Below are positions 1-64,000 of a stretch of 64,000 bases of DNA, in pieces. The position numbers and the translations under genes were made by a program. This DNA comes from Kribbella qitaiheensis (GTDB taxonomy: Bacteria > Actinomycetota > Actinomycetes > Propionibacteriales > Kribbellaceae). The notes under the pieces are model-generated. The model saw only the letters and a list, made by a program, of their open reading frames with translations, searched no databases and was not told where the DNA came from. Location of the stretch: contig NZ_CP043661.1 of assembly GCF_014217565.1 (NCBI RefSeq), positions 3,968,001 through 4,032,000 on the forward strand, read 5' to 3'. Within the stretch, counting starts at the first letter, position 1. Each line of letters begins with the position of its first letter.

Positions 1-25
1 TCCCATCGACGCCTGGCCCAGTCTG

Positions 26-862
26 TCACTCCTTGACGGCGCCGGCGGTGAGGCCTTCGACGATGTAGCGGCTGGCGAAGGCGAAGAGCACCATGGTCGG
101 GACGATGGACAGGACCGCGGCCGCCGACATCGATCCCCAGTCGATGTTGTAGCTGCTGATAAAGCCGTTCAGGGCGGCCGGGATCGTCTTGTTGTTGTCA
201 CTGTTCAGCAGGGTGACCGACAGGAACAGTTCGTTCCAGCAGTTCACGAAGTTGAAGATGTACGACGCGGCCAGGCCCGGCGTCATCACCGGGACGAGCA
301 CCCGGAACAACGCGGACAGCCGCGAGCAGCCGTCCACCATCGCGGCCTCCTCGAGCGAGGCCGGCACGTTCTCGAAGAACCCGCGCAACATCACCGTGCA
401 GAGCGGGATCGAGACCGCGACATAAACGAGAACCAGACCCCACCTGCTGTCGACCAGGTACAGCTTCGTCATCAGGATGTAGAGCGACCCGAGCGCGATG
501 AAACCGGGGATCATCTGGGTGACCAGGAACGCGCCCATGACCGCGCCCTTGGAGACGAACTCGAACCGAGCCAGCACGTACGCCGAGAGCAACGAGATCA
601 CCGTCGACAGCGCGGCCGCGACGGTCGAGACGATCAGGCTGTTGACCAGGAAGACCGCGAAGTTCGACTGGCTGAAGAGTCCGCGGTAGTTGTCCAGTGA
701 GAAATCACCCGGCCAGTACTTCAACGGGTAGGCGAAGATCGCGCCCGGATCCTTGAACGACGTGACCAGGATCCAGTAGAGCGGGAACACGGTGACCAGC
801 AGGCAGATCCCGAGACCGCCGAACCTCGCGATCCGGCCGGCCAGGGTTTCGGAGCGGATCAT
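26..862 (-). CDS. Carbohydrate ABC transporter permease, MalG type
   Basis: This is a 278-residue inner-membrane permease with about six hydrophobic segments, the first near residues 12-36. The cytoplasmic EAA loop that docks on the ATPase is visible near residue 171 (EEAAMVDG followed by LVPVMTPG), as in MalG/UgpE-like proteins. Its start overlaps the stop of the upstream permease gene by 4 nt, so the two are translationally coupled. Together with that permease and the lipoprotein at 1829-3131 it forms a CUT1-type sugar importer. No ATPase gene is visible here; actinobacteria often use a shared MsiK-like ATPase encoded elsewhere. The substrate cannot be read from the sequence. Confidence 0.93.
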   Translation of the reverse strand: MIRSETLAGRIARFGGLGICLLVTVFPLYWILVTSFKDPGAIFAYPLKYWPGDFSLDNYRGLFSQSNFAVFLVNSLIVSTVAAALSTVISLLSAYVLARFEFVSKGAVMGAFLVTQMIPGFIALGSLYILMTKLYLVDSRWGLVLVYVAVSIPLCTVMLRGFFENVPASLEEAAMVDGCSRLSALFRVLVPVMTPGLAASYIFNFVNCWNELFLSVTLLNSDNNKTIPAALNGFISSYNIDWGSMSAAAVLSIVPTMVLFAFASRYIVEGLTAGAVKE

Positions 863-1824
863 CCGGCCACCTTTCGTGTCGTAATACGGGGTGTTCTGGG
901 CCGGATCGCGAGCAGGTAGAAGATCGCGAACAGGATCAGCACGAACACCACCATCACCCCCATCGCCGAGGCGCGGCCGTAGTCGCCCTCCTGGGTGACC
1001 TGGATCATGTACGACGTGACCGTGTGGGTCGCGTTCGCCGGGCCGCCACCGGTCATCCCGAAGATCAGTTCGGGCGAGTTGAAGATCCAGATCACCCGGA
1101 GCAGGACCGTCAGGGCGAGCGTGGTCCGGATCGACGGGATGGTGATGCCGAACAGGGTGCGCACCTTGCCCGCGCCGTCGATCGCGGCCGCCTCGTAGAG
1201 CTCGTCGGGCACCGACTGGAGCGCGGCCAGGATCATGATGGCGAAGAACGTCACGCCGTACCAGACATTCGCGATGATCACGGCGACCATCGCGTACTTC
1301 GCGTCAGCCAGCCACGGCACCGGGGTGTCGATCAGGTGCGCCTTCATCAGCAGGTCGTTGACCACCCCGAACTCACCGTTGAACATCCAGCGGAACAGGA
1401 TGCCGATCAGGAAGCCGGAAACCGCCCAGGGGAAGAACACCAGCGCCTGGTAGATGCCGCGGAACCTGAACTTCCGGCGCAACCACAGCGCCATCGTGAA
1501 GCCGATCAGGAACTGCGGCACCAGCGAACCGACCACCCAGACGACCGAATTCTTCACCGTGCCGCGGAACATGTCGTCGTGCAGCAGGGTGCGGAAGTTC
1601 TTCAGCCCGACCCAGGAAGTGTCCGACAGGTCGTTCAGGTTGTAGTTGCGGAACGCCATCTGGATGCCGCTCAGCAACGGGTAGTAGGTGAACAGCCCGA
1701 CGAACACGATCGCGGGCAGCATGAAGGCGAGCAGGACCAACGCAGTACGGCCGGTGAACTGGCGTCTGTGACTTGTCCTGGCGTGCGGCCGGCGTACTGG
1801 CCGTTCAGTCTGGAGGACAGCCAT
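859..1824 (-). CDS. Carbohydrate ABC transporter permease, MalF type
   Basis: This 321-residue membrane permease has a basic N-terminal tail (about 25 residues), a first membrane segment near residues 28-50, and an EAA loop (YEAAAIDGAGK then ITIPSIR) near residues 213-235. These are features of the MalF/UgpA family. It lies 4 nt after the solute-binding protein gene and overlaps the MalG-type gene by 4 nt, so the order is binding protein, MalF-type, MalG-type on one leftward transcript. It would form the heterodimeric channel with the downstream permease. Confidence 0.93.
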   Translation of the reverse strand: MAVLQTERPVRRPHARTSHRRQFTGRTALVLLAFMLPAIVFVGLFTYYPLLSGIQMAFRNYNLNDLSDTSWVGLKNFRTLLHDDMFRGTVKNSVVWVVGSLVPQFLIGFTMALWLRRKFRFRGIYQALVFFPWAVSGFLIGILFRWMFNGEFGVVNDLLMKAHLIDTPVPWLADAKYAMVAVIIANVWYGVTFFAIMILAALQSVPDELYEAAAIDGAGKVRTLFGITIPSIRTTLALTVLLRVIWIFNSPELIFGMTGGGPANATHTVTSYMIQVTQEGDYGRASAMGVMVVFVLILFAIFYLLAIRPRTPRITTRKVAG

Positions 1825-1828
1825 CAGC

Positions 1829-3131
1829 TCACTTCCCGGCCCACTTCTGGGTCCAGTACTCGTCCCAGCCCTTCAGGATCTCGGCCGGCTGCGCCTTGCC
1901 GGTGATCAGCTTCTGTACGGCGGCGTCGGACTTGTTGCCCCATTCGGTCGACCACGGCACCCCGCGCGGCTGCGTCACCACGACGTAGGTGCCCGGGGAG
2001 GAGTTCATCGCGACATACGACGCCCAGGGGCCGTCCTTGAAGTACGGGTCGTCCGCCGCGCTCTTCAGGATCGGGACCAGGCTGTTCTCCTTCGAGAACG
2101 TCATGGCCGTGTCGCCGGAGGTGAGGAACTTGATCAGCTTCACCGCGTCCGCCTTGTGCTCACTGCCCTGGGCGACGCCCCAGCCCGCGTTCGCCAGTGG
2201 CTGCGCGGCCTTGCCGGTGGGACCGACGGGGAGCGGCGCGGTACCCCACTGGTCTTCCTTGATCGTCTTGGATTCCTTGACCGTCGCGATCACCTCCGGG
2301 TCCTGCAGCAGGAAGCCGGTGGTGCCGGAGGTGAAGCCCTGCACCATCTCGGGATAGCCCCAGCTGACCGAAGACTTCGGCGAGCCGTTCTTGAACAGGT
2401 CGAGGTACAGGTTGAGCGCGTCGACGGCTTTCGGCGAGGAGAAGATGGTCTTGCCGTTGGTCAGCTTGAACGCGTTGTCGTGGTTGAGCTCGTCGATCAC
2501 GTAGCCGGAGATGATCGCGATCGCGTTGCCGCCCGCGCCGAGTCCGCCGCGGAACGAGTAACCGTACCGGTTCTTCGACGGGTCGTTGATCTTCTTGGCC
2601 TGCTCGACCAGCTCGGCCCAGCTCTTCGGCGGGCCGCTGAATCCGGCCTGTTGGACGAGGTCCTTGCGGTAGAACAGCGACAATCCGTAGAAGCCGTACG
2701 GAACCATGTACGACTTGCCGCCCTGCTGGGTGACCTTGAGGGCGTTCTCGGTCAGCGCGTTCAGGCCGTCCCAGCCTTTCAGATCCGGGGCCATGTCGTA
2801 GATCCACTTGTTCGTGGAGAACGGGCCAACGGTGGTGTCGCGGACCTCGAGGACGTCGACGCCCTTGCCGGACTGCAGCATCTGCTGGATCTTCTGGTCC
2901 GCCTGGTTGGTCGGCGGCGAGATGAGCTGCACCTTGATCCCGCTGTTCTTCGCCTCGAAGTCGGCGATGAGCTTTTTCAGCAGCGCGGTTCTGGTCGGGT
3001 TGGTCAGGCTCTCGACCATCTGCAGCTTGACCTCGCCGTTCGCCTTCTCGGCCGGGCCGGGGCCGCAGGCCGCCACCGCCGCGAGCACGGCGGCCCGCGG
3101 CGATCGATGCGAACATCTGTCGGTAGCGCAT
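1829..3131 (-). CDS. Extracellular sugar-binding lipoprotein, frameshifted in signal peptide
   Basis: The body of the protein (about 419 residues) is a CUT1-family extracellular solute-binding protein: a mature N-terminus following AACG, FEAKNSGIKV near the start and an LxxLxxD-type binding fold. The expected lipoprotein signal peptide is split between two frames. The frame starting at the ATG at 3131 gives MRYRQMFASIAA and then runs into arginine-rich sequence. The main frame picks up at a GTG (3088) giving VLAAVAACGPG with the lipobox cysteine. Removing one G from the three-base run at 3094-3096 would give a continuous signal peptide ending IAAAAVLAAVAACG. It is either a sequencing error or a real mutation; starting only at 3088 would leave a signal sequence too short for export. 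Confidence 0.85.
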
Positions 3132-3215
3132 GGCGCTTCTCCTCAGGGGGATGTGGGCCAGGAGTTGGCATCAGCTGCCGGGGTTCCGCCCAAAGTTTGC
3201 TCTGACATCTGATGA

Positions 3216-3229
3216 ATCGGTCAACCGAT
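3216..3229. promoter_or_regulatory. Candidate GntR-family operator, 14-bp palindrome
   Basis: ATCGGTCAACCGAT is a perfect palindrome (6-bp arms, 2-bp centre) in the gap between the ABC importer and the divergent GntR/FadR-type regulator. The GGT-ACC core resembles sites bound by FadR-subfamily regulators, so autoregulation and control of the transporter is a reasonable inference. Confidence 0.5.
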
Positions 3230-3294
3230 CCCTGCACCTTGCCAGAATTACGCTTCGGCGACAAGCACTTGCGAGCGGTCTGGCCGTAAGTGGT

Positions 3295-3312
3295 CTGAGG
3301 ACTTATCCTCAG
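3295..3312. promoter_or_regulatory. Candidate operator or hairpin, 18-bp inverted repeat
   Basis: CTGAGGA-CTTA-TCCTCAG is a perfect inverted repeat with 7-bp arms, 37 bp before the regulator start. It overlaps a second dyad, TAAGT (3287-3291) with ACTTA (3301-3305). It could be a second binding site for the divergent GntR-type regulator. Confidence 0.45.
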
Positions 3313-3348
3313 GGGCATACTCTGGGGGCGAGCGAAGGGGAGGTGCCG

Positions 3349-4038
3349 ATGGCAGCCACGGACAAGGCGCTGGCCGGACTGCGGCAGATGATCGCGTCGG
3401 GGACCCTCGGGCCGGGTCAGAAGTTCCCGCCCGAGCCGGAGCTCTGCGATCGGCTGGGCGTCTCCCGCAGTTCGCTCCGGGAAGCGGCGCGCTCGCTGGC
3501 CGCGCTCGGCGTGATCGAGTCCCGGCATGGCTCGGGCACCTATGTCTCCGCCCTGGACCCGGCCGAGATCATCAGCCGCTTCTCCCTGTCGGTCGAGCTG
3601 ATCCCCCTCGAAGGAGTGCTCGAACTCCTCGAAGTACGCCGGGTCCTCGAAGCGCACGCGACCGCGGCGGCCGCCGCCCGGCAGGACTCCGAACTCGAGA
3701 CCCGGCTGGGCGACATCCTCGACCGCTTGGAAGCGACCACCGACGCCGCAGAGATCCAGGCCCTCGACGCAGAGTTCCACGGCGCGATCTGTACCGCGGG
3801 CGGCAACCCGACCGTCACGGCGCTGACCGGAGTGATCCGCGGCCGGGGTGGCCACTACCGGATCTTCGAACCGGGGGCCGACTTCGATGCGATCAAACAG
3901 ACCAGCGACCGCGGCCACCGCGCCATCCTCGCCGCCATCGCCGGCCGCGATCCGGCTGCCGCGGCCACTGCCGCCTCCGCTCACATCGCCCAGACAGAAC
4001 TCTGGCTCCGAGCCCTCCGCCCGGTCCCCCAGGTTTGA
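3349..4038 (+). CDS. GntR-family transcriptional regulator, FadR subfamily
   Basis: The protein has 229 residues from the ATG at 3349, which follows a purine-rich ribosome site (GAAGGGGA, 3333-3340). The frame is open further upstream, but that stretch holds the operator-like dyads, so the shorter start is preferred. The N-terminal winged helix covers residues 1-70 (CDRLGVSRSSLREAARSLAALGVI, then HGSGTYV). The C-terminal FCD-type helical effector domain includes RRVLEAH and EFHGAI, with later histidines that usually bind metal. It is divergent from the sugar ABC operon and probably regulates it in response to a sugar-derived ligand. Confidence 0.9.
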   Translation: MAATDKALAGLRQMIASGTLGPGQKFPPEPELCDRLGVSRSSLREAARSLAALGVIESRHGSGTYVSALDPAEIISRFSLSVELIPLEGVLELLEVRRVLEAHATAAAAARQDSELETRLGDILDRLEATTDAAEIQALDAEFHGAICTAGGNPTVTALTGVIRGRGGHYRIFEPGADFDAIKQTSDRGHRAILAAIAGRDPAAAATAASAHIAQTELWLRALRPVPQV

Positions 4039-4175
4039 GGTAGACGCGGGAAATTACTTCCCACTGTCGAGATCTTGCAGGGAATCGTCGGGATGCGTAT
4101 CGTCCGGGCCAAAGCGGTGACGCCTGTCGTGCCTCGATGAGCAGGTGCGGCCGAACTTCTGAGGGGATGTCGCCC

Positions 4176-6215
4176 GTGTCCCACAAACCCTTGTCCCGAC
4201 GCCGGCTCGCAGTGACCAGCCTGGCGGTCGGCACACTGCTCTCCACCGCCGCCTTGTCGGCCGCGGCGCACCCGGCCGCACGCCCGCCCGGCGCCCCGAG
4301 CACCGCGGCCCCAGCCGCGCAGGGCTCAGCCGGTCCGAAAATCACCCGGGCCGGCTTGGATCCCGCGCTGGTACAGGGCCGTGGCGCCAGTCTCCGGTTC
4401 GTCGAGCAGGAGGCGGAGAACGGCTTCAGCACCGGCGAGAAACTCGGCCCTGGTCGCGAGGCGTACACCTTGGCGGCCGAGGCTTCCGGGCGTACCGCAG
4501 TACGACTGTCTTCACCCGGGCAGTATGTCGAGTTCACCCTGTCGCAGCCCGCCAACGCGTTGACCCTGCGCTACAGCATCCCGGATGCCGCGGGAGGTGG
4601 CGGTCTGCGCGCGCCTCTGGACGTGACCGTCAACGGCAAGCACCTGCAGACGATGACGCTGACGTCGGAGTACGCCTGGCTCTACGGCATGTATCCGTTC
4701 TCCAACGACCCGAATGTCGATCCGACCCCCGGCTGGTGGAAGCCGGAGCCGGACCCGGTGGCGAAGCCCTTCCGGCCGAACCATTTCTATGACGAGCAGC
4801 GGCTGCTCCTCGGCGAGACGTACAAGGCCGGCGACAAGGTCCGCTTCCAACTGCCGGCCAACTCCGCCGCCGCCTGGACCGTGCTCGACGTCGCCGACTT
4901 CGAACAGGTGGCGGCGCCACTGCGGCAACCCTCGAAGTCCTTGTCCGTCAGGCTTTTCGGCGCCGACCCGACCGGCCGGTACGACGCGGCGCCGGCGATC
5001 GAGCGAACCATCTCGGCCGCGAAGAAGCTCGGCTGGACCGTCTTCATCCCGCCGGGCACCTATCAGGTGAATCGGCACATCGTGGTCGACAAGGTCACCG
5101 TCCAGGGCGCCGGCAACTGGTGGACGATCATCAAGGGCAAGGTGCTCCCGCTGGCCGAACCCGCGCCGGACCAGTCGGTGCACAGCGCGCCCGGCTTCTA
5201 CGGCAAGTACGCCGCCGACGGTGGCAGCACCAAGGTGCACCTGTCCGACTTCGCGATCGAGAGCGATGTCCGCGAGCGGATCGACACCGACCAGGTGAAC
5301 GGCATCGGCGGCGCGATCGGCGGCGGTTCGACGATCCGGAACCTCTACCTGCACCACACCAAGGTCGGCATCTGGCTGGACGGCCCGATGGACGGCCTGC
5401 TGATCCGCAACAACATCATCACCGACGCCGTCGCCGACGGGATGAACCTGCACCTGGGCGTATCCCACGTCCGCGCGACCAACAACTTCGTCCGCAACAG
5501 CGGCGACGACGGGCTCGCGATGTGGTCCGAGACCAACCCCGAGGGACTGGCCAACCACAACAACGTCTACGACCACAACACCGTGCAGACCCCTGTACTG
5601 GCGAACAACATCGCCATCTACGGCGGCAAGGACAACGCGGTCACCGACAACCTGGTCGCCGACCCGATCCGCGAGGGCAGCACCTTGCACGCGGGTTCGC
5701 GGTTCAACTCGACACCGTTCGAAGGGACCTTGTCGTTCGCCCGGAACACCACGGTCCGTGGCGGTCCGCGTGACCTCAACTGGAATATCGGCCTGGGGTC
5801 GATCTGGCTGTACGCCCTGCAGTCGAACATGTCCGGCAAGATCGACGTCACCGACTCCTCGTTCCTCGACTCGACCTACAACGCGATCATGTTCGTGGTC
5901 GACTGGCCGGTGAAGGACGACTACGCAATCACGAACGTTGCCTTCCGCAACATCAAGGTGGATGGCACCGGCACAAACGTGGTCAACGCCCGGGTCGGCG
6001 GCTTCGCGACCTTCGAGAACGTCGACGCCCGGAACGTGGGCGCGCCGTTCATCAACAACTGCGGCACTTTCCACTTCACGGGAACGCCGGAGTTCGACGT
6101 ACGACTCATTGGCACCAGCAACGACGGCGGCTGGACGGCCGACGCGGGAGCACCCGGCCACTGCGAGGACCGGCCGCCGGTGGTTCCGCCGGCACCGCCG
6201 GGCCCCTGGCAGTAA
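4176..6215 (+). CDS. Secreted right-handed beta-helix protein, probable polysaccharide-active enzyme
   Basis: The GTG at 4176 is preferred because GAGGGG (4161-4166) sits 9 nt upstream; the ATG at 4167 touches that site. From there the product is 679 residues. A signal peptide is clear (basic SRRRLAVTS, hydrophobic stretch, AAAHPAA). Residues of about 75-230 look like a carbohydrate-binding beta-sandwich (EQEAENG, then SPGQYVEFTL), as in CBM6/35 modules. A pectate-lyase-3-type start (LFGADPTGRYDAAPAIERTI) then leads into parallel beta-helix coils rich in asparagine. An acidic pair in NSGDDGLAMW is a possible catalytic site, as in GH87-like alpha-1,3-glucanases. The exact substrate is unproven. 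Confidence 0.8.
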   Translation: MSHKPLSRRRLAVTSLAVGTLLSTAALSAAAHPAARPPGAPSTAAPAAQGSAGPKITRAGLDPALVQGRGASLRFVEQEAENGFSTGEKLGPGREAYTLAAEASGRTAVRLSSPGQYVEFTLSQPANALTLRYSIPDAAGGGGLRAPLDVTVNGKHLQTMTLTSEYAWLYGMYPFSNDPNVDPTPGWWKPEPDPVAKPFRPNHFYDEQRLLLGETYKAGDKVRFQLPANSAAAWTVLDVADFEQVAAPLRQPSKSLSVRLFGADPTGRYDAAPAIERTISAAKKLGWTVFIPPGTYQVNRHIVVDKVTVQGAGNWWTIIKGKVLPLAEPAPDQSVHSAPGFYGKYAADGGSTKVHLSDFAIESDVRERIDTDQVNGIGGAIGGGSTIRNLYLHHTKVGIWLDGPMDGLLIRNNIITDAVADGMNLHLGVSHVRATNNFVRNSGDDGLAMWSETNPEGLANHNNVYDHNTVQTPVLANNIAIYGGKDNAVTDNLVADPIREGSTLHAGSRFNSTPFEGTLSFARNTTVRGGPRDLNWNIGLGSIWLYALQSNMSGKIDVTDSSFLDSTYNAIMFVVDWPVKDDYAITNVAFRNIKVDGTGTNVVNARVGGFATFENVDARNVGAPFINNCGTFHFTGTPEFDVRLIGTSNDGGWTADAGAPGHCEDRPPVVPPAPPGPWQ

Positions 6216-6223
6216 CGCATTGG

Positions 6224-6257
6224 AAGTGCGGTGGGTCCGCCCCGACCCACCGCACTT
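6224..6257. terminator. Bidirectional terminator between beta-helix and MFS genes
   Basis: A perfect 14-bp stem (AAGTGCGGTGGGTC with its complement) and a 6-nt loop lie in the 48-bp gap between two convergent genes. No long T-tract is present, as is usual in actinobacteria. Confidence 0.8.
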
Positions 6258-6263
6258 TCCGCA

Positions 6264-7811
6264 CTAGCCGTCGATACCGACAGGCTCCAGCTTCGGCTCT
6301 TCTTCCTCCGTACTACGGCGCGCCCGGAACGCGATGATCATCACGATCGCGCCGACCAGCGCACATCCCGCGGCCGTCACGGCGGCGATGTGCATCGAAT
6401 GGATGAAGGCATCGTTGGCCGCGTGCACCAACTCGGGTCGACCGAGCGCAGCTGCCGTACGCCGGGTCGCCTCGGCAGACCCTTCCGCCGTTTCCCTCGC
6501 ACTAGCAGGCAAACCGGCCAGCGACGGTGCGATCGAATTCTGGTAGACGTTCGACAGGATCGTTCCCAGCACCGCGACTCCGAGCACGCTGGCGACCTGG
6601 CGGATCGCGTTGCTCACGGCGGATCCGGCGCCGATCCGGTCGACCGGGAGGGCGGCGATGATCGCTGCCGAGGTCGGCGCGACCGCTGCACCGATGGCCA
6701 CACCGGCGACGAACCCGACCACGCAGAACCAGACCAGAGGCGTGTCGATCACGTAGGTGAGGTTCATCGCGTGGCAGAGCGCGAACACGGCGAGCGCAGT
6801 ACCGCAGACCGCCGCAATGCTGAAGCGACGTACCAACCGGGCTCCGAGCGGGGCGCCGATGACGACGCCCAACGCGCCAGGCAGGGAGAGCAATCCGGCA
6901 TGTAGCGCGGTCATGCCGCGGGCGCCCTGCAAGTAGAAGGTGACGTAGAGGCTCTGGCCGGTGATGGTCAGGAAGAGCGCGGCGAGCGCGAAGTTGCCCG
7001 CCGCGAACCTGCGATTCCGGAACAGCCTCGGGTCGAAGCTGGGCTGCTTCTCTTTCCACTCCGAGAAGAGGAATCCCGCGATCAGTACAACGCCGGCCGC
7101 GATGCTGCCCCAGACCTGCCAGCGGCTCCAGCCGCCACGGTGGCCGCCTTCGATCAGGCCGTACGCGACCCCGAGCAGGCCGAAGGTGGACAGCCCCAGC
7201 CCGAGCGGATCCAGCCTGCGGCGCTGCGGACTGCGCGGATTCGGTACGACGAGCGCGGCGCCGATCAGGCCGGCTGCGACCAGCGGCAGGTTGATGAGGA
7301 AGACCGAACCCCACCAGAAATGGTCGATCAGCAGACCGCCGAGAACCGGGCCGGTGGCGACGCCGACGCCCGCCGAGGATGACCAGACCGCGATGGCACC
7401 GGCTCGCCGCTCGGGCGGGAAGGTCGCGCCGATGATGGCCATCGAGGTCGGCATGATCATCGCGCCGCCGATACCCATCAGCGCGCGGGCCAGGATCAGC
7501 GAGACCGGCCCGGTCGACCAGGCGGCCCAGGCCGACGAGGCGCCGAAGACCACCATGCCGGCCATCAGCACGGTGCGATGGCCGTACCGGTCGCCGAGCG
7601 CGCCCGCGGCGAACAGGGCGGTGGCGAAGAACAGGGAGTAGATCCCGAGTGCCCATTGCAGCTGCCCGGGAGTCGCGCCGAGGCCGTCGACCGGGTCGGC
7701 CAGACGCTCCAGGGCGATGCCGAGCACGGTCGAGTCGATCCAGATCAGGACCGCCGACACAACGAGGATGGAAAGGATCCGGCGTTGCCGCCGGCGATCG
7801 ACAAGGTCCAC
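6264..7811 (-). CDS. MFS multidrug exporter, DHA2 (EmrB/QacA) family
   Basis: This 515-residue membrane protein has about 14 hydrophobic segments, the length and topology of DHA2 drug:proton antiporters. The first segment (LVVSAVLIWIDSTVLGIAL) carries the membrane aspartate typical of the family. The motif-A-like loop GALGDRYGHRTVLM lies near residue 70, and motif C (GPVLGGLLIDHFWWGSVFLINLP) near 155-180. The C-terminal tail is acidic (EEEEPKLEP). It is divergent from a MarR regulator across a strong inverted repeat, the standard layout for a repressor-controlled efflux pump. The exported compound is unknown. Confidence 0.92.
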   Translation of the reverse strand: MDLVDRRRQRRILSILVVSAVLIWIDSTVLGIALERLADPVDGLGATPGQLQWALGIYSLFFATALFAAGALGDRYGHRTVLMAGMVVFGASSAWAAWSTGPVSLILARALMGIGGAMIMPTSMAIIGATFPPERRAGAIAVWSSSAGVGVATGPVLGGLLIDHFWWGSVFLINLPLVAAGLIGAALVVPNPRSPQRRRLDPLGLGLSTFGLLGVAYGLIEGGHRGGWSRWQVWGSIAAGVVLIAGFLFSEWKEKQPSFDPRLFRNRRFAAGNFALAALFLTITGQSLYVTFYLQGARGMTALHAGLLSLPGALGVVIGAPLGARLVRRFSIAAVCGTALAVFALCHAMNLTYVIDTPLVWFCVVGFVAGVAIGAAVAPTSAAIIAALPVDRIGAGSAVSNAIRQVASVLGVAVLGTILSNVYQNSIAPSLAGLPASARETAEGSAEATRRTAAALGRPELVHAANDAFIHSMHIAAVTAAGCALVGAIVMIIAFRARRSTEEEEPKLEPVGIDG

Positions 7812-7822
7812 GTCGACTCCGT

Positions 7823-7883
7823 ATGATTGACAGGTTCCTGACGTGAATGAGAATCACATAATCGTCAGGAACCTGTCAATCAT
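7823..7883. promoter_or_regulatory. Large operator: 21-bp perfect inverted repeat between MFS and marR
   Basis: Two identical 21-bp arms (7823-7843 and 7863-7883, starting ATGATTGACAGG) face each other across a 19-bp AT-rich spacer. Each arm contains its own dyad CAGG-TT-CCTG, and each carries a TTGACA pointing inward towards the spacer. It sits 11 bp from the MFS start and 38 bp from marR. It most likely holds two MarR-dimer sites covering both divergent promoters; no convincing -10 box was identified. Confidence 0.85.
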
Positions 7884-7921
7884 GTTTTCCGCCCATCCCG
7901 GATGCCGGGCAGAATGGCCGC

Positions 7922-8365
7922 ATGGACTTCGTCGAAGAGAACGGCTGCGTCACCTTCCTGGTGCGGCACGCCTGGCTGAGCATGCGGTCGGCCGTCGCGG
8001 CCGTGCTGGCCGAGCACGAACTCTCCGTCCCGCAGTACGGCACGCTGCTGATCCTGAACGACCGGCCCGGCTGCACGATCGCCGAGATCGGCCGCAAGGT
8101 CGGCACCGCCCGGCAGTCGGCGAACGAGCTGATCACCGGGATGGAGCGCGCCGGCCTGATCGAACGCCGGCCGAACCCGAACGACCGCCGGTCGCAGCTG
8201 GTCTACCTGACCGCGGGCGGCAAATCGCGGATCTCGGCCGCCACGCCGGCTGTCCGCGCGGTCGAAGCGGAACTCGAGGCCGACTTCAGCACCGCCGACC
8301 GGGCTGCCGCCCGCGCCTGGCTGCAACGCATGGTCAACTCCGAAGTCCCCATCGACGAACCCTGA
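7922..8365 (+). CDS. MarR-family transcriptional regulator
   Basis: The 147-residue protein has the MarR winged-helix layout: helix 1 (LVRHAWLSMRSAVAAVL), then recognition region (CTIAEIGRKVGTARQSANELITGMERAGLIER) and the wing with the conserved PNPNDRRSQLVYLT. It is divergent from the MFS exporter across the inverted repeat at 7823-7883 and is the obvious candidate to repress both genes and be released by the exporter's substrate. Confidence 0.92.
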   Translation: MDFVEENGCVTFLVRHAWLSMRSAVAAVLAEHELSVPQYGTLLILNDRPGCTIAEIGRKVGTARQSANELITGMERAGLIERRPNPNDRRSQLVYLTAGGKSRISAATPAVRAVEAELEADFSTADRAAARAWLQRMVNSEVPIDEP

Positions 8366-8386
8366 CGAGCGGTTAGGGTCGGAGGC

Positions 8387-9538
8387 ATGCGCGATCACGC
8401 TCAGCGGTTGCAGGGACTCGGGACGACGATCTTCGCCGAGATGTCGGCGCTCGCGGTCCGGACCAACTCGGTGAACCTCGGCCAGGGCTTCCCCGACACC
8501 GACGGCCCCGACTCGCTCCTGGAAGGCGCGATCGCGGCGATCCGCGCGGGCGCGAACCAGTACCCACCCGGCCGCGGCATCCCCGCGCTCCGGCAGGCGA
8601 TCGTCGATCATCAGCAGCGCTTCTACGGGCTGGTTTACGACCCGGATACCGAGGTCCTCGTCACCACCGGCGCCACCGAGGCGATCGCAGCCTCGCTGCT
8701 CGCCTACGTCGAACCGGGCGACGAAGTGATCGCCCTTGAGCCGTACTACGACTCGTACGCCGCCTGCATCGCCATGGCCGGCGGACACCGCGTACCCGTC
8801 ACCCTGCGCGCCCCCGACTTCCGGCTCGACCTCGACGAACTCCGGGCCGCGGTCACCCCGAAGACCAAGGTGCTGCTGATCAACTCGCCGCACAACCCGA
8901 CGGGCACCGTCCTCGACGACACCGAGCTGCGCGGGATCGCCGAGCTCGCCGTGGATCACGACCTGCTCGTCATCACCGACGAGGTCTACGAACACCTCAT
9001 CTTCGACGGACTCCAGCACCGCCCACTCACGTCGTACGACGGAATGGCGGAGCGCACCGTCTCGATCGGCAGCGCCGGCAAGACGTTCTCGGTCACCGGC
9101 TGGAAGATCGGCTGGGTCACCGGCACCCCCTCGGTCGTCACTGCCGTGAACACCGCCAAGCAGTTCCTCACTTACGTCTCCGGCGCCCCCTTCCAGCCGG
9201 CCGTCGCCGAAGCTCTTGCCTTGGGCAACGAATACTTCGACGATCTTCGCACCACCATGCAAGCCAAACGCGATCTGCTGTGTGACGGCCTCGCCTCCCT
9301 GGGCTTCGGCGTCCACCGCCCCCAAGGCACCTACTTCGTCACCACCGATGTCCGCCCCCTCGGCTACACCGACGGCGTCGACTTCTGCCGCATGCTCCCC
9401 GAGAAAACCGGCGTTGTAGCCATCCCCCACCAGGTCTTCTACGACAACGTGGACGCCGGCCGCCCCTTGGTCCGCTGGGCCTTCTGCAAAAAACCCGAGG
9501 TCCTAGAAGAAGCTTTAGCCCGCCTAACCAAACTCTGA
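8387..9538 (+). CDS. PLP-dependent class I/II aminotransferase
   Basis: This 383-residue fold-type I aminotransferase begins 21 nt after marR on the same strand. It shows the N-terminal NLGQGFPDTDGP, the cofactor asparagine in INSPHNPTGTV, the aspartate-tyrosine pair in ITDEVYEHL, and the Schiff-base lysine in SIGSAGKTFSVTGWKIGW. A substrate arginine lies near the C-terminus (LVRWAFCK). The sequence resembles the group containing N-succinyldiaminopimelate aminotransferase (DapC) and kynurenine/methionine aminotransferases. The exact substrate is not decided by sequence, and the adjacency to the drug pump may be accidental. Confidence 0.88.
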   Translation: MRDHAQRLQGLGTTIFAEMSALAVRTNSVNLGQGFPDTDGPDSLLEGAIAAIRAGANQYPPGRGIPALRQAIVDHQQRFYGLVYDPDTEVLVTTGATEAIAASLLAYVEPGDEVIALEPYYDSYAACIAMAGGHRVPVTLRAPDFRLDLDELRAAVTPKTKVLLINSPHNPTGTVLDDTELRGIAELAVDHDLLVITDEVYEHLIFDGLQHRPLTSYDGMAERTVSIGSAGKTFSVTGWKIGWVTGTPSVVTAVNTAKQFLTYVSGAPFQPAVAEALALGNEYFDDLRTTMQAKRDLLCDGLASLGFGVHRPQGTYFVTTDVRPLGYTDGVDFCRMLPEKTGVVAIPHQVFYDNVDAGRPLVRWAFCKKPEVLEEALARLTKL

Positions 9539-9584
9539 CCGCCGCTCCGGTCGTCGACGCAGGACATCCGGTCGCTATGAAGCG

Positions 9585-11510
9585 TCAGTCGTGCTGCGCC
9601 TGTGCGCCTCGGGTTGATAGAACAAGATCGGTGGCGGACCGAAGCCGAAGAACGTGTGCTGGTTGGGCGTCCGGGTCCTCAGGTGACCCCGCTCGTCCTG
9701 GTCGGCGGCGCCTTTCCGGATCCAGGTCCCGGTCCCGGTCCCGGTCCCGGTCCTGGTCCTGGTCTTTGGGGATGGGGTGGGTTCCGGTGTGGTCGATGTG
9801 GAAGGTGTAGCCGTGTTTGGTGGTCCATTCGAGGGTGTAGTTGTCGATGCGGCGCAGTTTCCAGTCGTCGTGGGTTTTGAGGCGGTGGCCGAATCGGCCT
9901 TGGGGTGCGAGGTTGTCGGTCGAGGTCTGGTTCGGGGGTCCTCCTGTCTTGTAGGGCTGGATGTGGTCGAGGTCGGTCGAGGCACTGCCTCCACCGGTGC
10001 CGGTGTGGTTGGGGGTGGTGCGGGTTTCGGTGGTGCCGTAGGGGAATTGTTCGATCGGATAGCGCTGGTTGACGTGGTCTGAGATGCGGTTGGGGATTTC
10101 GTAGGCGTGGACGCTGAGGGCGGTGTTCAGGTCGATGACGGGGCGGATGACGATGCGGTGGTGGCCGAGGAGTTCTGCCACTTGGTCAGTGTAGACAGCG
10201 CCGTAGCCTTCGACCCGGGCAACACCTTTGCCGGCGAGGAGGGTTTCGTCGGTGATGTGGAGGTTGACGACGGTCTGGTAGGTGCGCCGGCCGGGTTCGG
10301 GGCGGTCTTGGCGGGTGGCGTCGACCTTGCGGCGCAGTTCGAGGCGTGCGGCAGCGTCCATGCCCGCTCGGGCACGGTCGGGTACCGGTTCGGGTGGTTG
10401 TCCCGTACCGGGGCTGCCGCTCAGCAGTGGCGGTCGCTGACCGGGCGACCGGTCTGGTCGGTCTGGCCGAGTCGGATCGACGGAATCGTCACCAGGACGA
10501 CCACGTGCAGCGTCGTCGAGGGGCGTGGTAGTTGAGGGTTCGACCGGGAGCTGGATTGCGTGGTCGAGTGGATGGCCTGGGGTGTCGGGGTGCGGGTGGT
10601 CGCGGTCGGCCTCGTCGTCGGGGCCGGGTTCGGCAACAGCAACCTGCTGGTCGGTGTCCCCGTGCGCCTCGGTCTCCGGGTCATCGGCCTGCATGGCGGG
10701 CTCAGCAGCAGGCCTGCCAGTGGGCTCGGTAGTGGGCTGGGTAGTGGCGAGGTGTTGGGCGGCGGCGAGGAGGTCGGCAGCCAGGGCGGGATCGGACAGG
10801 AGACCGGCGGCTTTGGCGCGGCGCTGGTCGATGGTGCCGGTGTCACCGAGCGCGGCGAGGGCTGCGGCGAGCTGGGTGATGGTCGCGTACAACTGGATCA
10901 CATCACCGGTCGCGCCCTTCAAATACAGCTTGGTACTGCCGTGCTCATCGGTACGCCCGACCCACACACCGCGTTCTTTGGCCGATGCTTTGGCTTTCGC
11001 GTCGGCGGCTTCGGGGTCGGCCCGCCAGGACGCGGCTTTGATGATCTTCTGCAACTGCGCCAAGGTGACCGTGTCGACGAGATCAGCGACGCGCCGGTCC
11101 ACGATCGCCGCGGCTTCGGCGGACAGTTCGACGCATTCCTGGACGACCTGGAGTGCTCTCCAGCCGGTGGCGTGACCGGACTTCACGCGTTGCCAGGTCA
11201 AGGGGAACCGGTGGCGTAGCGCGACACACTGTCCGACGAACCTGGCTGCCGAGCCGGGTGAGCGGCCGATCATGACCCCGAATTCGGCGACGGCGAACTC
11301 GGCGATTTCGGGGTTGCCGTCGCCGCCGTAGACGCGGGCCTGTTCGCCGCCGGGGCGGCCGTGGCTACGGCCGGGTCGGGGGTGGAGGTCGGCGTGGTGC
11401 TGGGCGGTGAGGATCAGGTCGAGTTCACTTTGGCGCTGCTGCTCGTAGGCGGCTGAGGCCGCGGCGAGGGTCTGCGCGGCGTCGCAGTCAGTGAAGTCGG
11501 TGGCGAACAT
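9585..11510 (-). CDS. DUF222 / HNH endonuclease domain protein
   Basis: This is a 641-residue member of the large actinobacterial DUF222-HNH family. The N-terminal DUF222 helical region covers about residues 1-240 (CVALRHRFPLTWQRVKSGHATGWRALQVVQ). A long proline/acid-rich low-complexity linker covers about 260-390. The HNH core is near 520-560 (TDLDHIQPYKTGG, then TDNLAPQGRFGHRLKTHDDW). A hexanucleotide repeat encodes alternating aspartate-arginine near the C-terminus. The family's function is unknown, and many copies are thought to be spread by mobile introns or retain nuclease activity. No mobile-element ends are visible here. Confidence 0.88.
   Translation of the reverse strand: MFATDFTDCDAAQTLAAASAAYEQQRQSELDLILTAQHHADLHPRPGRSHGRPGGEQARVYGGDGNPEIAEFAVAEFGVMIGRSPGSAARFVGQCVALRHRFPLTWQRVKSGHATGWRALQVVQECVELSAEAAAIVDRRVADLVDTVTLAQLQKIIKAASWRADPEAADAKAKASAKERGVWVGRTDEHGSTKLYLKGATGDVIQLYATITQLAAALAALGDTGTIDQRRAKAAGLLSDPALAADLLAAAQHLATTQPTTEPTGRPAAEPAMQADDPETEAHGDTDQQVAVAEPGPDDEADRDHPHPDTPGHPLDHAIQLPVEPSTTTPLDDAARGRPGDDSVDPTRPDRPDRSPGQRPPLLSGSPGTGQPPEPVPDRARAGMDAAARLELRRKVDATRQDRPEPGRRTYQTVVNLHITDETLLAGKGVARVEGYGAVYTDQVAELLGHHRIVIRPVIDLNTALSVHAYEIPNRISDHVNQRYPIEQFPYGTTETRTTPNHTGTGGGSASTDLDHIQPYKTGGPPNQTSTDNLAPQGRFGHRLKTHDDWKLRRIDNYTLEWTTKHGYTFHIDHTGTHPIPKDQDQDRDRDRDRDLDPERRRRPGRAGSPEDPDAQPAHVLRLRSATDLVLSTRGAQAQHD
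9725..9766. repeat. Hexanucleotide microsatellite (GGTCCC/GGTCCT) in DUF222 gene
   Basis: Seven tandem 6-bp units (four GGTCCC, two GGTCCT and one GGTCTT) lie inside the 3' end of the DUF222 gene. Read on the coding strand they give alternating Asp-Gln and Asp-Arg pairs. Six-base units keep the frame, so copy-number change would only alter the length of the charged tail. Confidence 0.85.
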
Positions 11511-11518
11511 GTGTTCGA

Positions 11519-11893
11519 CTATACGCCGCCGTGAAGACCCGCAGCAAGCCGCCAGAGAGCCGCTTTCGCCTTATCCACAAGGGGAAACCTCACACTCGAC
11601 TCAGGCGAAGAACGGATATACAGGCAAGGCGGGCTTGTGACACTGAGCCAGTTTCCTGCCGCCTCGTGGATCTGTTCGGCATTCGCGGCCGGGATATCCT
11701 GGGCTGAGTAGAGCACCAGCGAGGCGATCTCCACGAAAGCTTCGAAGTCGGACGCCAAGCGCTCACGGCATCGTCGGCTTCGCCTCGATCGCGCCGGAGG
11801 CGAGCGCGATCGAACACTCATGGTCGGCGCGGTCGGCGCCATGGGCCGAGCAGACCGAGCGCGGTCATCTGACCGTGAGGCATCCGACCCCAC
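11519..11893 (-). CDS. Uncertain hypothetical ORF, possibly a gene remnant
   Basis: A 124-codon open frame lies just upstream of the DUF222 gene. The first 45 residues are arginine/serine-rich and look like out-of-frame noise. The rest (DFEAFVEIASLVLYSAQDIPAANAEQIHEAAG) looks more protein-like. No family was recognised and no ribosome site stands out. The 499-bp stretch 11511-12009 otherwise contains no recognisable gene, only the short direct repeat at 11942-12013. It may be a decayed gene. Confidence 0.25.
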   Translation of the reverse strand: MGSDASRSDDRARSARPMAPTAPTMSVRSRSPPARSRRSRRCRERLASDFEAFVEIASLVLYSAQDIPAANAEQIHEAAGNWLSVTSPPCLYIRSSPESSVRFPLVDKAKAALWRLAAGLHGGV

Positions 11894-11941
11894 AGCCGAT
11901 AGCGACCGATACGTTAACCATCACCCCGACCAGCAGCCTTT

Positions 11942-12013
11942 ACCTGCAAGGGCTATCGGCCTCGGAACACATTTCGCCGAGCTCGACCAAGAGCTCTCAC
12001 CTGCAAGGGCTAT
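11942..12013. repeat. Short direct repeat next to the ArsC-like gene
   Basis: ACCTGCAAGGGCTAT occurs at 11942-11956 and again at 11999-12013, 57 bp apart. Similarity extends more weakly about 17 bp further on one side. The second copy overlaps the stop codon of the ArsC/Spx-like gene. It looks like a local partial duplication of the gene's 3' end. Confidence 0.6.
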
Positions 12014-12363
12014 TGGTTCAGGAGGCGCGCGAGGGTTTCGGGGTCTCGGGCGATGGCTGTGGTGTTGTCGTCGGTGGTGATGATGGGGCGTTGGATGAGG
12101 ATGGGGTTGGCGACCATCGCTTCGATCCAGTCCTGGCGGTGGGGCTCGTCGCGAGGCAGGTCGCGGAGGGCAGCGGCGGCGGGTTCGTTCAGGCGAACTG
12201 CGTGCCAAGGGTCGAGGTTCAGACGGGTGAGGACTGCAGCGAACTCTTCGGCTGTGGGTGGGTCGTCGAGGTAGCGGCGGACTGTGTACTCGACGCCGGC
12301 CTCATCCAGGGCCGCAGTGGCGGCGCGGCATTTGGAGCAGGCTGGGTTGATCCAAATTTCCAC
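12010..12363 (-). CDS. ArsC/Spx-family thioredoxin-fold protein
   Basis: The product is 117 residues from a GTG at 12363, which overlaps the upstream stop by one base (TAGTG), so it is translationally coupled. The thioredoxin-like start VEIWINPACSKCRAA carries a CxxC pair, then YTVRRYLDDPPTAEEF, and the family's RPIITTDDNTTAIARDPE near the end, as in ArsC/YffB/Spx proteins. The longer open frame upstream is arginine-rich shadow sequence over the neighbouring gene and is rejected. Arsenate reductase activity is possible, but no ars genes are nearby. Confidence 0.85.
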   Translation of the reverse strand: MEIWINPACSKCRAATAALDEAGVEYTVRRYLDDPPTAEEFAAVLTRLNLDPWHAVRLNEPAAAALRDLPRDEPHRQDWIEAMVANPILIQRPIITTDDNTTAIARDPETLARLLNQ

Positions 12364-12914
12364 TAGCGACGGGCTTCCGCGAACCAGAGTTTGGTGGGGG
12401 TCTGGAGCATCAGGACGAGCAGGGCGACGTGCAGCGCGAGCCCGAGCAGGCCGCCGGGAAGAGCGCTGACGCTGCCGGCGATACCGAAGGCGGCGACGAC
12501 GATCAGCATCGTCCGGGCCCACGGGCGTTGGTTGCGCAGGAAGATCGCCGGCAGGAAGTAGGCGGCGCTGGAGAGCAGGGCGGCGACGAGGATCACGCCC
12601 CGAGCGTTCTCGTCGCCGGTCAGCATCTTCGCGATCGGCGCCCCGGCCGACGTCAGCGCGAACAGGCCGAGCAAGACGGAGAGCACACCCAGAGCCAGCG
12701 CGATCACCGACGCGATGGTCACCTGCTTGGGCGGACCCGAGTGGAGCTGCGAGTACGGATTCGGTCGGCCGAAGGACCCGCCGTACGGCGAAGGCGCCCC
12801 GCCACGAGGCACGGGAGGCAGGGCGGACGAACCGGACTGACCGAAGACGCCACCGTAGGGCCCCGGCCGGTCCTCGTCCCGCGGCGGCGGTGGGTCGCCG
12901 TACTGGTCACTCAT
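12363..12914 (-). CDS. Small proline-rich membrane protein, function unknown
   Basis: The 183-residue protein starts with about 65 hydrophilic residues rich in Pro, Gly and Ser (SPYGGSFGRPNPYSQ), followed by four hydrophobic segments (about 72-95, 105-125, 132-150, 152-172). Such N-terminal tails with four-helix membrane domains are common in actinobacterial proteins of unknown role. Its stop codon overlaps the ArsC/Spx-like start, implying coordinated expression. No function can be assigned. Confidence 0.8.
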   Translation of the reverse strand: MSDQYGDPPPPRDEDRPGPYGGVFGQSGSSALPPVPRGGAPSPYGGSFGRPNPYSQLHSGPPKQVTIASVIALALGVLSVLLGLFALTSAGAPIAKMLTGDENARGVILVAALLSSAAYFLPAIFLRNQRPWARTMLIVVAAFGIAGSVSALPGGLLGLALHVALLVLMLQTPTKLWFAEARR

Positions 12915-12986
12915 TGCCCTGGCAGTCCTTCCCTGAGCAGCACCGACCGCGCCGCTGCCGTCGATCCTCCCAGATCAGCCCAAAGC

Positions 12987-13011
12987 CGGGATCCCGTCAA
13001 GCAGGATCCCG
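12987..13011. terminator. Terminator downstream of clpB
   Basis: CGGGATCC and its complement form an 8-bp stem with a 9-nt loop, 9 bp beyond the clpB stop on the leftward strand. Confidence 0.65.
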
Positions 13012-13019
13012 ACCAAGGG

Positions 13020-15602
<2,583 letters not shown>

Positions 15603-15658
15603 CTGGTTCCAGCCTCTCAAGCTCAGTTACAGGTCCTACTAGAGACAACTTATCCAAA

Positions 15659-15679
15659 CTTGAGTCCATTCCGCTCAAC
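15659..15679. promoter_or_regulatory. HAIR element (HspR operator) upstream of clpB
   Basis: CTTGAGT-N7-GCTCAAC matches the actinobacterial HspR inverted-repeat consensus CTTGAGT-N7-ACTCAAG at all of the left arm and five of seven positions of the right arm. It lies 57 bp before the clpB start. The right-arm variant GCTCAAC is identical to that of the distal HAIR box upstream of dnaK. Confidence 0.85.
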
Positions 15680-15773
15680 TCTTAGAAAACCTGGGGATAA
15701 CTCAGGGTCGCCCAGCACCCACCGTGATCACCCGATCACCTCCCACCGACATTTCGACGGTCGGCTCCACCCG

Positions 15774-16436
15774 CTAGGTGCGTTGGCCGGCTGAGACCAG
15801 GCCGGTGTCGTAGGCCAGGATGACGGCCTGGACGCGGTCGCGGAGGCCGGTCTTGGCGAGCATCCGGCTGACGTGGGTCTTCACGGTGTGCTCGGTCAGG
15901 TGCAAGGCGGCCGCGATCTCGGCATTCGAGTTGCCCTTGGCAACCAGTACGAGGACCTCCCGCTCCCGCGCGGTGAGCACGTCCAGCCGCGCCACCACCG
16001 ACGGATCGAGCCGGTTGTCGGCGAACCGGTCGATCAGCCGCCTGGTCACCGGCGGCGCCAGCAACGCGTCGCCGTCCGCGATCACCCGGACGGCGTTGAT
16101 CAGCTCGTCCCGCGAGGAGCGCTTCAGCAGGAACCCGCTCGCCCCCGCCCGCAACGCGTCGTACACGTACTCGTCCAGATCGAAGGTGGTCAGGATCAGC
16201 ACCCGGGGCGCGTTCGGCCCGCCGACCAGCCGCCGGGTGGCCTCGATACCGTCCATGACAGGCATCCGGACGTCCATCAGGACCACGCTGAGATCGAGGA
16301 CGGCGGCCGCCTGGTGCAGCGCGTCGGCACCGTCGACGGCCTGCGCGGCCACCTCGATGTCCGGCTGTCCGTCCAGGATCATCGAGATCCCGTCCCGGAC
16401 CAGATCCTGGTCGTCGACCACCATCACCTTGATCAC
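15774..16436 (-). CDS. NarL/LuxR-type response regulator
   Basis: The 220-residue protein has a receiver domain with the acidic pocket (VDDQD), phospho-acceptor Asp in VVLMDVRMPVMDG (about residue 54) and a conserved Lys in LLKRSSRDEL. A C-terminal LuxR-type helix-turn-helix follows (LTAREREVLVLVAKGNSNAEIAAALHLTEHTVKTHVSRML). It overlaps the sensor kinase gene by 4 nt and is the only response regulator for the two tandem kinases upstream. Confidence 0.95.
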   Translation of the reverse strand: MIKVMVVDDQDLVRDGISMILDGQPDIEVAAQAVDGADALHQAAAVLDLSVVLMDVRMPVMDGIEATRRLVGGPNAPRVLILTTFDLDEYVYDALRAGASGFLLKRSSRDELINAVRVIADGDALLAPPVTRRLIDRFADNRLDPSVVARLDVLTAREREVLVLVAKGNSNAEIAAALHLTEHTVKTHVSRMLAKTGLRDRVQAVILAYDTGLVSAGQRT

Positions 16437-18367
16437 TCGGTCCTCTTCTCCATCGCCGTTTCCTGCTCAGGCACCGGGATCCACGCGCTCACGGTCGTGC
16501 CCCGGCCGGGTGCCGAATCGATCGTCAGCCGCCCGTCGTGGATCCGGACCCGCTCGCGCATCCCCGCCAGGCCGTGCCGCCCGCCTTCCCGCGCGACCTC
16601 GGGATCGAATCCGTGACCGTCGTCGGCCACCTCGACCATCAGCTCGTCGGCGCGCACGTCCAGCGTCACCGTCACCTTCGCCGCCTCCGCGTGCCGCACC
16701 ACGTTGGTCAACGCCTCCTGCACCAGCCTGTACGCCGTGAGCTGGTGCCCCTCGGGAAGGCCGCTCGTGTTGCCGTGCAGGTCGAGATCCACCTTCAGTT
16801 CATGGGACACGTCCTGTACCAGTTGCGGCAGCTCGGCCAGTCCCGGCTGCGGCGTCAATGCCGGATCAGCTAGGCCCTCCGAGTCACGCAGTGCCGACAG
16901 CATCCGGTCCAGCTCACTCAGCGCCCGCCGACCGGCGTCCCCGATCCGCTGGAACCCAGCAAGTACGTCCTGGTCGCCCCGCTCCAGCAGGTCCGGCCCG
17001 GTCTCTGCCTGGATCACCATCAGGTTCACCGCGTGCGCCACCACGTCGTGCAGGTCGCGCGCGATGTGCGACCGTTCGGTCAGCACCACCTGCGCCGCGT
17101 CCTGCTCCAGCGCCCGCCGCTCCAGCTCGGCTTCCCGGACAGCCCCTTCCCGCGTACGCCGGTACACCCTCGCCAGCAGACCGAACACCGTCGCCAGTGC
17201 GAGCACCAGCGACAGCGAGATCGGCCAGACCCGTTCGGCCACCCGGAAGTACTCGTAGCCGTAGTCCAGCGGGTGGCCGTAGTCGATGTCGAGGTCGACG
17301 TTCTTGGTCAGCACGGGGAAGAACCACAGCTGGATCTTCCAGTGCTCGATCGCCTGCCTGCTCAGCACCGGTACAGCGGTAAGCAGGACGACCGCGACCG
17401 GCACCGCCAGGAGGCGCCGTCCGTGTGAAGCCAACGAGAAGAGCGCGATGGCGAGTGCCACCAGCAGGAAGGTGATGTCGTCGGCTGCCCAGAAGGCAGG
17501 GATACTCACTGCCGCCAGCAGCACACACGGAACGATCGGCAGATACCGCCGCAGGACAAGGCTCAGCGGCATCGCCGCGATGGTGTAGACCAGCCAGTCG
17601 GGCGCCACCCACCAGTTGCCCATCGCCTGGCCACGACGGATGTCCAGCAATTGCAGCGCGGTCATGGCGATGGCCAGCATCGCGTCGAGCCACAGCACGT
17701 TCTCCCGACGAGCCGCGAACTGCCGCAGGCTCTCCAGCCAGTCGCCCGGAGTGCCGTGCCTGCCGATCACTGGCGCCTGCTTGCGGTACCGGCGTACGAG
17801 GAACGCTGTCAGCCAGACCGCGGCGAGGGCCACAGACAACCACCAGGGCCACTGCTGGTTCGTGAACCGGCTCACGTCCTCCGGCGCGATGCCGTGGGAG
17901 AAGCCAGGAACCATCTGGCCCTGGTATTCCACCAGGCCGCTCTGCGCGGTCCGATTGAAGGCGCTCGGAACCACGACCATCCAACCCCACGAAGCGAACA
18001 GGGGAAGACCTGCTACCACTCCTACGGCCGCAGCCACCGACGGCCAGGTCCCCAAGGCGGCGACAGACCACAGGGCCAGCGCACAACCACCGATGAGCAC
18101 CGCGTCGAACTCGCCCAGGATCAGAGCGACCAGGGCCGCTCCCATCATGACCACAGCGACCGGGATCGGCGCCACCCGCCGCAACGCGATCAGTGCCGGC
18201 GCAAGCGCGACCAGGATCACCAGTGGCAGGTCGCCGTACGACCAGCCCGCGGACGGATGCCAGGTGCGTGCCAGTGAGACCACCAGCCCGGTCAAGGCCA
18301 GTGCGAGGTCGACGCCCGTGGCCCGGCGGGCGCCTGTCGACAGCGCGGTCTGCTCGGAGATCGTCAT
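16433..18367 (-). CDS. Sensor histidine kinase (HisKA_3), second of a tandem pair
   Basis: The start is the ATG at 18367 (MTISEQTALST), inside an ATGA overlap with the preceding kinase gene; the longer open frame is shadow. The 644-residue product has two similar membrane blocks (about residues 20-125 and 190-310) and a third cluster before the kinase core. The phospho-acceptor H-box is RDLHDVVAHAVNLMVIQAETG, and the HATPase domain has LVQEALTNVVRHA and DDGHGFDPE. It is highly similar to its neighbour. The signal sensed is unknown; NarL-type pairs in actinobacteria often sense envelope stress. Confidence 0.93.
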   Translation of the reverse strand: MTISEQTALSTGARRATGVDLALALTGLVVSLARTWHPSAGWSYGDLPLVILVALAPALIALRRVAPIPVAVVMMGAALVALILGEFDAVLIGGCALALWSVAALGTWPSVAAAVGVVAGLPLFASWGWMVVVPSAFNRTAQSGLVEYQGQMVPGFSHGIAPEDVSRFTNQQWPWWLSVALAAVWLTAFLVRRYRKQAPVIGRHGTPGDWLESLRQFAARRENVLWLDAMLAIAMTALQLLDIRRGQAMGNWWVAPDWLVYTIAAMPLSLVLRRYLPIVPCVLLAAVSIPAFWAADDITFLLVALAIALFSLASHGRRLLAVPVAVVLLTAVPVLSRQAIEHWKIQLWFFPVLTKNVDLDIDYGHPLDYGYEYFRVAERVWPISLSLVLALATVFGLLARVYRRTREGAVREAELERRALEQDAAQVVLTERSHIARDLHDVVAHAVNLMVIQAETGPDLLERGDQDVLAGFQRIGDAGRRALSELDRMLSALRDSEGLADPALTPQPGLAELPQLVQDVSHELKVDLDLHGNTSGLPEGHQLTAYRLVQEALTNVVRHAEAAKVTVTLDVRADELMVEVADDGHGFDPEVAREGGRHGLAGMRERVRIHDGRLTIDSAPGRGTTVSAWIPVPEQETAMEKRTE

Positions 18368-20238
18368 CGCGTGGCCACCGGCAGCCAGGCGCTGACTGTC
18401 GCTCCATCGCCGGGGCTGGACCTGATGCTCAACGTGCCGTTGTGGATGCGGACCCGCTCCTGCATGCCGGTCAGGCCGTGCCGGCCGTCCGGGCGGGTGG
18501 CCGGATCGAAGCCTTGCCCGTCGTCGACCACCTGGACCGCAACGCCCGTCTCGCCTCGCTCGATCAGGATCTTGGCCCCGTCCGCCTTCGCGTGCTTCGC
18601 CACATTGGTGAGCGCCTCCTGGACCAGCCGGTACGCCGTGAGCTGGATCCCGTCCGGAACGCCGTCGGTGCTCCCCCGGAGCTCGAACTCCACCGGCAGG
18701 CCCTGATCCGACAGGCTCTTCGCGAGCGGGCCGAGGTCGTCCAGACCCGGCTGCGGACTCAACGCCGGATCCGGCACTCCCGCCGCATCCCGCAAGGCCG
18801 ACAGCATCCGGTCCAACTCCCCCAGAGCCCTCCGGCCGGCATCCCCGATCCGCTGGAATCCGGCCAGCGCGTCCGCGTCTCCGCGCTTGAGCAGATCCGG
18901 CCCGGTCTCGGCCTGGATCACCATCAGGTTCACCGCATGCGCCACCACGTCGTGCAGGTCCCGGGCGATGTGCGACCGTTCCGTCAGTACGACCTGTGCC
19001 GCGTCCTGCTCCACCGCCCGCTGCTCGAGCTCCGCCTCGCGCGCCGCGGCCGAGCGGTTCCGGCGATTGAGCCGGGCGAGCACACCGACAAAGACCGCCA
19101 GCACGAGGATCAGCGACAATGTGATCGGCCACTGGCGATCCACCATCTCTTCGTAGATGGTGTTGTGCAGCCTGTTGTCCGGTGGATCGTGCATGTCGCC
19201 GGAGGTCAGGTACTGACGCTTGAGGGCAGGGAAGATCAGCACCATCTGCGGGTAGCGGATCACGGTGGCGATCGCCGGCGCCGCAGCCAGCACAACCGTT
19301 GCGACCGGCAACGAAAAACGCAGGGCCCGTCCGGTGGCAAGCGAGTACAGAGCGATCGCCAGCGCCCCCAGCACGGTCCAGCACTCGAACATCTGCCAGT
19401 AGGCGACCATCGCGCCGGCCATCAGCAGAGCAACCGGTACTACGGGCCGGCGGCGCCGGAGTACGAGCGTGAGTGCCGTGGCCGCGACCGCGCAGGGCAT
19501 CCACTTCGGCGCGCTCCACCAGTTCCCGACGACCTGGTCATGCCGGATCTCCAGCAGGACGACGGAGGCGGCAACGAAGGCGAGCACGGTGTCGAGGGCC
19601 CACACTCGATCCTTGTCCAGCAGGAAGACTCGCAGGTCGTCCAGCCGCTCGCCGGCGGTCCGCAATGTCGGTGGCACCGCGCCTCGCCGCCAGTAGGCCA
19701 CCGCTGCCAGTCCGATCAGCAGCAGCAGCGCCGCCAGCCACCAACGCCACGGCATCGCCTGGATCTGGTCGTACCGGTGCTGGGTGAGCCCGGAGGTCGT
19801 CTCCACGACTCCGTCCTTGTCGGTGAACCGGGAGTAGATCGATGGATAGGCCCAGTTCAGCAGACTCACCCACTTGCTCGCGGCAACCACAGTCAGCCCG
19901 GCTACCGCGAGCGTCGTGGCCACTGCGGTGCCCAGCCGGCAGCGGGTCGGCAGCGACCACAGCGCGAGAGCGCAGCCGGCCAGCAAAACCCAGCTGAGCT
20001 GGCCGAGCAGGAGCGACCCGATCGAGCCAGCAGCCAAGCCGACCGCGGCCAGCACGGGATCCACCCGACGGACAGCGATCAAGGCGGGCGCCAGCGCGAC
20101 AAACACCGGCAGCGCCAGCCGCGCGTGCTGCCAACTCTCGGCGATCTGGACGATCCGAAACTGGGTGACGGCCAGCCCGATGACAGCCAGTACCAAGTCG
20201 GCAGACCTGCCCGTCAAAGCAGTGCGCAGGGTGCTCAT
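18364..20238 (-). CDS. Sensor histidine kinase (HisKA_3), first of a tandem pair
   Basis: This 624-residue membrane kinase is a paralogue of the next gene. It has a multi-helix N-terminal block (about 12-115), a soluble stretch rich in Tyr/Asp, a second membrane block (about 195-300), a last transmembrane helix near 375-395 and a short coiled coil (AAAREAELEQRAVEQDAA). The H-box ARDLHDVVAHAVN and the catalytic domain (LVQEALTNVAKHA, DDGQGFDP) follow. The kinase core is nearly identical to that of the neighbour while the sensor region has diverged. It is the first gene of a three-gene operon ending in the response regulator. Confidence 0.93.
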   Translation of the reverse strand: MSTLRTALTGRSADLVLAVIGLAVTQFRIVQIAESWQHARLALPVFVALAPALIAVRRVDPVLAAVGLAAGSIGSLLLGQLSWVLLAGCALALWSLPTRCRLGTAVATTLAVAGLTVVAASKWVSLLNWAYPSIYSRFTDKDGVVETTSGLTQHRYDQIQAMPWRWWLAALLLLIGLAAVAYWRRGAVPPTLRTAGERLDDLRVFLLDKDRVWALDTVLAFVAASVVLLEIRHDQVVGNWWSAPKWMPCAVAATALTLVLRRRRPVVPVALLMAGAMVAYWQMFECWTVLGALAIALYSLATGRALRFSLPVATVVLAAAPAIATVIRYPQMVLIFPALKRQYLTSGDMHDPPDNRLHNTIYEEMVDRQWPITLSLILVLAVFVGVLARLNRRNRSAAAREAELEQRAVEQDAAQVVLTERSHIARDLHDVVAHAVNLMVIQAETGPDLLKRGDADALAGFQRIGDAGRRALGELDRMLSALRDAAGVPDPALSPQPGLDDLGPLAKSLSDQGLPVEFELRGSTDGVPDGIQLTAYRLVQEALTNVAKHAKADGAKILIERGETGVAVQVVDDGQGFDPATRPDGRHGLTGMQERVRIHNGTLSIRSSPGDGATVSAWLPVATR

Positions 20239-20355
20239 CCGTCGGCCGCGGCGATAGGCCTGCGCCCTAAAGCAGCCGGAAGCTCGGCCCGGGCCCGGGC
20301 AGGCGCGATCTCTCCGCTCACCCGTTCATTCTGGGGTCCGGCAGGGGCCAGGGCC

Positions 20356-20373
20356 GTCACTCTTTGGAGTGAC
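20356..20373. promoter_or_regulatory. Candidate operator dyad between sensor-kinase operon and GT87 gene
   Basis: GTCACTC-TTTG-GAGTGAC is a perfect inverted repeat in the 226-bp divergent intergenic region (20239-20464). It is a plausible autoregulatory site for the NarL-type regulator or a promoter-proximal operator of either gene. A TTGACG near 20428 could be a -35 element for the rightward gene. Confidence 0.4.
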
Positions 20374-20464
20374 ACCTGTGCGTGGCGACTCATCCGTTTC
20401 ACTGACCACAGTCGGCACTTGACGGCGATGTGGCGGCAGGGGTGCAGCGGCGAGGGTCGGAAAC

Positions 20465-21793
20465 ATGACGATAAGTCCCGTTCGACCGACACCTGAACCG
20501 GCTCCTGACAGACCCTTGGTCACGGCCGGCCGCAGCACCCCTACGGCACCGCTGTTCTCGGCTGTGACCGTCCGGATCACCCGCCGCCCGGTGCTGGCCT
20601 TGAGCCTGGCCGCGGCGGCATTCCTCGTCATTTGCGCCTGGAGTTGGTCACCGACCTCCCTGCAGTACGACCTCCGTGTGTATGTCGTGTCCGCGCGAGC
20701 CTTCTTGCACGGCCAGGACATCTACACCGCTCACCTCGCGTTTCCGAAGGACATGGCGCTCGGATTCACCTACCCACCGTTCGCCGCACTGGTCTTCGCG
20801 CCGATCGCGCTGCTCAGCACCGGGGCAGGCCGCGCAGTGATGACACTGACCTCTGCCATGGCCCTGCTGGTCAGCGGGACAGCTACGGTCCGTGCTATTC
20901 GTCCCCAGTGGTCCACCTATCGAGTGATGGCGTCCGGCCTGGCTCTAGGCGCTGCCGGACTCGCGCTGGAGCCGGTGCGCTCCTCGTTCGACCTGGGCCA
21001 GATCAACCTGGTTCTGCTCGCCATGCTGCTGGTGGATCTGCTCGGGCACCTACCGCGCCGGTTCCGCGGCGTACTGGTCGGCGTGGCAACAGGGATCAAG
21101 CTCACGCCAGGAATCTTCATCATCTACTTGCTGGTGACACGGCGGTACCGGGAAGCGGCCACTGCTTCGGCCGCGACCGTGGGGACGATGGTGCTCGGCG
21201 CAGTGGCGATGCCGGACGCGTCGCGGCAGTTCTGGGGGCATTTCATCTTCGACCCGAGCCGCCCCGGCGCGACCCACTTCATCAGCAATCAGGCCTTGCG
21301 TGGCGTATTCGCACGACTGGCGGGCGGGATCCAGGGCATCGGCCCGGCCTGGCTGCTCGCAGTCGCCATCACCTGCGCAGTCGGCTTCCTGGCGGCGCGG
21401 CGTGCGTACGACCGTGGCTACCTGCTGGAGTCCATCCTGCTCACGGCCACAGTCGGGCTACTCGTGTCACCGATCTCCTGGACCGGCCACTGGGTCTGGG
21501 CAATCCCGGCTTGCGCCCTGCTCTGGACGCGCGCAGTAGAGGCCTACCAAGCCGGCGGCGTCCGCACTGCCCGCTTCCGCGTACTGGCCGGGCTCGCTGC
21601 CCTCTGGACGGTCACGATGGCTGTCGGCCTGCCCTGGCGTGCGCCGTACCTGAGTGACAAGGAGTACCACCACCACGGCTTCCAGCTCTTCGTCGGCAAC
21701 TCCTACGCCGTCTGTGCGGTCGCCCTACTGCTCGCGGCCGCCTACGAGTTTCGGCGGAAGGGCGCGAATCTTCTTAGTGGTTCAGGGTTTTGA
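20465..21793 (+). CDS. GT87-family membrane mannosyltransferase
   Basis: This 442-residue polytopic protein (about 10-12 hydrophobic segments) belongs to the DUF2029/GT87 family of polyprenyl-phosphomannose-dependent alpha-mannosyltransferases. Hallmarks are an acidic residue in the first extracytoplasmic loop (QYDLRVYVVSARAFLHGQDIYT), FTYPPFAALVFAP, and GQINLVLLAMLLVDL. The start ATG is preceded by GAGGG at a good distance. Such enzymes build mannosylated cell-envelope glycolipids or glycans on the outer face of the membrane. The acceptor is not evident from context. Its 3' end overlaps the convergent acetyltransferase by 20 bp. Confidence 0.85.
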   Translation: MTISPVRPTPEPAPDRPLVTAGRSTPTAPLFSAVTVRITRRPVLALSLAAAAFLVICAWSWSPTSLQYDLRVYVVSARAFLHGQDIYTAHLAFPKDMALGFTYPPFAALVFAPIALLSTGAGRAVMTLTSAMALLVSGTATVRAIRPQWSTYRVMASGLALGAAGLALEPVRSSFDLGQINLVLLAMLLVDLLGHLPRRFRGVLVGVATGIKLTPGIFIIYLLVTRRYREAATASAATVGTMVLGAVAMPDASRQFWGHFIFDPSRPGATHFISNQALRGVFARLAGGIQGIGPAWLLAVAITCAVGFLAARRAYDRGYLLESILLTATVGLLVSPISWTGHWVWAIPACALLWTRAVEAYQAGGVRTARFRVLAGLAALWTVTMAVGLPWRAPYLSDKEYHHHGFQLFVGNSYAVCAVALLLAAAYEFRRKGANLLSGSGF

Positions 21794-22319
21794 AGTCGGC
21801 CGCGCGGATCCGGTACACCTGCAGATTGAGGTCGTAGTACTTGTCGGTCTCGCCGACCCACTCCATCCCGAGCCGGCGGGAGGTGCCGATCGCGCGCTTG
21901 TTGTTCGGCCGGGCGACGGCGAACAGCTCGTCGACATCGTGGGTCTCGAAGGCCCAGCCCATCAGCGCCTTGCTCGCCTCGCTGGCGAACCCGTTGCCCC
22001 AGCTCGACGGCCTGAACTGCCAGCCGATCTCCAGGTCCTCCTCGTACGGCGGCAGCAGCCGGATCAGCAGCCCGCCGATCACCACGCCGTCCTCCTTGCG
22101 GACCACGGCCCAGCGCCCGGCCGGTACGACGAAGTTCGGCTGGGCCTCGATCCAGGCCTGCAGGATGACGCGCATCGTCGCCTCGTCGGTGACCTTCTCG
22201 ATCGCCGGCGACAACCACTGCGCCACATCAGCTGAGCCATAGATCTCCTGCGCGGCCTCAGCATCGTCTTCTACCCAGTCCCGGATCAGCAGCCGGTCGG
22301 TCTCCAAGGTGAGCGTCAC
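21774..22319 (-). CDS. GNAT acetyltransferase, RimJ/RimL type
   Basis: The product is 181 residues from a GTG at 22319 (VTLTLETDRLLIRDW); the open frame continues upstream but through a terminator-like stem, so that extension is rejected. RimJ/RimL features are ETDRLLIRDW at the N-terminus, EIGWQFRPSSWGNGFASEA (acetyl-CoA pyrophosphate loop) near residue 120 and ARPNNKRAIGTSRRLGMEWVG near 150. Such proteins acetylate protein N-termini or small amines. It lies downstream of the hsp operon but is separated from it by a strong hairpin. Confidence 0.85.
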   Translation of the reverse strand: MTLTLETDRLLIRDWVEDDAEAAQEIYGSADVAQWLSPAIEKVTDEATMRVILQAWIEAQPNFVVPAGRWAVVRKEDGVVIGGLLIRLLPPYEEDLEIGWQFRPSSWGNGFASEASKALMGWAFETHDVDELFAVARPNNKRAIGTSRRLGMEWVGETDKYYDLNLQVYRIRAADFKTLNH

Positions 22320-22367
22320 CTCGCCAGCGTACGGCCGGAGCAAGGCAGCGGGACCGAAACGCTGGGA

Positions 22368-22399
22368 AGCCCTCGGACCCGGGGTTGGGTCCGAGGGCT
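22368..22399. terminator. Terminator of the dnaK-grpE-dnaJ-hspR operon
   Basis: AGCCCTCGGACCC and its complement make a perfect 13-bp stem with a 6-nt loop, about 110 bp beyond the hspR stop on the leftward strand. Confidence 0.75.
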
Positions 22400-22431
22400 C
22401 GGCCGGAGGCGTCGTTTGGGGGTGACTACCT

Positions 22432-22504
22432 CCGGTCCCGGGGACACCGTGGGGGGATGGGGTGTCTCCGGGGAACCGGAAACCTCGGGTATCGAGGCTT
22501 CCGG
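22432..22504. other. Two further hairpins just downstream of hspR
   Basis: A long imperfect stem pairs 22432-22448 with 22461-22479 (core GGACACC with GGTGTC). A second stem pairs CCGGAAACCTCG (22476-22487) with 22493-22504 with one mismatch. They overlap by four bases and so may compete. Together with the stem at 22368 they fill the 188-bp gap; processing or transcript-stability roles are possible. Confidence 0.55.
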
Positions 22505-22507
22505 AGG

Positions 22508-22963
22508 TCAGTGCCGCCCGAGTTCGAGCGGCTGGGTGCGGATCCACCGGGTGGTGGTCTGCTGCCGGCCCATCGCGATCACGTCGCCTGCCGGACCGGC
22601 CGAGAAGACCCGGCTGTTGGTGTGCTGGCGGGAGATGCCGACACCGCGTTGCACTTCGGCAAGCAGCTGGTTCACCCGCCTGCGCAGATCTTCTACTTCC
22701 GACTGTAGCTCGAGGATGTGCTGAATTCCCGCGAGGTTCACACCGTCTTCCTGCGACAGGTGCTGGACGTAGCGCAGCTTCGCCACGTCGTACGCCGAGT
22801 AGCGCCGGCCGCGGCCGGACGCCCGGCTGGGCGTGACAAGCCCCAGCCGGTCGTACTGGCGCAACGTCTGCGGGTGCATGCCGGCCAACTGGGCCGCCAC
22901 CGAGATCACGTAGATCGGGGTGCGGTCGTCCCAGGTCGGCACCTGGCTGAACGGGATGCCCAT
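22508..22963 (-). CDS. hspR: Heat-shock repressor HspR (MerR family)
   Basis: The 151-residue repressor has the MerR-type helix-turn-helix (YVISVAAQLAGMHPQTLRQYDRLGLVTPSR), wing (RRYSAYDVAKLRYVQHLSQEDGVNLAGI) and a coiled-coil dimer segment (LELQSEVEDLRRRVNQLLAEVQ). As last gene of the dnaK operon it closes the usual loop in which HspR, with DnaK as co-repressor, binds HAIR boxes. Its start overlaps the dnaJ stop by one base. Its regulon here includes the dnaK operon and clpB. Confidence 0.96.
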   Translation of the reverse strand: MGIPFSQVPTWDDRTPIYVISVAAQLAGMHPQTLRQYDRLGLVTPSRASGRGRRYSAYDVAKLRYVQHLSQEDGVNLAGIQHILELQSEVEDLRRRVNQLLAEVQRGVGISRQHTNSRVFSAGPAGDVIAMGRQQTTTRWIRTQPLELGRH

Positions 22964-24144
22964 CAGGAACTCCCGAACAACCCGGCGCGCAGGTCGGGCT
23001 GGTCGGCCGCCGTGGAGAACTCCTGCAGCTTGACCCGCTGCTCGTCGCTCAACTCGTGCGGCACCTGTACCTCGATGGTGAGCAGCAGGTCGCCTCTGGT
23101 GCCGTCCCGCCGGGCCGATCCCTTACCGCGCACGCGCAGCTTGCTGCCGTTCGCGGTACCAGCCGGGATCCGCACCGTGACGGGAAGCCCGTCCAGGGTC
23201 GGAACCTTGATCTCGGCACCCAGCGCGGCCTCGGTGAAGCTCACCGGCACGGCCAGCGTCAGGTGCTCGCCCTGCCGCCCGAAGATCCGGTGCTGCTTCA
23301 CGTGCACGCTGACGTAGAGGTCGCCCGCGGGGCCACCCCGTTCGCCGGCCGCGCCCTTGCCCTTCAACCGGATCCGCTGGTTGTCCTGCACACCCGCCGG
23401 GATGCGGACCTGCATGGTCTTGCTCGACTGCCCGCGGCCGGAGCCGTGGCAGGTCTCACAAGGCTGGTCCACGACCAGACCGCGACCCTTGCACTCGGTG
23501 CACGGCTCGGTCATCGCGAAGACACCGCCCTGGACCGAGGTCTGCATGCCCGTGCCTTCGCACTTCAGGCAGACCTTCGGAACAGTCCCGTACTTCGCCC
23601 CGGTGCCGCGGCACGTCTTGCAGGGCTCATCACTGGTCATCCGCAGCGCGACAGTGACACCGTTGACGGCCTCGGCGAACTCGATCGTCGCCTCGGTCTC
23701 GATGTCGGCACCGCGCCGCGGCCGGGCCGTCGACGTGGTCGTCGTCCGGCCGGTGTTGCCGCCGCCGAACATGCCGCCCAGGATGTCGCCGAGGCCACCG
23801 CCACCGGTCGAGTTCGACCGGTTGAACAGGTCGCCGACATCGAAGCCGAAACCGCCCTGCCCGGCGCCGCCGGCGCCAGCGCTGCCCGGCATCCGGAACC
23901 CGCCACTGCCGAACAGCCGGCGCGCCTCGTCGTACTCCTTGCGCTTCTTGACGTCGCCGACGACGTCGTAAGCCTCGGAGACCTCTTTGAACTTGGCCTC
24001 GGCCGACGCGTCCCCGGCGTTCGAGTCCGGGTGGTACTTACGCGCCAGCTTGCGGTAGCTCTTCTTGATCTCGTCCGGCTCCGCGGTCTTGGAGACGCCG
24101 AGAACCTTGTAGAAGTCCTTCTCCAACCAGTCCTTCGTGCTCAT
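22963..24144 (-). CDS. dnaJ: Chaperone DnaJ
   Basis: The 393-residue co-chaperone stimulates DnaK ATPase. The J-domain is at 1-75 with the HPD triad (RKYHPDSNAG). A Gly/Phe-rich region spans about 80-125. A zinc-finger domain has four CxxCxGxG repeats (CKTCRGTG, CLKCEGTG, CTECKGRG, CETCHGSG). The C-terminal substrate-binding domain follows. It lies 27 bp after grpE and is coupled to hspR. This corresponds to the DnaJ1 type found in actinobacterial dnaK operons. Confidence 0.97.
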   Translation of the reverse strand: MSTKDWLEKDFYKVLGVSKTAEPDEIKKSYRKLARKYHPDSNAGDASAEAKFKEVSEAYDVVGDVKKRKEYDEARRLFGSGGFRMPGSAGAGGAGQGGFGFDVGDLFNRSNSTGGGGLGDILGGMFGGGNTGRTTTTSTARPRRGADIETEATIEFAEAVNGVTVALRMTSDEPCKTCRGTGAKYGTVPKVCLKCEGTGMQTSVQGGVFAMTEPCTECKGRGLVVDQPCETCHGSGRGQSSKTMQVRIPAGVQDNQRIRLKGKGAAGERGGPAGDLYVSVHVKQHRIFGRQGEHLTLAVPVSFTEAALGAEIKVPTLDGLPVTVRIPAGTANGSKLRVRGKGSARRDGTRGDLLLTIEVQVPHELSDEQRVKLQEFSTAADQPDLRAGLFGSS

Positions 24145-24171
24145 CGACGTCCCACCTCCTGACCGAATCGC

Positions 24172-24867
24172 TTACTCAGCGGGCTTTTCACTGGTGCCGG
24201 TCTCGTCGGCCGGCCCAGCATCGGGCAACTCTGTCGCCGGCAACTGCTCGGTCGGCTCGGAGACGGCCACCCGGGCCGCCCGCAGGATCCGCTCGCCGAG
24301 GCGGTACCCCGGCTGCATCACCAGCGTGGCGGTCGGACCGTCCACCTCGTCGGAATAGTTGTGCAGCAGGGCCTCGTGGATCCGCGGGTCGAACGCGTCG
24401 CCCACTTCCCCGTACTTCGTCAGGCCGAGCTTCTCGGTGACCCGCTCGACCGATTCGGCCACCGCCTTGAACGCGCCTTCGAGCTCACCCGCGTCGCGGG
24501 CCCGGCCGATGTCGTCCAGGGTCTGCAGCAACTCGGTCAGCACCGACCCGATGACGACCTCGCGGTTCGCCACCCGGTCGCGGTCCACCCGGCGCTTGTA
24601 GTTCACGTACTCCGCCTGCAACCGCTGCAGGTCGGCGGTACGTTCCGCCAGGGCTTCGGTCAGCAGGGCCTCCTGCGCGGACGGCCCGATCAGGTCCGAG
24701 GGATCCCGCGGCGGCTGGGCGCCCGGCGTACCGGGTGCGGGCCCGCCACCCGCGGGGGCCTCGGAAGGCTCCCGCATGTTGCCGGTCTCCGGATCGATCC
24801 GGCGCTTGTCGCGGATGACGGGGTCGCCGTCACCGAACTCGCTGCCAGGATTGGAACGATCGGTCAC
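24172..24867 (-). CDS. grpE: Nucleotide exchange factor GrpE
   Basis: The 231-residue protein has a disordered proline/glycine-rich N-terminal extension of about 70 residues, then the long helix ([27 protein letters not shown]) and the C-terminal beta domain ([32 protein letters not shown]). It releases ADP from DnaK. The start overlaps the dnaK stop by 4 nt. Confidence 0.96.
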
Positions 24868-26732
24868 TTGGTGTCCTCAGGCTTGGAATCCTGCGGGCGG
24901 TCCTCGTCCACGATCTCGGCGTCGACCACGTCGTCGTCGGTGTTCGCGCTCGGGCCGTCTTCGGTCGAGGTGCTCTCGTCCGACGTCCCGGCTGCCTGAG
25001 CGTTCGCGTACATCGCGGCGCCCATCTTCTGGCTGGACTGGGCGAGCTTCTCCGACCCAGCCTTGATCGCGTCGTCGTCGGTGCCCTCGAGCGCCTTCTT
25101 CAGCTCCTCGACGCCGTCCTTGACCTCGGTCTTGACGTCGTCGGGGACCTTGTCCTCGTTCTCCTGCAGGAACTTCTCGGTCTGGTAGACCAAGCCCTCC
25201 GCCTGGTTGCGGGACTCGACGGCCTCGCGGCGCAGCCGGTCCTCCTCGGCGTACTGCTCGGCGTCCTTGACCATCTGGTCGATGTCGGTCTTCGGCAGCG
25301 CGGAGCCACCGGTCACCGTCATCCGCTGCTCCTTGCCGGTGGCCAGGTCCTTGGCGTTCACGTGCACGATGCCGTTCGCGTCGATGTCGAAGGTGACCTC
25401 GATCTGCGGCACGTTCCGCGGCGCCGGCGGCAGGCCGGTCAGCTCGAAGTTGCCGAGCGACTTGTTGTCGCGGGCCATCTCGCGCTCGCCCTGGTAGACC
25501 TGGATCATCACCGACGGCTGGTTGTCCTCGGCCGTGGTGAAGATCTCCGAACCCTTGGTCGGGATCGTGGTGTTGCGCTCGATGATCTTGGTGAACACGC
25601 CACCCTTGGTCTCGATGCCCAGGCTCAGCGGGGTCACGTCGAGCAGCAGGACGTCCTTGACCTCACCCTTCAGCACACCGGCCTGCAGACTGGCGCCGAC
25701 GGCGACGACCTCGTCCGGGTTGACGCCCTTGTTCGGGTCCTTGCCACCGGTCAGTTCCTTGACCAGCTCGGCGACCGCGGGCATCCGGGTCGAACCACCG
25801 ACGAGGATGACGTGGTCGACCTTCGACACGTCCACGCCGGCGTCCTTGATGACGGCCTTGAACGGCGCGCGGGCGCGCTCGAGCAGGTCGTTGGTCAGCT
25901 TCTGGAACTCGGCCCGGGAGAGCTTCTCCTCCAGGTGCAGCGGGCCGGAGTCGGTCAGGCTCAGGTACGGAAGGTGGATGGAGGTCTCGGCGGCGCTGGA
26001 GAGCTCGATCTTGGCCTTCTCGGCGGCCTCCTGGAGGCGCTGCATGGCCATCTTGTCGCCGGACAGGTCGGTGCCGTTCTTGTTCTTGAACTGCTTGACC
26101 AGCCACTCGACGATGCGCAGGTCCCAGTCGTCACCACCGAGGTGGTTGTCACCGCTGGTCGCCTTCACCTCGAAGACGCCGTCACCGATCTCCAGCAGCG
26201 ACACGTCGAAGGTGCCGCCACCGAGGTCGAAGACCAGGATGGTCTGCTCGGTGCCCTTGTCCAGGCCGTACGCCAGCGCGGCCGCGGTGGGCTCGTTGAC
26301 GATCCGGTGCACGTTCAGACCGGCGATCTCGCCGGCCTCCTTGGTGGCCTGGCGCTGCGCGTCGGAGAAGTAGGCCGGCACGGTGATGACCGCGTCCGTG
26401 ACCTGCTCCCCGAGGTACGCCTCGGCGTCCCGCTTCAGCTTCTGCAGCACGAAGGCGCTGATCTGCTGCGGGGTGAACTTCTTGCCGTCGATGCTGACGT
26501 TCCAGTCCTCGCCCATGTGGCGCTTGACGGACCGGATCGTGCGGTCGACGTTCGTGGTGGCCTGGCGCTTGGCCACCTCGCCGACCAGGACCTCGCCGTT
26601 CTTGGCGAAGGCCACGACCGAGGGCGTCGTACGCGCTCCCTCGGCGTTGGGGATGACGGTGGGCTCGCCACCTTCCAGTACGGCGATGACAGAGTTCGTC
26701 GTACCGAGATCGATACCGACCGCGCGGGCCAT
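24864..26732 (-). CDS. dnaK: Chaperone DnaK (Hsp70)
   Basis: The 622-residue Hsp70 begins at the ATG 26732 ([17 protein letters not shown]), preceded by GGAGG; an in-frame extension upstream runs through the HAIR-box promoter and is rejected. The ATPase domain shows [19 protein letters not shown] and GGSTRMP. The interdomain linker is [16 protein letters not shown], and the substrate-binding domain and acidic tail (ending [12 protein letters not shown]) follow. It is first gene of the HspR-controlled operon dnaK-grpE-dnaJ-hspR. Confidence 0.98.
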
Positions 26733-26750
26733 GTGCGTTACCTCCACGAA

Positions 26751-26771
26751 GTTGAGTGATGCAGACTCAAT
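26751..26771. promoter_or_regulatory. Proximal HAIR element upstream of dnaK
   Basis: GTTGAGT-N7-ACTCAAT matches the HspR consensus at six of seven positions in each arm. It lies 18 bp before the dnaK start, so bound HspR would block the transcription start or early elongation. Confidence 0.9.
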
Positions 26772-26824
26772 GTTGCCTCTCCGAGGGTCCGGATTCAAAT
26801 CCGGACCTCGTCCGGTTCGGCAGA

Positions 26825-26845
26825 CTTGAGTTCACCTGGCTCAAC
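26825..26845. promoter_or_regulatory. Distal HAIR element upstream of dnaK
   Basis: CTTGAGT-N7-GCTCAAC, 74 bp from the proximal box centre to centre (about seven helical turns). The arms are the same as in the clpB HAIR box at 15659. The pair suggests cooperative HspR binding around the dnaK promoter. Confidence 0.88.
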
Positions 26846-26971
26846 ATTGCCGCACCGCCGGGTCATTCCCAACCCCGGGTCCGGATTTTCGGGGATTCAC
26901 CAGGGACATGCGGCGTACTGCCCTGATCAGACCCCTGCCGCGGAAGGCACCGCGCGTGGGAAGGTGTGCTC

Positions 26972-27457
26972 GTGAAACTCCGCCCCATGACCTCTGCCGA
27001 CGAGCCGGCCGTGCTCGCGCTGAACGCAGCCGCGGTCGAGCAGACGGACCCGCTGGGCCCCGACCGGCTGGACTGGCTCCGGCTGATCGCTGCCCATGCC
27101 GCCGTGGTGGAGATCGAGGACGAGGTCGCCGCCTTCGTCCTCACCTTCGCCCCCGGCTCCGCCCATGACAGCCTCGACTTCCAATGGTTCAACGCGACCT
27201 ACGCGGACCGGTTCCTGCACCTGGACCGGATCGTCGTCGCCGAGAAGCACCGCCGGCAGGGCATCGCCACCGGCGTCTACCGGGCCGTCGAACGCTCGGC
27301 CAAACCCTTCGACCGCCTCGTCAGCCGGGTCCAGTCCGATCCGCCCGACGTCCCCTCGCTCGCCTTCCACGCCGCCCGCGGCTTCGTCGAGGTGGGCAAG
27401 CTCCGCCGCCCGAACCACACCACCAGCGCCATGCTCTCCAAGGAACTGTCCGAATAG
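26972..27457 (+). CDS. GNAT-family acetyltransferase
   Basis: The product is about 161 residues from the GTG at 26972 (VKLRPMTSADEPA), chosen because GGGAAGG ends 7 nt before it; another GTG at 26966 is too close to that site. The GNAT core is clear: FLHLDRIVVAEKHRRQGIATGVYRAVE (acetyl-CoA loop, residues of about 88-114) and LAFHAARGFVEVGKLRR near the end. The substrate is unknown. It is convergent with the phosphoribosyltransferase gene, with only 4 bp between the stops. Confidence 0.87.
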   Translation: MKLRPMTSADEPAVLALNAAAVEQTDPLGPDRLDWLRLIAAHAAVVEIEDEVAAFVLTFAPGSAHDSLDFQWFNATYADRFLHLDRIVVAEKHRRQGIATGVYRAVERSAKPFDRLVSRVQSDPPDVPSLAFHAARGFVEVGKLRRPNHTTSAMLSKELSE

Positions 27458-27461
27458 TCCC

Positions 27462-28028
27462 CTAGAGATTCCGTACGTCGAGGAGCGCGCGCAGCGGGAG
27501 GTCGTGCCGGAAGCGCGCATCGCCGAGCGCGTCGACGATGCAGGCTGCGCCGATCCACTGCGCACCACAGTCGTCGACCAGCGCGCGGACCACGCGTGCG
27601 GTCTCGCCGGTGGCAGCCCAGTCGTCAACCATCAGCACCCGGTCGCCCGACTGGACGAGATCGCGGCGGAACCCGAAGACGACGTGCCGGTCCTGGTAGT
27701 CCGGCCCGGTGGTCCGCCGTATCCACCGATCGCTGTCGGTGGCCTGCCCGTCGTTCTTGCGAACCTCGACGAACCCGACCCCTAGCGCGGCCGCTGCCAG
27801 GGCCCCGACCAAGGCACCGCGAGAGACCGGCCCGACGACGACGGTCGGGCGTACGTCGTACAGGCCGGCCAGGGCGGGCCCAAGTTCGCGGAGAAGGTCG
27901 GGATCGCGCCACCAGCCGGTGAGGTCGGCATAGCTGGCGTACACACCGCGGTCCGAGGTCCAGCTGAAGGCAGCAGCCAGTCGCCGGCGGAAGTCTCCGT
28001 CGACTCTGGCGACCGCGGTCCTGGACAT
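27462..28028 (-). CDS. Phosphoribosyltransferase-domain protein
   Basis: The 188-residue protein has a type I PRTase fold. The PRPP-binding loop is clear (DRVLMVDDWAATGETARVVRALV, about residues 129-151), with an upstream PTVVVGPVSRGALVGALAAAALG and a hood-like basic segment RKNDGQATDSDRWIRRTTGPDYQ. The loop resembles adenine/hypoxanthine PRTases, though the protein could also be a salvage or regulatory PRTase. The start ATG has only a close GGAG, so translation may start differently. It follows the sialidase-like gene by 41 bp. Confidence 0.78.
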   Translation of the reverse strand: MSRTAVARVDGDFRRRLAAAFSWTSDRGVYASYADLTGWWRDPDLLRELGPALAGLYDVRPTVVVGPVSRGALVGALAAAALGVGFVEVRKNDGQATDSDRWIRRTTGPDYQDRHVVFGFRRDLVQSGDRVLMVDDWAATGETARVVRALVDDCGAQWIGAACIVDALGDARFRHDLPLRALLDVRNL

Positions 28029-28069
28029 ACTCCAAGCGTGACGACTGCCCGTGTCCGCCGCACCAGGTT

Positions 28070-29086
28070 TTAGGCCAGGGCGGCGCGGGGCAGCAGTTCG
28101 CCGACGATCTCGCGGGTGAAGATGTCGTAGCTGATCACCAGCAGGCGATCGCCGGGGAGCTCGACCACGGCCGGGTTCGACTGGTCCTGGGTGTCCTGCC
28201 CCGCGTCGATCACCAGGTGGAGCGGGTCCTGGTCCCATCGGCCGAGCGGATCCTTGACGATCGTGGCGACCGTCGGACGGCCGGAGTTGAAGCGCTTGGA
28301 GACATCGCCGTACGCGACCAGTACTGCGCCATCGGACAAAGTGAGCGTGTCTGCCGACGAGGCGTGCAGGCCGCACGGCTCCGGCTCGGACCAGGTCACC
28401 CCGTTGTCGTCGGATCTGGTGAGCTCAGCCTCTTCGTCGGTCCGCAGCAACGCCACCACCTGACCACCGGGCAACAGGGTCAGCACCGGTTCGACGTACT
28501 CGTGATCGGCCTTCCGCCCCAGCACCACTTCGCTCTCGGCCGGCCAGGTCCGCCCGCCATCGGTCGACCGCACCACGCTCGCCGAGTGGCACGCATCCCC
28601 AGGGAACACCCCGTAGACGGGCGCCAGCAGATCGCCGTTCGGCAACTCGAGGATCTGCCCGTGCGCCACGATGTGCCCAGCCCGGAACCGGTGCCAGACC
28701 TCCTCGGTCTCCTGCACCATCGCCGACCCGACCGCGACCGGCTCTCCCCAGCTCTTCCCGCCGTCAACCGACCGCGCGACCAGCACGCCCGGACACGTGT
28801 ACGGCTGCACCGTCCAATCGATCTGGAACCAGCTCAGCAACAGCTCCCCGTTGCTCAACTCCACCAACATCGGATCCCGGTCGTCGTACACCCCATCCAT
28901 CACCACCCGAGGCTCCGACCACTCCACCCCACCCGCACTCTCGGCCAGCACAATCCGCCCCACACTCCGGACGTGGCCGCGCCCTTCCCGCCACACCACC
29001 AGCACCCTCCCGTTCCCGGTGCTAATCGCGTTCGGAAAGTACGGCAGCTGGCCCTGAACCGTGCGAGCGATGGCAATGCGCGACAT
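28070..29086 (-). CDS. Sialidase-fold (BNR/Asp-box) protein, apparently cytoplasmic
   Basis: The product is 338 residues from the ATG at 29086 (MSRIAIARTVQGQLPYF). It is a six-bladed beta-propeller of the sialidase superfamily with three Asp-boxes: SVDGGKSW near 105, STDGGRTW near 170 and SDDNGVTW near 225. WREGRGH and DRDPMLVEL match conserved sites near the active face. No signal peptide is seen, which is unusual for exo-sialidases, so an intracellular glycosidase or non-enzymatic role is possible. It probably shares a transcript with the phosphoribosyltransferase gene downstream. Confidence 0.8.
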   Translation of the reverse strand: MSRIAIARTVQGQLPYFPNAISTGNGRVLVVWREGRGHVRSVGRIVLAESAGGVEWSEPRVVMDGVYDDRDPMLVELSNGELLLSWFQIDWTVQPYTCPGVLVARSVDGGKSWGEPVAVGSAMVQETEEVWHRFRAGHIVAHGQILELPNGDLLAPVYGVFPGDACHSASVVRSTDGGRTWPAESEVVLGRKADHEYVEPVLTLLPGGQVVALLRTDEEAELTRSDDNGVTWSEPEPCGLHASSADTLTLSDGAVLVAYGDVSKRFNSGRPTVATIVKDPLGRWDQDPLHLVIDAGQDTQDQSNPAVVELPGDRLLVISYDIFTREIVGELLPRAALA

Positions 29087-29263
29087 TGCGCCAAGGTAGC
29101 CGCACCGCCAAGCCATCAGTACTCGCCTCGCGACCCTGCGACGTCGTCTCGGCGAGCGTGAGCCCGTCAGCCACGCCACCGAGTCCGCGCGTACGGATGG
29201 CGTGGCGGTCCGCCTGTGGATGGAGCTCGGCATCGAGCCGGCAAATTGCGGCACGCTTTCGCC

Positions 29264-30209
29264 ATGGCCGACGTCGTCGAGGTACTCCGCCGCTCCGGGG
29301 GCAGCGCCACCTTCGCTCAGTTGCGGGTGTCGAACTCAGGCAGGGCGATCCGTGCCGCGCTCTCCGATGGCGTCATCCAGCGGGTGGCGAAGGGCGTCTA
29401 CGCACTGCCGCCGGCCACCGACCCGCTGGCAGCCGCACGAGCCCAGGGCGGGGTCGTCTCCCACCAGAGCGCCGCTCTTCTTCACGGCTTCGAGGTGCTT
29501 GATCGACCGGACATTCCCCAGGTAACGGTTCCACGCGGTCACCATCGGCGCGCCAGCCGCCTCGACTGTGAACTGCACTGGTCCGACGACGTACCGGCCA
29601 TTGACGGAATCACCACCAAGCTTCGGACGGTGGTGGACTGCTTGCGGGTGTTGCCGTTCGAGGCCGGTCTGGTGGTGGCGGACTCGGCGTTACGCTCCGG
29701 CGCGATCTCGCTGGATCAACTGCTCGCCGCGACGGCGAAGGTGCGCGGCCCCGGGACGCGGGCGGGCCTGGCGGGTCGCCACGGTGGCCGACGGCCGGGC
29801 GGAGTCGGCCCTCGAATCCGTCCTGCGCGCGATTCTGATCGAGGCCGGTATCGAGAGATTCGTTCCGCAGGTCGTCGTCCGGCACGGGAAGTTCACGGCC
29901 CGGCTCGACCTCGGCGATCCGATCCGCCGGATCGCGCTCGAGGCCGACAGCTTCGCCCATCACGGCACCCGGGGCGCGCTCGCCCGGGACTGCCGGCGGC
30001 ACACCAACCTCACCCTCCTCGGCTGGCGGCTGATCCGCTTCTCCTGGGAGGACGTGATGTTCGATCGCGAGTGGGTCCTGGAGGCAGTCGAGCGGGCGGA
30101 AGCGGGGCATCCGGACATCCAGGCCATCAGTAGTGGCGCAGGCGGGCGCGGAATCGTCGGGGATGAACGGGGCTGGGCGCAGGAAGGCCGTGCCGATTCG
30201 CAGTACTGA
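29264..30209 (+). pseudogene. AbiEi-like N-domain / DUF559 protein, frameshifted
   Basis: Two frames together make one familiar actinobacterial protein. From ATG 29264 the first frame gives the AbiEi-like winged helix (MADVVEVLRRSGGSATFAQL, RVAKGVYALP) up to about RGPGTR. The second frame carries the DUF559/Vsr-like nuclease part (WRVATVADGRAESALESVL, ARLDLGDPIRRIALEADS, LTLLGWRLIRFSWEDVMFD) and stops at 30209. Dropping one base from the GGG run of GGGCC at 29764-29768 joins them. Such proteins are abundant in Kribbella-like genomes and of uncertain role. Whether the break is real or a sequencing error is open. Confidence 0.75.
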
Positions 30210-30227
30210 TGGCCTGGAGGTTCGGGG

Positions 30228-31460
30228 CTAGACGGGTCTTCCGGCGATAAAGGTCTGCGTGACCAGGGGGACGCCGGGGCGGTACGCGAGGTGGAGGTAG
30301 GTGGGGGCGTCCAGGACTGCGAGGTCGGCGCGTGTGCCGGGGGCGATGCAGCCGATGTCGGTGCGGCGGAGCGAGGCGGCGCCGCCTGCAGTTGCGGACC
30401 AAAGGGCTTCAGCGGGGGTCATGTGCATCTCGCGTACGGCGAGGGCGATGCACAACGGCATCGAGGACGAGTAGCAAGAACCCGGGTTGCAGTCGCTCGC
30501 CAGGGCGACGGTGACGCCGGCGTCGATCAGGCGGCGGGCGTCCGGGTACGGCGAACGGGTGGAGAACTCGACTGTGGGCAGCAGCCCTGCCACCACACCG
30601 GAGGAAGCGAGGGCGTCGACGTCAAGGTCAGACAGGTGCGTGCAGTGGTCGGCCGCGGCCGCACCTAGCTCGCAGGCAAGCTGTACGCCGGGGCCGAAGC
30701 CGAGCTGGTTCGCGTGCACTCGCAAACCCAGTCCCTTGGCGGCACCGCTGGTCAGGATCGCCCGCGCCTGGTCCGCATCGAAGGCACCCCGCTCGACGAA
30801 AACGTCCACCCACTTCGCATGGCCCGCGGCCGCATCCAGCATCGGCCCGGTCACCAGCGATACGTACGCCGCCGGGTCATCCGCGAACTCGGGCGGCACC
30901 ACGTGCGCTCCGAGGTAAGTGGTCTCGTCGGTGAACTCCGAGGCGATCGCCAACGCACGCGACTCGTCCACAGAGGTCAGGCCGTAGCCGGACTTGATCT
31001 CGACCGTGGTGGTCCCCTGGCGACGCATCTCGGTCACCAGCCGGGCCACGTTCGCCCGCAGTTGCTCGTCGGACGCCGCGCGGGTCGCGGCGACCGTGGT
31101 CCGGATCCCGCCCGCGCTGTACGGCGTACCGGTCATCCGCGCGGCGAACTCCTCGGCCCGATCACCCGCGAAGACCAGATGCGAATGCGAATCCACGAAG
31201 CCCGGGATCACAGCACGCCCGCCGAGATCCAGCGAGCTGTCCGCCGCCGGTGCGTCCCGGCGCGACCCGACCCAGGCGAACCGCGACCCTTCGATCACCA
31301 CCGCCGCGTCCCGGATCTCGCCCACGGCAGCATCATCCGCGCCGCCCGAGCCAGCACCACCAGAGCCGGCGCGACCGCGCGCCGAGCCGCCTGGCAGCGC
31401 GCCACGCTCCGGGTCGTTCGTTACCAGAGACCCGATCCCCGTCAGCAAGAGCGAGGTCAT
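30228..31460 (-). CDS. hutI: Imidazolonepropionase HutI
   Basis: The 410-residue amidohydrolase opens the imidazolone ring to give N-formimidoyl-L-glutamate. Metal ligands are visible in [22 protein letters not shown] (about residues 87-108), in [12 protein letters not shown] and in [20 protein letters not shown] and EFADDP are family hallmarks. An inserted Gly/Ala/Arg-rich stretch ([18 protein letters not shown], about residues 23-40) is unusual and probably a surface loop. It is the last gene of the leftward hut operon and overlaps hutF by 4 nt. Confidence 0.95.
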
Positions 31461-32770
31461 CCCGTCACCGCCCCGATCGAGGCAGCCAGGTCGGCCGCCA
31501 CATCCAGCTTCACATGATTGCCGTCAGCAACCACTTGCCGTCCGGAGACGACCACATCGGTCACATCAGGCGCAGAAGCAGCAAACACCAGCGTCTCCAG
31601 CGACGCCCCGGTTCCAGCCGTGCGCACACTGGCAGCCCGTACTGCGACCAGATCCGCCCGCGCGCCGCTCTCGATCACCCCCGCATCCTCGAAACCGAGC
31701 GACCGATGCCCATCGACAGTCGCGGCAGCCACCAACTCCGCCGCCGACCAGTGTCCGCGTTCCTGCGAGGCCAGCCGTTCATCCAGCTCCACGGCGCGCA
31801 TCTCCTCGAACAGGTCGATCACCGCGTGACTGTCCGATCCCAGCGTCAGCCGCGACCCCGCGTCCCGCAGCGCGACCGACGGACCGATCCCGTCGGCCAG
31901 GTCGCGTTCGGTCGTCGGGCAGAAGCACGAGTACGTCGCCGAGCTGCCGAGCAGCCCCACATCCACAGGCGTCAGGTGAGTCGCATGGACCGCGCTCGTC
32001 CGCGCATCCAGGAACCCGGTCTCATCGAGCACCTGCGCCGGCGTACGCCCATAGGCCGCCAGACAAGCCACATTCTCCGCCACCTGCTCGGACATATGGA
32101 TGTGCAGCGGCGCGTTCGGCAGCACCGAGGCCACGGCGCCAAGCTGGTCAACCGGAACCCCACGCACCGAGTGCGCGGCCGCGCCGATCACCACATCGTC
32201 CGAAGAATCAGTCAGCGACAGCACCCGCGAGGCCCAACCGGACGCATCACCATCACTGAATCGTTGCTGCACCTCGTTCAGCGGCTGGTCGATCCCGCCT
32301 GCCACATAACAGGTGTCGAGCAACGCGATCCGCAAGCCGGCATCCCGCGCGGCCGCGATCAGAGCCTGACCCATCGCGTTCGGGTCGTCATAGCGCTTAC
32401 CGCCGGGCGCGTGGTGGAGGTAGTGAAACTCCCCCACCGCAGTGATCCCGCTCAGCACCATCTCGCCGTACACGGCCCGCGCGAGCTGGTAGTAACTGTC
32501 GGGCGTCAACACCGAAGCCACGGCGTACATCTGCTCACGCCAAGTCCAGAACGTCCCGCGCTCGGTCTGCGTGCGGCCGCGCAGCGCACGGTGGAACGCG
32601 TGACTGTGGCAGTTCGCCAACCCAGGCAGCACGATCCCGCTCAGCCGGACCGCATCGCCAGGCGACGCGTCTGCCTCGACTGAGGCGAACCGGCCGTCCA
32701 CCACCGTGACCAAGACGCCCGAAGCCAGGCCCGTCGGCAACAGCGCCTGCTCACACCAGAAAGAGGTCAT
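31457..32770 (-). CDS. hutF: Formimidoylglutamate deiminase HutF
   Basis: The 437-residue amidohydrolase-superfamily enzyme converts N-formimidoyl-L-glutamate to N-formyl-L-glutamate and ammonia. It carries the metal site [20 protein letters not shown] (residues of about 50-70), [12 protein letters not shown] and the conserved [22 protein letters not shown] and [19 protein letters not shown] give further ligands. HutF marks the five-step route that needs a formylglutamate deformylase. It is coupled by 4-nt overlaps to the M20 hydrolase and hutI genes. Confidence 0.94.
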
Positions 32771-33960
32771 CGAGCGAGATCCTTCAGTACTGCGGCGAGC
32801 GCTTCGACCCCCACCAGGCAGTCGTCCATCTCCGCGTGCTCGGCCGGCGAATGCGAGATGCCGGTGGGATTCCGTACGAACAGCATCGCGGTCGGGATCC
32901 CGGCATCCGAGAACACGCCCGCGTCATGACCGGCGCCGGTCGGCAGCACCGGCGCATCATCCAGTACTGCGGCCAGCCGGTCACGCAGTCCCGGCTGGAA
33001 TTCCACGATCGGCGAGACCGATTCTGGCGTGACCTCGACGCTGGTGCCGTCCCGCTCGGCTCGTTCCACCGCTTGCCGGCTGATTGCTGAGAGCAACGAC
33101 TGGAGCACCTCGTCAGTCGCCGCGCGAGCATCCAGCCAGGCTGTCACCTGCGACGGCACCGCGTTCGTCCCGTTCGGCTCGACCGACAACCGGCCGAAGG
33201 TGGCGCGCGCGCCGGCGAGGCGGGCCTGCTTGTTCGCGGCGAGTGCGGTCATCGCGTAGGTCAGCATCGGGTCATGCCGGTCTTCCATCAATGTGGTACC
33301 GGCATGGTTCGCCTCGCCCGTGAAGGTGAAGCGAAAACGCCCGTGCGGCCAGATCGAGCTCGCCACTCCCACCGGAGCGGTCAACGCGCGCCCTTGTTCG
33401 ACATGCAGCTCGACGAACGTCCCCATCCGGTCGAGCAACGGCGACGGGCCGACTCCGGCCGGGTCGATCCCCAACTCGGACAGCGCCGTCGACAACGGCA
33501 CGCCGGCACGGTCCCGCAGAGCAAGAGCCTTCTCGGCAGGCAGTACGCCGGTCGCGATCCGAGACCCGAGACAAGGCATCCCGAAGCGCGATCCTTCCTC
33601 TTCTACAAACGCACCCACCCCGATCGGCACCGAAGGCTCAAAACCCTCCGCCCGCAGGCGATCCACAGCAGCCAACGCGGAGACGACACCAAGCGGCCCG
33701 TCGAAGGCGCCGCCGTCGATGACGGAATCAAGATGACTTCCAGTAACCACACCTGTCTGATCGGAAGGGCCCCACCAGGCGACGAGGTTGCCTAGGCCGT
33801 CGGATTCGAGGGCCAGGCCGCGGGCGGCGCACTGGTCGCGAAACCAGTCGGTCGCCACCCGCTCGGTGGGGGTCCAGCCGCCTCGGTGGTACCCCCCGGA
33901 CGAGGGGTCCTTGCCGATCGCGGCCAGCGCCGCCCACATGGTTTCGAAAGAGTCGGTCAA
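32767..33960 (-). CDS. M20-family amidohydrolase, probable N-formylglutamate deformylase substitute
   Basis: The 397-residue enzyme belongs to the allantoate amidohydrolase/N-carbamoyl-amino-acid hydrolase branch of M20. Bimetal ligands are visible: GSHLDSVIDGGAFDGPLG (about 75-92), the EEEGSRF pair near 125, ELHVEQG near 190 and SHSPAEHAEMDD near the C-terminus. Its position between the importer and hutF, with 4-nt overlaps on both sides, argues that it acts in histidine breakdown. No hutG is present, so removing the formyl group from N-formyl-L-glutamate is the likely step. Allantoate or carbamoyl-amino-acid hydrolysis is the alternative. Confidence 0.85.
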   Translation of the reverse strand: MTDSFETMWAALAAIGKDPSSGGYHRGGWTPTERVATDWFRDQCAARGLALESDGLGNLVAWWGPSDQTGVVTGSHLDSVIDGGAFDGPLGVVSALAAVDRLRAEGFEPSVPIGVGAFVEEEGSRFGMPCLGSRIATGVLPAEKALALRDRAGVPLSTALSELGIDPAGVGPSPLLDRMGTFVELHVEQGRALTAPVGVASSIWPHGRFRFTFTGEANHAGTTLMEDRHDPMLTYAMTALAANKQARLAGARATFGRLSVEPNGTNAVPSQVTAWLDARAATDEVLQSLLSAISRQAVERAERDGTSVEVTPESVSPIVEFQPGLRDRLAAVLDDAPVLPTGAGHDAGVFSDAGIPTAMLFVRNPTGISHSPAEHAEMDDCLVGVEALAAVLKDLAR

Positions 33961-34889
33961 GACAGCGGGTTCTTCGACAGCCAGTCCTTGGCCACCGCGT
34001 CGGCGCTTTCCTTCTTGACCTCGACCCGGGTGACCAGGTCGGTCAGGCCGTCGGTGGTCAGCTTGGCCTGCACCGCGTTCAGCGTGGACGCGACGTCGGG
34101 GCTCTTGTGGTCGGTCCGGATCAGCGGAAGGATGTTGTTCGGCAGGTGGATGTGCTCGGGGTCCTCCAGGACGACCAGCTTGTTGTCCTTGATCGCCGAC
34201 TGGGTGGTGAAGAACTGGGTCACCTGGATGGTGTTGTCCTTCAGCGCCTTCAGGCTCAGCGGACCACCCGCGTCCAGCGTCTTGAACTCCTTGAACTCGA
34301 CGCCGTACTTGTCCTTCATCCCGGCCAGCCCGGCGGTCCGGGTCTTGAACTCGGGGCCACCACCCGCGACCAGCGTCTTGCCGACCGCCTTCAGGTCGCC
34401 GATCGACTTCAGCGAGTACTTCGCGGCGGTCTCCGGGGTGACCACGATCGCGTCCTCGTCGGCGGCCGCCGACTTGTCCAGCACCTCCAGGCCCTTCGGT
34501 AGTGCGCCCGGGATCGCCTTGTAGACGGCCTCGGCCTCGTTCTCCGTCGCGTCCTTCTTGAAGTAGACCAAGGTGGCGCCGGTGTACTCCGGGAGCAGGT
34601 CGACCGACTTGTCCTGGATGGCCGCCATGTACAGCTCGCGGGCACCGATGTTGAGCTTGCGGTTCACCTTGATGCCCTTGGCCTCCAGAGCCTGGGCGTA
34701 GATCTCCGCGAGCAGCTGGCTCTCGGCGAAGTTCGCCGAGCCGACCGTCAGCGAGTCGACCTTGTCGGGCGCCGATCCGCCGCCCGCGCCGCTGCTGCCA
34801 CCCAGCGGGTCGTCGTTGCCGCCACCGCAGGCCGCCAGGGCAAGCACGGTCGTCGCGGCGATGGCGCCGATGAAGGTTCTTCTGAACAC
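33957..34889 (-). CDS. ProU/OpuC-type substrate-binding lipoprotein
   Basis: The 310-residue lipoprotein has a lipobox (TTVLALAACGGGND) and an OpuAC-type domain (LTVGSANFAESQLLAEIYAQALEAKG, LLPEYTGATLVYF, LAGMKDKYGVEFKEF). The family binds quaternary amines such as glycine betaine, or in some members histidine or proline. Context in a hut operon favours histidine or a related compound. It lies 21 bp after the second permease gene and overlaps the M20 gene by 4 nt. Confidence 0.9.
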   Translation of the reverse strand: MFRRTFIGAIAATTVLALAACGGGNDDPLGGSSGAGGGSAPDKVDSLTVGSANFAESQLLAEIYAQALEAKGIKVNRKLNIGARELYMAAIQDKSVDLLPEYTGATLVYFKKDATENEAEAVYKAIPGALPKGLEVLDKSAAADEDAIVVTPETAAKYSLKSIGDLKAVGKTLVAGGGPEFKTRTAGLAGMKDKYGVEFKEFKTLDAGGPLSLKALKDNTIQVTQFFTTQSAIKDNKLVVLEDPEHIHLPNNILPLIRTDHKSPDVASTLNAVQAKLTTDGLTDLVTRVEVKKESADAVAKDWLSKNPLS

Positions 34890-34910
34890 GGGATCCTCCA
34901 GGGTCCGTTA

Positions 34911-35624
34911 CTACACTCCGGCTGGTGCCGGAGCAGTTGAAGTCTTGGTGTCAGTGTTGCGACGCAGCCGGCCGGTGAGGCCGGCGGACACGGCGTACCG
35001 CCCGATTGCGGCGAAACAGAGATCGAGCAGGATCGCCAGCACCGCGACCAGCACGGCACCGGTCAGCATCTGCGGGAAGTCCCGCAGGCTGAGTCCGTCG
35101 ATCACGTACCGCCCCAGGCCACCGAGCGCGACGTACGCCGCGACGGTGGCGGTGGAGACGATCTGCAGGGTGGCGCTGCGCAGGCCCGAGATGATCAGCG
35201 GCAGCGCGATCGGGATCTCCACCTTGGTGAGGATCTCCCGCCCGGTCATGCCCATCCCGCGGGCCGCGTCGATCGTGGCCCGGTCCACGCCCGAGACCCC
35301 GGCGTACGTCGAGGCCAGGATCGGCGGGATGCCGAGCACCACCAGGGCGATGATCACCGGCACCTTGCCGATCCCGATCAGCAGCACGACCAGGGTCAGC
35401 AGGCCCAGCGTCGGCAGCGCGCGCCACGCGTTCGCCGTGTTGATCGCGATGAACGCGCCACGCCGGGTGTGGCCGATCAGCAGGCCGACCGGGAACGCGA
35501 TCACCGCGGCGATCAGCAGCGAGAGGAAGGTGTAGCCGAGGTGCTGCGCGATCCGGTTGCTGATGCCTTCGGCACCCGACCAGTTCGCCGGGTCGGTGAT
35601 GTAGTCGAGGAATCCCTGGATCAT
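34911..35624 (-). CDS. ProU/OpuC-type ABC permease (second)
   Basis: The product is 237 residues from the ATG at 35624 (MIQGFLDYITDPANW), inside a 4-nt overlap with the upstream permease and with a GGAGG ahead; a longer frame upstream is rejected. It has about five membrane segments and an EAA-like loop (IDAARGMGMTGREILTKVEIPIALPLIISGL, about residues 120-150). It pairs with the other permease. The C-terminal tail is Thr/Lys/Ala-rich. Confidence 0.92.
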   Translation of the reverse strand: MIQGFLDYITDPANWSGAEGISNRIAQHLGYTFLSLLIAAVIAFPVGLLIGHTRRGAFIAINTANAWRALPTLGLLTLVVLLIGIGKVPVIIALVVLGIPPILASTYAGVSGVDRATIDAARGMGMTGREILTKVEIPIALPLIISGLRSATLQIVSTATVAAYVALGGLGRYVIDGLSLRDFPQMLTGAVLVAVLAILLDLCFAAIGRYAVSAGLTGRLRRNTDTKTSTAPAPAGV

Positions 35625-36280
35625 CGGACGACCTCCTTGACCGGCACGACCGCGCGGGCCCATGGCGTCAGCAGGCGTTGCAGGCCGACCAGCGAGATGT
35701 CGGCGATCAGCGCCAGCGCGAGCGACAGCACCACGCCAACCACGATCGGGGTGAGGAAGTCCTGCTGGAAGCCGAGGGTGAACAGCTGACCGAGACCACC
35801 GACACCGATGATCGCGCCGACGCTCACCATCGAGATGTTCGCGACCGTGACGACCCGCAGCCCGGTGAAGATCACCGGGACCGCGATCGGCAGATCGATG
35901 GTCACCACCCTCCGCAGCGTGCCATAGCCCACCGACACCGCGGCCTGCAGAACGTCTTCGGGTACTGAGCGGAGTCCGTCGATCACGTTCCGGATCAGCA
36001 GCGAGACGGCGTAAATGGTCAGCGCGATGATGATGTTCGCCTGGGACAGCACCTTGGTGCCGATGATGGCCGGCAGCACGATGAACAACGCGATCGAGGG
36101 CAGCGAGTAGAGCACGCCGCCCAGCGCGACCAACGGGTTCGCGAGCCAGCTGAACCTGGTCGCCACGTAGCCCAGCGGCACCGAGATGACCAGTCCCAGC
36201 ACCATCGGGATCAGCGACAGATAGATGTGCTGCCCGAGCTGCGTCCAGATCAGGCCGGTGTTGTCACCGATCCAGGTCAT
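35621..36280 (-). CDS. ProU/OpuC-type ABC permease (first)
   Basis: This 219-residue permease has about five membrane segments and the EAA-like loop LQAAVSVGYGTLRRVVTIDLPIAVPVIFTGL (about residues 130-160). The N-terminal YLSLIPMVLGLVISVPLGYVAT and the conserved SLPSIALFIVLPAIIG are typical of OpuCB/CD-type permeases. The gene sits 28 bp after the ATPase gene. Confidence 0.92.
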   Translation of the reverse strand: MTWIGDNTGLIWTQLGQHIYLSLIPMVLGLVISVPLGYVATRFSWLANPLVALGGVLYSLPSIALFIVLPAIIGTKVLSQANIIIALTIYAVSLLIRNVIDGLRSVPEDVLQAAVSVGYGTLRRVVTIDLPIAVPVIFTGLRVVTVANISMVSVGAIIGVGGLGQLFTLGFQQDFLTPIVVGVVLSLALALIADISLVGLQRLLTPWARAVVPVKEVVR

Positions 36281-36308
36281 GAGGCCCCCACATGCGGCAG
36301 GTGCACAG

Positions 36309-37307
36309 TCATGGGCGCAGCACCCCGGCGAGGGCGGTGTAGTCGATCACGCCGACCGCCTTGCCTGCCTCGTCGACGCAGATCCCCTGCCCGACCGGCG
36401 ACGTCAGTACTGCGTCCATCGCGGCCCGCAGCGAGTCGCCCGTCTGGAAGGCGGCGCCGATCGGCAGCAGTTCGCCGTTGCTCTGCCAGCCCAGGGGTTC
36501 GCCGTTGTCGCCGAGCGAGAGTTCTGCCGGTACCGGCCCGAGCGGCAGCTGATCCGCCTTCAGGAAGGTGAGTTTGCGGTAGCCACGATCCTGGCCGATG
36601 AAGCTCTCGACGAAGTCGTCGGTCGGGTTCGCCAGCAGTTCCTTCGGCGGATCGAACTGGGCCAGCTTGCCGCCGACCCGCAGTACGGCGACGTTGTCAC
36701 CGAGCTTGATCGCCTCGTCGATGTCGTGCGTGACGAACACGATGGTCTTGCCGATGTCGCGTTGCAGCCGGAGCAGTTCCTCCTGCAGCTGGTGCCTGAC
36801 GATCGGGTCGACCGCACTGAACGGCTCGTCCATCAACATGATCAAGGGATCGGCGGCCAGCGCGCGAGCCACTCCGACCCGTTGCTGCTGGCCACCGGAC
36901 AGCTGGGCCGGATACCGCTCGGCCAGCTTGAGGTCGAGGCCGACCCGCTCCAGCAGCTCCATCGCCACCGACCGGGACTTCTTCTTGTCCCAGCCCAGCA
37001 GCTTCGGCACCGTGGCGACGTTGTCGACGACCGTCTTGTGCGGGAACAGCCCGGCATGCTGGATCACATAGCCGATACCGCGCCGCAGGGCGACCGGGTC
37101 CTTGTCGTTGATGTCCTCGCCGTCGATCGAGATCCGGCCGCTGCTGCGCTCGATGGTCCGGTTGATCATCCGCAGCGAGGTCGTCTTGCCGCAGCCCGAG
37201 GGCCCGACGAAGACGGTGATCTCGTTGCTCGGGATCCGCAGGCTCAGCTGGTCGACGGCGACGGTGCCGTCCGGATACTGCTTGGTGACGTCTTCGAACT
37301 CGATCAT
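36309..37307 (-). CDS. ProU/OpuC-type ABC ATPase with C-terminal CBS-like tail
   Basis: The 332-residue ATPase has Walker A GPSGCGKTTSLRMI (about residue 36), Q-loop, signature LSGGQQQRVGVARALA, Walker B LIMLMDEPFSAVD and H-loop VFVTHDIDEA. Residues after about 255 form a CBS-type region (GDSLRAAMDAVLTSPVGQGICVDEAGKAVGVIDY), in OpuA-like proteins a sensor of ionic strength or nucleotides. It starts 155 bp after hutU, a gap that may hold its own promoter. Confidence 0.93.
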   Translation of the reverse strand: MIEFEDVTKQYPDGTVAVDQLSLRIPSNEITVFVGPSGCGKTTSLRMINRTIERSSGRISIDGEDINDKDPVALRRGIGYVIQHAGLFPHKTVVDNVATVPKLLGWDKKKSRSVAMELLERVGLDLKLAERYPAQLSGGQQQRVGVARALAADPLIMLMDEPFSAVDPIVRHQLQEELLRLQRDIGKTIVFVTHDIDEAIKLGDNVAVLRVGGKLAQFDPPKELLANPTDDFVESFIGQDRGYRKLTFLKADQLPLGPVPAELSLGDNGEPLGWQSNGELLPIGAAFQTGDSLRAAMDAVLTSPVGQGICVDEAGKAVGVIDYTALAGVLRP

Positions 37308-37352
37308 GGCGCCCCTTCGCGCTCGTCGGAGATCGCCCGCACGATCCTAGGT

Positions 37353-37400
37353 GAACGAGAGCCCGGTGCCACCCCAGATGACCGAATCTCGTTCCTAACG
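37353..37400. promoter_or_regulatory. Candidate operator between hutU and the importer genes
   Basis: GAACGAGA (37353-37360) is inversely repeated as TCTCGTTC (37387-37394), and the overlapping TCGTTCCTAACGA (37389-37401) is itself a dyad. They lie 46-94 bp upstream of the ATPase gene, suggesting an internal, regulated promoter for the transporter-hutF-hutI part of the cluster. Confidence 0.4.
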
Positions 37401-37462
37401 AATGTGCACCTTAGCGCTATGGATTGCCGTGGTAGCACAGTGCAAGATCTCCGGGTAACGAT

Positions 37463-39118
37463 TCAGCTCTCCCGCATCGGGATCCTGACTCCCTGCTCGG
37501 CCGCAACCTCTTCAGCTCGTTGGTACCCGGCATCCACGTGCCGAATCACACCCATCCCCGGGTCGTTGGTGAGTACCCGTTCCAGCTTCCGCCGGGCCAG
37601 CTCGGTGCCGTCGGCAACCGACACCTGACCGGCGTGGATCGACCGGCCCATCCCGACCCCACCACCGTGGTGGATGGAGACCCAGGAGGCACCGCTGGAG
37701 ACATTCACCATCGCGTTCAGCAGCGGCCAGTCCGCGATCGCGTCCGAGCCGTCCAGCATTCCCTCGGTCTCCCGGTACGGCGAGGCGACGGATCCCGTGT
37801 CCAGGTGGTCCCGGCCGATCACGATCGGCGCTTCCAGCTCGCCGGAGGCAACCATGTCGTTGAACCGTACCCCGGCCTTGTCCCGTTCGCCTTGGCCCAG
37901 CCAGCAGATCCGGGCCGGCAGCCCCTGGAAGGCGACCCGCTCCTGCGCCATCTTGATCCACCGGGTCAGGTGCTCGTTGTCCGGGAACAGTTCGAGGATC
38001 GCCTGGTCGGTCTTGGCGATGTCGGCCGGGTTGCCCGACAGCGCGGCCCACCGGAACGGGCCCCTCCCCTCGCAGAACAACGGCCGGATGTACGCCGGTA
38101 CGAAGCCGGGGAAGTCGAATGCGCGGGAGTAGCCGGCCTTGCGGGCCTCGTCGCGGATCGAGTTGCCGTAGTCGAACACCTCGGCCCCCGCGTCCTGGAA
38201 GCCCACCATCGCCTCGACGTGCCGCGCCATCGACTCCTGCGCGCGCTCGGTGAAGCCGGCCGGGTCCTTCTCCCGTGCGGTGGTCCAGTCCTCGAACTCC
38301 ACACCCACCGGCAGGTACATCAGCGGGTCGTGGGCCGAGGTCTGGTCGGTCACGATGTCGATCGGCGCACCGCGCCGCAGCAGGTCCGGCACGATCGAGG
38401 CCGCGTTGCCGAGGACACCGATCGACAACGGCTTGCGGGCCGCCCGCGCTTCCTCGGCCAGCCGCAGCGCGTCGTCCACGGACTTCGCCTGTACGTCGAG
38501 GTAGCGGTGCTCGATCCGCCGCTTGATCCGCGAGTCGTCCACGTCGATGCAGATCGCCACGCCGTCGTTCATCGTCACCGCGAGCGGCTGCGCGCCACCC
38601 ATGCCGCCGAGTCCTGCGGTCAGCGTGACCGTGCCGGCCAGCGTGCCGTTGAACTTCTTCGCCGCGACAGCCGCGAACGTCTCGTACGTGCCCTGCAGGA
38701 TGCCCTGGGTGCCGATGTAGATCCACGACCCGGCCGTCATCTGGCCGTACATCGTGAGCCCCATCGCCTCCAGCTTGCGGAACTCCTCCCAGTTGGCCCA
38801 GTCGCCGACCAGGTTGGAGTTCGCGATCAGCACCCGCGGCGCCCACTCGTGCGTCTGCATCACGCCGACCGGCCGACCGGACTGCACCAGCATCGTCTCG
38901 TCGTCCTTCAGCGTGGTCAGCGTCCGGACCATCGCGTCGAAGGAGTTCCAGTCGCGCGCCGCCTTGCCGGAGCCGCCGTACACGACCAGCTCGTCAGGGT
39001 GCTCCGCGACCTCGGGGTCGAGGTTGTTCTGCAGCATCCGCAGCGCGGCTTCCTGCTGCCAGCCGCGGGCGGTGAGCGTAGTACCGCGAGCGGCGCGAAC
39101 GGGACGTGGTCCGGACAT
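37463..39118 (-). CDS. hutU: Urocanate hydratase HutU
   Basis: The 551-residue enzyme converts urocanate to imidazolonepropionate using NAD+ as an electrophile. The ATG at 39118 ([15 protein letters not shown]) is preferred; a longer frame overlaps hutH. Visible features are [12 protein letters not shown] near the start, the NAD-binding [16 protein letters not shown] (about residue 155) and the conserved cysteine region [16 protein letters not shown] (about 410). Length matches the family (about 555). It lies 29 bp after hutH. Confidence 0.97.
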
Positions 39119-39147
39119 GTGTGATCCAGCCTTTCTGACGGTGTCTT

Positions 39148-40692
39148 TCAAGACAGCGGACCGGTGACGGCCTCGACGGCGGACAAGTAGGTGCCGTCAG
39201 CAACGAGCCGGACGGAGTGCGCGATCTCGGGGGCGAGGTGCCGGTCGGTGCCAGGTCCCTCGACGTGCTCCCGCAGTACAGCCCGTACTGCGGTGGTGGC
39301 GGGCGACGGTTCCAGCGGTGCCCGCATGTCCAGGGCGCGTGCCGCGGTCAGGATCTCGACCGCCAGCACCTGCTGGAGTCCGTCGATGCTCTTGCGGAGC
39401 TTGCGTGCGGCGGACCATCCCATCGAGACGTGGTCCTCCTGCATCGCGCTGCTCGGAATGGAGTCGACGCTGGCCGGAACCGCGAGCCGCTTCAGCTCGG
39501 ACACGATCGCGGCCTGCGTGTACTGCGCGATCATGTGACCGCTGTCGACGCCCGGATCGTCCGCCAGGAAGGCATTGAGGCCGTGGCTGCGCGAGACGTC
39601 GAGGAACCGATCCGTACGCCGTTCGCTGATGCTGGCCACGTCGGCGACGGCGATCGCGAGGAAGTCGAGCACGTACCCGACAGGCGCGCCGTGGAAGTTG
39701 CCGTTGGACTCGACACGACCGTCCGGAAGCACGACCGGGTTGTCGATCGCGGCGGCCAGCTCCCGGCCGGCCACGGTCGCCGCGTGCGAGCAGGTGTCCC
39801 GCGCAGCACCGTGCACCTGCGGCGAACACCTCAGAGAATAAGCATCCTGGACCCGGTTGCAGTCCGGTCCGCGATGGCTGGCGACGATAGGACTGTCAGC
39901 CAGTACTGCGCGCAGGTTGGCGGCGGCCGCGCCCTGCCCCGGGTGCGGGCGGAGTGCTTGCAGGTCGGCAGCGAATACACGGTCGGTGCCGAGCTGACCC
40001 TCCACACTCATGGCGGCGGCGATGTCGGCGGTCTTGAGTAGGCGATCCAGGTCGGCCAGCGCGAGCACCAGCATGCCGAGCATGCCGTCGGTGCCGTTGA
40101 TCAGCGCCAGGCCTTCCTTCTCGGCCAGCACGACCGGCTTCAACCCGTTGGCTTCGAGGGCCTCACCGGCGTCGCGGAGAGTGCCGTCGGCATCGCGGAC
40201 CTTGCCCTCACCCATCACGGCGAGAGCCACGTGCGACAGCGGAGCCAGGTCGCCCGAACAGCCGAGGCTGCCGTACTCGTGCACGACGGGAGTCAGCTTC
40301 GCGTTCAGCAACCCGGCGTACGCCTGGGCGGTCTCGGGTCTGACCCCGGTCCGGCCGGTCGCGAGCGTCGACAGCCGGAGCAACGCGAGCGCCCGCACCA
40401 CCTCGGTCTCGACCTCGGGCCCGGAGCCGGCCGCGTGCGACCGGACCAGACTGCGCTGGAGCTGGGCCCGGAGCTCGGGCGCGATGTGTCGCGTCGCCAA
40501 TGCCCCGAACCCGGTGGACACGCCGTAGTGCGGGGTGTCCGCGTGGGCGAGCGCCTCGATCGCAGCCCGCGACTTCGCGATCTGCTCGAGAGCCTGGTCA
40601 TCGATCCGCACCGGCGCCCCGTACCGCGCCACCGCGACGACGTCGTCCGCACTCAGCGGCCCGACCCCAACAACTACCTCTACTGTCTGCAC
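39148..40692 (-). CDS. hutH: Histidine ammonia-lyase HutH
   Basis: The 514-residue enzyme removes ammonia from histidine to give urocanate. The GTG at 40692 ([17 protein letters not shown]) is chosen, with GGGAGGGG 12 nt or so upstream; the open frame beyond runs into tandem repeats. The catalytic Tyr is in [11 protein letters not shown], the MIO-forming triad in [15 protein letters not shown] is Cys-Ser-Gly rather than the commoner Ala-Ser-Gly, and [27 protein letters not shown] and MQEDHVSMG are conserved. It is the first gene of the cluster, just downstream of a repeat-filled leader. Confidence 0.96.
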
Positions 40693-40826
40693 CCGCCCAT
40701 TGCACCCCTCCCCACCCCGCACCGATAGCACCGCCACCCCACTTCCTGTCTCAAACCCGAGACACCTGCCCACCAAGATTCCCCGCCCCACGTCCCACCG
40801 CCCTCGCCCAGCCCAGCCCAGCCCAA

Positions 40827-40891
40827 CCACGGCCACCTGCCAAGGTGTGGCCAACCCAGCCACGGCCACCTGCCAAGGTGTGGCCAACCCA
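40827..40891. repeat. Two tandem 33-bp units upstream of hutH
   Basis: Copy 1 is 40827-40859 and copy 2 is 40860-40891, identical over 32 bases. Each contains the foldback GGCCACCT...AGGTGTGGCC, so each unit can form its own hairpin. Confidence 0.9.
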
Positions 40892-40926
40892 CCGATATGG
40901 GGGTTCCCCCCCTCCAATGGGGGTTC
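40887..40926. repeat. Two degenerate copies of the 20-bp VNTR unit
   Basis: CCCACCGATATGGGGGTTCC (40887-40906) and a weaker copy (40907-40926, ending AATGGGGGTTCC) resemble the main array at 41015. They suggest the array was once longer or has spread. Confidence 0.6.
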
Positions 40927-41014
40927 CCCCACAGGCACAGCAATGGGGTAACCCCCACAGGAGAGGCGAAGCACCGGGTCCTGCGCGATGGACCGGCGAC
41001 GTGAGTGTGCTTAG

Positions 41015-41212
41015 CCCACCGGTGTGGGGGTTCGCCCATCGGTGTGGGGGTTCGCCCACCGGTGTGGGGCTTAGCCCATCGGTGTGGGGGTTCGCCCACC
41101 GGTGTGGGGCTTAGCCCATCGGTGTGGGGGTTCGCCCATCGGTGTGGGGCTTAGCCCACCGATGTGGGGTTCGCCCATCGGTGTGGGGCTTAGCCCACCG
41201 ATGTGGGGTTCG
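41015..41212. repeat. Ten-unit 19/20-bp tandem repeat (VNTR-like) upstream of hutH
   Basis: Ten head-to-tail units with pattern CCCAYCGRTGTGGGG(G/C)TT(C/A)G: eight of 20 bp and two of 19 bp (41155-41173 and 41194-41212). Two variants (ending GTTCG and CTTAG) largely alternate, which implies duplication of pairs. Each unit junction forms a small foldback (TGGGGC-TTA-GCCCA). The array lies in the 573-bp gap between hutH and the divergent acetyltransferase. Open frames through it are repeat artefacts. Confidence 0.95.
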
Positions 41213-41265
41213 CCCATCGGGTTCCAGGGGTTATTCGCGACCCCGGGCGGCTTTAAGGTCAGAGG

Positions 41266-42204
41266 ATGGGGTTCGAGATCCGGGCGGCGGCGCCCGATGA
41301 CGCGGTGGGGATCGCAGCCGTGTGGGCAGCGGCGATGCCGCACCTGGTGAAGACCGCGCGGGGTGTCGAGGCCGAGCTGCGAACCAACAGTTCGCGCATC
41401 GTGCTGATCGCCGTCGAAGACGAGAAGGTCGTTGGCTACGGCAACGTCTATCTGCCGCCTCCGGGGACTCCGGACGGCTCGCGGCTCCGGGTCACGGTGC
41501 AGGTGCCGCCCGCGGACCGTGGTCGTGGGATCGGCGGCGCACTCACCGAGGCGATCACTCGCGCTGCAACGGAAGCGGGCGGCGGCGGTCTGCTGATCGT
41601 CGTTTCTGATGACGACGAGTCGCGGCGGTTCGCGGCCAGTCACGGATTCACCCTGACCCGGCAGATGAGCCACGCCAGGGCCGAGCTGAACCAGTTGCCC
41701 GAGCCGGCCGCGGTACCGGACGATCTGCGGCTGGTCGACTTCGACGACGTCGATCCACACCGGCTCTGGGAAGCCTGGGGTGCCGTCGCCGGTGGCGATC
41801 CGAGCGGCCTGTCGAACACACCGGAGTACGACGAGTGGCTCGCGGCGGATTGGCACCATCCGGACCTCCGGCACGATCTGAGCATCGCCTTGCTGGCTGA
41901 GGACGGGTCGGTGGTGTCGTTCGTGAGCACCACGGCCGACGCGGAGCGCAAGGTGATCTGGTCGAACCTGACCGGCACCATCCCGGCGTACCGGGGCCGT
42001 GGGCTGGCCAAGGTGGTGAAGTCGGTCGCGCTGGCTCGCAGCAGGGACGCCGGGCTCGTCACCGCGTTCACCGGCAACGACAGCAACAACGTGCCGATGC
42101 TCGCGGTGAACCGCTGGCTCGGCTACCAAGTCACTGCCGGCGCCTGGACCGCCGTGCGAATTCTGACCCCACCCCACCACCCCGGTCAGGAAAAGGCCCT
42201 CTGA
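41266..42204 (+). CDS. Tandem GNAT acetyltransferase (two GNAT domains)
   Basis: The 312-residue protein has two GNAT-like halves. The N-terminal half (residues 1-150) has VTVQVPPADRGRGIGGALTEAI as acetyl-CoA loop. The C-terminal half (about 155-305) has WSNLTGTIPAYRGRGLAKVVKSVALARSRDAG and the closing NVPMLAVNRWLGYQ. The arrangement resembles mycothiol synthase-like double GNATs, but the acceptor is unknown. The ATG follows AGAGG directly, so the transcript may be leaderless. It is divergent from hutH across the repeat block. Confidence 0.88.
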   Translation: MGFEIRAAAPDDAVGIAAVWAAAMPHLVKTARGVEAELRTNSSRIVLIAVEDEKVVGYGNVYLPPPGTPDGSRLRVTVQVPPADRGRGIGGALTEAITRAATEAGGGGLLIVVSDDDESRRFAASHGFTLTRQMSHARAELNQLPEPAAVPDDLRLVDFDDVDPHRLWEAWGAVAGGDPSGLSNTPEYDEWLAADWHHPDLRHDLSIALLAEDGSVVSFVSTTADAERKVIWSNLTGTIPAYRGRGLAKVVKSVALARSRDAGLVTAFTGNDSNNVPMLAVNRWLGYQVTAGAWTAVRILTPPHHPGQEKAL

Positions 42205-42206
42205 CA

Positions 42207-42398
42207 ATGACCAGATTCTTCATCGCCATCGGCGTCTTCGCCGCCCTGGCCATCGCGGTCGGCTTCCTGCTGTCCGGCAAGGCGGACTTCGCCTGGGGCG
42301 TCGCCCTCGGCCTGTTCGGCCTGGCCCTGATCGGCGAAGGCCTGCGGCTCTGGCTGAGGCACGACCGCGCCAAGAGCCGCCAATCGTCCGAAATCTGA
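42207..42398 (+). CDS. Small two-helix membrane protein
   Basis: This 63-residue protein starts 2 nt after the double-GNAT stop. Two hydrophobic segments (about residues 4-22 and 28-48) are separated by GKADFAWG, with a basic C-terminal tail (WLRHDRAKSRQSSE). No family was recognised. The tight spacing suggests co-transcription with the acetyltransferase. Confidence 0.65.
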   Translation: MTRFFIAIGVFAALAIAVGFLLSGKADFAWGVALGLFGLALIGEGLRLWLRHDRAKSRQSSEI

Positions 42399-42422
42399 GA
42401 GCTGGGCGCTACTGTCGCTGTT

Positions 42423-43181
42423 GTGAGCGGCAACGTTCCCGCCTCGACCCGCACCCTGCGGGTGCTGACGTTCCTGGCCACCCAGCCCGGTCCGGTACCG
42501 ATGGAGCGCATCGCCTCCGCGGTCGGCCTGCCGCGCTCGTCCACCTATCACTTGCTCAAGGCAATGATCGGTGAGGGCTTCGTGGTGCACCTGCCGGAGG
42601 AGAAGCGGTACGGCCTCGGCGTCGCCGCGTTCGAGATCGGATCGGCCTATCTCCGCCACGATCCGCTCGAGCGACTGGCCCGGCCGTTGCTCGTCCAGCT
42701 CGTCGCGGACGTCGGCCAGACCGCGCACCTGGGTGTCCTGCACGGCCGCGAACTCGTCTACCTGCTGAAAGAACAGCCGCCCCGCCCGGTCACCCTCGTC
42801 ACGGACGTCGGCGTCCGCCTCCCGGCCACGCTCACAGCCTCCGGCCGCGCCCTCCTCGCCGAATTGCCGGCCGCCCAGGTGCGCGCCTTGTTCCCGGCGC
42901 CGGAGAGCTTCGTACGGCGTACCGACCACGGGCCGCAAACGCTGAGCCAGCTACGCAGACTCCTTGCGGACGAACGCCGGCAGGGCTTCGCCATCGAGGA
43001 ATCGCACATCACCCCAGGATTCGCCTCGGTCGCCAGCGTCGCCGTCGACCACGCCGGTCACCCGGTCGCCGCCATCAGCGTCACCTTCCGCACCGAGTCC
43101 GTCCCACCCGAAGCCCGGCCATCCCTGGCACGGCGTACAAAACAAGCAGCCGACGCCCTGACTCGCCGCCTGCACGGCTGA
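42423..43181 (+). CDS. IclR-family transcriptional regulator
   Basis: The 252-residue protein starts at GTG 42423. The N-terminal winged helix is at about 8-70 (ATQPGPVPMERIASAVGLPRSSTYHLLKAMIGEGFV). The IclR effector domain follows (LLVQLVADVGQTAHLGVLHGRELVYL, LPATLTASGRALLAELP, GFAIEESHITPGFASVASVAVDHAG). It lies about 1.7 kb from hutH and could regulate histidine use, but the local context does not prove that. It ends before a bidirectional terminator. Confidence 0.9.
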   Translation: MSGNVPASTRTLRVLTFLATQPGPVPMERIASAVGLPRSSTYHLLKAMIGEGFVVHLPEEKRYGLGVAAFEIGSAYLRHDPLERLARPLLVQLVADVGQTAHLGVLHGRELVYLLKEQPPRPVTLVTDVGVRLPATLTASGRALLAELPAAQVRALFPAPESFVRRTDHGPQTLSQLRRLLADERRQGFAIEESHITPGFASVASVAVDHAGHPVAAISVTFRTESVPPEARPSLARRTKQAADALTRRLHG

Positions 43182-43196
43182 GAAGCAGCAAAAACG

Positions 43197-43238
43197 CGAC
43201 GGCCCTCCCGGAGCCACCTGACTCTGGGAGGGCCGTCG
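43197..43238. terminator. Bidirectional terminator between iclR-type gene and rpsN
   Basis: CGACGGCCCTCCC and its complement form a perfect 13-bp stem (43197-43209 with 43226-43238) with a short inner GAG/CTC pairing. It lies between convergent genes and serves both. Confidence 0.85.
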
Positions 43239-43283
43239 GACCTGCTGCTCGCCGGGCGCGGCATCCACGTCGCGCGGGGCGGG

Positions 43284-43589
43284 CTACCAGGAGGACTTGG
43301 TGATGCCCGGGAGTTCGCCTCTGTGCGCCATGGTGCGGAAGCGGACCCGGGAGATGCCGGCCTTGCGGAGGAATCCGCGCGGGCGGCCGTCGGCCACATC
43401 GCGGTTGCGGATCCGGATCGGGCTCGCGTCGCGTGGCAGCTTCTGGAGTTTCAGCTGAGCCTCGTCGCGGGCGTCGGAGGAGCTGACGGGATCGGCGATG
43501 ATCCGCTTCAGCTCCGCCCGCCGCTCGGCGTACAGGGCCACTGTCTTCATGCGTTGCTCGTTCTTGGCGATCTTGCTCGTCTTCGCCAC
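43284..43589 (-). CDS. rpsN: Zinc-independent 30S ribosomal protein S14
   Basis: The 101-residue S14 has no cysteine, so it is the C-minus (non-zinc) form: [14 protein letters not shown] at the start and [33 protein letters not shown] at the end, with the longer middle that replaces the zinc ribbon. Bacteria with zinc-binding S14 often make this form under zinc starvation. It follows rpmG by 3 nt. Confidence 0.96.
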
Positions 43590-43592
43590 GCT

Positions 43593-43760
43593 CTACCGCT
43601 CTTCGCGGAACTCGACGTGCTGACGGACCTTGGGGTCGTACTTGCGGATCGTCAGCCGATCCGGGTCGTTGCGCCGGTTCTTCCGGGTCACGTAGGTGAA
43701 CCCGGTGCCCGCCGTACTGCGCAGCTTGATGATCGGGCGAACTCCGTCGCGCTTGGCCAT
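43593..43760 (-). CDS. rpmG: Zinc-independent 50S ribosomal protein L33
   Basis: This 55-residue protein starts at the ATG 43760 ([20 protein letters not shown]), with GGAAAGG just upstream; a longer frame begins earlier but lacks a site. It contains no cysteine ([22 protein letters not shown]), so it is the C-minus paralogue. It forms a two-gene unit with rpsN. The candidate Zur box at 43868 lies about 110 bp upstream. Confidence 0.95.
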
Positions 43761-43867
43761 CTGACCTTTCCTTCCAGGCGTGTCCCACGCCATCGAACCC
43801 TTGAGTACCGTGAACAGCGGCCGTCCGGTGGGCTATTCCCGGTAGCCTCCAGCAGTGTACGTTGTAC

Positions 43868-43887
43868 TGGTTATCATTTTCAATAAG
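43868..43887. promoter_or_regulatory. Candidate Zur box in the divergent ribosomal-protein promoter region
   Basis: On the minus strand the sequence reads CTTATTGAAAATGATAACCA, in which TGAAAATGAT is the left half of actinobacterial Zur sites. It is AT-rich against a very GC-rich background and lies between divergent sets of zinc-independent ribosomal protein genes, exactly where Zur control is expected. Confidence 0.75.
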
Positions 43888-43899
43888 ACGGGAGACGCG

Positions 43900-44262
43900 G
43901 TGATCCTGAGCAGCGACGACGAGACGGCCGCAGCGCTGGCCCGGGCAATCAATCCGCAGGCGCTGGTTCGGACGACCCCGGCCGACCTCCTCGGAGTACG
44001 GCTGCATGATCCCGACACGGCCGAGACCTGGGTCGAGCCCGGCGCCATCAGCGCGCCGCTGCAGGACGGCGGCCGGGTCCGGACGCTGGAGTGGCACCCC
44101 GAGCACGGCGACCGCGCGACGTACCTGTCCATCACCGGAATCGACCTGGACATCTGGGAATTGGAGCGCCGCCTGGATGGTTGTGTACTTCGTGCGGATG
44201 AATCGGCCGGCCAGCTGACTGATCCGTTCGCCCCTTATCTGGAAGGAAGTGCAGCAGCATGA
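43900..44262 (+). CDS. Stand-alone CobW C-terminal-like domain protein
   Basis: A GTG at 43900 with GGGAG 5 nt upstream gives a 120-residue protein; an in-frame extension to 43855 would run through the Zur box, so it is rejected. Residues of about 55-105 ([41 protein letters not shown]) resemble the C-terminal domain of CobW/COG0523 zinc chaperones, and [15 protein letters not shown] the end of their GTPase domain. The P-loop and other GTP-binding motifs are absent. It overlaps rpmE2 by 4 nt. A role in zinc handling or as a remnant is inferred from context. Confidence 0.7.
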
Positions 44263-44507
44263 AGAATGATGTTCACCCCGACTACCGCCGGGTCGTTTTC
44301 CGCGACAAGTCCGGTGACTTCAGCTTCCTCACCGGCTCGACTCGCACCAGCACCGAGACCATCGAGTGGCACGACGGGAACACCTACCCGGTCGTCGATG
44401 TCGAGATCTCGTCCGCGACTCACCCGTTCTACACGGGTCAGCAGCGCGTGATGGACACCCAGGGCCGCGTCGAGAAGTTCAACAAGCGGTACGGCAAGGC
44501 TTCTTGA
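44259..44507 (+). CDS. rpmE2: 50S ribosomal protein L31 type B (zinc-independent)
   Basis: The 82-residue protein has the type B L31 pattern ([65 protein letters not shown]) and no cysteine. It replaces zinc-binding L31 when zinc is scarce. It is translationally coupled to the CobW-C-like gene and followed by a strong terminator. Confidence 0.97.
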
Positions 44508-44519
44508 TCCGCAGCCGGC

Positions 44520-44554
44520 AAAGGCCCGCCGCTCTTCGGGAGCGGCGGGCCTTT
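44520..44554 (+). terminator. Rho-independent terminator of the rpmE2 transcript
   Basis: AAAGGCCCGCCGCTC and its complement form a perfect 15-bp stem with a TTCGG loop, 13 bp after the rpmE2 stop and ending in CTTT. Confidence 0.92.
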
Positions 44555-44645
44555 CGCATTCCCGTACGCCGGTCCGACGGCGACCCCGCCGCGTTCTAGC
44601 TTCGGTGCCATCCCCTGGCCCCCTAACCTCCGCCCGCCTCGGCAC

Positions 44646-44699
44646 CGCTTACGTCCGAAGAAGTGGAGGGACGTGTTGTCCCTTCTTCGGACGCAAGCG
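44646..44699. other. Long hairpin in the 432-bp gap before the HAL-like gene
   Basis: An 18-nt arm beginning CGCTTACGTCCGAAG (44646-44663) pairs with 44682-44699 with a single mismatch, and the inner AGGGAC/GTCCC can extend it. Nothing else recognisable was found between 44555 and 44939. It could be a terminator for leftward transcription, a structured leader or a small palindromic repeat. Confidence 0.6.
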
Positions 44700-44945
44700 G
44701 AGACGCCACGGTTCAGTACTGCGGTGACCGAACAGGCCGTACATGGTCACATCGTTGCCGTTGACAACCAGACCGTTCGCCGGTGGCGGCCGGACGTCGT
44801 ACCGGGGTCTGGTCGAGGTCGCGCCGGGCAGCCATCCGCTCGAGGAACCCGCTGAACAACCGCGCGGTGCGGGTGTCTCGGGTTTCAGACACCAGAGCGG
44901 GTGCGGGTACGGCGTGAGGGGGGTCACAGGTCGCACACTGTGCAG

Positions 44946-46367
44946 GTGGAGCCGATCGAGATTTCCGGGGTGGGGCTGACGCCGTTGGACGCGGTCTCGC
45001 TCGGGCAGCGCCGGACGCCGGTGCAGCTGGCCGAGACCGCCCGCAAGAAGATGGCCGAATCGGCCGTGGCGGTGGCCGAGATCGCCCTGCATCGGCCGGT
45101 CTACGGGCGGACCACCGGCGTCGGCGCCAACCGGGACGTGCTGACCAGCGACCCGGAACACGGCGCCCGGCTGCTCAAATCCCACTCGACCACCGGCACC
45201 ACGTCGTACCCGAAGGACGTGGTCCGGCTCGGGCTGCTGATCCGGGTCAACCAGCTCGCCGCCGGTGGGTCCGGCTTGGCGCCGGAGGTGGCTGACGCGA
45301 TCGTTGGCCTGCTCAACAACGACGCCCTCCCCGATCTGCACCGCGGTGGCGCGATCGGCACCGGCGACCTCGGCCCGCTCGCGGAACTCGGCCTCGCCCT
45401 CGGCGACGTCATCGACGGCACCAGCGCACTGCCGCTGCTGTCCAGCAACGCACTCACGCTGGCCGACACCTGCCTCGCGTACGTCGAAGCGGCCACCCTG
45501 ATCAACGTCGTACCGCTGGTCGGGGCTCTGTCCCATGTCGCCCTGCGCGGCAACGCCGAGGTGTACGACGAACGGGTTCACGAGGCGCGACCGCAGCCCG
45601 GCCAGGTCCGCGTGGCCCGCCGGATGCGTGGCCTGCTGGACGACCTCCCGCTGCCACCGGCGCGAGTCCAGGACCCGTTCGGCCTGCGCGCGTTCGCTCA
45701 GGTGCTGGGGCCGGCCGTCGACCATGTCGATGCCCTCGGCAACGCTTTGATGATCGACATCAACGCCTCCGCCGAGAACCCGTTGGTGGCCGGTGACACT
45801 GTGCTGCACAACGGAAACTGGCACGCGATGCCGATCGCACTGGCCCTGGATTCGCTGCGGCTGAGCCTGCACAGCGTCGCGACGCTGTCCACGTCCCGTG
45901 TCGCGAACCTGGTCGATCCGGACTTCACCGGGCTCAGCCGCTTCCTGGCCAGCGGCGCCGAGGCGAGCTCTGGCGTGATGATGATCGAGTACGTCGCGCA
46001 CGACGCGCTTGCCTCGGTCCGCTCGACCGCGCAACCGGCGACGCTCGGCACGGCGACCTTGTCTCGTGGCGCCGAACACCACGCCAGCTTTGCGCCGCAG
46101 GCCGCAGTACTGACTGCTCAGTTGCTTGACGCACTCCGTGACGTCCTCGCCTGCGAGCTCGTCACGGCTGTCCGCGCGGTCCGGCTGGCCGGCATCGAAC
46201 CTGACCAACTCGCCCCGGCCTCCGTCGGTCCATGGCTCGCGGATGCGCTGGCCGCGCTCCCCGGCGACCTCACGGACCGATCCCTGCGCGACGACCTGGA
46301 GATCGGCCGGGGTCTGCTGACCCAGTGGGGCGATCGCCAGGTCGAGCACCCGGCCGAGTCGGGCTAG
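44946..46367 (+). CDS. Histidine/aromatic ammonia-lyase-like protein with altered MIO motif
   Basis: The protein is about 473 residues from a GTG at 44946 (another in frame at 44940; no strong ribosome site). The fold is that of HAL/PAL lyases: PVYGRTTGVGANR keeps the catalytic Tyr, QDPFGLRAFAQV keeps the Arg but has Phe for Tyr, ENPLV and NGNWHAMP match the substrate region, and GAEHHASF keeps the Glu. The MIO site reads GGAIGTGDLGPL instead of the usual G-x-x-G-A-S-G-D-L: one residue is missing and the Ser is Thr. INGT is also lost (LSSNAL). A normal MIO cofactor cannot be formed in the standard way, so the reaction is unknown. Confidence 0.8.
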   Translation: MEPIEISGVGLTPLDAVSLGQRRTPVQLAETARKKMAESAVAVAEIALHRPVYGRTTGVGANRDVLTSDPEHGARLLKSHSTTGTTSYPKDVVRLGLLIRVNQLAAGGSGLAPEVADAIVGLLNNDALPDLHRGGAIGTGDLGPLAELGLALGDVIDGTSALPLLSSNALTLADTCLAYVEAATLINVVPLVGALSHVALRGNAEVYDERVHEARPQPGQVRVARRMRGLLDDLPLPPARVQDPFGLRAFAQVLGPAVDHVDALGNALMIDINASAENPLVAGDTVLHNGNWHAMPIALALDSLRLSLHSVATLSTSRVANLVDPDFTGLSRFLASGAEASSGVMMIEYVAHDALASVRSTAQPATLGTATLSRGAEHHASFAPQAAVLTAQLLDALRDVLACELVTAVRAVRLAGIEPDQLAPASVGPWLADALAALPGDLTDRSLRDDLEIGRGLLTQWGDRQVEHPAESG

Positions 46368-46379
46368 CGCGTTAGTCGG

Positions 46380-47624
46380 TCAGCCGACCAGGTTCAGGTC
46401 GAAGCTGCGGGCCATCGCGCTGAAGCCGGCCGCGTTCGGGTGCAGGTGGTCGCCGCTGTCGTACCCGGGCATGATCCGGAGCGGCTGCTTCGGGTCGCGG
46501 ACCGCGGCCTCGAAGTCGACGACACCCTCGTACTCACCGGACGTCCGGATCCAGTGGTTCACGGCCTGGCGGGCGATCTCACCGCCGACCGTGTACTGCG
46601 GCGAGGCCCAGTACGGCGTGAGTGTCGCGCCGTACGCCTTCAACCCGGCGGCGTGCGCCCGCGCGATCAACTGCCGATGCGCCGCGATCACCTGCGTCGC
46701 CGAGATCGCGCCCCGGGTCAGCCGGATGTCGTTGATCCCTTCGAGCACGACGACACCCTGTACGCCGGTCCGCCGGACCACGTCTCGCTCGAACCGGCCG
46801 ATCGCCGCCTCACCCGAGTTCCCGGCGTTCGCGAGCAGCCTGTTCCCCGCGATCCCCGCGTTCAGGGCGCCGACGCCGCGCAGGATGAGCAGGTCCGCGA
46901 GCTGGTCCGGGTAGCGCAGGTTCTTGTCCATCGGCGTCGCCGCGCCGTCGGTGATCGAGTCGCCGAACAACACCAGCGCGCCCCTCGCCGTCCCACGCAC
47001 ATCCACCTCGGAGACGACGAAGCGGGCCATCCCGGGAACCTTCCGGTACTGCGGTCCGCCGCCGGCCGTCTGCTCGCCGTACGCGCTGAAGGCCGTCGCA
47101 TACCCGGCCGGGTGCTGGGTCAACGGCCCGGTCGCGGTCGGGAAGTAGGTGCTGACCACCAGGTCGCTGTCCTCCGCGACCGGCAACGCCAGCGGATCCG
47201 ACATCACCTCGGCGCCGACCGGGATCGTGACCGCGCCCTTGCCCCGGAAGGTGATCGGAAGCACCTGCAGGATCTCGACGTTCGGCGTCGCGGCCGGCAT
47301 CGTCTTGCGCGGTACGACGGTGGTCCGGCCGACGACCAACGGCCTGGTCCCGAACCGGTTGGACAGCCGCACCCGCACCGAACTGCCACCGACGGAAAGG
47401 TGCGTCACCTGCCGCAAGGTCGCGTTGGCGACGCCGGTCGCGGACAGACCGGTCTTGTCCGCCTCCGTGACCGCGGTCGCCCAACTGCCGACCCAGTCCC
47501 CCGCCTTGCGAACCTGAGCAGGCGGTTGCCCACCCTCTGGCGGGAGCGGCGCGGCCGGCTGCACAACGGCGACGACAGCAGCGATCGCAGAAATCAGCGA
47601 CTGCACCCAGCTGTCACTCACCAC
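46380..47624 (-). CDS. Secreted SGNH/GDSL hydrolase
   Basis: The 414-residue protein has an N-terminal hydrophobic segment (about residues 7-25) that may be a signal peptide, a beta-sandwich-like region (WVGSWATAVTEA to about 190), then the SGNH catalytic domain: block I LVLFGDSITDGAAT (Ser, about residue 221), block III EGINDI (Asn) and block V DHLHPNAAG (Asp-x-x-His). This is the common two-domain actinobacterial carbohydrate esterase/lipase-like architecture. The substrate is unknown. It is convergent with the HAL-like gene. Confidence 0.87.
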   Translation of the reverse strand: MVSDSWVQSLISAIAAVVAVVQPAAPLPPEGGQPPAQVRKAGDWVGSWATAVTEADKTGLSATGVANATLRQVTHLSVGGSSVRVRLSNRFGTRPLVVGRTTVVPRKTMPAATPNVEILQVLPITFRGKGAVTIPVGAEVMSDPLALPVAEDSDLVVSTYFPTATGPLTQHPAGYATAFSAYGEQTAGGGPQYRKVPGMARFVVSEVDVRGTARGALVLFGDSITDGAATPMDKNLRYPDQLADLLILRGVGALNAGIAGNRLLANAGNSGEAAIGRFERDVVRRTGVQGVVVLEGINDIRLTRGAISATQVIAAHRQLIARAHAAGLKAYGATLTPYWASPQYTVGGEIARQAVNHWIRTSGEYEGVVDFEAAVRDPKQPLRIMPGYDSGDHLHPNAAGFSAMARSFDLNLVG

Positions 47625-47719
47625 GATCAGTCGGCCTCCTCACGACCGCCGATTCTGTCACGACCACACAGTCATCCTGCCCGCCTCGTCCCGCCCTATA
47701 CCAAATCTGAACGCGGCGA

Positions 47720-48574
47720 TCAGCTCGTCGGTAGCCGGTCGTAGGCCTTCAGGACGCGGAGGGCCCGGAGGGTTTCGACGCCGCGGTACTCGAGTTCGGC
47801 GGCCGGGCCCGGGGGCTCCCAGGTGATGGCCCAGCCACCGTCGGGCTGCTGGTCGGCGATCAGGCGGTCCAGGTGGCCGGCGATCTGGTCGTCGGTGAAC
47901 AGTGGTCGCCAGGCGCTGTCCGGCGCCGGAGCGAAGTGCAGAGGCGTCACGCCGTACTCCGGGTCGTCGGCCCTGGCTCGGTAGAAGGAGACCTTGGCGA
48001 GGTGCTCCCGGACCGGTTCGAGGTCGACCTCACCCGGTCCGTGTTCGAGGTACTCCATCGACTCGTGCAGGGCGTGGGCGTCACCGGGGAAGCCGTTCGC
48101 GAGGATCTTCGCACACCAGGTCGCCGCCTGCTCCCGCCACGGGTGCTCGACGCCGAGCGCGTACAGCCGCCCCACCAACCCCGCTGTCGGGTTGAGGTCG
48201 GGCTGGTAGGTCCATTCCGCCATGTGCTCGGCGCGCGGATAGTTCTCGATCGCGGGAGTGCACAACGAGACGGCGCCTTCGGGGGTCGCGACCGACTGCA
48301 GCCAGTCGCAGGCACGGCGTACCACCTCGTCGTCGCGGGCACCGGCCGCAAGCAGGACGTCGAAGGCGGTCTCCACATCGAGACCTTGGCTGTCCGGACA
48401 CCGCTTGTCCGGTTCCAGCGCGTGCCCGAAGCCACCGTCGGCGTTCTGGTAGCCGCGCAACGCGTCCACCACCCCGACCGGATCGGCACCTTCGAAGACG
48501 GTCGCGAACAACCGGCGTTCGACCAGCCGGCCGTCGGTACGGAGGAAGTCCCTGGCAGCAGTGAAGAGATCCAT
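47720..48574 (-). CDS. Terpene-cyclase/prenyltransferase-fold protein, function unknown
   Basis: The product is 284 residues from the ATG at 48574, which follows GGGGGAAGG. It is built of alpha-alpha barrel repeats like squalene cyclases and prenyltransferase beta subunits: LRGYQNADGGFGHALEPDKR near residue 40, CDWLQSVATPEGAVS near 90, LIADQQPDGGWAITWEPPG near the end. The catalytic DxDD of cyclases is not visible. Small proteins of this type occur widely in actinobacteria without known function. Confidence 0.75.
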   Translation of the reverse strand: MDLFTAARDFLRTDGRLVERRLFATVFEGADPVGVVDALRGYQNADGGFGHALEPDKRCPDSQGLDVETAFDVLLAAGARDDEVVRRACDWLQSVATPEGAVSLCTPAIENYPRAEHMAEWTYQPDLNPTAGLVGRLYALGVEHPWREQAATWCAKILANGFPGDAHALHESMEYLEHGPGEVDLEPVREHLAKVSFYRARADDPEYGVTPLHFAPAPDSAWRPLFTDDQIAGHLDRLIADQQPDGGWAITWEPPGPAAELEYRGVETLRALRVLKAYDRLPTS

Positions 48575-48640
48575 ACCGCAACCTTCCCCCACCCGCCGCA
48601 GCGCTGTCTTGAAGGAATCGGACGACCCCAACGGGGTGGC

Positions 48641-49543
48641 ATGATCGCGGGCATGATCGACGACCTGTATACCGATGTGCTCGACGAGGACCTGGTTCGC
48701 CCTGACGGCAGGACAGTGGCCTGGACCCGGACAGGATCCGGTACGCCGTTGCTGCGGCTACCCGGTACGCCGGGCTCACGGTGGAGCATCCGGGCCGATC
48801 GGTCGGCCTGGACCGAGCGTGGATTGCAGGTCATCACGACCGAGCGACCCGGCTTCGGGCGATCCAGCCGACTGCCCGGACGGAAGTTCCGGGACCACTC
48901 GGACGACCTGGCCGCGATCCTGGATCATCTCGGTCTGGACCGGGTCTATCTGATGGGCGGCAGTGGCGGCGGTCCGCACGTGCTCGCGTTCGCCGCACAT
49001 CACCCGGATCGGGTCATTGCTGCCACGATCACGGTCGGCTCCCCGCCGATGGAGGACCACGAGTACGACGAGATGATCCCGCTCAACGCTGCCGCCTTCC
49101 GGGCCGCGCGGAACGGCGACGAGACCGCCCTCCGGGAGGTTCTCACCCCCTCGTACGAGGCGATGGCCACGGCGCCGCTGGCCGGGCTGGAAGCAGCGAT
49201 GACGGCCGCGCCGGCGTCCGACCTCGAGGTGATGAGCGACCCGCAATGGCGGATCGGCCTGACCAAAGCGCTCCAGGCCGCCTTCGCGCAGGGCATCGAC
49301 GGCTGGGTGGACGAGACGCTCGCGATCGGCGCCGAGTGGACCGATATCGACCTGACCGCGATCAGCACCGCCCTGACCTGGTGGCATGGGGTGGCCGACC
49401 GCAACTGTCCGTTCGAAGCCGCCCAGCGGCTGATCGACAAGTTGCCGACAGCAACATTGCGCGAACTCGGCGACGCCGGCCACTTCGAGCCCTACCGCCG
49501 CGAGCCGGAGATCCTCGACGAGCTGCTCGCCCGCGGAGCCTGA
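48641..49543 (+). CDS. Alpha/beta hydrolase
   Basis: The 300-residue hydrolase starts at the ATG 48641 (MIAGMIDDLYTDV), preceded by GGGGTGG; the ATG at 48653 is the alternative. It has RTGSGTPLLRLPGTPGSRWS (oxyanion region), ERPGFGRSSRL, a nucleophile elbow YLMGGSGGGPHV (Ser near residue 108) and the catalytic His in GDAGHFEPYRREPE. The elbow GGSGGG is typical of cytosolic actinobacterial hydrolases. The substrate is unknown. It is divergent from the cyclase-fold gene. Confidence 0.88.
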   Translation: MIAGMIDDLYTDVLDEDLVRPDGRTVAWTRTGSGTPLLRLPGTPGSRWSIRADRSAWTERGLQVITTERPGFGRSSRLPGRKFRDHSDDLAAILDHLGLDRVYLMGGSGGGPHVLAFAAHHPDRVIAATITVGSPPMEDHEYDEMIPLNAAAFRAARNGDETALREVLTPSYEAMATAPLAGLEAAMTAAPASDLEVMSDPQWRIGLTKALQAAFAQGIDGWVDETLAIGAEWTDIDLTAISTALTWWHGVADRNCPFEAAQRLIDKLPTATLRELGDAGHFEPYRREPEILDELLARGA

Positions 49544-49550
49544 TCTGCCG

Positions 49551-49625
49551 CTAGTGCCCCGAGTTCGAAGTTGTTTGACAGTGGGCGCCGGTCCACGTCA
49601 AAGAACTTCGGACTCGGGGCACTAG
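49551..49625. terminator. Long bidirectional hairpin between hydrolase and corA
   Basis: A 29-nt arm (49551-49579, starting CTAGTGCCCCGAGT) pairs with 49597-49625 with two mismatches across a 17-nt loop. It fills the gap between convergent genes and its right arm contains the corA stop codon. The stem is much longer than a usual terminator. Confidence 0.85.
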
Positions 49626-50638
49626 AGCCAGCCGCGCTTCTTGAAGACGGCGTACAGGCCCAGGCTGACGCAGAACATCAGGACCAGGGCGAACGGGTAG
49701 CCGACCTGCCAATGCAGCTCCGGCATGTGGGTGAAGTTCATCCCGTAGACCGTGCCGACCAGGGTCGGGGCGAACAGGATGGCGGCCCAGGAGGAGATCC
49801 GCTTGACCTCTTCGTTCTGCCGCAGGCTCAACTCGGACAGCCGCTGCGTCTCGTCGTTCTGGCGCTGCGCGACCAGCGTGCCGTTGACGCCGATCAGGTT
49901 GATCAGCAGCACCTTGAACCCTGCCGACTGGTCCACCACCCGTTCGACATGGTCGGCCACGTCGCGCAGATTGCGCTGCAGCTCCTCACCGATGCCGTAC
50001 TTCTCGAACCCGGCCCGCAGCTCCGCCAGCATCGCCGGCAGCGGCTGGGTGGCGCGCATGAACTTCACCACCTCGCGCAGCAGCTCGTAGATCCGTCGCG
50101 ACACCTCGGGATCGCCGTTGAAGACCTGGTCCTCGATCTCGTCGATGTCACCCTGCAGCCCGTCGACGACCGGCTGGTACTCGTCGACGACCTGGTCGAG
50201 GATCGCGTAGAGGACCGCCTCGGGCCCGAGCTTCAGCAGCTCCGGCGTCTCCTCCAGCCGTTTGCGAACCTCACCCAGGTCGGGCGATTCGGCCTGCCGG
50301 ACCGTGACGACGAAGTCCTTGCCGGTGAAGACGTGCAGCTCGCCGAACTCCACCCGTTCGACGTCGTCCTGGTACCGCGCTGAGCGCAGTACGGTGAAGA
50401 GCACCTCGTCGTACCGCTCCAGCTTCGGTCGCTGGTGGGCGGAGATGGTGTCTTCGACCGCGAGCCGATGGAACCCGAACTCGTCCCCGACCGACTCGAT
50501 CTCCACCGGATCCGGCCGGTAAAGCCCGATCCAGGCCATCCCACCGGTTCCCCGGAGTGCCTGATAGGTCTCGTCGAGGCCGTCCGGCTCGGCGGTCCGC
50601 CGGCCGTCCACATAGACGGCGTTGTCGACCACACTCAC
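49622..50638 (-). CDS. corA: CorA-type magnesium/cobalt transporter
   Basis: The 338-residue protein has a large soluble N-terminal domain with long helices (VVDEYQPVVDGLQGDIDEIEDQVF) and two C-terminal membrane helices with the diagnostic YGMNFTHMPELHW loop. The second helix ends in a basic KKRGWL. The start is a GTG with a strong AAGGAGG. Upstream, toward kdpE, lies a 19-bp tandem repeat. It probably carries Mg2+ across the membrane as a pentamer. Confidence 0.95.
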   Translation of the reverse strand: MSVVDNAVYVDGRRTAEPDGLDETYQALRGTGGMAWIGLYRPDPVEIESVGDEFGFHRLAVEDTISAHQRPKLERYDEVLFTVLRSARYQDDVERVEFGELHVFTGKDFVVTVRQAESPDLGEVRKRLEETPELLKLGPEAVLYAILDQVVDEYQPVVDGLQGDIDEIEDQVFNGDPEVSRRIYELLREVVKFMRATQPLPAMLAELRAGFEKYGIGEELQRNLRDVADHVERVVDQSAGFKVLLINLIGVNGTLVAQRQNDETQRLSELSLRQNEEVKRISSWAAILFAPTLVGTVYGMNFTHMPELHWQVGYPFALVLMFCVSLGLYAVFKKRGWL

Positions 50639-50679
50639 AACGGAACCTCCTTCACGGCATCTGTCTTCCCTTCGCCTTC

Positions 50680-50754
50680 TTCCTTCCCTTCGCTTTTCTT
50701 CCTTCCCTTCGCTTTTCTTCCTTCCCTTCGCTTTTCTTCCTTCCCTTCGCTTTA
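50680..50754. repeat. Four tandem 19-bp purine/pyrimidine units between kdpE and corA
   Basis: TTCCTTCCCTTCGCTTTTC is repeated four times (50680-50698, 50699-50717, 50718-50736, and 50737-50754 incomplete). On the leftward transcript this reads as purine-rich GAAGGGAAGGAA blocks, each resembling a Shine-Dalgarno site. The last bases form the kdpE stop codon. Confidence 0.95.
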
Positions 50755-51429
50755 CGGCTCGAAGCGGTAGCCCATTCCAGGCTCAGTCAGTAGATGCACC
50801 GGCCGGGCCGGGTCGGCCTCGAGTTTGCGGCGTAGCTGACCCATATAGAAGCGCAGGTTGCCGCTGGCCGACTCGTAACCCGGTCCCCAGACCTCGATCA
50901 GCAGTTGCCGCTGCGACAAGAGTTTGCCGGGGTGCCGGATCAGCACCTCCAGCAGGTGCCACTCGGTCGGGGTCAGCCGGATGTCCTCTCCACTGTCCAG
51001 TGTGACTCGTTTCGCCGACAGATCCACGCTGGCACCGCCGACCACGACCACCGGCTGGTCCTGGGCCAGGTTGCTCCGGCGCAGTACCGCGCGCATCCGG
51101 GCGAGCAGCTCGTCGATGCCGAACGGCTTGGTCACGTAGTCGTCCGCGCCGGCGTCGAGGGCCTCGACCTTGTCCGTGCTGTCGGTCCGCCCGGACAGCA
51201 CCAGGATCGGCGCCTCGGTCCAGCCCCGCAGCCCCCGGATCACCTCGACGCCGTCGAAGTCCGGCAGCCCGAGGTCGAGAATCACCAGATCAGGCGGGTA
51301 CTGCGCGGCGACCTTGAGCGCCGCCGTACCGCTGTCGGCCACGTGCACCTCGTACCGCCTGGCCTTCAGGTTGATCTGCAACGCGCGGACGATCTGCGGT
51401 TCGTCGTCGACCACCAGGATCCTGGTCAT
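50752..51429 (-). CDS. kdpE: Response regulator KdpE (OmpR family)
   Basis: The 225-residue regulator has a receiver domain with phospho-Asp in PDLVILDLGLPDFDGVEVI (about residue 52) and Lys in YVTKPFG, and an OmpR-type winged helix (LTPTEWHLLEVLIRHPGKLLSQRQLL, YMGQLRRKLEADPARPVHLLTEPGMGYRFEP). It overlaps kdpD by 4 nt and activates kdpFABC when K+ is low. The gene ends directly in the 19-bp repeat array. Confidence 0.97.
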   Translation of the reverse strand: MTRILVVDDEPQIVRALQINLKARRYEVHVADSGTAALKVAAQYPPDLVILDLGLPDFDGVEVIRGLRGWTEAPILVLSGRTDSTDKVEALDAGADDYVTKPFGIDELLARMRAVLRRSNLAQDQPVVVVGGASVDLSAKRVTLDSGEDIRLTPTEWHLLEVLIRHPGKLLSQRQLLIEVWGPGYESASGNLRFYMGQLRRKLEADPARPVHLLTEPGMGYRFEP

Positions 51430-54011
51430 CCCTGCACCTCCGGGCCGGACGCGGACCGCTCCCGGCTGCCCGGGACCGGTGCATCACCTGACTGCAACGT
51501 TGCTACTGGCAACGATACGACCATGGTCAGGCCGCCTCCCGGGGTGTCGTCGGGTTGCAGCGACCCGTTCATCGCCTCGGTCAGCCCGCGCGCGAGCGCA
51601 AGCCCCAGCCCGACCCCGGTGGTGTTGTCGGTGTCCCCCAGCCGCTGGAAGGGCGCGAACACCCGGTCGCGATCCGCCCGCGGAATCCCCGGCCCGCGAT
51701 CCACCACTCTGATCTCGACCTGATCGCCCAGCGAGCTGCCAGTGACCAGTGGCCCCCGGCCGGCCGGTGAGTGCCGGACCGCGTTGGCCAGCAGGTTCGC
51801 GATCACCCGCTCCAGCAGGGCCGGGTCCGCGTCGACCAGCGGGAGCGTGTGCGGCAGGTCGACCGTCACCTCGTCGGCGGCGTCGCCCAACTCGGCCAGG
51901 ACTCCGGGCATGATCTCGTCCAGCGCCATCGGCCGGGTTAAGACCGGCAGTACTCCGGCCTGCAGGCGGCTGAGATCGAGCAGGTTGTCCACCAACCGGG
52001 TCAGCCGGTCCAGCGACTCGTCCGCCGTTTCGAGCAACTCGTCCCGCTCGGACGGACTCCAGTCCACGTCCGAGCTTCGAAGGCTGGTCACCGATGCCTT
52101 GGCCGACGCCAGCGGCGATCGCAGATCGTGGCCCACCGCCCGAAGCAGCGCAGTACGGAGTTTGTCCGCCGCTGCCAGGGGTTTCGCCTCGGCGGCGGCT
52201 TCGCTGAGCCGGGCCTTGTCCACCAGTGCGGCAGCGTGGGCCGCGAAGGCGCCGACCAAGCGACGCTCGTCGGCAGCCAGCGTCCGGCCCTGCAGAACCA
52301 GGACCAGGCCGTCCCGGCCGGGGATCTCGGCGTCGCCGTCCTCCGGGCGCCGGCAGGTCGGCGTACCGGCTGATGCGATGGGTCGCCAGGTCTCCGTCAG
52401 CTCATCGGTCTCCAGCCGTTCCATCAGGCAGGCGCCGGCCATGCCGAAGGCCTCCCGGACTCGCTCGAGCAATGCGGGCAGCGCGGTCTCGCCGCGCAGG
52501 ACGCTGCCGGCCAGGGTCGCCAGCGTCTCCGACTCCGCCGCGGACCGGGCGGCCTGCCGGGTCCGCCGGGCAGCGCGGTCCACCACCGAACTGACCAGGC
52601 CGGCAACCAGGACGAAGCTGATCAGCGCCAGCACGTTGTTGACTTCGGCAATGTTGAAGGTCCGGGTCGGCGGGGTGAAGAAGTAGTTCAGCACCACACT
52701 GCCGGCCAACGCGGCCAGGATCGCCGGCCAGAGTCCACCCACCAAGGCGACTACGACGACCGCCAAGAGGAACGCGAGCACGTTGCTGGTCAGGTTGAGG
52801 GTGTCGCCACCCAGGTCGAGCAGGACGGCCAGCACCGGCGGCAGGAGCACGGCCAGCGCGAACCCATAGATCAGTCGCCGCCGGGACAGGCTGCCCTCGA
52901 CCCGGGGCAGCCGGCCACGGCCGCGCTCGGAGTGCGTGACGATGTGCACGTCGATGTCGCCCGAGTTCCGGATCGAACTGGTCCCGATCCCCGGCCCGCT
53001 GAACAACGCCGCCAGCCTCGACCGGCGGCTGTCACCCAGCACCAGTTGGGTGGCGTTCTCGGCGCGCGCGAACGACAACAGCGCTTCGGTCACGTTCTCG
53101 CCGACGACCTGGTGATAGCTGCCGCCGAGACTCTCGACGAGCTGACGTTGCTGGGCCAGCTTGGCCGGGTTGGCGCCGGTCAGCCCGTCGGAGCGGGCGA
53201 TGTGGAGGGCGAGCAGATCCCCGCCGGAGGAGCGGGCGGCGATGCGAGCGGCACGCCGGATCAGGGTCTCGCCTTCGGGTCCGCCGGTGAGCGCGACCAC
53301 GACCCGTTCGCGCGCCTCCCAGGTGGAGTCGATGTCATGTTGGGAACGGTACTGCTGCAGGCCGGCGTCGACGCGGTCCGCCAGCCACAACAGGGCCAGT
53401 TCGCGCAGGGCGGACAGGTTGCCGACCCGGAAGTAGTTGCCCAGGGCAGCGTCGATCTTGTCCGCCTGGTAGACGTTCCCGTGCGCCATCCGGCGGCGCA
53501 ACGCCTCCGGGGTCATGTCGACCAGCTCGATCTGGTCCGCGGCCCGGACCACCCGGTCCGGCACGGTCTCCTGCTGCGGTACGCCGGTGATCTTCTCGAC
53601 CACGTCGTTGATCGACTCCAGGTGCTGGATGTTGACCGCCGAGATCACGTCGATCCCGGCCGTCAGCAGCTCGTCGATGTCCTCCCAGCGCTTGGCGTTC
53701 CGGCTGCCCGGAACGTTGCTGTGGGCAAGCTCGTCGACGAGCACCACCTCGGGCCGCCGGGCCAGCACCGCGTCCAGGTCGAGTTCGGTGAAGCTTGCGC
53801 CCCGGTGGTCCAGGATCTTGCGCGGGATCACTTCGAGGCCTTCGATCATGACAGCGGTGTGCTCGCGGCCGTGGGTCTCGACCAGGCCGACCACCACGTC
53901 CGTACCGCGTTCCCGCCGCCGGGACGCCTCGCCCAGCATCTTGTAGGTCTTGCCGACGCCGGGCGCGGCACCGAGGTAGACCCTCAGATGCCCGCGACCG
54001 CTGCTACTCAT
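51426..54011 (-). CDS. kdpD: Sensor kinase KdpD
   Basis: The 861-residue kinase has the KdpD N-terminal domain with Walker A GAAPGVGKTYKML (residues of about 12-24) and VLVDELAHSN, then a USP-like domain, four membrane helices (about 375-475, LLPPVLAVLLDLGG), a GAF-like region, the H-box ALLRAVGHDLRSPLASAKASV and HATPase motifs (NLLANAVRHSPAG, VDRGPGIPRADRD, GVGLGLALARGL). It senses K+ limitation. It starts 23 bp after kdpC. Confidence 0.97.
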   Translation of the reverse strand: MSSSGRGHLRVYLGAAPGVGKTYKMLGEASRRRERGTDVVVGLVETHGREHTAVMIEGLEVIPRKILDHRGASFTELDLDAVLARRPEVVLVDELAHSNVPGSRNAKRWEDIDELLTAGIDVISAVNIQHLESINDVVEKITGVPQQETVPDRVVRAADQIELVDMTPEALRRRMAHGNVYQADKIDAALGNYFRVGNLSALRELALLWLADRVDAGLQQYRSQHDIDSTWEARERVVVALTGGPEGETLIRRAARIAARSSGGDLLALHIARSDGLTGANPAKLAQQRQLVESLGGSYHQVVGENVTEALLSFARAENATQLVLGDSRRSRLAALFSGPGIGTSSIRNSGDIDVHIVTHSERGRGRLPRVEGSLSRRRLIYGFALAVLLPPVLAVLLDLGGDTLNLTSNVLAFLLAVVVVALVGGLWPAILAALAGSVVLNYFFTPPTRTFNIAEVNNVLALISFVLVAGLVSSVVDRAARRTRQAARSAAESETLATLAGSVLRGETALPALLERVREAFGMAGACLMERLETDELTETWRPIASAGTPTCRRPEDGDAEIPGRDGLVLVLQGRTLAADERRLVGAFAAHAAALVDKARLSEAAAEAKPLAAADKLRTALLRAVGHDLRSPLASAKASVTSLRSSDVDWSPSERDELLETADESLDRLTRLVDNLLDLSRLQAGVLPVLTRPMALDEIMPGVLAELGDAADEVTVDLPHTLPLVDADPALLERVIANLLANAVRHSPAGRGPLVTGSSLGDQVEIRVVDRGPGIPRADRDRVFAPFQRLGDTDNTTGVGLGLALARGLTEAMNGSLQPDDTPGGGLTMVVSLPVATLQSGDAPVPGSRERSASGPEVQG

Positions 54012-54034
54012 AGCTCCATCGTCTCAGCCCATAC

Positions 54035-54679
54035 CTACTTCTGAGCGGCAAGCTCGGCGTTGAGCGTCACCACGTTCACCGTCGGCTCACCGAGGAAGCC
54101 CAAGGTGCGCCCTTTGGTGTTCTCCTTCACCAACTGCCGCACCTGGGCGACATCGAGCCCGCGCTCACGCGCGACCCGATTCACCTGCAAGGCGGCGTAC
54201 GCGGGGCTGATCTGCGGGTCGAGCCCGCTGCCGCTGGCCGTGAGAGCGTCCGGCGGCAGCTGGGACGGGTCCACTCCCTCCAACTCGGCGACCGCCCGCC
54301 GCCGCTCCTGGATCGCCGCCAGCAGATCGGCGTTGTCAGGCCCGTACTGCGAGGCCGCGCTGCCCATCGCGTCGTAGTCGACGGCCGACGGGCGGGTCTG
54401 GAACCAGAGTGGATCGGCGACCATCACCGGCTTGCCGTCGGCATCGACCTCGGGCTTGCCGTCCTTGGTCGCCTGCTTGGTGTAGGCCTGACCGATCAGG
54501 TGGGAGGCGACGTCCTTGCCCTGGACCTGGATCAGCGAGCCGTTGGCATTGCCGTGGAACAGCACCTGCGCCACTCCGGTCATCGCCAGCGGGTAGATCA
54601 CCCCCAGCAGGATCGTGAACGCCACCAGCGCCCGGGTCGCCACCCCGAACTGCCGAAGAGTCGCGGGGACTCTGCTCAT
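54035..54679 (-). CDS. kdpC: K+-transporting ATPase subunit KdpC
   Basis: The 214-residue protein has one N-terminal membrane helix (about 17-40) and the conserved periplasmic part: NGSLIQVQGKDVASHLIGQAY, PDALTASGSGLDPQISPAYAALQVNRVARERG and a GEPTVNVVTLN end. It completes the KdpFABC complex. It lies 43 bp after kdpB. Confidence 0.96.
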   Translation of the reverse strand: MSRVPATLRQFGVATRALVAFTILLGVIYPLAMTGVAQVLFHGNANGSLIQVQGKDVASHLIGQAYTKQATKDGKPEVDADGKPVMVADPLWFQTRPSAVDYDAMGSAASQYGPDNADLLAAIQERRRAVAELEGVDPSQLPPDALTASGSGLDPQISPAYAALQVNRVARERGLDVAQVRQLVKENTKGRTLGFLGEPTVNVVTLNAELAAQK

Positions 54680-54722
54680 TTCAGTTGCCCCTTCACTAAA
54701 TATGGTCCGTCAGTAGACATGG

Positions 54723-56732
54723 TCAGCGGATACCCGGAATCAGCGAGACCAGCAGATCGATGAGTTTGATGCCGATGAACGGGCTGATCAGCCCGCCGGC
54801 GCCGTAGATCAGCAGGTTGCGCCGCAACATCGCGGACGCCGAGGACGGCTTGTACCGCACGCCTCGCAGTGCCAGCGGGACCAGCGCGACGATCACCAGC
54901 GCGTTGAAGACGATCGCGGACACGATCGCCGACTGCGGCGAGTGCAACTGCATGATGTTCAGCTTGTCCAGACCCGGGTACGCCGTCGCGAACAGCGCGG
55001 GCAGGATCGCGAAGTACTTGGCCACGTCGTTGGCGATCGAGAACGTGGTCAGCGAACCGCGGGTGATCAGCAACTGCTTGCCGATCTCGACGATCTCGAT
55101 CAGCTTGGTCGGATTGGAGTCGAGGTCGACCATGTTGCCGGCCTCCTTGGCGGCCGACGTACCGCTGTTCATCGCGACGCCGACGTCGGCCTGCGCCAGC
55201 GCCGGAGCGTCGTTCGTACCGTCACCCGTCATCGCGACGAGCCGGCCGCCCTCCTGCTCCTTCTTGATCAGCGCCATCTTGTCCTCGGGCGTCGCCTCGG
55301 CCAGGAAGTCGTCGACCCCGGCCTCCTCGGCGATCGCCTTCGCGGTGAGCTGGTTGTCGCCGGTGATCATCACGGTCCGGATGCCCATCGCGCGCAGCTG
55401 GTCGAACCGCTCCCGCATCCCTTCCTTGACGACGTCCTTGAGGTGGATCACGCCCAGCGGGTGGGCCGCACCTTCCTTGCTGATGGCAACCACCAGCGGC
55501 GTACCGCCGGAGGAAGAGATGCCGTCGACGATCTCGCCGAGCTCCGCCACCACCGTGCCGCCCTGGTCGTGGATCCAGGCGCTGATCGCGCCGGCCGCGC
55601 CCTTGCGGATCTGCCGCCCGTCGACGTCGACACCACTCATCCGGGTCTGTGCCGTGAACTCGATGAACGTTGCGTGCGGCAACTCACCGGTGTGCCGCTC
55701 GCGCAGCCCGTACCGCGTCTTCGCCAGTACGACGATCGACCGGCCCTCCGGAGTTTCGTCCGCCAGGCTGGACAATTGCGCCACATCGGCCAGCTCGGTC
55801 TCGGAGGTGCCGGCCAGCGGGATGAACTCGGCGGCCTGCCGGTTGCCCAGGGTGATCGTGCCGGTCTTGTCCAGGAGCAAGGTGTTCACGTCGCCGGCGG
55901 CCTCGACCGCGCGGCCCGACATGGCCAGTACATTGCGCTGGACCAACCGATCCATGCCGGCGATACCGATGGCCGACAACAGCGCCCCGATCGTGGTCGG
56001 GATCAGGCAGACCAGCAGGGCCACCAGGGTGACGATGCTCAGGTCGATGTGCGCGTACGCCGCGAAGGTGGGCAGCGTCGCCGTCGCGATCAGGAACACA
56101 ATGGTCAGGCCGGCCAGCAGGATGTTCAGCGCGATCTCGTTCGGCGTCTTCTGCCGGGAGGCGCCCTCGACCAGCGCGATCATCCGGTCGATGAAGCTCT
56201 CGCCCGGCCTGGTGGTGATCTTGACGACGATCCGGTCCGAGAGCACCTTCGTCCCACCGGTGACCGCGCTCCGATCACCGCCGGACTCCCGGATCACCGG
56301 CGCCGACTCCCCCGTGATGGCGGACTCGTCGACGCTGGCGACCCCCTCGACGACGTCACCATCGCCGGGGACGATCTGACCGGCCTCGACCACGACCAGG
56401 TCGCCCAACTGCAGCGACGCGGCCGGTACCTCCTGCTCGGTGAGACGGTCCGCGGACAGCTTGCGAGCGGTCGTATCTGTCTTCGCCCGTCGCAGGGTGG
56501 CCGCCTGGGCCTTGCCACGTCCTTCGGCGACGGCCTCGGCCAGATTGGCGAAGATCACCGTCAGCCAGAGCCAGACCACGATCCACCAGACGAACACAGT
56601 GGAGTCGGTGAAGGCGAGGATCGTCGAGGCGATCGCGCCCACCTCGACCACGAACATCACCGGGTTCTTCACCATCACCCGCGGGTCGAGCTTGCGCAGC
56701 GCGTCCGGCAGGGCGGTCATCAGGGTGGTCAC
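54723..56732 (-). CDS. kdpB: K+-transporting P-type ATPase subunit KdpB
   Basis: This 669-residue ATPase is the energising subunit. It has the phosphorylation motif [16 protein letters not shown] (Asp near residue 291), TGE-type actuator loop ([13 protein letters not shown]), TGDNQLTA and [31 protein letters not shown]. It is coupled to kdpA by a 4-nt overlap. Confidence 0.98.
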
Positions 56733-58390
56733 AGTCCCTCCGCGAGGGGTCCGAGAGTGAGTGCGGGGAAGTAGGTCAGGCCCGTGACGATCAGCACGAC
56801 GCCGATCAGCATCGTCACGAACAAGGCCTTGTGGGTGGGCAGCGTGCCCTGGGTCACCGGTACCGGCGCCTGTTGGGCGAACGAGCCGGCCAGCGCGAGC
56901 ACGATGACGATCGGCACGAACCGGCCGAGCAGCATCACCAGCCCGAGAGCCGTGTTGTAGAAGGGGATGTTGGCGCTGATCCCACCGAACGCACTGCCGT
57001 TGTTGTTACCGGCTGAAGTGAAGGCGTACAGCACTTCGGAGAAGCCGTGCGGGCTGTCGGTGTTGAAGATCGACGCCCGTGCGGTTGCCAGTCCCATCGC
57101 CAGCGAAGCGCCGACCAGTACGACGGTGGGCGTAGCCAGGATGTAGAGCGAGACCAGCTTCATCTCGCGCGCGGTGATCTTCTTCTTCAGGTATTCCGGG
57201 GTCCGGCCGACCATCAGCCCGGCCACGAAGACCGTGAGTACGGCGAGCACGAGCATCCCGTACAGACCCGTACCGACCCCACCCGGTGTGACTTCGCCGA
57301 GCATCATGTGGAACACCGTGGTGCCACCACCGAGTGGCGTGAACGAGTCGTGCGCCGAGTTCACCGCGCCTGTCGACGTACCGGTGGTCGAGCTGGCGAA
57401 GAGTGCGGATGCCCACTCGCCGAACCGCGTCTCCTTGCCCTCCATCGCCGCCCCGGCCGCTTGCGTCGCGGTACCGGCTCCTTGGGTCTCGAAGAAGGTC
57501 GCGGCGAAGGTGAAGGCCGCCCACAGCGTGCCCATCACGCCGAGGATCGCGTAGCCCTGCCGCTTGTCCTTCACCATCAGGCCGAAGGTGCGGGTCAGGC
57601 AGACCGGGATCAGCAGCAGGAGGAAGATCTCGAACAGGTTCGACAGGCCGTTGGGGTTCTCGAACGGGTGCGCGGAGTTGGCGTTGTAGAAGCCACCACC
57701 GTTCGTACCGAGTTCTTTGATGACCTCCTGGCCGGCGACCGGACCGCCGGGGATCGTCTGGGTCTGGCCGATCACCGAGGTGACCTCATGGCCGCCGGAG
57801 AAGTTCTGGACGACGCCCATCGCGACCAGGATCAGTGTGCCCAGGACCGCCAGCGGGAGCAGGATCCGGAGCACCGTCCGGACCAGGTCGACCCAGAAGT
57901 TGCCCAGCCGGTCGGTCTTCGACCTGGCGAAGCCCCGGATCACCACGACCGCGACGGTGATGCCGACCGCGGCCGAGAGGAAGTTCTGCACCGCGAGGCC
58001 GGCGAACTGGACCAGGTGGCCCATCGTCACCTCGGGCGAGTACGACTGCCAGTTGGTGTTCGATACGAAGGAGGCGGCCGTGTTGAAGGCGAGGCCCGAC
58101 CCGACGTTCGGCAGTCCCAGCGACAACGGCAGGTGCGACTGCAGGCGCTGGATCAGGTAGAGCAGGATGACGCTGACGGCGGAGAAGGCGATCGCGGACC
58201 GGGCATAGACGGCCCAGGTCTGGTCGGCCTTCGAGTCCACCCCGAGCAGCTTGTAGGTGCCATGCTCGACCCGCGAGTCCTTCCCGGTGGTGTAGACGTG
58301 GGCCAGGTAGCCGCCCAATGGCCGGTAGACGGCGGCCAGGAGCGCGACCAGTAGGCCGACCTGGAGCAGGCCGGCGACGGTGTCGGACAT
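56729..58390 (-). CDS. kdpA: K+-transporting ATPase subunit KdpA
   Basis: The channel-like subunit has 553 residues from the ATG at 58390, sharing one base with the kdpF stop; the longer frame is a shadow of kdpF. Selectivity-filter-like segments are [29 protein letters not shown], a middle [11 protein letters not shown] and [12 protein letters not shown]. It has about ten membrane helices and is homologous to Ktr/Trk channels. K+ passes through it to KdpB. Confidence 0.97.
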
Positions 58391-58479
58391 CAGAACCTCT
58401 CGGGGCAGACCAGGGCGGCGACCAGATACAGAACCAGGGCCACGGCGACCACGAGGCCGGCGATGTTCTCGGTACTCAT
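58390..58479 (-). CDS. kdpF: K+-transporting ATPase subunit KdpF
   Basis: A 29-residue reading frame upstream of kdpA reads [20 protein letters not shown] and ends in CPERF. It is a single membrane helix with the Y-L-V-x-A-L pattern of KdpF, which stabilises the KdpABC complex. It ends in TGATG with the kdpA start, and GGAGG lies just ahead of its ATG. Confidence 0.92.
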
Positions 58480-58492
58480 GCCTCCACTGCAC

Positions 58493-58558
58493 ACCGCTGA
58501 CTGCCTCGTCAGCGGTCTTCTCGCAGCTCTCTCACACAGGAGCGCGCAGCCCTCACAG
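58493..58558. promoter_or_regulatory. kdp leader: hairpin and direct repeats
   Basis: ACCGCTGAC (58493-58501) pairs perfectly with 58508-58516, forming a 9-bp stem 13 bases upstream of the kdpF start. Beyond it GCAGCTCTCTCACA (58523 onwards) is partly repeated as GCAGCCCTCACA (58547 onwards), a possible KdpE site. No c-di-AMP riboswitch pattern was recognised. Confidence 0.45.
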
Positions 58559-58663
58559 TCCTCTCATGCGGACAGCTCCTGGACCCGGCTTCGGTATCTC
58601 CGCCTGAGTGCGCATACTTACGCCTGGCAATGAGACGCCCTCGGATAGTTAAGGAATGACGCA

Positions 58664-59300
58664 GTGACTGAAGTGGATGAGCCGCAGTTCTCCGGGGACC
58701 AGTTCTTCTCGGAAGAGAGCCGGAAGGCTCTGGCCGAGGCAAGCCAGTTGCTCGCCGACCGCCTCCAGGCCCACACCCAGGCCCTGCTGGCGATGACCGG
58801 CGGCGCGGACGAGCAGGACGCCCTGTACGAGCAGAACATCGCGCTGGAGGAGCTCGTCGAGGGGTGGAACGACGCGGTCTTCGAGCACACCGGTACCGCG
58901 CCGCTGCTGCTTGAGGAGGAGACCGAGGAGGCCGACGAAGAAGAGGAGCCGCTGGAGCAGGACCACCTGATCACCGTGGTGTCGCGGTACGACCTGCGCG
59001 TGGTCGACCTGGACGCACTGCTCGACGCCGGCCCGGGCCGCGCAGGAACGGCACCCTGCCGAGCTGGACGACTCAGGCGAGCCGGATCCGGTCGATTCCG
59101 CCGAGCAGGCGATCTACGAGATCAGCCGCGAGGTGGGCGAGGCCTGGTTCGAGCTGCCCGGGGTCGACCTGGTCGCCGGCGCCCGCGCGTACGTCGTACC
59201 GGAGTACCCGTTCGAGCCGCTGGAAGCTGACGCGGACGACGTGATCACCGAGATCGCTGCCCCGAACGGCATCGTCACCCACGCGGAGACCTGGGCCTAG
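58664..59300 (+). CDS. Acidic protein of unknown function, apparent frameshift
   Basis: The gene starts at GTG 58664 after AAGGA. The first about 125 residues (MTEVDEPQFSGDQFF, helical LAEASQLLADRLQAHTQALLAM, very acidic EEETEEADEEEEPLEQD) lead to LDALLDAGPG. The frame then turns arginine-rich and loses coding character. The adjacent frame continues with acidic sequence (DDSGEPDPVDSAEQAIYEI, EVGEAWFELPGVDLVAG) to a stop at 59300. Removing one G from 59035-59037 joins both into a protein of about 211 residues. No family was recognised. Confidence 0.7.
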
Positions 59301-60121
59301 ATCTTGAGCTCACCGTCCAGCACGGTGACCGCGCGGCCGGTGAGGTAGACCCGGTCACCGGCCGGCACAGCACGAACGAAGCCGCCTCGGGCGGACGCCT
59401 GGTAACCGACCAGGTCGTCCCGCCCGAGGCGCTTCGCCCAGTACGGCGCCAGCGCGGTGTGCGCGCTCCCGGTCACGGGATCCTCAGGCAGCCCGTCGCC
59501 CGGCGAGAAGAACCGCGAAACAAAGTCGTACTCCGCTCCGTCAGCCGCGACCGCGGTCGGCACGATCCCGCGCAGGTCCTCCCGCTCGGTGATCTTCGTG
59601 AGCGCATCGAAGTCCGGCTCCAGACCCCGAACCGACTCATCGTCGGCTAGGACGACAAGCAGGTCCCTGAGCCTCCCCGTCCCATAGACAGCCTCCGGTA
59701 CGCCGCCCAGCGCTGCGGCCAGACCGTCCGGCGCCGGCCTCTCCGTCGGTTCCGCGATCGGGAAGTCGAGCGTGATCCAGCCATCCGTGCCTACTTTTGC
59801 GACCAGGATCCCGCTCCGGCTGGTGAACCGGACCTCGCCGGCTGCCTCGACCAACCCATCGGCGACCATCGAATGAACAGTCGCGAGCGTCGCATGGCCG
59901 CAGAGGTTCTCCTCGACGACCGGCGTGAACCAGCGCAGATCCCAGTCGGCGTCCGGCTGCTCGGACGGCCGGGCGAACGCGGTCTCCGAGTGCCGCATCT
60001 CCGCGGTCACCGCCCGCATCCACCCCTCGTCCGGCCAGTCCCCGGCTGCCAGTAGACAGACGCCGGCCGGGTTCCCGGTGAAAGGCTTGTCGGTAAACGC
60101 GTCCACCACTCTGATTCGCAT
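59297..60121 (-). CDS. PhzF-family isomerase-like protein
   Basis: The 274-residue protein has the PhzF/DAP-epimerase-like two-lobe fold: VVDAFTDKPFTGNPAGVCLL at the N-terminus, EMRHSETAFA with the putative catalytic Glu (about residue 46), WFTPVVEENLCGHATLATVHSM, and EDPVTGSAHTALAPYWAKRLG near 215-235. Members act on small metabolites; no phenazine genes are nearby, so the substrate is unknown. Its stop shares bases with the convergent stop of the frameshifted gene. Confidence 0.92.
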   Translation of the reverse strand: MRIRVVDAFTDKPFTGNPAGVCLLAAGDWPDEGWMRAVTAEMRHSETAFARPSEQPDADWDLRWFTPVVEENLCGHATLATVHSMVADGLVEAAGEVRFTSRSGILVAKVGTDGWITLDFPIAEPTERPAPDGLAAALGGVPEAVYGTGRLRDLLVVLADDESVRGLEPDFDALTKITEREDLRGIVPTAVAADGAEYDFVSRFFSPGDGLPEDPVTGSAHTALAPYWAKRLGRDDLVGYQASARGGFVRAVPAGDRVYLTGRAVTVLDGELKI

Positions 60122-60200
60122 ACCCCCGACGCTAGCTACCCACCGGCGCCCAGATCCATACCCACTTCGCCCCCACTGGCCTCGCTGGCACCCGCTGCGC

Positions 60201-60620
60201 TCAGGCCATCGCGATGGCGTCTATCTCGAGTAGCCATTCTTCGGCGTAGATGTCGCAGATGATGATCGTGAGTGCGGGCGCGTGGTCACCGAGGATCTCG
60301 GCCCGGATCTCCGAGTTCTCCGCGCGATACTGCCGGTCGGACAAGTAGGTCGTCACCTTGACCAGGTTCGGCGTGCTCAGGCCGGACTCGGCGAGCACCG
60401 CGAGGACGTTCCGCCAGACCATCCGGCACTGTGCACCGAAGTCGTCCGGGATCTTGCCGTTCTCGTCACCCCATGGAACCTGCCCGCTGACGAACACCGT
60501 CCGGCTCGCCCCGTCGATCTGGACACCGTGCGTGTAGTTCCCGCTCGGCGGCGGCAGGACCGCCGGATCGATCGGCCGGATCGCCAGTTCGGGCCCGGCC
60601 GACGACGTTGCTTCTGACAT
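60201..60620 (-). CDS. RidA/YjgF-family protein
   Basis: The 139-residue protein starts at the ATG 60620 (MSEATSSAG), with a G-run 8 nt upstream; the long frame beyond is rejected. Family features are PPPSGNYTHGVQIDGASRTVFVSGQVPWGDENG, VWRNVLAVLAESGLSTPNLVKVTTYLSD, and ALTIIICDIYAEEWLLEIDAIAMA. The usual Arg before the C-terminal part (as in R-S/T-x-V) is replaced by ALTIII, so it may not be a canonical enamine deaminase. Confidence 0.9.
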   Translation of the reverse strand: MSEATSSAGPELAIRPIDPAVLPPPSGNYTHGVQIDGASRTVFVSGQVPWGDENGKIPDDFGAQCRMVWRNVLAVLAESGLSTPNLVKVTTYLSDRQYRAENSEIRAEILGDHAPALTIIICDIYAEEWLLEIDAIAMA

Positions 60621-60768
60621 CACACATACCCCCAGCGTTAGGCACCCATGAGACAGCCTTCCACACCCACTTCGGCCCAGGTCGGCTTTTTCGGGGCGGT
60701 GGGGTTGAACCGGTGCCGGGTTTCGTCCGTGTAGGCGGTGATCCATTCTCAACCGACAGGAAAGTGTC

Positions 60769-61887
60769 ATGTCGCTTCGTACGAAGGGCCGATCACTAAC
60801 CGTTGCCACCGCCTTGCTCGGCGGACTGGCCCTGGTCGCGCCCAGCACCGCCAGCGCACACCAGTCCTCCGGTCAGCATCACGGCCTGGCCGTCCAGCAG
60901 GTCAACCTGGTGTCGGACGTGCCGGGCCAGGCCCCCCTGCTCGACCCCGACCTGGTCAACCCCTGGGGTCTGTCTCTGGGCGCCACCTCGCCGCTGTGGT
61001 CGTCGAACGAAGGAACCTCGTCGTCGACGCTGTACTCCTCAGCCCCCGGTGCGACCACCGCCACCAAGGTGCCGACGGTCCGGGTGACCGTGCCCCAACC
61101 GACCGGGCAGGTCAACAACGCCAGCGCAACCAGCTTCCTGCTCAGCAACGGGACGGTCAGCGCACCGGCGCGCTTCATCTTCGCCACGCTGACCGGCCAG
61201 ATCGCCGCCTGGGGACCGCCGATCACCCCGCTGATCGGCGCCGCCGAGATCAAGGCGACCGTGCCGGGCGCGGCCTACACGGGCCTCGCGATCGCCACCG
61301 CGTCGAAGGGAGACCAGCTGTACGCCGCGAACTTCGCGCAGGGCAAGATCGACGTCTTCGACAACGCCTTCCAGCTGGTGAAGCAGCCGTGGTGGGCGTT
61401 CCGCGACTTCCGCCTGCCGAGTAGCTACCACCCGTTCAATGTGCAGACCCTGAACGGCCGGATCTTCGTCGCGTACGCAAAATTCGACCCGCAGACAGGT
61501 GACGAGGTCGCCGGCAGGGGCCAAGGCTTCGTCGACGAGTACACCGTGGACGGCCACTTCGTCGACCGGATCGCTTCCCGCGGCTCGCTGAACGCGCCCT
61601 GGGGTCTCGCGATCGCCCCCGCCGCGTGGGGCAAGGACGCCGGCTCGCTGCTGATCGGAAACTTCGGTGACGGCCGGATCAACGTCGTCAAGGCCAAGTC
61701 GCACGGCCGCTTCGACCACAAGATCGACAGCCAGGTCAAGGACACCCACGGCCACACCCTGGTGATCCCCGGCCTCTGGGCCCTGCTCCCCGGTACGGCG
61801 ACCACCGGCGGCACCGACTCGGTCTGGTTCTCGGCCGGCATCGCCGACGAAACCCACGGCCTCCTCGGCGTACTGCGTCACCCGTAA
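60769..61887 (+). CDS. Secreted TIGR03118-type beta-propeller protein
   Basis: This 372-residue protein starts with a signal peptide (MSLRTKGRSLTVATALLGGL, cleavage near TASAHQ). The mature part has repeated NHL-like blades: LVNPWGLSLGATSPLWSSNEG, YTGLAIATASKGDQLYAANFAQGKIDVFD, NVQTLNGRIFVAYAKFDPQTGDEVAGRGQGFVDEY, LNAPWGLAIAPAAWG and LLIGNFGDGRINVV. These match the TIGR03118 family. The function is unknown. Confidence 0.85.
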   Translation: MSLRTKGRSLTVATALLGGLALVAPSTASAHQSSGQHHGLAVQQVNLVSDVPGQAPLLDPDLVNPWGLSLGATSPLWSSNEGTSSSTLYSSAPGATTATKVPTVRVTVPQPTGQVNNASATSFLLSNGTVSAPARFIFATLTGQIAAWGPPITPLIGAAEIKATVPGAAYTGLAIATASKGDQLYAANFAQGKIDVFDNAFQLVKQPWWAFRDFRLPSSYHPFNVQTLNGRIFVAYAKFDPQTGDEVAGRGQGFVDEYTVDGHFVDRIASRGSLNAPWGLAIAPAAWGKDAGSLLIGNFGDGRINVVKAKSHGRFDHKIDSQVKDTHGHTLVIPGLWALLPGTATTGGTDSVWFSAGIADETHGLLGVLRHP

Positions 61888-61930
61888 CCCAAGCCCAACA
61901 ATCGGTGGTGTGACTGAGCAGCCGAGGGGT

Positions 61931-62818
61931 CTACTCAGCCACGCCACCGAGCTGCTTCTCGAACCAGTGGTGGGCGGATGGCTCGTCGTTGAAGGCGGGC
62001 ACCTCTTGGTAGCCGGACGCGCGATACAGGGCGATCGCCTCCGTGAGATTGCGATTGGTTTCGAGACGCAGTACTTCGGTGCCGCGGGCTGAGGCCTCCT
62101 CCTCCAGCTCGGCCAGCAACCGGCGACCGAGACCGAGCCCGCGAATCTCCGCCGACACCCACATCCGCTTCACCTCGGCCGGCTCGCCAGGATGAAACTT
62201 CAGCCCCGCACACCCGACCGGCTCACCATGCAAGGTCGCCACCAACAGCAGCCCAGCCGGCAACGTCAACTCGTCGACGCCGGCCGAGATCGTAAGCGCG
62301 TGGTCGAAACCCCCGTCGAACCTCGTAGCCAGCTCCTCGAAGTACGACTCTCTGCAGAACCGGGCCTCCGGACACCGCGGATCGACGACATCGACCTGCA
62401 CGGTCGACGCCGTCAGCAACCTTTCGACCTCGCCCATCGCGGCGATCAACCGCTCCCGCTGCCGCTCACTGAGCGGCTCGAGAATCGACTCGGCCAACTC
62501 GTCAGACCGCTGATCAAGCACCGCCCGCTCAGCCCGCCCCCGACCAGTCAACCGAGCCGTCCGCACCCGCCCATCCTCACCACTCTGCTCGACCTCGACG
62601 AGACCGTCGTTCTCAAGAACCCGCAGCAGCCGGCTCAGATACCCGGAATCAAGATCAAGCCGCGCCCGCAACGACCGCAGATCACACCCGTCCGCCCCGA
62701 TCTCCCACAACACCCGCGCCTGCCCCAACGGCCGATCCCGCGACATATATGCGTCATTCAACGCCCCGATCCGCTGCGTCACGGTCCGATTGAACCGCCT
62801 GACATCACCGATCCCCAT
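61931..62818 (-). CDS. MarR-GNAT fusion protein
   Basis: The product is 295 residues from the ATG at 62818. Residues 1-140 are a MarR winged helix (RVLWEIGADGCDLRSLRARLDLDSGYLSRLLRVLENDGLVEVEQS, GRVRTARLTGRGRAE). Residues of about 150-290 are a GNAT domain (VKRMWVSAEIRGLGLGRRLLAELEEEASARGTEVLRLETNRNLTEAIALYRASGYQEV). Such helix-turn-helix/acetyltransferase fusions are frequent in actinobacteria. The start is only a base away from a perfect palindrome, indicating autorepression. Confidence 0.92.
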   Translation of the reverse strand: MGIGDVRRFNRTVTQRIGALNDAYMSRDRPLGQARVLWEIGADGCDLRSLRARLDLDSGYLSRLLRVLENDGLVEVEQSGEDGRVRTARLTGRGRAERAVLDQRSDELAESILEPLSERQRERLIAAMGEVERLLTASTVQVDVVDPRCPEARFCRESYFEELATRFDGGFDHALTISAGVDELTLPAGLLLVATLHGEPVGCAGLKFHPGEPAEVKRMWVSAEIRGLGLGRRLLAELEEEASARGTEVLRLETNRNLTEAIALYRASGYQEVPAFNDEPSAHHWFEKQLGGVAE

Positions 62819-62838
62819 CCTCTGACTATAGTCAGAGG
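62819..62838. promoter_or_regulatory. Perfect 20-bp palindromic operator abutting the MarR-GNAT start
   Basis: CCTCTGACTATAGTCAGAGG is a perfect palindrome directly before the start codon. Its centre, TATAGT, would serve as a -10 box placed for a leaderless transcript starting at or near the ATG. Binding of the protein here would shut off its own promoter. Confidence 0.85.
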
Positions 62839-62931
62839 ATTCGGCTGGATCCCCTGCCCAGCAGCGAATCTGCGTCCCGATCGACAGGAAATGATCCACG
62901 GGAGCGGCCAGAAAGTGGCGCGGCGCCCGAC

Positions 62932-63534
62932 TCAGCCGACGGGACCTGCTGGAAGCCGTTCGCGGTTTGAGAAGACGAGGTCGATCACGTCGTGGCGTTG
63001 GTAGGGTCGCCAGCGGGTCAAGTGGGGATGGACGAGCCAGCGGGTGCGGCCGGTCGATTCGGTGAAGGTATCTGGCGCCGGTATCCAGTCGGCGGGGCCG
63101 GTGTGGAGTACGCCGTCCGCCGCGGCGACCTGAGCGGCGGGGATCGAATCGGGCGCAACGAAGAACCACCAGCGCTTGCGAAATGACGCCATGGCCGTCG
63201 GACAGGTTGCCTTGAGCAACTGATTCAGCAGCGCGCCGTACTGCGGTGGCACGTCGATCACGTCGTACGAGTCGGTGATCAACGCGATGTCCCACGGGTG
63301 CTCACTCCAGATCGCTTCCGCCTGAGCCACGCTGCGGACGACTGGTCCGGCCAGGTGTGGGTCTACGCAGTCCCCACGAACGCAGAGGCACACCCCGTCT
63401 CTGGGAACAGCCAGCGGAGCAACAGTCCAGCCGTTCTCCACATACCGCACCGCGCGCCGGCAGACCCGCTCCCGCCACCGCCGCCAAGCAAACCCTCCAC
63501 CCCAGCACCGTGCGGCCGACATACAGTCAGGCAC
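62932..63534 (-). CDS. Small PrimPol-N-like (bifunctional primase/polymerase N-domain-like) protein
   Basis: The 200-residue frame starts at GTG 63534, overlapping the methyltransferase stop by 8 nt, or at ATG 63522. The pattern RYVENGWTVAPLAVPRDGVCLC (start with Cys pair), ALITDSYDVIDVPPQYG (aspartate), RKRWWFFVAPDS, HTGPADWIPAPDTFTESTGRTRWLVHPHLTRWRPYQ resembles stand-alone actinobacterial PrimPol-N proteins. Catalytic residues cannot be confirmed by eye, and function is unknown. Confidence 0.6.
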   Translation of the reverse strand: MPDCMSAARCWGGGFAWRRWRERVCRRAVRYVENGWTVAPLAVPRDGVCLCVRGDCVDPHLAGPVVRSVAQAEAIWSEHPWDIALITDSYDVIDVPPQYGALLNQLLKATCPTAMASFRKRWWFFVAPDSIPAAQVAAADGVLHTGPADWIPAPDTFTESTGRTRWLVHPHLTRWRPYQRHDVIDLVFSNRERLPAGPVG

Positions 63535-64000
63535 GCTGGCCGACTGCGAAGAAGAGGGAGCTGACTGCGACCAGCTCCGGATGATTGTCGGCGATCCGGG
63601 TGCAGGCCAGCGCGGTCTGCAGCGGGTCGGGGTCGCTCATCGTCGCCGGTAGCGGCTGGTCCTTGAAGTGCGCGTCGATGGTGAGGGTCAGCCAGCCGCC
63701 CGGTCCGGTGAGCCCGTGGACCGTGACGGCCCGCAGCCCGGCGTTGGTCAGCTCGGTCCGCAGTTGGGTGACCGTGTGGTACGTCGTCTCGGCCATCCGC
63801 TCGTTGTCCGGACTGAAGCCGCTGTCCAGGATCTCGCGAACGATCTTCTCCCGCTGCTGCAGCTTGTTCGCGAGCATCGAGCCGATCAGGTTCGCGGCCC
63901 GGTTGATCGCGATCACCGCGATGAACCCGCCCGGCTTGATCACCCGGACGGCCTCCCGCAACGCCAGCCGCCGGTCGGCCGCCTCGGGCAGGTGGTACAT
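63527..64000 (-). CDS. Class I SAM-dependent methyltransferase, 3' part only
   Basis: The window edge cuts this gene; the visible 157 residues start with MYHLPEAADRRLALREAVRVIKPGGFIAVIAINRAAN, the region after motif III of a Rossmann methyltransferase (loop H-L-P, then KPGG). The rest forms a cap-like segment and final strands (GGWLTLTIDAHF, SLFFAVGQ). Substrate cannot be assigned. The first half lies beyond 64000. Confidence 0.8.
   Translation of the reverse strand: MYHLPEAADRRLALREAVRVIKPGGFIAVIAINRAANLIGSMLANKLQQREKIVREILDSGFSPDNERMAETTYHTVTQLRTELTNAGLRAVTVHGLTGPGGWLTLTIDAHFKDQPLPATMSDPDPLQTALACTRIADNHPELVAVSSLFFAVGQRA

Follow-up and report, generated by a model that had tools for sequence, protein, structure and literature searches.

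The genes and sites discussed here are listed in Table 1 by their positions in the window, that is, the whole 64,000-nucleotide stretch of Kribbella qitaiheensis DNA that was analysed. The gene under study is an uninterrupted reading frame with the coordinates first assigned to it, and its GTG start is supported by the conservation among Kribbella species, which begins at this codon, the upstream region being mostly not conserved. The true hutH that the earlier note on this DNA had placed 4 kb away is found at a distance of 4.3 kb.

Table 1. Genes, candidate sites and active-site segments in the window
Feature	Position	Strand	Remarks
hutI, imidazolonepropionase	30228..31460	-	
hutF, formimidoylglutamate deiminase	31457..32770	-	
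Allantoate amidohydrolase-like hydrolase, hut operon	32767..33939	-	
ProU/OpuC-type ABC transporter within hut operon	33957..37307	-	Binding protein 33957-34889, permeases, ATPase 36309-37307
hutU, urocanate hydratase	37463..39037	-	Sole hutU of the K. qitaiheensis genome
Canonical hutH	39148..40692	-	Cys-Ser-Gly cofactor triplet
IclR-type regulator	42423..43181	+	Relatives in other genera lie divergent to hut operons
Dyad GTGTCT-N8-AGACAC upstream of GT gene	44873..44892	+	Candidate regulator site; core GTCTCGG..AGAC conserved among Kribbella species
Gene of MIO-less HAL-fold lyase (GT family)	44946..46367	+	473 aa, GTG start
Tyr53	45102..45104	+	HAL catalytic Tyr53 equivalent, kept in 121/121
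Ser79-His80	45180..45185	+	HAL SH substrate motif (Ser82-His83; role, PMC11432326); His kept in 121/121
Gly138-Thr139-Gly140-Asp141, shortened cofactor segment	45357..45368	+	HAL equivalent Gly-Ala-Ser-Gly-Asp; gap in 121/121 distinct members
Ser166-Ser167-Asn168-Ala169	45441..45452	+	HAL equivalent Asn195-Gly-Thr-Gln, by alignment
Arg248	45687..45689	+	HAL Arg283 equivalent, kept in 121/121
Met345 to Glu348	45978..45989	+	By alignment, HAL Met382 (kept in 119/121) to HAL Gln385 (Glu in 121/121)
Glu377	46074..46076	+	HAL catalytic Glu414 equivalent, kept in 121/121

The neighbours of the gene encode S14, L33 and type-B L31, and the earlier note had spoken of a zinc-starvation cluster. These genes are present, but they look Kribbella-specific: neither S14 nor L31 was found beside distant GT loci among those screened, and no Zur-like box was noticed by eye upstream of the gene. 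A role in zinc starvation was rejected on these grounds. Relatives encode an intact 366-aa protein, which is taken to be a COG0523/CobW-like GTPase (L075, 8949-10049); the region 43855-44262 retains a part of it that lacks residues 1-164 and 242-308 and is otherwise 80-98% identical.

The gene product scores 318 bits against the Pfam family Lyase_aromatic (PF00221; gathering score 27.3), and its AF2 model (pLDDT 93.9) matches the structures of ergothionase and HAL with TM 0.85-0.91, so that the HAL fold is kept, as proposed earlier. The hutH profile models give 243 of 539 bits (the HutH equivalog TIGR01225) and 254 of 524 bits, far under the cut-offs; other members of the family score 270-339 bits against TIGR01225. 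In the alignment the P. putida HAL triplet Ala142-Ser143-Gly144 is replaced by Thr-Gly, one residue short, and the QDAYSLR segment reads QDPFGLR, with Phe245 for Tyr280. MIO is made from Ala-Ser-Gly (PMC11432326), and hence should not form in this protein. The shortened Gly-Thr-Gly in place of the MIO triplet, the changed INGT and QDAYSLR motifs and the retained active-site residues had all been described before and are confirmed here. The one Ala-Ser-Gly elsewhere in the protein, a possibility that the earlier note had itself held against its proposal, is Ala335-Ser336-Gly337 ('FLASGAE'); in the alignment it falls a long way from the cofactor loop, and the relatives have 'FLADG' or 'FLSDG' at this position, so that it does not count against the proposal. 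Judged by alignment, the protein has the HAL fold and the substrate-side residues but not those needed to make MIO.

The gene, described in the earlier note as an ammonia-lyase paralogue, does not stand alone but belongs to a family, called here the GT family, found across many actinobacteria. It is present in all 38 sampled Kribbella genomes (86-96% identity), where it is under purifying selection (dN/dS 0.06-0.16 relative to the K. qitaiheensis copy). Relatives at 35-52% identity are patchily distributed across the order and the phylum, among them in Streptomyces, Amycolatopsis, Lentzea, Pseudonocardia and Actinomycetospora. The genome search had suggested in-frame stops in some relatives; these proved to be overruns beyond the gene end, and all checked coding frames are open. 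Residues were counted in 121 distinct family members and 41 canonical HALs. The alignment of HAL-like proteins with GTGDL that had been proposed earlier shows the gap, at HAL position 142, in every one of the 121 (Thr-Gly, once Ile-Gly); given this, the occurrence throughout the genus and the selection on the gene, the shortened loop is neither chance nor error. Ser195, Ser196 and Ala198 occur in all members, as does Glu385, where canonical HALs have Gln (37) or His (3); position 63, Ala in HAL, is Arg or Lys in 119, and position 280 is mostly Phe, otherwise Tyr. Tyr53, His83, Gln277, Asp278, Arg283, Asn313 and Glu414 are invariant, and Met382 is retained in 119. The aligned residues thus indicate loss on the cofactor side of the active site and retention on the substrate side.

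In the tree, which is unrooted and was computed without the cofactor columns, the GT family forms one clade (support 100/100) apart from the ergothionase group, although a joint clade of the two is not rejected (p-AU 0.32). The MIO-bearing proteins lie on one side of a branch (94/92). With one nested loss in Sciscionella set aside, the MIO state changes once. For the residue comparison the ergothionase group was defined as the GQ, GA and ergothionase rows. Its characteristic residues, Lys63, Leu280, Glu330 and the absence of Met382 (Gly, Leu, Thr or Ser at this position), are not those of the GT family, which has mostly Arg63, Phe or Tyr280, mostly His330, and Met382.

Further MIO-less relatives were found. 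The K. qitaiheensis genome encodes a second MIO-less HAL-fold paralogue (L022, C1:5181038-5182327) with GAGSAGEI and with Arg for His83; proteins of this type form a clade of their own, represented also in L062, L063, L071 and L214, and in L062 and L063 the gene adjoins an ornithine cyclodeaminase/mu-crystallin homologue. In Sciscionella (L108:11445-12983 and L133), a further HAL-family gene lies directly 3' of the GT gene and has lost the entire cofactor triplet; its placement inside the HAL clade makes this an apparently independent loss.

The GT gene is coupled to hutU in its genomic context. The counts given below rest on gene calls by a custom script, are uncorrected for relatedness and include locus-derived genomes without completeness values. 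Among 18 Actinomycetospora genomes, the GT gene is present in 11 and hutU in 10, always beside the GT gene and in the same operon (Fisher p = 2.5e-4, ignoring relatedness). Canonical HutH occurs in 4 of the 18, and six of the ten hutU-bearing genomes are without it. Operons combining the GT gene with hutU, the amidohydrolase, hutF and hutI are found in Actinomycetospora, Pseudonocardia and a complete Nocardioidaceae-like genome (G091); the GT gene is the last gene of these hutU-G-F-I operons and, in two checked cases, overlaps hutI by 4 bases. The adjacent hutU scores as a true hutU and is under the thiourocanate hydratase cut-offs. A single hutU, within about 20 kb of the GT gene, was found in each of 12 tested genomes, a set partly picked for hut linkage; in four genomes (G689-G692) canonical hutH stands alone elsewhere and the only hutU is the one with the GT gene. 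Across the 87 non-Kribbella GT loci hutU lies within about 10 kb in 14, and most distant loci are not beside hut genes. G091, which has no egtD, and A. termitidis encode no HAL-family protein besides GT, and in seven Actinomycetospora genomes GT is the sole full-length one. Canonical HutH is also present in 22 of 24 genomes with a GT gene, and in all sampled Kribbella genomes except those split over contigs.

Two close Actinomycetospora genomes, G705 (L236) and G688 (L119), differ in that one has lost hutU-G-F-I and kept the GT gene; in G705 the GT gene is present without hutU. In the genome with this loss, the GT gene adjoins GlnT, GltS-like, glutamine amidotransferase-like and sarcosine-oxidase-like genes, a set resembling methylamine metabolism. 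Methylamine genes beside the GT gene in A. termitidis were considered as a clue to function and set aside as too weak, since the cluster is repeated only in one near relative.

Transporter and ergothioneine genes also accompany the family. In two Actinoallomurus genomes the GT gene lies between a ProU-type ABC transporter and egtDCBA, the order being hut genes, IclR, transporter, GT gene, LacI-type regulator, egtDCBA (hut genes and IclR are included in the genome with L141). EgtU holds its quaternary amine in an aromatic cage (PMC9732360). Most GT-linked binding proteins have Asp at the cage residues Asn339 and Tyr341 and Gln, Asn or Glu at Tyr443, a composition more suitable for histidine or another primary amine than for a betaine. 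The quaternary-amine cage is kept only in the deepest GT branch (L070). Betaine transport was thus rejected as proof of a betaine substrate, the cage residues being mostly missing. In 13 loci the GT gene adjoins an MFS transporter whose best NCBIfam match, under the cut-off, is an aromatic acid/H+ symporter family. A cysteine-dioxygenase-like gene recurs near the GT and egt genes in L062, L063, L141, L144 and L071, paired in the first four with an Amidohydro_2 gene; its product possibly acts on a sulfur-containing histidine derivative.

Together, the co-occurrence with hutU and the operon linkage indicate that urocanate is probably the product of the GT enzyme. We suggest that the GT protein could be an MIO-free HAL-fold lyase making urocanate, most likely from hercynine (N-alpha-trimethyl-L-histidine), a reading to which we assign a probability of roughly 0.4. 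Its least certain part is the leaving group, tentatively trimethylamine. Hercynine is favoured by the ergothionase precedent, the redundancy with HutH, the adjacency of egtDCBA and the cage in L070; counting against it are the cage-less binding proteins, the genomes where GT is the only HAL-family protein, the absence of hutU in G705, the many distant loci with no hut neighbour and the position outside the ergothionase clade. In the proposed reaction, which starts from the missing cofactor residues, the kept substrate residues and the coupling to hutU, the SH-motif histidine, Met345 and Glu377 would bind the imidazole, and Arg248 and Gln242 the carboxylate. The additional Glu348, which would face the substrate if judged by its place one helical turn after Met345 (helix 345-361 of the model), may act with Glu377 to keep the ring cationic and so make the beta-proton more acidic. 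Tyr53 would take this proton, and trimethylamine, already a good leaving group, would need no electrophilic cofactor in order to depart; it would move into the room freed by the shortening of the loop, yielding urocanate as the substrate of HutU.

The strongest rival, a serious one although we consider it less likely, is an MIO-free histidine ammonia-lyase that would release ammonia from L-histidine through ring protonation by Glu377 and Glu348 and would replace HutH. In hut operons the GT gene stands where hutH would be expected, and it encodes the sole HAL-family protein in G091 and six hutU-bearing Actinomycetospora genomes, the full HAL substrate set (SH motif, Met382, Arg283, Glu414) is kept, and the linked binding proteins are acidic where betaine binders have the aromatic cage. 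However, the retention of HutH in most of the GT-bearing genomes counted and in Kribbella would make such an enzyme redundant and argues for a substrate other than histidine, and HAL mutants devoid of MIO have hardly any activity towards histidine. We know of no natural MIO-free histidine lyase; if one did replace HutH in complete hut operons, which is rather unlikely, this elimination would not need the electrophilic cofactor. Fewer chances still are given to a different conversion of an imidazole-propanoate or -acrylate skeleton linking into the hut pathway, such as one of cis-urocanate or some other histidine derivative: the imidazole and carboxylate residues, the hut linkage and the MFS transporter agree with it, but it has no direct support, and every characterised relative performs or starts with an elimination.

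Ergothioneine itself is an improbable substrate. A divergent ergothionase releasing trimethylamine to give thiourocanate would agree with the top fold match, the same loop gap, the permitted joint clade, the egt genes of Actinoallomurus and the fact that EgtUC is the nearest solved relative of one linked binding protein. Nevertheless, the near-universal Met382 points to a ring that carries no thione, the adjacent hutU does not score as a thiourocanate hydratase, and the binding protein is without the EgtU ligand residues Lys242, Gly244, Tyr341 and Tyr443. Least probable of all is a HAL derivative that has no catalytic role and serves in binding or regulation, an option of the earlier note: the cofactor is lost, and so are two residues by which HAL supports it, Asn195 and, for most members, Tyr280, but Tyr53, Glu414, Arg283 and Gln277 are fully conserved, new invariant residues have appeared at 195-198 and 385, and the GT gene can be the only HAL-family gene of a hut operon.

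Aromatic amino acid lyases are generally considered to require MIO. A widespread MIO-less sister group residing in hutH-less hut operons offers a direct test of the purpose of this cofactor, and the single change of the MIO state on the unrooted tree, with the nested loss set aside, means that the family bears on its origin. Should the hercynine lyase be true, hercynine breakdown would enter the hut pathway by a route not reported so far and would be a new source of trimethylamine; should the histidine lyase be true, nature removes ammonia from histidine without MIO. Neither a hercynine lyase nor MIO-less HAL paralogues were found in the open-access literature searched. Annotation would be corrected too: the GT genes are named hutH in databases, so that some organisms are predicted to use histidine although they may be unable to.

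Among known systems, HutH (P. putida 1gkm/1b8f and the Kribbella hutH) shares with the GT family the fold, the SH motif, Tyr53, Gln277, Arg283, Met382, Glu414 and the link to the hut pathway. The GT family differs from it in having no Ala/Cys-Ser-Gly, in the replacements of Asn195 and Gly196 by Ser and of Gln385 by Glu, and in a Tyr280 mostly changed to Phe, and the K. qitaiheensis protein is below half of the hutH cut-offs. The other MIO-less HAL-fold groups (GQGD/GQAD, GAAD and G(S/A)AGEI) likewise have one residue of the cofactor triplet missing and lie outside the MIO-bearing side of the tree, but their clades are separate from the GT family, and the GSAGEI type of K. qitaiheensis differs further by the Arg for His83 and the absence of the SSNA segment. 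Ergothionase, which releases trimethylamine from ergothioneine without MIO (review, PMC13405746), heads the structural matches to the predicted model (E 2.6e-26, TM 0.91). The Treponema denticola enzyme (PDB 6s7j/6s7q) has the HAL fold with a cofactor loop one residue short (GEGD), S-C-N-A at the HAL NGTQ position (S-S-N-A in the GT family), a basic residue at 63, and Tyr53, His83, Arg283 and Glu414. It differs by Gly and Lys where the GT family keeps Met382 and Tyr386, by Leu rather than Phe or Tyr at 280 and by Glu at 330, where most GT members have His; at 24% identity and in a separate clade, the GT family is not claimed to be ergothionase. A lyase-like enzyme with another chemistry, as the earlier note had put it, remains the best reading, but such chemistry has a precedent in ergothionase, a HAL-fold enzyme of solved structure that shares the gap and, according to the literature, has no MIO, and by this analogy the GT family would resemble it in working without the cofactor.
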